The position numbers were made by a program, and so were the translations under genes. This document shows, one piece after another, positions 1 through 17,821 of a stretch of DNA of 17,821 nucleotides; the stretch's first letter is position 1; every line of letters begins with the position of its first letter. The notes under the pieces were generated by a model. The model worked only from the letters and a program-made list of their open reading frames with translations, was not told the DNA's origin and made no database searches. The DNA comes from Candidatus Alcyoniella australis. GTDB lineage: Bacteria > Lernaellota > Lernaellaia > JAVCCG01 > Alcyoniellaceae. The DNA lies in the NCBI GenBank assembly GCA_030765605.1, contig JAVCCG010000136.1, forward strand, positions 1 through 17,821, given 5' to 3'.

Positions 1-26
1 ACGTCCAGGCCGATGTAAAGTTGCAT
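1..26 (-). CDS. Transposase N-terminus (IS110-like), partial
   Basis: On the minus strand an ATG at 26-24 is preceded by a strong Shine-Dalgarno (GAGGAGGACAG) and opens a frame reading M-Q-L-Y-I-G-L-D and then the first two bases of a valine codon at the window edge. Aromatic-x-G-hydrophobic-D near residue 8 is the typical start of IS110-family DEDD recombinases, in which this Asp belongs to the RuvC-like catalytic centre. Only nine codons are inside the window, so the family call is suggestive, not proven. The ribosome binding site is the right arm of an 11-bp inverted repeat whose other arm is at the IS terminus, so translation could be sensitive to RNA folding. Confidence 0.5.
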
Positions 27-27
27 T

Positions 28-110
28 GGGCTGTCCTCCTCAAAGTTTGTGTCGTATGAGCACGTTTAACGTTTGAGGCTGTTTTATCAAACAGACCTCG
101 AGGACAGCCC
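28..110 (-). promoter_or_regulatory. Long-range hairpin in IS leader that would mask the transposase ribosome binding site
   Basis: GGGCTGTCCTC at 28-38 and GAGGACAGCCC at 100-110 are perfect 11-bp inverted partners. Between them CTGTTT/AAACAG (79-94) forms a second small hairpin. In a minus-strand transcript that starts outside the IS, the first arm would pair with the GAGGACAG Shine-Dalgarno next to the ATG. Read-through protection of this kind is known for several IS families; its use here is inference. Confidence 0.4.
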
Positions 111-118
111 TCTTTCAT

Positions 119-338
119 GTATACGCTGCATGGCACGCGCAGTCCGCTGGTCCTAATACAACGATCCTTATCCGCGCCCGGCAGCTTAGAGGTTAAGCAA
201 AACTCGCGGCACCTTAGAGGTGCCCGCAAAACTCGCATAACTTTCTGGTCGTAAAGCCACGATCCACCCCGCGGCGCGGGGCTAGCCGTTGCTCAATGGC
301 AATCGCAATGCGCGAGTTTTGTGCCGGCTTTAAGCCGG
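119..338. repeat. Dispersed intergenic palindromic repeat, copy A (after rsmE, interrupted by the IS)
   Basis: This stretch holds no gene. It contains the palindrome CCGGCTTTAAGCCGG (324-338) directly against the rsmE stop codon, GGCACCTTAGAGGTGCC (208-224), AAAACTCGCG-like blocks next to both, and TTTCTGGTCGTAA (243-255), which corresponds to the conserved GCTGGTCGTAA block. The part from about 129 to 193 (GCATGGC ... CGCTGG ... AACGATCC ... CCGCGCCCGGCAGCTTAGAGG) matches the reverse complement of about 3128-3186 closely. The left edge is cut by the IS at 118/119. Confidence 0.75.
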
Positions 339-1097
339 TCAGGATACGGGGGGCGAGCCGGAGAGGTCGCCCAGTTCGTACTGCACCAATGCCAGGGCGG
401 CCAGGGCCGCGGTTTCGGCCCGCAGGGTGCGCGCGCCGAGCCCCACGGCGAGCACCCGCGCCTGTTTGGCGAGCTTGACCTCGTCGTCCGAGAATCCGCC
501 TTCGGAGCCGACGAAGATCGCTACGCGGCTGGGGCTGCCCATACGCCGCAGGACCTGCTTGGCGCTCATCCCGCGGTGATGTTCGTAAAAGATCACGGCC
601 AGCGAGGCCTGCGATCCTTGGCGGATCGCCTCGGCGAAATTCTGCGGCGCTGCGATGCGCGGCACCTGGGAGCGCCCGCACTGCTTGGCCGCCTCGGTCG
701 CGATTCTGGACCAGCGCTCCACGCGCTGGACGCCGCGCTCAACGCTGAGCCGCGCGGTGGTGAAGCTGCTGGTGAACGGATAGACCGCGGACGCGCCGAG
801 CTCGGTCGCCTTTTGCACGACCTGATCCATCTTGGTTCCCTTGAGCAATCCCACGTAGAGGTCCACGGCGATCGAGGGCTCGACCGTGCTCTCGGATCGC
901 GAGGCCACGCTGCACATGGTCTGCTTAACGTTGACGTTCTCGATCGAGCAGACGTAGTCGGTACCCGAGCCGTCGAACAGCACCAGCGGGTCGCCCGGCT
1001 TGAGACGCAACACGCGACTCATGTGCCAGTGCTCGCGGCCGGTGATCTTGACCTTGCCGTCGACCACCTCGATCTGGGGAAGATAAAATCGGCGCAT
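339..1097 (-). CDS. rsmE: 16S rRNA (uracil1498-N3)-methyltransferase RsmE
   Basis: RsmE uses S-adenosylmethionine to methylate N3 of U1498 in the decoding region of 16S rRNA within the 30S subunit. The 252-residue product has the family's two-part layout: an N-terminal PUA-like RNA-binding domain (start MRRFYLP, about residues 1-70) and a SPOUT knotted methyltransferase domain. Visible SPOUT signatures are KGTKMD (86-91), EAAKQCGR (135-142), GSEGGFS (197-203) and LGARTLRAETA (220-230), which forms the knot and SAM site. Length is normal for the family (about 240-250). An upstream ATG at 1115 is in frame, but MRRFYLP is the usual start. The stop codon abuts a palindrome of the dispersed repeat family. 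It appears to be a single-gene unit; the upstream neighbour glgA is divergent, with a MITE-like element between. Confidence 0.95.
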   Translation of the reverse strand: MRRFYLPQIEVVDGKVKITGREHWHMSRVLRLKPGDPLVLFDGSGTDYVCSIENVNVKQTMCSVASRSESTVEPSIAVDLYVGLLKGTKMDQVVQKATELGASAVYPFTSSFTTARLSVERGVQRVERWSRIATEAAKQCGRSQVPRIAAPQNFAEAIRQGSQASLAVIFYEHHRGMSAKQVLRRMGSPSRVAIFVGSEGGFSDDEVKLAKQARVLAVGLGARTLRAETAALAALALVQYELGDLSGSPPVS

Positions 1098-1180
1098 GGC
1101 CGCATTTTGCGGCAACCGCCGGTCAAGTCAAGGCGCGCCCGGGCCGGAGGCCGGACGGCTTGCTTAAGCTTTTTAAAATA

Positions 1181-1361
1181 AACCTGGAATATTCATGATG
1201 GATCGTAGCGAGGCGTGCAAGATGCCGCAAGAACAAGGAAGCCGAGCCTATACAACGCAGGCGTACCCGCTGTGGTACGTCGAGGACGGATCGGCGAGGA
1301 TGACACAGCTATTGCGAGTATATTGTGCGCCGTAGTAGATCCCTCATGAATATTCCAGGTT
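1181..1361. mobile_element. MITE-like non-autonomous element with 24-bp terminal inverted repeats
   Basis: The 24 bases at 1181-1204 (AACCTGGAATATTCATGA then TGGATC) recur as the reverse complement at 1338-1361 with a single mismatch, enclosing 133 bases. The interior has no convincing gene; a 70-codon minus-strand frame spanning it has no family resemblance. The interior carries a further hairpin, CGTACC with GGTACG (about 1262-1279). No clear target duplication is visible in the flanks (AAAATA on the left, AGCATT on the right). The size and the long perfect ends fit a MITE moved in trans by a full-length IS elsewhere in the genome, or a conserved structured repeat. It lies 67 bases upstream of glgA and could influence the promoters of rsmE and glgA. 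Confidence 0.65.
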
Positions 1362-1427
1362 AGCATTGAATTGCAGGGGCCGACTGCAATAGGCTTACTA
1401 CTCAATTACATCTTTAAGAGGAACTCG

Positions 1428-2903
1428 ATGGCCAAGAGAAGGCTGAGGATATTGATCGCCTGTAGCGAGGTCGCGCCGTTTTCCAAAACCGGCGGCCTGG
1501 GCGACGTATGCAACGCGCTGCCCAAGGCGCTGGTCGAACTCGGGCACGAGGTGCGCGTGATCTCGCCGCTGTATCGGATGGTGCGCCAAAGCGGCTTCGG
1601 ACTGGTGCGCGCGGCCCAGGATATCGAGATCAGCCAGGACGATCGGATCGAGATGGGGCACGTGCGGCTGGCCGAGGACTTCACCGACTTCATGGCGGTG
1701 TTCGTGGAGAACGACCGCTACTACGACCGCGACGGGATCTACGGTACGCCCCAGGGCGACCATCCGGACAACGCGGCGCGCTTCGCATTTTTCGCCAAGA
1801 TGGTGCTCGAGTACTGCCGCGAGTTCGACTACATCCCCGACGTGATCCACTGCCACGACTGGCCCACCGGCCTGATCCCGGCGCTGCTGACCTACGCGTC
1901 GGCGCTTGATTCGCGCTGCCGCCATATCTCCTCGGTGTTCACGATCCACAACCTGGGCTACCAGGGATTGTTCCCTTACGAGAACCTCGAGCTGTTCGGA
2001 CTGCCGCCGGAGACCTGGCAGATCGACGGCGTGGAGTACCACGGCAAACTCAGCCTACTCAAGGCGGGCATTGTCTATAGCCAAATGATCACCACGGTCA
2101 GCCGACGCTACGCCAAGGAGATCCAGAGCGAAGAGCTGGGCATGGGAATGGACGGCATTCTGCGCAAGCACGGCGACGCGCTGCGCGGGATTGTCAACGG
2201 CGTGGATTACGACCAATGGTCGCCCAACCACGACCCGTACATCGCCTCGAACTACACGCGCTCCAAGACCGTGGGCAAAAAGCGTTGCAAGGCCGATCTG
2301 CTCGACGAGTTCGGTCTGCCCCAGCGACTGACTGCGCGGCCTCTGATCGGCATGGTCACGCGCCTGGCCGAGCAAAAGGGTTGCGACATTTTGGCCGAGG
2401 CAATCGACGAGCTGGTCAAGCTCGACCTGGGCCTGGTGGTGCTGGGCAAGGGCGAGGAGCAGTACAACCGGCTGTTCGCCAAGCTTGCCAAGCGTCATCC
2501 CGACCACGTGGGCGTGCGCATCGCATTTGATGAAGCGGTGGCGCACAAGATCGAGGCCGGATCCGACTACTTCCTGATGCCCAGCCGATACGAACCCTGC
2601 GGCCTTAACCAGCTTTACAGTATGCGTTACGGCACGATCCCAATCGTACGCGCCACCGGCGGACTGGACGACACGGTGCGCGAGTACGACCCGCAAACCG
2701 GACGCGGCACTGGGTTCAAGTTCGAGGAGTATTCAGCCCAGGCGTTGGTCGAGGCGGTAAGGCGCGCCACGGGCTTTTATCGCAAGCGCGTCCACTTCAG
2801 GAAGCTGATCGACAACGCGATGGCCGCGGACTTCTCCTGGAAGCGCTCAGCCAAACGCTACGAAGAGGTCTATCGCCAGGCCCTGGCCGACCGGCATTTC
2901 TAG
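1428..2903 (+). CDS. glgA: Glycogen synthase (ADP-glucose type) GlgA
   Basis: GlgA transfers glucose from ADP-glucose (or a related nucleotide sugar) to the non-reducing end of alpha-1,4-glucan in the cytoplasm. The 491-residue product has the GT5 layout. The N-terminal lobe starts with RILIACSEVAPFSKTGGLGDV, in which the KTGGLGDV loop (about residues 20-27) binds the nucleotide-sugar phosphate. HNLGYQG is in the first lobe. The C-terminal GT-B lobe carries PSRYEPCGLNQLYSM (Glu about 389), the conserved E-x7-E-like donor site, followed by TGGLDDTV. Start: ATG 1428 has AAGAGGA five bases upstream and matches the usual N-terminus; the frame is open further upstream but without family similarity. 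No other glg gene is adjacent. The TAG stop is followed at once by a dispersed-repeat palindrome. Confidence 0.95.
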   Translation: MAKRRLRILIACSEVAPFSKTGGLGDVCNALPKALVELGHEVRVISPLYRMVRQSGFGLVRAAQDIEISQDDRIEMGHVRLAEDFTDFMAVFVENDRYYDRDGIYGTPQGDHPDNAARFAFFAKMVLEYCREFDYIPDVIHCHDWPTGLIPALLTYASALDSRCRHISSVFTIHNLGYQGLFPYENLELFGLPPETWQIDGVEYHGKLSLLKAGIVYSQMITTVSRRYAKEIQSEELGMGMDGILRKHGDALRGIVNGVDYDQWSPNHDPYIASNYTRSKTVGKKRCKADLLDEFGLPQRLTARPLIGMVTRLAEQKGCDILAEAIDELVKLDLGLVVLGKGEEQYNRLFAKLAKRHPDHVGVRIAFDEAVAHKIEAGSDYFLMPSRYEPCGLNQLYSMRYGTIPIVRATGGLDDTVREYDPQTGRGTGFKFEEYSAQALVEAVRRATGFYRKRVHFRKLIDNAMAADFSWKRSAKRYEEVYRQALADRHF

Positions 2904-3202
2904 CGGCAGCTTTGAGCTGCGCGGCAAAACTCGCACACTTCTCTGATCGTAATGCCACGGGCCTCCCCGCGTCGAAAGAAGGTGGGGGAAGATCGTAAAA
3001 ACGATCTTTGTGTATAGGGCGCGGAGCGGTTCGTTGGTTAACGACCAGCGAACTACGCGAGTTTTAATACAGCTCAAAGCTGCCGCGAGTTTTGGTGCAC
3101 CTCCAAGGTGCCTCGAAGCCGCCTCTAAGCTGCCGGGCGCGGAAAGGATCGTTGGTTAACGTCCAGCGAACTACGCGAGCCATGCTGCGGCTCGAAGCCG
3201 CC
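2904..3202. repeat. Dispersed intergenic palindromic repeat, copy B (between convergent glgA and CoA-transferase genes)
   Basis: The whole 299-base gap is built from the repeat family; no gene is seen. In order: palindrome GCAGCTTTGAGCTGC (2906-2920) touching the glgA stop; CAAAACTCGC; TGATCGTAATGCCACGG; a perfect 8-bp hairpin AAGATCGT-AAAA-ACGATCTT (2989-3008) followed by TGTGTATAGG; then inverted blocks GGTTAACGACCAGCGAACTA-CGCGAGTTTT; CAGCTCAAAGCTG (3070-3082); GCACCTCCAAGGTGC (3097-3111); a second GGTTAACGTCCAGCGAACTA-CGCGAG; and GCGGCTCGAAGCCGC (3187-3201) against the CoA-transferase stop. Both gene ends therefore carry their own unit pointing toward the middle. Confidence 0.85.
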
Positions 3203-3970
3203 CTAGCGGTAGAGCCCGTCGGGATCGATCTGCTCGCGCAGCAGTTGCAGCTCGTGGTCGGTGGGCGGCGGATTGACCTGTAGCTCGTCGGCCACGGGCA
3301 GGTCGAACCCGGTGTTGTCCAGCACCTGCTCGACGGTCACTCCGGGATTGAGCGCCAGCAGCTTCATGCGGCAGGTCGCTTCGTCGTAGCCCATCACTCC
3401 CAAGCTGGTTACCACGCGATAGGGTCCGGTGCCGCGCGGCAGTCCCGCGCGCTCGCGCGCTCCGGGGCCGTCGATATATCCGGGCGAGGTGTTGAAGTCG
3501 ACCCTCTCGACGAAGCGGTGCTTGTCGTGACGCATGATGGCGATGATTCGCCAGCAGAGGCTGGCCACGTCGTTGGCTCCGCCCGACCCGGGCAGGCGCA
3601 CCTTGGGATGGGCGTGGTCCGGACCGATCACCGTGGTGTTGAGGTTGCCGTAGGGGTCGATCTGCGCGCCGCCGAGAAAGCCGTATTCGATAAATCCGCG
3701 CTGGCTGGTTTCCATGATGTCGCAGATTCCCGAGGCGGCCACTGCGCGGTGGAAGGTGCGCATGTCGCCCACTGCCAGCGGCAGTTTGTCGAGCTGCGCG
3801 CCGGTGCCGCCGAACTCGAACACCGGCACCAGGCTCGGCGCGTGGGTCTTCTGCGCCAGCGACGCGGCGAGCATCGGCACGCCGGTGCCGATGAACGCGG
3901 TGGAGCCGTCCTCCATCAGGCGCGAGGCCAGACAGATCAGCAGCTCGCTGGGTTTGTAATCGGTGCTCAT
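3203..3970 (-). CDS. CoA-transferase family I, subunit B (GctB/IpdB-like)
   Basis: This is the beta subunit of a two-subunit family I CoA-transferase of the glutaconate-CoA-transferase/IpdAB type, predicted to act with the gene just upstream. Of 255 residues, FIGTGVPMLAASLAQ (26-40), EFGGTGA (52-58), GFLGGAQID-x-(F/Y)-GN-x-NTT and PKVRLPGSGGA are typical. Glu52 lies where GctB has its catalytic, CoA-thioester-forming glutamate (Glu54). The C-terminal LNPGVTVEQV...TGFDLPVA block is also conserved in the family. Start ATG 3970 overlaps the upstream stop by four bases (ATGA), which implies translational coupling. The substrate cannot be read from sequence: relatives act on glutaconate, on steroid ring C/D intermediates (as hydrolases) or on unknown acids. 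A dispersed-repeat palindrome follows the stop. Confidence 0.88.
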   Translation of the reverse strand: MSTDYKPSELLICLASRLMEDGSTAFIGTGVPMLAASLAQKTHAPSLVPVFEFGGTGAQLDKLPLAVGDMRTFHRAVAASGICDIMETSQRGFIEYGFLGGAQIDPYGNLNTTVIGPDHAHPKVRLPGSGGANDVASLCWRIIAIMRHDKHRFVERVDFNTSPGYIDGPGARERAGLPRGTGPYRVVTSLGVMGYDEATCRMKLLALNPGVTVEQVLDNTGFDLPVADELQVNPPPTDHELQLLREQIDPDGLYR

Positions 3971-4962
3971 GACGCATCTCCGCGGTCGATGCGCAGCGCT
4001 TCGAGCCGTTGCGTGCCGACCTTTTCGAGCAGCGCGGCGTGATCGGGCAGGCCGTAGACCCATTGGCGCATGTAGTCCTGGGTGGCCTCGGCGCTTTTAG
4101 TGGCCTTGACGAACATTCGATAGTGCTCCTCGTCGCGTTCGTATGCGCCGGCCATCTCGCCGGGCCACGAGCCGAAGGGCGCTTCGACCACGGCGTCGAC
4201 CATGTAATAGGGGATCAGGGTGCGGTCGGGCCGCTCGCGGATCTGGTCCTCGTCCACGATCTGCTCGGCGCTGATCAGCAGGCGTTTGGAGGCGCGCGCC
4301 ATCTCACCGGCGAAGCCGCTGACTCCGTCGATCTGGCAGTTGCCGTACTTGTCCGCGCGGCTGACGTGGATCATTCCCACGTCCAGAAACAGCGCGGGCA
4401 GTAGGCAGATCGTCTGGCCGGTGAACGGGCACTGGATTGCCTGGGCCGCCGAATACTTGAAGGTGTCCGAGCCGAGCATTACCCGTGCCGGGATGAACGG
4501 CACGCCCATGGCCGCGGCCTTGAAGCGCCAGCTGATGGCGCCGTTGCTCCACTCGACCACGCGCTTGATCTGGCCGGACTCCACGGCGCGGCGCAGCACG
4601 CTGGACACGCCGTAGACCTCCTGGCCGATGTAGGTCACGTCGATCGCCTCGAACTTGCCGCTGGCGATCAGCAGGTCGGCCTCGTGCACGCCTTGGCCGG
4701 CCATGCGCAGACCCTCGACGCTTGATCGCACCAACGCGCGGGTTAGCGACATCGGGCAGCGCACCGTGCCGTAGAGCTCGATGCCCAGGTAGTCGCCGCT
4801 ATGCACGAAGCGCTCGATGGCCTGCTCCTCGGTCATCCGCTTATCGACCAGCGCCTTGGACTTGGCGCGGAAATGATCGCGCATGCCGTCGATATCGATC
4901 GGCTGCAGCAGCGGCGCCTCGCCCCGTGCGACTATCGGCACTGAACTCTTATTTGAGCTCAC
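3967..4962 (-). CDS. CoA-transferase family I, subunit A (GctA/IpdA-like)
   Basis: This is the alpha subunit of the heteromeric CoA-transferase whose beta subunit overlaps downstream. The 331 residues include family features GVSSVLRRAVESG, EWSNGAISWRFKAAAMGVPFIP (N-terminal half), and HVSRADKYGNCQIDG, the usual H-x-x-x-AD-x-x-GN segment, followed by a C-terminal extension. The fragment PFGSWPGEMAGAYERDEEHYRMF is typical of the GctA/IpdA group rather than of SCOT-type acetoacetate transferases. Start: GTG at 4962, five to six bases after GGGGGAT; no better ATG lies close upstream. The pair forms a two-gene operon divergent from the SAICAR-synthetase-like gene, with 149 bases between. No dehydrogenase or decarboxylase gene is adjacent to suggest the pathway. 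Confidence 0.88.
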   Translation of the reverse strand: MSSNKSSVPIVARGEAPLLQPIDIDGMRDHFRAKSKALVDKRMTEEQAIERFVHSGDYLGIELYGTVRCPMSLTRALVRSSVEGLRMAGQGVHEADLLIASGKFEAIDVTYIGQEVYGVSSVLRRAVESGQIKRVVEWSNGAISWRFKAAAMGVPFIPARVMLGSDTFKYSAAQAIQCPFTGQTICLLPALFLDVGMIHVSRADKYGNCQIDGVSGFAGEMARASKRLLISAEQIVDEDQIRERPDRTLIPYYMVDAVVEAPFGSWPGEMAGAYERDEEHYRMFVKATKSAEATQDYMRQWVYGLPDHAALLEKVGTQRLEALRIDRGDAS

Positions 4963-5111
4963 TGGGTATCCCCCGATATTTTTTTGGTTACACCGTCGAA
5001 TCTGAAGATAGAGGGCGGGCCGATGATCGTCAACCCCGGCAAAGATCGGCTCGATTGATCGTGGTCTATCTAGTTGTTAGACTTGCGCTCCCACATATCA
5101 GGAGAGCACGC

Positions 5112-6305
5112 ATGGCCAAGAGCAAGCTGATCTACAGCGGATCGGTAAAAGATCTGTACCTGGTGAAACCGCCCACGCAAAGCGGTCCGGGAGTGCTGCG
5201 TTTCGCCTATACCGACGACTTCAGCGTCTTTGATTACGGCAAGATGCCCGACGCGATTCCGGGCAAGGGCGCGGCGATGGCCACGCTCAGCGGCTGGCTG
5301 TTCGAGCAGGTGGCCCGGCCTGCGCTGTGGCGCAAGGCGCTCAAGGAAGGGCTACTCGAACGCGTGCGCGACCGCGCGTTGCGCGAGCGGCTGGCCCGCG
5401 GCGCGGCCCTGAAGCGCCTCAAGCGCGATGGCATGAATACGCACTACCGCGGGATGGTCGACACCGACGGCCGCGTGGTGCAGACCCGCGAGCTTTCACG
5501 ACCCAGCGCGCTGATGGAAGTCGAGGCGGTCAACATCGTGCGCCCGCGCAGCATGGATTTAGGCGGAGGTCGGATCTACAACTACAACGCGATTTACGAG
5601 GGCCTGGATAACTTCCTCGTGCCGCTGGAGGTGGTCTTCCGTTTCGGCGTGCCGCGCGGATCGAGCCTGCTGGACCGACTGGCGGACAACCCGGAATACG
5701 TGGCCGATCTGGGACTCAAGCGCGTGCCGCTCGAGGGCGCGACCCTGCGGCGGCCGCTGATCGAGCTGTTTTCCAAGCTCGAGCCCGCGGACCGTTTCCT
5801 AAACAGCGAGACCGCGCTGAACTTCAGCGGCCTGTCCAACGTCGAGTTCGTCGAGTTGATCGACACGGCCCTGTTGCTGGCGCTGCTGCTCACGGGGCTG
5901 TTCAGTACGGCGGGCTTCAAACTGTGGGACGGCAAGTTCGAGTTCATCAAGTCCGGTGCGCTTAAGCTCGGCGACGCGATTACCCCCGACGAGCTGCGGC
6001 TGACCACGCGCGGAGTGCAGATCAGCAAGGAGCCGTTGCGCCAGTGGTACAAGCGCTTTGACCCGCAGTTCCTCCAGGCGATGTCCAAGGCCAAGACGCT
6101 CTCGCGCAAGGTCGATAAGTCGTTGGCCGCGATCTGCTCCGACGAGCTGGGGACCGTGCCGCAACGCTTGTCCCAAGAGGCGCTGGAGGCGGTCGCGGCG
6201 ATGTACCTGGGCGTGGGTGAGGCGCTGTGCGGCCCCAGGCTGTTCGAACCGAGGATGCCGCTGAAAAAGGTGCTGAGCACGTTCAAGCGCCTCAAAATCG
6301 CATAG
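5112..6305 (+). CDS. SAICAR synthetase-like protein (long, divergent PurC homologue)
   Basis: The 397-residue product resembles phosphoribosylaminoimidazole-succinocarboxamide synthase, which joins CAIR and aspartate using ATP in purine synthesis. Matching segments, in order, are SGSVKDLY (10-17; the nucleotide loop, compare GK-x-(R/K)-D-x-Y), MPDAIPGKGAA (45-55), MEVEAVNIVRPR (135-146; compare VPVECVVRN), NFLVPLEVVFR (167-177), LWDGKFEF (271-278; compare LVDFKLEFG) and LGDAITPDELRL (286-297). Typical PurC has 235-300 residues; here the central part and the C-terminus (about 300-397) are extended, and several motifs are altered. It could be the cell's true PurC, since long forms exist, or a paralogue with another acid or amine substrate. 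Start ATG 5112 has GGAGAG six bases upstream; the frame continues upstream but lies antisense over the CoA-transferase gene and is not coding. Confidence 0.75.
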   Translation: MAKSKLIYSGSVKDLYLVKPPTQSGPGVLRFAYTDDFSVFDYGKMPDAIPGKGAAMATLSGWLFEQVARPALWRKALKEGLLERVRDRALRERLARGAALKRLKRDGMNTHYRGMVDTDGRVVQTRELSRPSALMEVEAVNIVRPRSMDLGGGRIYNYNAIYEGLDNFLVPLEVVFRFGVPRGSSLLDRLADNPEYVADLGLKRVPLEGATLRRPLIELFSKLEPADRFLNSETALNFSGLSNVEFVELIDTALLLALLLTGLFSTAGFKLWDGKFEFIKSGALKLGDAITPDELRLTTRGVQISKEPLRQWYKRFDPQFLQAMSKAKTLSRKVDKSLAAICSDELGTVPQRLSQEALEAVAAMYLGVGEALCGPRLFEPRMPLKKVLSTFKRLKIA

Positions 6306-6369
6306 CCCGGACTATGATGCTGCGGCAGCTTCGGTGGACACCTAGGCATACAATCCCGGAGGAAGCGCC

Positions 6370-6846
6370 GTGGACGAGCTGAACGGCCCGACCGTCCAAT
6401 CGATCAAGATCGATGGCCAAGGCGACCTGTACCACGAGGGCGTCAAGATTACCCACGCCCGCACCATCGAGCTTTTTCTGCGCAGCCTGCGGCGTTTGCC
6501 CGACGGCGGATACGTGATCGAGGTCGGCAACGAGTCGGCGCCGGTCGACGTTGAGGACGTGCCGCTGCTGATCACCAGCTTCGGCCTCGAGCACGGCCGG
6601 CCGCTGTGCATCACCAACGACGGGCTGCGCGACGAGCTGCGGCCCGATTCGCTGTGGATCGGGCCCCAGGGCGCGCTCTACGGCGTGCTTGCTGACCGCG
6701 GACTGGCCGCGCGCTTCGTGCGTTCGGCCCACGTGCAGGCGGCGCAGCACGTACAGCCCGACCGCAACGCCCCGCAACGTTTCGTGATCTGCATCGGCGA
6801 ACGGGAATATCCGATCCGGCTCGGGCCTGCGGAAGATGGCGGGTGA
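6370..6846 (+). CDS. DUF1285-like protein
   Basis: The 158-residue soluble protein has the DUF1285 pattern: a short beta hairpin, I-x-x-x-G-x-LYHEGVKITHARTIELFLRSL (about residues 13-40; family form is D-G-x-W-F-x-E-G-x-P-I-x-R-x-x-L-V-x-L-F-x-x-x-L), then DGGYVIEVGNE and VDVEDVPLLI (about 59-68). The second half (LWIGPQGALYGVL...) looks like the repeated lobe of the fold. Function of the family is unknown. The start is GTG 6370, chosen because GGAGGA lies seven bases upstream. Its end overlaps the next ORF by 11 bases, so the two are almost certainly co-translated. No signal peptide or membrane segment. Confidence 0.65.
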   Translation: MDELNGPTVQSIKIDGQGDLYHEGVKITHARTIELFLRSLRRLPDGGYVIEVGNESAPVDVEDVPLLITSFGLEHGRPLCITNDGLRDELRPDSLWIGPQGALYGVLADRGLAARFVRSAHVQAAQHVQPDRNAPQRFVICIGEREYPIRLGPAEDGG

Positions 6847-8794
6847 CTCGCGTAGCACGCGCCTGAGCCGCGGCCGCCTGGCCGCGCTGATCGCCCTGGT
6901 CTGCGTCTCGCTGGCCCTGCGGCTGTGGGCCGGGCTGCACAACCCCATCGATTTGCACGAGCTCAAGCTGGCCATGGGCGTGCATCAGCTGCTCAGCGAA
7001 CACACGCTGTCGCTCACCGGCGTGCGCGTACACGAATCGCCGCTCTCCGGCGGCCCGCTGATCTTTATCTACCTCGCCTTGGCCTCGGCGCTGTGTCCGA
7101 CGTTCTACGGTTCGATGTTGGCCACGCTGATCATCTCGGCCCTGGCCGTACTCGGCGTGTACGCCGCAGCGCGGCGCTTTCTGGGCGCGCAAGGCGGGCT
7201 GTGGGCCGCGGCGATCTACGCCTTGGGGCCGCTGTATTTTCTGACGAGCCACGAGCTGGACAACAACCGCGTGGCAGTGCCGTTCCTGATCCTCGCGGCC
7301 TGGACCCAGTCCGCGCTGCTGGCGCGCAGCAACGCACGCTCGCTACGGTTGGGACATCTGGCGCTGTGGGCGCTGAGCTGGCTTATATTGCTGCAGATCA
7401 ACTTCACGCCGATTCTGGTGCTGCCGGCATTTGCGCTGCCGGTGCTGCTGGCTTGGCCGCGCCGCCGTTGGCCGATATTGGTCGGAGTGTTGATCGCCGC
7501 CGGACTGGCGATGGCCGGGTTGCTCTACGCCTTCTCGTTCACCACCGGTGTGGAGGTTCCGCGGCGGCTGGGGCAGCTTGCGGTCGTTCAGATCGGCCGC
7601 ACGGGCGTGGCCGACGCGTTGGCCGCGTTGTGGGCCACCAACCGGCTGATGGGCAATCAGCTGCTGCCCAGCCTGCTGCTGGCGCTGGCGCTGGCGCTAA
7701 GCGCAATTCCAAGGCTGTGGCGCGCGCAGGGCGGGCGCGGATTGGCGCTGTTCGACCTCTGGATCGGGCTGTGGCTGCTGTGCGGACACCTGGGTGTGGT
7801 GGCGTTCGAGCCGCGGCTGATGGTGCACTATCTGGCCGTGACCTATCCGGCCCAGGCGCTGCTTGTGGTGCGGCTGTTCCAGGTGGCGCGGCCGCGACTG
7901 GCCAGCCTGCTGATGGGCTCTGGCGCGCCGCGCGTGCGCGCGCAACGCACCGCCAGCGCAGGCCTGGCCGCTGTGCTCGGCGTTCATTGCTTCGCGCTGC
8001 TGCTGGGTTTCCACCTGCTGGGGCATCTGGACTTTCTGCAACGCACACAGCGCGACGACCCACAGCTGGCCGACGCGTTGGAGCTGGTGGATGTGCGTAC
8101 GCTGCAAGGGCTGGCGGACGAGCTGGGCCGGGCCGGGGCTGTGACCGGTATCGACGGTTCGTGCGTACACGGCGCGCAGCTCGATTTGCTGCACCTCTAC
8201 TTGCCGCAGCTCAGTCCCTGGATGCCGCCGGTGGCCGACGCCTGCCGCAAGCCGCTGACCGTGCTTGGACCCTCGTTGCGCCAAGCTGCGCAGGACCACG
8301 TGCTCGCGCGGGTGCGCGGTTTTACATTGATCGAGCGCGACACGGTTTTCGACCTGGGCGCGGCCGGTCTGGAGCTGGCCCAAGTGCGGTCCGCGCCCGA
8401 GCTGGAGCTGGTCAACAGGCTGATCGTGCCGCTGCCGCGGCTGCACACGCCGCTGACCCTGCACACACCGCAACGCAACTTCCATCGCATCAACCTGCCG
8501 CTTGATCCCGACGCTGCGCCTTTCTCGCGCGTGGGCGTGGTGCTCTGCTTTGATTCCAACGCCTCGCCGCGGGTCAGCCTGAGGGTGGGCGATGCGCGCG
8601 CCGCACTCACGGGCCTGGATCGTCGCACGACCCTGGTCGACGACCGGCGCACCATCGATGTCTGGTGGTTCGACGTGGGTCGCGCCTGGAAAGATCAGCC
8701 CCGCAACGCGCTGCTCGAGGTGCATTTCAGGCCCAAGGACGAGCAGTCGACCGAGTCGATCGACTACCTGATCGACCTGGTCGAGGTGCCGTAA
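6836..8794 (+). CDS. Polytopic membrane protein, GT-C (PMT/GT39-like) glycosyltransferase with C-terminal soluble domain
   Basis: The 652-residue protein has a first membrane helix at about 13-33, then an exocytoplasmic loop with NPIDLHELKLA (Asp39, Glu42), the position where GT-C enzymes carry their catalytic acidic residue. About ten further hydrophobic segments follow up to about residue 405 (for example LATLIISALAVLGVY, LGHLALWALSWLILLQ and LLLALALALSA). The last about 240 residues are soluble and beta-rich, probably periplasmic. This layout matches GT-C enzymes that use lipid-linked sugars, such as the PMT/ArnT superfamily; donor and acceptor are unknown. The ATG overlaps the DUF1285-like gene. 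The TAA stop (8792-8794) is inside the left target duplication of the downstream transposon, so the insertion left this gene intact. Confidence 0.72.
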   Translation: MAGDSRSTRLSRGRLAALIALVCVSLALRLWAGLHNPIDLHELKLAMGVHQLLSEHTLSLTGVRVHESPLSGGPLIFIYLALASALCPTFYGSMLATLIISALAVLGVYAAARRFLGAQGGLWAAAIYALGPLYFLTSHELDNNRVAVPFLILAAWTQSALLARSNARSLRLGHLALWALSWLILLQINFTPILVLPAFALPVLLAWPRRRWPILVGVLIAAGLAMAGLLYAFSFTTGVEVPRRLGQLAVVQIGRTGVADALAALWATNRLMGNQLLPSLLLALALALSAIPRLWRAQGGRGLALFDLWIGLWLLCGHLGVVAFEPRLMVHYLAVTYPAQALLVVRLFQVARPRLASLLMGSGAPRVRAQRTASAGLAAVLGVHCFALLLGFHLLGHLDFLQRTQRDDPQLADALELVDVRTLQGLADELGRAGAVTGIDGSCVHGAQLDLLHLYLPQLSPWMPPVADACRKPLTVLGPSLRQAAQDHVLARVRGFTLIERDTVFDLGAAGLELAQVRSAPELELVNRLIVPLPRLHTPLTLHTPQRNFHRINLPLDPDAAPFSRVGVVLCFDSNASPRVSLRVGDARAALTGLDRRTTLVDDRRTIDVWWFDVGRAWKDQPRNALLEVHFRPKDEQSTESIDYLIDLVEVP

Positions 8795-8797
8795 TCT
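8790..8797. repeat. Target-site duplication, left copy (CGTAATCT)
   Basis: The octamer CGTAATCT lies immediately outside the left terminal repeat of the transposon and is repeated exactly at 12085-12092 outside the right one. It includes the TAA stop of the glycosyltransferase gene. An 8-bp duplication fits IS1-type (8-9 bp) transposition. Confidence 0.92.
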
Positions 8798-8817
8798 GGT
8801 AGTGCCTCAGTTTGAAT
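8798..8817 (+). repeat. Transposon left terminal inverted repeat
   Basis: GGTAGTGCCTCAGTTTGAAT; differs from the right repeat only at positions 8 and 14. It starts directly after the CGTAATCT duplication. Confidence 0.92.
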
Positions 8818-8822
8818 TTCTC

Positions 8823-8862
8823 GGCTCTATGTCGGCATATGGTCCCATGCTAAAATAGAGCC
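8823..8862 (+). promoter_or_regulatory. Nested dyad directly before the KGG gene start
   Basis: GGCTCTAT (8823-8830) is perfectly inverted as ATAGAGCC (8855-8862), ending one base before the ATG. Inside the loop ATGG-TC-CCAT (8839-8848) forms a second short dyad. The space normally occupied by a Shine-Dalgarno is the right arm of the outer repeat, and no better ribosome binding site is visible. It could be an operator overlapping the promoter (TAAAAT at 8851-8856 as -10) or an RNA hairpin controlling translation; the sequence alone does not decide. Confidence 0.5.
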
Positions 8863-9099
8863 ATGCCTAAAGGACCCAAAGGACAGAAGCGACCAGGGGA
8901 CGTGATTGGCGCTGCAATCAAAGTCGCCAAGATTGCCACCGGCGAAGTTGAAGACGACTCCGGCCTCGAAGGCAAGGAGTACGCCAGCAAGGGAGGCAAG
9001 AAAGGTGGAAAGGCGCGCGCAAAGAAACTCTCGCCAGAACAACGGGCTGAGATTGCGCGGAAGGCAGCCGTTTCCCGATGGTCAAAAGTGAAAAGGTAA
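8863..9099 (+). CDS. Small basic KGG-motif protein
   Basis: The 78-residue, strongly basic protein starts MPKGPKGQKRPGDVIG and contains VAKIATGE (21-28), an acidic linker (29-40), then a glycine/lysine segment KGGKKGGKARAKKLSPEQR (43-61) and IARKAA-x-x-RW. This two-part pattern is widespread in bacterial hypothetical proteins that are often labelled RNA-binding or stress-induced KGG proteins. The C-terminal part resembles the KGG repeats of general stress proteins and would suit nucleic-acid binding. No experimental role is known to me. As the first passenger gene of the transposon it could be an accessory DNA-binding protein for transposition or unrelated cargo. A dyad precedes the ATG, and its stop codon is inside the next dyad (9096-9118). 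Confidence 0.8.
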   Translation: MPKGPKGQKRPGDVIGAAIKVAKIATGEVEDDSGLEGKEYASKGGKKGGKARAKKLSPEQRAEIARKAAVSRWSKVKR

Positions 9100-9118
9100 C
9101 ATGTTCCCAATATGTTAC
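9096..9118 (+). promoter_or_regulatory. Candidate operator dyad upstream of the unknown-protein/protease operon
   Basis: GTAACAT (9096-9102) and ATGTTAC (9112-9118) are a perfect 7-bp inverted repeat with a 9-base spacer. The left half extends to the palindrome AACATGTT (9098-9105), and AATATGTT (9110-9117 region) is a near copy. It lies about 40 bases upstream of a TTGACA box and overlaps the stop codon of the KGG gene. The size fits an XRE-repressor operator; the regulator is inferred. Confidence 0.45.
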
Positions 9119-9158
9119 GCCTATCAGTAAAAAAATATCGCCAATCTGCCCTTTTCGC

Positions 9159-9188
9159 TTGACAAATATAGCCATAATCGACGAAGAT
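9159..9188 (+). promoter_or_regulatory. Possible sigma-70 promoter for the unknown-protein/protease operon
   Basis: A perfect -35 box TTGACA is at 9159-9164. The best -10 at normal spacing is GAAGAT (9183-9188, 18-base spacer), a weak match; an activator or another -10 may be used. The following gene starts at 9236, leaving a leader of about 40 bases. Confidence 0.4.
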
Positions 9189-9235
9189 AGAAACTGGAGT
9201 TTCGAGTTAAGTTTGGCAGAGCGAAAGGAACATCC

Positions 9236-9892
9236 ATGCTGGTCACCAAGGAATCCGCGCGAGAGTTAATCCTCGGTAGTTTTTCAACTCAGTTTCTCAA
9301 GGGTCTGACCGTGATTGCGTACGAGGCTACGAAGCGAAGCCGTGAAATCGCGTGCGAGGACCAGTTTTCGGATCACGTGCGCCCGCATATGGCGGGGCAG
9401 AATCGTTGGGGACTGATCGAGTCCCTATTGCTCCCGCTCGTCGAATCGACGCCTGATGTCATCGGGGAGAAAGCGAAGAACGCAACTGGTTCGTCCACGC
9501 ACTACGAAGTTCGTTCTGGTCGCTGCATTCTCACGGTCGCTGCTTCCCGTAATCGGGCAATCCCGAAAAAGGCGGTTTACCGTTTGGACCTGAGCCAATC
9601 GAACCAACTCAGTTTATTTGATAAGAACGATGCGGACTCGGACAGCCCAATCTACGTCGTCCTCAACTTCGGCTCATGCGGATCGTGTAGGTCGAAGGAG
9701 AATCTCAACGATATGCCGGAGTGGATTCTGTTGCAGGTGCCAGATGTGAAATTCCGTCATGCGATCGCTGAGGTCAGTCTCAAGGAACTCTTTCCAGACG
9801 TGGTAGCAAAGTACGAACAGAAGACGGCCGAGGAATCCATCCCGGTAGCCCGTACTACTCCGAAACGGAACGTCGCTATCTCGGAGGGCTAA
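9236..9892 (+). CDS. Unknown protein, 218 aa, partner of the XRE-ImmA/IrrE protease
   Basis: I do not recognise the family. The protein is soluble, with no signal peptide or membrane helix. It begins with a probable alpha-helical segment (5-40), a central part with GQNRWGLIESLLLPLVES (54-71), a beta-rich stretch (HYEVRSGRCILTVAASRNR..., 89-108; VYRLDLSQSNQLSLF, 114-128; PIYVVLNFG, 138-146) with a C-G-S-C pair (Cys148, Cys151), then EWILLQVPD and a disordered, lysine/threonine-rich tail. Start ATG 9236 has AAAGGAA five bases upstream. The stop is three bases before the start of the protease gene, so the two form an operon. It might be the protease substrate, an antitoxin-like partner or a sensor; all are guesses from context. 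Confidence 0.75.
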   Translation: MLVTKESARELILGSFSTQFLKGLTVIAYEATKRSREIACEDQFSDHVRPHMAGQNRWGLIESLLLPLVESTPDVIGEKAKNATGSSTHYEVRSGRCILTVAASRNRAIPKKAVYRLDLSQSNQLSLFDKNDADSDSPIYVVLNFGSCGSCRSKENLNDMPEWILLQVPDVKFRHAIAEVSLKELFPDVVAKYEQKTAEESIPVARTTPKRNVAISEG

Positions 9893-9895
9893 CAG

Positions 9896-11110
9896 TTGCG
9901 TGGTCGCTCGACACCGGGGTTTATCGGCGAACGGTTGCGCCAAATTCGTCTTGCTCGCGATGTGACCGTATATTCTCTTGCGGGGATGGCGGGTATTTCA
10001 CCGCAATCGATTTACGCATACGAGAGTGGACGTAGCACACCTACTGAAAACAACCTATCTACTCTGACGGCGATTCTGCGTATTCCTAGAGAATTTTTTT
10101 TCAATCCCATCGACGACGATTCGAAGCGAACGATCTTCTTTCGTTCGATGACCGCTGCTACGCAACGAGCGAGAGAACGGGCTTCGACATTCGCTGACTG
10201 GTCTCAAGAAGTCGTTGACTATCTTGAGATGCACTTGGACTTTCCGCCCAATCGATTTCCCGTATTCGACGTACCAGCCGATCCATTTCGAATCAGCTTT
10301 GCCGACATTGAAGAGTTGGCTAATAAGACAAGAGAGGCTTGGGGCCTTGGAGATGGGCCGATTGGAAATGTCGTACAAGCAATCGAAGCGATGGGCGGAA
10401 TCGTCGTGAAAATCCCGCTCCTTTCCGATCGTCTGGACGCTCTTTCAGTTGTTAGACCAGACCGGCCTCGACCTATTCTTATTCTCGGAGCCGAAAAGAC
10501 GTCCGCCGTTCGGTTGAGGTTTGATGCATGTCACGAAAAAGGCCATTGGATCTTGCATCGGAATGTGCCGCTTCAGAAACAGAAAGAGAAGCGCTACTTT
10601 GATTTGATGGAAAAACAGGCTCACCGCTTTGCCGCGGCGTTTATGATCCCTGCAAAAGCGTTTGTGGATGAATTCGTGTTTGCAGACCTAGACCTATTCC
10701 GTTCGATGAAAAGCCGCTGGAAGTGCTCTATTGCCATGATGATTATTCGTTCGCGAGACTTGGGCCTGATTGACGCGGATCGAGCAACTGTTCTCTGGAG
10801 AAACTTAGCGCGCCGGAAATGGAAGAAAAAAGAACCGCTAGATGACGAACTGCCGCCAGAGAAACCAAATATTCTGCGGCAGGGAATTGAAATGCTGATC
10901 GAAGAAGGCATCCAGAGTAGAGATTCCATCGTATCTTCGATCGGGTTAGGCGATTCTATTATTGAGGAAATCGCTGGTCTGCCATATGGATCGCTTTCGA
11001 AAACTCAGGGTCAGGTTTCTCTATTGCGCCCGAAGATGATGCAAAAACAAATCCGTGCGGATGGGGAAAACAACGAAAACGGGGGGCAAGTAATTAGATT
11101 CCCGAAATAG
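9896..11110 (+). CDS. XRE-family HTH / ImmA-IrrE metallopeptidase fusion
   Basis: The 404-residue protein has an N-terminal helix-turn-helix of the Cro/CI type (about 9-66: GERLRQIRLARDVTVYSLAG, then ISPQSIYAYESGRSTPT) and a central ImmA/IrrE (DUF955) zinc-peptidase domain (about 135-260). The metal and catalytic motif HEKGH is intact (His213, Glu214, His217). The downstream helix reads EKQAHRFAAAFMIP (239-252), where the family usually has E-x-E-A-x-x-FA, so the expected third ligand appears as Gln241 and Glu239 may substitute. The tail (about 300-404) is charged. ImmA proteases cleave phage and ICE repressors after DNA damage; fused forms carry repressor and protease together. The start TTG 9896 follows GGAGGG by seven bases. 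Its position just upstream of the transposase promoter suggests control of transposition, or a defence or stress cargo. Confidence 0.88.
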   Translation: MRGRSTPGFIGERLRQIRLARDVTVYSLAGMAGISPQSIYAYESGRSTPTENNLSTLTAILRIPREFFFNPIDDDSKRTIFFRSMTAATQRARERASTFADWSQEVVDYLEMHLDFPPNRFPVFDVPADPFRISFADIEELANKTREAWGLGDGPIGNVVQAIEAMGGIVVKIPLLSDRLDALSVVRPDRPRPILILGAEKTSAVRLRFDACHEKGHWILHRNVPLQKQKEKRYFDLMEKQAHRFAAAFMIPAKAFVDEFVFADLDLFRSMKSRWKCSIAMMIIRSRDLGLIDADRATVLWRNLARRKWKKKEPLDDELPPEKPNILRQGIEMLIEEGIQSRDSIVSSIGLGDSIIEEIAGLPYGSLSKTQGQVSLLRPKMMQKQIRADGENNENGGQVIRFPK

Positions 11111-11175
11111 AAAGAGCGACTGGATTATTGCTCTGTCAACCCTTATTTGGCCCCATAGGCCAGAACCTGAAGTAA

Positions 11176-11208
11176 ATGCTTGACACTCAAGCATAAAGTT
11201 CATATTAT
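11176..11208 (+). promoter_or_regulatory. Transposase promoter with dyad operator over the -35 box
   Basis: TTGACA (11180-11185), 17 bases, TATTAT (11203-11208): a near-consensus sigma-70 promoter. The perfect dyad ATGCTTGA-CAC-TCAAGCAT (11176-11194) covers the -35 box, so a bound dimer would exclude RNA polymerase. The -10 box ends six bases before the transposase ATG (11215), which puts the expected transcription start at or next to the A of the ATG, suggesting a leaderless message. The XRE-type protein encoded just upstream is the obvious candidate repressor; this is inference. Confidence 0.72.
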
Positions 11209-11214
11209 AAAGGC

Positions 11215-12075
11215 ATGAACAGATTGCCTTTCGAGAAGAGAGCTCAGATCCTCCACATGCTCTGTGAGGGATCGTCGATGCGCAGCGTTTCCAGGATCGT
11301 TGGCGTATCGATCAACACGGTCACTAAACTCCTTGTCGACGCTGGAACGGCCTGCGCCGCGTTTCACGACAAAACGGTTCACGGTGTGACCAGCGAGCGA
11401 ATCCAGTGCGATGAGATTTGGTCGTTCGTCGGGAAGAAGCAAAAGAACGTCCGCAAAGAAAAAGGCGATCCCGATGGGGTAGGCGACGCATGGACCTGGA
11501 CAGCGATCGACGCCGACTCGAAATTGATAGTCTCTTGGCTCGTTGGGAACCGCGACGGTGCAACGGCAACGCAATTCGTACAAGACCTCGCTTCGCGGCT
11601 TGCCAGTCGAGTTCAACTAACCACAGACGGCCAGAGGGTCTACCTTCAAGCCATCCAAGGGGTCTTCGGGGCAGATGTCGACTACGCCATGCTGATAAAA
11701 CACTACGATGCTGAGCGGGCTGGAGAGGCACGCTATAGCCCCGCAAAATGTACAGGGACCGATAAGCACGCGATCACTGGCAATCCAGACGAAAGGCACG
11801 TCTCCACAAGCTACGTAGAACGTCAGAACTTGTCGATCCGAATGGGCAATCGACGGTTCACGCGCTTGACGAATGCCTTTTCGAAAAAGGTCGAAAACCA
11901 CTGCCACGCGCTCGCGTTGTACTTCGTTTTCTACAACTTCGTTCGAATCCACAAGACGCTTCGGGTTTCCCCAGCGATGGCCGCGGGCGTGACCGACCGC
12001 CTTTGGGAAATGTCCGACATCGTTCGGTTGATCGACGAACAAAAAGCGACGCGGGAAAATGATGATTCAAGCTGA
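11215..12075 (+). CDS. IS1-like family transposase (DDE)
   Basis: The 286-residue single-ORF transposase has an N-terminal helix-turn-helix (about 18-42: [22 protein letters not shown]) and a DDE catalytic domain with Asp66 in CDEIWSF, Asp138 in TTDGQRVY and Glu202 in YVERQNL. It continues with [15 protein letters not shown] and [21 protein letters not shown], all typical of the group usually annotated as IS1 family transposase. Unlike classical InsA/InsB of IS1 it needs no frameshift. It appears complete and all three acidic residues are present. The start ATG 11215 is supported by the usual N-terminus and lies at the predicted transcription start; only AAAGG precedes it. The TGA stop lies inside the right terminal repeat. 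Confidence 0.93.
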
Positions 12076-12084
12076 GACACTACC
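12065..12084 (-). repeat. Transposon right terminal inverted repeat
   Basis: Read on the minus strand: GGTAGTGTCTCAGCTTGAAT, 18/20 identical to the left end. It contains the transposase stop codon (12073-12075). Confidence 0.92.
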
Positions 12085-12092
12085 CGTAATCT
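12085..12092. repeat. Target-site duplication, right copy (CGTAATCT)
   Basis: Exact copy of 8790-8797, directly after the right terminal repeat. Chromosomal sequence resumes with GCGCTGATTGACC. Confidence 0.92.
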
Positions 12093-12099
12093 GCGCTGA

Positions 12100-12128
12100 T
12101 TGACCCCTGGTATCGCGTGGGCTAGTGT
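12100..12128 (+). promoter_or_regulatory. Probable sigma-70 promoter for the 199-aa membrane protein
   Basis: TTGACC (12100-12105), 17-base spacer, TAGTGT (12123-12128); leader of about 22 bases to the ATG at 12158 with AGGAAGG as ribosome binding site. It lies just outside the transposon, so this gene kept its own promoter after the insertion. Confidence 0.4.
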
Positions 12129-12157
12129 GGCTTTCCGCACTGCGAGGAAGGTGATAA

Positions 12158-12757
12158 ATGGCCCCAATCAAAGCTTCGAAGCTCGTGATGTTGGCGTTGC
12201 TGGTCGCGGCGTTATGCCTGCCCGGCCAGATGGCGTTCGCTGCCGAGGATCAGGACCGGGACGACCAGGCCTACGCTGATCTCCAGCTGCAACTGGCTTA
12301 CGGCGGACCGCTGCTGGCGCGCGCCGCGGGAACCGCGCCCGACCCGCGCTTCTGGTTTCTCGATGACGACGAGTTGAAGCAGACCATGGAGAACGATGAG
12401 GAACTGCGGCGACTGTTTCACCTGGCCTACAACAAGAAGCACAAGCGCCGGAGAACCTCGAACATCCTGTTCCTCTGCGGCGCTACCGTGCTCGCCACGG
12501 GAACGGCTCTGGGCATGAGCTCGAAGATGCTCAACATCCCGGACAGCGCTGGACAGATCGCGCTGGTCGGCGGTGCGGTGGTCGGCCTGGGCTTGATCAC
12601 GCCGGCGATCGTGCTCCGCGCGCGCCCCAGCAAGGCCGAGCGCGAATACATCGATTACGTGCACGACAAGTACAACGTCACGCCGACTATCGATCGCCGC
12701 GATCCGGCGCAGCAGCCGCTGATCCGCCTGACGCTGCTGCAAGTACCCATCCCCTGA
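12158..12757 (+). CDS. Hypothetical exported/membrane protein, 199 aa
   Basis: I do not recognise a family. The first 28 residues are a clear Sec signal sequence (KLVMLALLVAALCLPGQMAFAAE, cleavage probably after AFA). An acidic and polar segment follows (30-90), then a basic cluster NKKHKRRR (92-99) and two hydrophobic helices (about 101-119, and 132-153 rich in Gly/Val), and finally a conserved-looking tail KAEREYIDYVHDKYN. Two helices after a cleaved signal suggest an inner-membrane protein with both termini on one side. It starts at ATG 12158 with GAGGAAGG upstream, outside the transposon. The downstream flavodoxin/ferredoxin gene follows after 29 bases and may be co-transcribed. Confidence 0.75.
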   Translation: MAPIKASKLVMLALLVAALCLPGQMAFAAEDQDRDDQAYADLQLQLAYGGPLLARAAGTAPDPRFWFLDDDELKQTMENDEELRRLFHLAYNKKHKRRRTSNILFLCGATVLATGTALGMSSKMLNIPDSAGQIALVGGAVVGLGLITPAIVLRARPSKAEREYIDYVHDKYNVTPTIDRRDPAQQPLIRLTLLQVPIP

Positions 12758-12786
12758 GGACGCACCGGTAACCCTCGAGGCAGCTG

Positions 12787-13581
12787 ATGAAAATTCGCAT
12801 CGTCTATCACAGCTCACACGGCAACACCCACCTGGTCGCCAAATCGATCGCCGCGGGGTTTCACAGTCACGACCATCAGGTCGAGCTGCACCCGGCCAAA
12901 GATTTCAACCCCGAGCTGGCCGCGGACTGCGATCTGCTCGGGATCGGCAGCGCGGTCTACGTCTGGAAGCACGCCGAGGTGATCGAGAATATCCTCGAGC
13001 AAATGCCCGACCTGTTCGTCAAGCCCGCGTTTCTGTTCGTGACCTACAGCGGCGATCCGGGCAACACGTTGAAGTACATGCGCGACAAGCTGGCCAAGCG
13101 TCGCGCCAAGGTGCTTGCGGCTCATAAATGCCTCGGCGAGGAGTCGTACCCCTGGTTGCGCAGTCGCTTCCGCGTGCCGGCCAAGGGGCATCCGGACGAG
13201 CACGACCTGGACACGGCCGCGGCCTTTGCCGACCGGGTGCTGCAAAGCTACGAACAGTTCGTCGACGATCCGGTGGGCTTCGCGGGCCTGGACTTTCCGT
13301 TTAACCGAGACCTGTTTTACTACATGTCCCTTGCAGCGCCGTTCGGCGATGTCGAGCGCACCATCGGCCGCCGCAGCTGCGACTACGACCGCTGCACGCG
13401 CTGCGGCGAGTGCGTCAAACGCTGCCCCGCAAGCTGCATCGAGATGGGCCAGAGCGGGCCGATTTTCCACGAGGGCTGCATCGGCTGCTGCGGCTGCTAC
13501 AACCTCTGCCCCGAGGGCGCGATTCAGGCCGTGATGTTCCCCGGACGGCGCAACCGCTATCGCGGGCGCTGGAATGGCTGA
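12787..13581 (+). CDS. EFR1-type flavodoxin/2x[4Fe-4S] ferredoxin fusion
   Basis: This cytoplasmic electron carrier combines an N-terminal flavodoxin fold with a C-terminal bacterial ferredoxin. The flavodoxin part starts MKIRIVYHSSHGNTHLVA (1-18), where SSHGNTH is the FMN phosphate loop, and includes LGIGSAVYVWKHAEVI (51-66). The ferredoxin part binds two clusters: Cys203, 206, 209 with Cys213-Pro, and Cys231, 234, 237 with Cys241-Pro. At 264 residues it matches EFR1-family proteins, whose partners are mostly unknown; anaerobic or radical enzymes are likely clients. Start ATG 12787 has CGAGG six bases upstream. It overlaps tadA by eight bases, a tight coupling whose biological logic is not obvious. 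Confidence 0.88.
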   Translation: MKIRIVYHSSHGNTHLVAKSIAAGFHSHDHQVELHPAKDFNPELAADCDLLGIGSAVYVWKHAEVIENILEQMPDLFVKPAFLFVTYSGDPGNTLKYMRDKLAKRRAKVLAAHKCLGEESYPWLRSRFRVPAKGHPDEHDLDTAAAFADRVLQSYEQFVDDPVGFAGLDFPFNRDLFYYMSLAAPFGDVERTIGRRSCDYDRCTRCGECVKRCPASCIEMGQSGPIFHEGCIGCCGCYNLCPEGAIQAVMFPGRRNRYRGRWNG

Positions 13582-14044
13582 GGCCTCGCAGCGCGATCTG
13601 CGCTGGATGGACCTGGCGTTGGAGCAGGCGCAGCTGGCATTCGAGCGCGGCGAGGTTCCCATCGGCGCGGTGCTGGTGAAAGACGACGAGCTGCTGGCCG
13701 CGGCATACAACCTGCGCGAGACCCAGCACGACCCCACGGCACATGCCGAGATCGTGGCTTTGCGCCGGGCTGCACAAAAACTACAATCCTGGCGGTTGGT
13801 CTCAACGCAGCTCTACGTCACCTGCGAGCCGTGTCCGATGTGCGCCGGCGCGCTGGTCAACGCCCGCGTGAGCCGCGTGATCTACGGCTGCGACGATCCC
13901 AAGGCCGGGGCCTGCTCCAGCCTCTACCGGATCTGCGACGATCCGCGGCTAAACCATCGATTGCAGGTCGTCGGCGGCGTACGCGCCGAGCAGGCGGCCG
14001 CTTTATTGAAGAAATTCTTTGAATCCAGACGCGCTATAGTGTAA
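13574..14044 (+). CDS. tadA: tRNA-specific adenosine deaminase TadA
   Basis: TadA converts A34 to inosine in the anticodon of tRNA-Arg(ACG). The 156-residue protein has the full zinc deaminase signature: HAE (His57, catalytic Glu59) and PCPMCAGAL (Cys87 and Cys90 as zinc ligands), with GEVPIGAVLV (26-35) and YGCDDPKAGA further on, all typical of TadA rather than of guanine or cytosine deaminases. Length is normal. The start ATG 13574 lies inside the end of the EFR1-type gene (8-base overlap); an alternative start at Met12 is possible. Two tRNA-Ser genes follow 25 bases after the stop. Confidence 0.93.
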   Translation: MAEASQRDLRWMDLALEQAQLAFERGEVPIGAVLVKDDELLAAAYNLRETQHDPTAHAEIVALRRAAQKLQSWRLVSTQLYVTCEPCPMCAGALVNARVSRVIYGCDDPKAGACSSLYRICDDPRLNHRLQVVGGVRAEQAAALLKKFFESRRAIV

Positions 14045-14068
14045 ATAGTTTTTTCGGAAGTCGGCCGC

Positions 14069-14158
14069 GGAGAGATGGCCGAGTGGTCGAAGGCGGGTGA
14101 CTCGAAATCATCTGTACGGTTTACCGTACCGGGGGTTCGAATCCCTCTCTCTCCGCCA
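14069..14158 (+). tRNA. tRNA-Ser (anticodon CGA)
   Basis: The acceptor stem GGAGAGA pairs with TCTCTCC, followed by discriminator G and an encoded CCA (14156-14158). The anticodon stem GGTGA/TCATC encloses loop CTCGAAA, giving anticodon CGA (codon UCG). The long variable arm (TGTACGG-TTTA-CCGTACC) and T loop GGTTCGAATCC are typical of type II serine tRNA. Confidence 0.95.
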
Positions 14159-14187
14159 AACGATTTCACGGAACAGCATACAGCGCT

Positions 14188-14206
14188 CGGGGCGTAATTC
14201 GCCCCG
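14188..14206 (+). other. GC-rich hairpin between the two tRNA genes
   Basis: CGGGGCG-TAATT-CGCCCCG forms a perfect 7-bp stem with a 5-base loop. No T tract follows, so it is not a standard terminator; it may be a processing or pause structure between the two tRNAs. Confidence 0.35.
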
Positions 14207-14260
14207 TGTGCCGTTCTGTGCAAGACCGCCTGTCGGTCGCGTTCTTTGCAGCGTTGAGAC

Positions 14261-14352
14261 GGAGAGGTGACCGAGTTGGCCGAAGGTGCACGACTGGAAA
14301 TCGTGTGTACGTCAAAAGCGTACCAGGGGTTCGAATCCCCTCCTCTCCGCCA
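14261..14352 (+). tRNA. tRNA-Ser (anticodon GGA)
   Basis: The acceptor GGAGAGG pairs with CCTCTCC, with discriminator G and an encoded CCA (14350-14352). The anticodon stem CACGA/TCGTG encloses loop CTGGAAA, giving anticodon GGA (codons UCC/UCU). A long variable arm and T loop GGTTCGAATCC confirm type II serine tRNA. It is 102 bases after the CGA-anticodon tRNA and probably in the same transcript. Confidence 0.95.
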
Positions 14353-14443
14353 GAGTCGGCCCGGCTACCCATTTTGCCGACGCTGTGGTAAGTAATGTCG
14401 GTCCGCAGGATGCGGATCGACGGCATCGACACGGAGGCGCGGG

Positions 14444-15703
14444 TTGTCCGAAAAGCAAGCCGAACATATAGATCGCAGTAAGGTCGTAATGGTCTCGATC
14501 CCTCGGGACCAGGACAAATATAGCGTAATTAAGACCCTCGCACGGGAGCTGAAAATTCCGTTCGAGGAGGCCGGCGGCATGCTCGAAGATCTGCCGCAGG
14601 AGCTGCTCTCGGGCGTTCCCGTGGCAGCGGCCGAGGCCTTCGCCGAGAAGCTGCTCGACGTCGGGGCCGAGGTCGAAGTCCTGCCGATGGGTCCGCTGCA
14701 CCGCTACTGCGCGTTCCACCCGCATAACAGGGCGCGCTCCAAGTGCAAGGTCTGCGACGAATACATCTGCGAAATCGAGCTGATCAACAGCAAGGGCAAA
14801 CTGTTCTGCATCGAGCATTGGGATCGCCACAAATTCCGCCGCAAACTGATCTGGACGATCAGCGTACTGACGCTGGTGATCCTCGCCGCGGCGTTCTTCA
14901 CCAGCCGCCGGGCCTTGTTCACCATGATGCACAAGGACCACTGGCGGGTGGCCGTGATCTGCCTGACCGAGCGCAGCGGCCCGGAGAGCGCGATGATGTT
15001 CAACGGCTTGAGCACCTCGGCCAGCCCCGAGCGCTACTACTCGGCCGAACGCCACGCGCTGGTCGATCTCGACGGCTGGTTCCAAAAGGAGTACGAGCGC
15101 TGGTCGCGCAAATACAACGACTTCATGGAACTCAAGATCTTCGGCCTCTACGAGGTGAGCAACCTGCCGCCGATCCCGCTGCAATCGGGCTCGTGGTCCT
15201 GGCGCGAGGCGCGTGACGACAGCACCTTCAACAAATTCTTACACGAGGTGGCGCTGCAGCACGGCGTGCCGGTGGGCGACTTCGACGTGCTGGTCTATGT
15301 TTATTTCTACACCAAGACCATCGAAACCCGCGACTACGTCGAGAACCTGTGCTACTGGAGCCGCGATACCGACTTCGTGATGTGGCCGCTGAACACCCAG
15401 CGCACCATCGATTTCCACATCAGCTCCGTGGGCTACTGCATGGGGCACGTAATGGGCGCCGACGTGCACCTCAACGAGCACGGGCATCCCAAGTTCCCCG
15501 AGGGCCTGCCCGAACCGGCCAAGTCCCAGCGCTACCCGCAGACCATGGCCGAGCTGATGGCGCCGTACATCGCCAACCAGCAGTACAAGGTCGACATTTT
15601 GCACTCGCTGGACCAGTTGGCGGTCGGACCGTACACAGCCCACGAGCTGGGCTGGATCGATTCGAGCGAGCTCGGGGTCTACGCGCCGGCCTCCGCCCAA
15701 TAG
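14444..15703 (+). CDS. Membrane protein with L7/L12-like, B-box zinc and degenerate metzincin-like regions
   Basis: The 419-residue protein has an unusual order of parts. Residues about 13-80 resemble the C-terminal domain of ribosomal protein L7/L12 (VVMVSIPRDQDKYSVIKTLAREL ... GAEVEVLP). Residues 89-125 form a B-box-like zinc module (Cys89, His92, Cys101, Cys104, Cys109, Cys122, His125). One membrane helix follows (about 135-153). The large C-terminal part contains YCMGHVMGADVH (331-342) and YPQTMAELM (364-372), spaced like the HExxHxxGxxH and Met-turn of metzincin proteases, but with Tyr-Cys where His-Glu would be needed, so probably no protease activity. The start TTG 14444 has GGAGGCG about 8 bases upstream. 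Domain calls are from visual pattern only; the metzincin resemblance is tentative. Confidence 0.6.
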   Translation: MSEKQAEHIDRSKVVMVSIPRDQDKYSVIKTLARELKIPFEEAGGMLEDLPQELLSGVPVAAAEAFAEKLLDVGAEVEVLPMGPLHRYCAFHPHNRARSKCKVCDEYICEIELINSKGKLFCIEHWDRHKFRRKLIWTISVLTLVILAAAFFTSRRALFTMMHKDHWRVAVICLTERSGPESAMMFNGLSTSASPERYYSAERHALVDLDGWFQKEYERWSRKYNDFMELKIFGLYEVSNLPPIPLQSGSWSWREARDDSTFNKFLHEVALQHGVPVGDFDVLVYVYFYTKTIETRDYVENLCYWSRDTDFVMWPLNTQRTIDFHISSVGYCMGHVMGADVHLNEHGHPKFPEGLPEPAKSQRYPQTMAELMAPYIANQQYKVDILHSLDQLAVGPYTAHELGWIDSSELGVYAPASAQ

Positions 15704-15726
15704 CGGACTCACTGCGGTTCGGCCCG

Positions 15727-16368
15727 ATGAGCGTCGAACGATCCGAAAAACACGTACTGATTCAGGGCCGGGGTCCGACCCTCGAGGGTCGGCTGGGACT
15801 GCCGGAAAACGCGCGGGCCATCGGCGTGGTCTGCCATCCCCATACCCTGTTCGGCGGCTCGATGGACAACAACGTGGTCCACGCCCTGTGCCGCACCCTG
15901 GCCGATCTGGACTGCGGCTGGCTGCGCTTTAACTTCCGCGGGGCAGGGCGCTCGGAGGGGGCCTGCGACAACGGTCGCGGCGAGACGCACGACCTGCTCG
16001 CCGCCCTGGACTTTGCCACTGCCAAGCTGCCCGACGCTCCGCTGCTGCTGTTGGGGTACAGCTTCGGCGCGGCAGTGGCGCTTGCGGCCCTGGAGTCGCC
16101 CGCAATCCCGGACCTGCGAGCCGTGGTGGCGGTCAGTCCCCCCACGGTGCTCGACCTGGATTTCTACACCTTTGACGCGGCGCGGCAATTGCTGGTGCTG
16201 GTCGGCGATGGCGACGATTACGCGGATCACCAGTCCCTGGCCGAACAGGCAAAGCCCCTGGACAATGTGCGCTTCGAGATCTGCCCGGGTGCGGATCACT
16301 TCTGGGTCGGCTGCGAAGATTGGCTCGCACAACGCGTTTCGGACTACCTCGCACAGCAGCTGAGGTAG
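15727..16368 (+). CDS. Alpha/beta hydrolase (COG2945-like)
   Basis: The 213-residue cytoplasmic hydrolase has VVCHPHTLFGGSMDNNVV (34-51) near the oxyanion-hole strand, LRFNFRGAGRSEG (66-78), the nucleophile elbow GYSFGA (Ser112), a candidate acid at Asp161 or Asp163 (VGDGDD) and catalytic His191 in GADHFW. This matches the COG2945 group of small alpha/beta hydrolases, with no lid domain and unknown substrate. Start ATG 15727 is 24 bases after the upstream stop; no strong ribosome binding site is visible, and an in-frame extension upstream would overlap the preceding gene. The gene is convergent with rlmE, separated by a dispersed-repeat copy. Confidence 0.85.
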   Translation: MSVERSEKHVLIQGRGPTLEGRLGLPENARAIGVVCHPHTLFGGSMDNNVVHALCRTLADLDCGWLRFNFRGAGRSEGACDNGRGETHDLLAALDFATAKLPDAPLLLLGYSFGAAVALAALESPAIPDLRAVVAVSPPTVLDLDFYTFDAARQLLVLVGDGDDYADHQSLAEQAKPLDNVRFEICPGADHFWVGCEDWLAQRVSDYLAQQLR

Positions 16369-16374
16369 GGCGGG

Positions 16375-16488
16375 GGAATTAACAACATTGGGTAGGCGCT
16401 CGCGGGGGCGGCTTCGAGCCGCCGCGGGGTGGGCCGTGGCATTACGACCATCGGACTACGCGAGTTTTGTGGGCACCTCAAAGGTGCC
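16375..16488. repeat. Dispersed intergenic palindromic repeat, copy C (between convergent hydrolase and rlmE)
   Basis: Read from rlmE outward (minus strand): stop TAA, directly GGCACCTTTGAGGTGCC (16488-16472), CACAAAACTCGCG, TAGTCCGATGGTCGTAA, TGCCACGGCCCACCCCGC, then GGCGGCTCGAAGCCGCC (16423-16407). This is the most compact copy, about 85 bases, and defines the basic unit: palindrome, AAAACTCGCG, TAG-TTCGCTGGTCGTAA-like block, then a second palindrome with a different stem. Confidence 0.82.
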
Positions 16489-17097
16489 TTACCCCACCGC
16501 GATGGTCTCGCTGCGCCGTTCGCGGCCAATGATAAAGATCTCGCGGCTGACCTTGCGCGTGGTCTCGGGCCGCAGGGCCGAGACCCGCTTATAGCGCGAC
16601 TTGACCTGCTTGATGAACTGCTGGATGTCCGGCCCCTGAAAGATTTTTATCACCAGCGACGAGCCGACCGCGCCGCGACGCCAGGCCTGGTCCAGCGCGA
16701 CCTGAGCCAGCTCCATGCTGCGGTAGTGATCCGCGTCCTTGATGCCCGAGGTGTTCGGCGCCATGTCCGAGAGCACGATGTCGAAGCGCTCGGGCAGCCG
16801 TTCGATCGATTCGATCTCCTTTAGATCGCCCAGAGCGTCGGCCGTGATCGTCACTACGTTTATCGCCACCGGTTCCACCGGGTTGAGGTCCAGGCCGATC
16901 ACCAGCCCCTGGGGTCCGACGCGCTGTGCCGCCACCTGCAGCCACGAGCCCGGAGCGCAACCCAGGTCGAGCACGCGCATCTGCGGACGCAGCAGTTTGT
17001 ACTTGTCGTCGATCTGCATCAGCTTGTACGCACTGCGCGCGCGATAGTGCTCGGTTTTGGCCCGCTTGGCCCAATGGTCTTGCCGCCGTCTGCCCAT
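16489..17097 (-). CDS. rlmE: 23S rRNA (uridine2552-2'-O)-methyltransferase RlmE (FtsJ/RrmJ)
   Basis: RlmE methylates the 2'-OH of U2552 in the A loop of 23S rRNA in late 50S assembly. The 202-residue product has the SAM-binding motif VLDLGCAPGSW (42-52) and the K-D-K-E catalytic tetrad: Lys25 (RSAYKL), Asp111 (LSDMAPN), Lys151 (VIKIFQG) and Glu186 (SREIFI). Length and motifs are standard for RlmE/FtsJ. Start ATG 17097 gives MGRRRQDHWAKRAK; no strong Shine-Dalgarno is visible. The stop codon touches a dispersed-repeat palindrome exactly. Confidence 0.95.
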   Translation of the reverse strand: MGRRRQDHWAKRAKTEHYRARSAYKLMQIDDKYKLLRPQMRVLDLGCAPGSWLQVAAQRVGPQGLVIGLDLNPVEPVAINVVTITADALGDLKEIESIERLPERFDIVLSDMAPNTSGIKDADHYRSMELAQVALDQAWRRGAVGSSLVIKIFQGPDIQQFIKQVKSRYKRVSALRPETTRKVSREIFIIGRERRSETIAVG

Positions 17098-17167
17098 CGG
17101 TTGATTCTAGCGTTTTCGCCGACTATTGCGAACCGCTTGACGCAGGGTGGCGCAGCCTTGATTATTC

Positions 17168-17479
17168 ATGGTGGTTGACCTATCGCACACGGGACTCGAG
17201 CCACAGCAGATGGATTTTCTTACACCCTATTTGAATTTTGAGAAGTTGCTTTTCGGCCGCACCTGGGTCGAGGTGGTCTGGTTGGCAGCGCTGGCGCTGA
17301 TCGCGCTGGCGATTCTCTGGGTTGTCAAACGCATTCTGGCCGTGGGCTCGACTGAAACGCGCGGCCGAATGGCCGACCACTTTATCTGGACCCACTGCGA
17401 CGATTGCGGCTGGTCGGGCGAAGTGCCCAAGTACCAGAAGAAGTGCCCACACTGCGCAGCCACGATCCATCCCGAGTAA
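17168..17479 (+). CDS. Small membrane protein with C-terminal zinc ribbon
   Basis: The 103-residue protein has one hydrophobic helix (about 33-57, VEVVWLAALALIALAILWVV) followed by a basic stop and a cytoplasmic-type zinc ribbon with Cys77-x2-Cys80 and Cys93-x2-Cys96 (CDDCGWSG ... KKCPHCAA). No family is recognised; similar small helix-plus-ribbon proteins are common and uncharacterised. The start is uncertain: ATG 17168 is used here, but the ATG at 17210 (MDFLTPYLNF) would also give a complete protein of 89 residues, and neither has a good ribosome binding site. It is divergent from rlmE with about 70 bases between. Confidence 0.7.
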   Translation: MVVDLSHTGLEPQQMDFLTPYLNFEKLLFGRTWVEVVWLAALALIALAILWVVKRILAVGSTETRGRMADHFIWTHCDDCGWSGEVPKYQKKCPHCAATIHPE

Positions 17480-17482
17480 CAA

Positions 17483-17668
17483 GCACCAAAACTCGCGGCA
17501 GCTTAGAGCTGCACCAAAGCTCGCGGCAGCTTAGAGCTGCTACAAAACTCGCGTAGTTCGCTGGTCGTAATCCAACGTGCCACTCCGCGTCGAAAGATGG
17601 TGGAGGTTGGTAAAGATCGATAAATCGATTTTTGTGTGTAGGCTCGCCGGGGCGGCTTGGAGCCGCCT
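17483..17668. repeat. Dispersed intergenic palindromic repeat, copy D (after zinc-ribbon gene, ends at the IS)
   Basis: Order on the plus strand: CACCAAAACTCGC, GGCAGCTTAGAGCTGC, ACCAAAGCTCGC, the same palindrome again (a direct tandem of about 30 bases), TACAAAACTCGCG, TAGTTCGCTGGTCGTAA, CCGCGTCGAAAGATGGTGG, an A/T-rich hairpin AAGATCGA-TAAA-TCGATTTT followed by TGTGTGTAGG, and GGCGGCTTGGAGCCGCC (17651-17667). The IS terminus starts two bases later. Same modules and order as the glgA end of copy B. Confidence 0.82.
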
Positions 17669-17821
17669 ATGAAAGAGGGCAGTCAAGTATCGTTGCTGGT
17701 TTTCCTCCGGCGAGGATGATTTCAGCTCCCTCCATCCGCCTATTCGAGGTCTTGCGCCTCAGATCATCGTTCGAACGGCCGTGCCTCATACGCAGCAACG
17801 ATCTTTTCGATCACCGGCTCA
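17669..17821 (-). mobile_element. Insertion sequence, right (3') end, continues beyond window
   Basis: ATGAAAGAGGGC at 17669-17680 is the inverted copy of the IS end at 107-118. Behind it are about 80 non-coding bases and then the end of a minus-strand reading frame. Orientation and terminus agree with the left-edge IS, so this is probably the other end of another copy, or of the same copy if the molecule is circular. It is inserted directly beside the palindrome GGCGGCTTGGAGCCGCC. Confidence 0.5.
17764..17821 (-). CDS. C-terminal fragment of a probable transposase, partial
   Basis: On the minus strand the only frame still open at the window edge ends with EPVIEKIVAAYEARPFER and a TGA at 17766-17764. 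Eighteen residues do not identify a family. The position inside the IS end and the orientation make it the likely C-terminus of the IS transposase, but a passenger ORF or a non-coding frame cannot be excluded. Confidence 0.35.
   Translation of the reverse strand, partial: EPVIEKIVAAYEARPFER

Follow-up and report, generated by a model that had tools for sequence, protein, structure and literature searches.

The window analysed here, a 17,821-nucleotide stretch of Candidatus Alcyoniella australis DNA, contains a transposon-like unit in which an IS1-type transposase is enclosed together with a small basic protein, a second protein and an XRE-ImmA/IrrE fusion, and the question that it raises is what these companions are to the element: a control switch, chance passengers or parts of a regular design. 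As set out below, the unit very probably belongs to a family of compact IS1-type transposons in which a fixed chassis carries an exchangeable defence-like cassette, here RosmerTA.

A complete IS1-type element and its insertion site

The complete element spans positions 8798-12084 (3287 bp) and contains four ORFs (Table 1). The 20-bp ends and the perfect 8-bp duplication that the original prediction had described were recomputed and all borne out. The element is inserted at the stop codon of an upstream ORF (6836-8794), which is left intact because the left duplication includes that codon. The structure in the window is not a product of chance, since a set of 103 non-redundant elements, itself among them, shows comparable ends together with an 8-bp duplication. 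The window genome holds this copy alone, with no second copy of the element, and no relative of that genome close enough to provide an empty site was found.

Table 1. Features of the element and its flanks in the window
Feature	Position	Strand	Remarks
Left target-site duplication CGTAATCT	8790..8797	.	holds stop codon of upstream ORF
Left terminal inverted repeat GGTAGTGCCTCAGTTTGAAT	8798..8817	+	18/20 match with right end
KGG small basic protein, 78 aa, MPKGPKGQKRP...GKKGGKARAKKLSPEQRAEIARKAAVSRW	8863..9099	+	family core gene; three helices predicted
RmrT, Rosmer-type toxin (predicted), 218 aa	9236..9892	+	PADLOC RmrT PDLC03933, E=5.4e-12
RmrA, Rosmer-type antitoxin (predicted), 404 aa, XRE helix-turn-helix and ImmA/IrrE (Peptidase_M78)	9896..11110	+	PADLOC, Pfam
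HEKGH (HExxH) zinc-protease motif, intact, RmrA residues 213-217	10532..10546	+	sequence
Putative transposase promoter TTGACA-17-TATTAT	11180..11208	+	11/12 match; abuts start codon
IS1-type DDE transposase, 286 aa, single ORF	11215..12075	+	Pfam; D66/D138/E202
Right terminal inverted repeat GGTAGTGTCTCAGCTTGAAT	12065..12084	-	overlaps transposase stop region
Right target-site duplication CGTAATCT	12085..12092	.	perfect 8-bp repeat of left copy

The transposase passes the Pfam DDE_Tnp_IS1 cut-off (29.8 bits, cut-off 24.1) and its catalytic residues are present and invariant in 99 family sequences, in agreement with the earlier reading of an intact IS1-type DDE enzyme. It scores 72.9 bits against the NCBIfam IS1 equivalog model, below the cut-off of 100, and is therefore related to the named IS1 family yet outside it. 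The element has the GGnnnTG ends (GGTAGTG here) and the 8-9 bp duplication by which IS1-family members are recognised. However, IS1 elements are compact and encode transposition genes only, in two frames (InsA/InsB'), whereas the window element has a single transposase ORF accompanied by KGG and a cassette. ISfinder does list longer elements within IS1, in the ISMhu11 subgroup, and passenger genes in IS1595, a neighbouring family.

A family of mobile elements

From loci picked by similarity to the window transposase, we obtained 103 non-redundant complete elements, including the window one, with similar ends (consensus GGTAGTGTCTCAGTTTGAA) and 103 distinct 8-bp duplications, perfect in 98 of them. 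Their sizes range from 1.4 to 6.6 kb, with a median of ~3 kb, and non-autonomous and one-ended derivatives also exist. Many other copies with GGTAGTG ends and different duplications, as sought by the original prediction, thus exist; the cassette between KGG and transposase varies among them. Moreover, the cargo had been seen as a departure from the compact, cargo-free norm of IS1, but within this family cargo is the rule: apart from one element of 1323 bp with a degenerate KGG gene, none of the complete elements was seen to lack cargo and have the usual length of an IS1.

In Sphingopyxis sp. PET50 identical 3316-bp copies occupy two sites with different duplications, and in Bradyrhizobium relatives of L124 have a precise empty site (for example L229, with a single GGAGAGAG). 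These two observations show recent movement as a unit. Two further loci at or near the Bradyrhizobium site (L250 and L251) hold no element of the family. Elements with perfect duplications are also found on annotated plasmids of Hoeflea, Acidiphilium and Mesorhizobium; the RES/Xre genes beside the Acidiphilium element were considered as cargo and set aside, being located at the right boundary of that element or outside it.

KGG belongs to the core

The KGG gene, first taken for a passenger, occurs in 96 of the 103 elements that are complete. With few exceptions it is the left-end gene and reads on the + strand, and its distances track those of the transposase (Mantel r=0.64, 0/2000 permutations). 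It is a core gene of the element and not cargo. Indeed, some derivatives that have lost the transposase have retained KGG (L192, L195), which speaks against the reading that it is an early chance capture of no use to the element. That reading draws on the low complexity of the protein, for which no function is recorded, and on a distant clade of short elements (L048, L054, L056, L057, L061 and L066) that are without KGG yet have ends and duplications; we regard it as unlikely. KGG and the transposase may even be a pair of genes dedicated to the carriage and exchange of defence or toxin-antitoxin cassettes, with KGG acting in transposition or in the exchange itself, a proposal that we make tentatively and with somewhat more doubt than conviction.

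Cassettes are swapped between elements

The variable cassette sits between KGG and the transposase, sometimes with a second one at the right, and its types include RosmerTA, PD-Lambda-2-like, Panacea, RelE/XRE, AbiEii-like ATPase, AAA, P63C and others. Among the 96 complete KGG elements the recurrent cassettes include RosmerTA (20), P63C (17), AAA (10) and PD-Lambda-2-like (6); recurrent families without known function are carried by 26 (about a quarter) and 11 elements have nothing recurrent, so that a defence role is not proven for all cassettes. In the sister pairs L105/L110, L084/L085, L103/L113, L092/L114 and L096/L112, the ends, KGG and transposase are common at 82-94% DNA identity and the cassettes are unrelated. 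Cassette labels require 69 changes on the transposase tree, compared with a minimum of 14 and a shuffled mean of 74, a count that weakly supported branches inflate, the starred branches alone forcing at least 12 changes for RosmerTA. There is slight clustering of the labels, a count as low having come up in 4 of 200 shuffles, and cassette type is almost random on this tree. RmrA and transposase distances are uncorrelated (Mantel r=0.09, 187/2000 permutations), a contrast with KGG that is weakened because the RmrA distances are large.

The cassettes might instead be random neighbouring genes, captured by imprecise use of the ends with no preference for defence or toxin-antitoxin functions and no exchange mechanism. 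The several families without known function would suit such an origin, as would the non-autonomous and one-ended derivatives, but random capture does not lead one to expect the same families time and again, either in the right arm or in the space that separates KGG from the transposase, nor their replacement within otherwise near-identical elements, and we consider it improbable.

RosmerTA as the cassette of the window element

By homology, the second and third ORFs are a RosmerTA toxin-antitoxin/anti-phage pair, with rmrT 3 nt upstream of rmrA. The PADLOC match of RmrA is full length (E=1.1e-111), and that of RmrT spans residues 81-150; RmrT has no Pfam match. RmrA also matches the NCBIfam spr1629 repressor/antitoxin model (E=1.8e-55), below the model cut-off. 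The fusion recognised in the original prediction stands, since Pfam finds XRE and Peptidase_M78 in this single protein, and the suggestion of a mobile defence or stress module accords with a predicted cassette of the toxin-antitoxin/phage-defence type. We detected no relative of the window RmrT in other elements of the family, nor in viral contigs and plasmids, and the search used found no RmrA relative in viral contigs. Single-sequence structure prediction of RmrT gave an unusable model (pLDDT 31). Tested RosmerTA relatives depolarise membranes (PMC10440598) or hit DnaN (PMC12795458), but neither activity can be assumed for the window RmrT.

The XRE-ImmA protein had been interpreted as an induction switch, that is, as an ICE- or prophage-style repressor-antirepressor controlling the transposition of a stress-inducible element. 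The combination of the two domains, the intact HExxH motif and the very name of ImmA, which comes from the ICEBs1 antirepressor (PMC10440598), fit this idea. However, Rosmer antitoxins are by far the best matches of the protein, no XRE-ImmA protein of any kind occurs in most family members, and the ImmR-ImmA arrangement, a separate repressor and antirepressor set over excision genes, differs from a fused protein paired with RmrT. Furthermore, the transposase has a promoter of its own that is conserved whichever cassette is carried: the -35 position is kept in 85 of 103 elements (shuffles mean 5.8). RmrA is therefore unlikely as a transposition switch, and we hold this interpretation to be very improbable indeed. 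Transcription from the window promoter would begin at or beside the ATG, giving a leaderless or near-leaderless mRNA. A palindromic operator upstream of the window transposase, ATGCTTGA-CAC-TCAAGCAT, was also considered; of the 118 upstream regions, just 8 contain the TTGA-TCAA inverted repeat, which thus, unlike the promoter, is not a family feature.

A model for the element

We propose that the chassis consists of the ends, the left-end KGG gene and the transposase under its own promoter, and that the element moves by transposase-catalysed insertion with an 8-bp duplication and a preference for targets with the symmetry CAA-N7-8 bp-N7-TTG. Its cassette is a toxin-antitoxin or defence-like module that would be exchanged whole; the simplest route would be homologous recombination of one element with another in the KGG and transposase sequences on either side. 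In the window, RmrA should act through its XRE domain, binding the operon that encodes it and so holding RmrT in check; were this control disturbed, for example by a phage, RmrT would be released and growth would stop. The element would benefit because its loss is punished (addiction) and because phage-resistant hosts survive.

Comparison with known systems

Like RosmerTA systems (RmrT/RmrA; Kita phage RmrTA, pneumococcal RipAB), the window pair has an XRE-ImmA antitoxin directly adjacent to a member of a diverse group of toxins, toxin first, but here the toxin is a divergent RmrT and the pair is transposon cargo. IS elements with cargo are already known, as are transposons that carry defence genes, and some Tn3-family transposons bear a toxin-antitoxin module as addiction cargo. 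The window element likewise has such a module inside a transposon, although Tn3-family transposase, ends and mechanism are different, and here cassette type is almost independent of transposase lineage. The same ends and core are found with unrelated cassettes across the family, as expected of a defence-carrying transposon. Tn7-like transposons also move diverse defence and toxin-antitoxin genes between distant hosts, but with multi-gene machinery and larger cargo (PMC8649781), whereas the elements of this family fit a single transposase, its small companion and no more than two cassettes into ~3 kb. We found no description of the family in the open-access literature searched, which is weak evidence of novelty.

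Significance

RosmerTA, PD-Lambda-2-like, Panacea, AbiEii-like and Abi-like genes share slots with recurrent genes without known function and, as the element has sharply defined ends, its cassette slot offers an obvious place to seek undescribed defence systems. The question of cassette exchange is directly testable because the swap signal is strong. If KGG and the transposase do form a dedicated platform, it would be to transposons, within ~3 kb, what an integron or defence island is elsewhere, and the P63C, AAA c4, SDH-protease, c12/c18 and other cassettes would be enriched in undescribed defence or toxin-antitoxin systems. The family is a plausible vehicle by which small toxin-antitoxin and anti-phage modules may jump singly between distant bacteria.

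A complete element in the window

The complete IS1-like unit proposed in the original prediction is real. Its ends (GGTAGTGCCTCAGTTTGAAT on the left and, when inverted, GGTAGTGTCTCAGCTTGAAT on the right) agree at 18 of 20 positions, CGTAATCT is duplicated on either side, and the + strand carries four open reading frames of 78, 218, 404 and 286 residues. The element, present in one copy in its genome, is inserted at the stop codon of an upstream open reading frame, a codon that the duplication retains. Judged by sequence, the 286-residue protein is an IS1-type transposase: it scores above the Pfam DDE_Tnp_IS1 cut-off and under that of NCBIfam IS1, and its D66, D138 and E202 do not vary across 99 family sequences.

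Features of the window element
Feature	Position	Length	Remark
Element	8798-12084	3287 bp	both ends and duplication
KGG gene	8863-9099		
Transposase promoter	11180-11208		upstream of transposase start

The 404-residue protein combines XRE and Peptidase_M78 domains, with HEKGH at residues 213-217, and matches RmrA in PADLOC (E=1e-111); the 218-residue protein, encoded 3 nt upstream of the RmrA gene, matches RmrT (E=5e-12). These matches identify the pair as RmrA and an RmrT of RosmerTA, in which one ImmA-type antitoxin is combined with varied toxins (PMC10440598). The RosmerTA of phage Kita shields E. coli from some phages and has a toxin that depolarises membranes (PMC10440598), and pneumococcal RipAB targets the sliding clamp DnaN (PMC12795458); neither target can be assumed for the window RmrT.

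A family of elements and its insertion sites

Relatives of the transposase were collected from viral contigs and from bacterial and archaeal genomes, and 106 of the ~150 loci looked at, the window among them, hold an element that is complete, its two ends and 8-bp duplication included; lengths range from 1413 to 6552 bp around a median of ~3 kb. The original prediction had looked to other copies with the same gene set, GGTAGTG ends and different duplications. Copies with similar ends and different duplications do exist: the 103 non-redundant elements have 103 distinct duplications, 98 of them perfect. Among named hosts of genome-contig members, Alphaproteobacteria predominate, with Nitrospirota, Desulfarculia and Myxococcia also represented; the 6552-bp member, from a genome of the window's class, carries RosmerTA with a different toxin type. 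Annotated plasmids hold three further elements with perfect duplications and a transposase annotated as IS1 family, and in the Mesorhizobium plasmid element the KGG protein is annotated as histone H1. A distant clade (L052, L054, L056, L057, L061, L066) is short (1.4-2.6 kb), mostly without KGG, and has its own small open reading frame, c14, in the right arm. The sole phage record with a transposase relative (33% identity, unannotated) is Brevundimonas phage vB_BpoS-Gurke (ON529850.1:174779-175666).

In Sphingopyxis sp. PET50 a 3316-bp element occurs twice, as identical copies flanked by different duplications, and a third, non-identical transposase copy is also present. Empty sites in related strains were seen for a member other than the window element, Bradyrhizobium L124, whose joined flanks (600 bp) are uninterrupted in many congeners; at one, L229, a single GGAGAGAG stands where L124 has GGAAAGAG on each side. 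Across the family the target preference is symmetric, CAA-N7-8 bp-N7-TTG. L124, L100 and L249 occupy one Bradyrhizobium spot upstream of a yifB/comM-like gene, with duplications GGAAAGAG, GGACGGCG and GGAGAAGG, respectively; L249 is a distinct element (transposase 52% identical, ends GGTAATGGGTCCGTTCAATTGTGACG, its own KGG gene). Together, these insertions point to a hot spot for targeting and to another, related clade. Afipia L081 and L102 each lie upstream of an apparent recA, and the flank to the left of L102 finishes with the right terminus of a further element of this kind.

End pairs with a duplication and no transposase span 396-819 bp; an 895-bp form retains a transposase fragment, forms of 1982 and 2505 bp keep KGG and cargo, and a 1323-bp element has only the transposase and a degenerate KGG. 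The short end pairs L185, L196, L202 (396 bp) and L156, L162, L166, L168, L173, L206 and L211 from viral contigs, which lack a transposase and are flanked by a perfect 8-bp duplication, are likely non-autonomous derivatives.

A constant core and an exchangeable cassette

KGG had been counted as a passenger, a view not borne out: the small protein is present in 96 of the 103 non-redundant complete elements, and its distances correlate strongly with those of the transposase, whereas RmrA distances show no such correlation. In a wider scan it is found in 111 of 119 elements, on the + strand in 108 and usually at the left end; L036, L093 and L052 (at a weak E-value) have it on the minus strand, and the distant short L048, L054-L057, L061 and L066, plus L060, lack it. 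The KGG motif, GGxARAxxLTPExRxEIAxKAAxxRW, also occurs N-terminally in P63C cassette proteins (for example, L145:6795-7919).

The cassette lies between KGG and the transposase. Families known from defence or toxin-antitoxin systems occupy it in 38 of the 96 KGG-bearing complete elements (RmrA 20, PD-Lambda-2-like 6, Panacea 5, Abi-like 5, RelE/XRE 2, methylase-nuclease 2 and AbiEii-like ATPase 1, some elements having two families). Another 21 have AAA, NYN or helix-turn-helix proteins in defence/toxin-antitoxin style, 26 have recurrent families without an assigned role, such as P63C, and 11 have nothing recurrent. Library scans of 150 cargo proteins are consistent with this tally (RmrA 20-21, P63C 17, nSTAND/AAA 9, PD-Lambda-2_B 8, Panacea 6, NYN 6). 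RosmerTA occurs in both orientations (13 and 7) with toxins of at least four families, mutually without detectable relation, plus the window's own.

Cassette type is distributed close to randomly on the transposase tree, with 69 changes against a possible minimum of 14 and a shuffled mean of 74. Some pairs have nearly the same core: L105 (P63C) and L110 (RosmerTA) are 88% identical in KGG DNA and 92% in the transposase, and L084 and L085 94% and 92%, yet in each pair the cassettes are wholly different. Homologous recombination through the flanking core would be the simplest route for such a swap.

The XRE-ImmA protein had been read as an induction switch. The transposase promoter, TTGAC/TATAT, is present, as judged from the position of its -35 box, in 85 of 103 elements (shuffled mean 5.8) and is kept whichever cassette is carried; RmrA is therefore unlikely to drive transposition. 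The -10 box adjoins the start codon, a spacing from which the transposase mRNA would be leaderless.

IS elements with passengers and transposons with defence cargo are already known kinds; our searches of the open literature turned up no account of this chassis or of its ends. The family is of high interest because its cassette slot is a defined spot for finding defence systems and cassette exchange is open to test.
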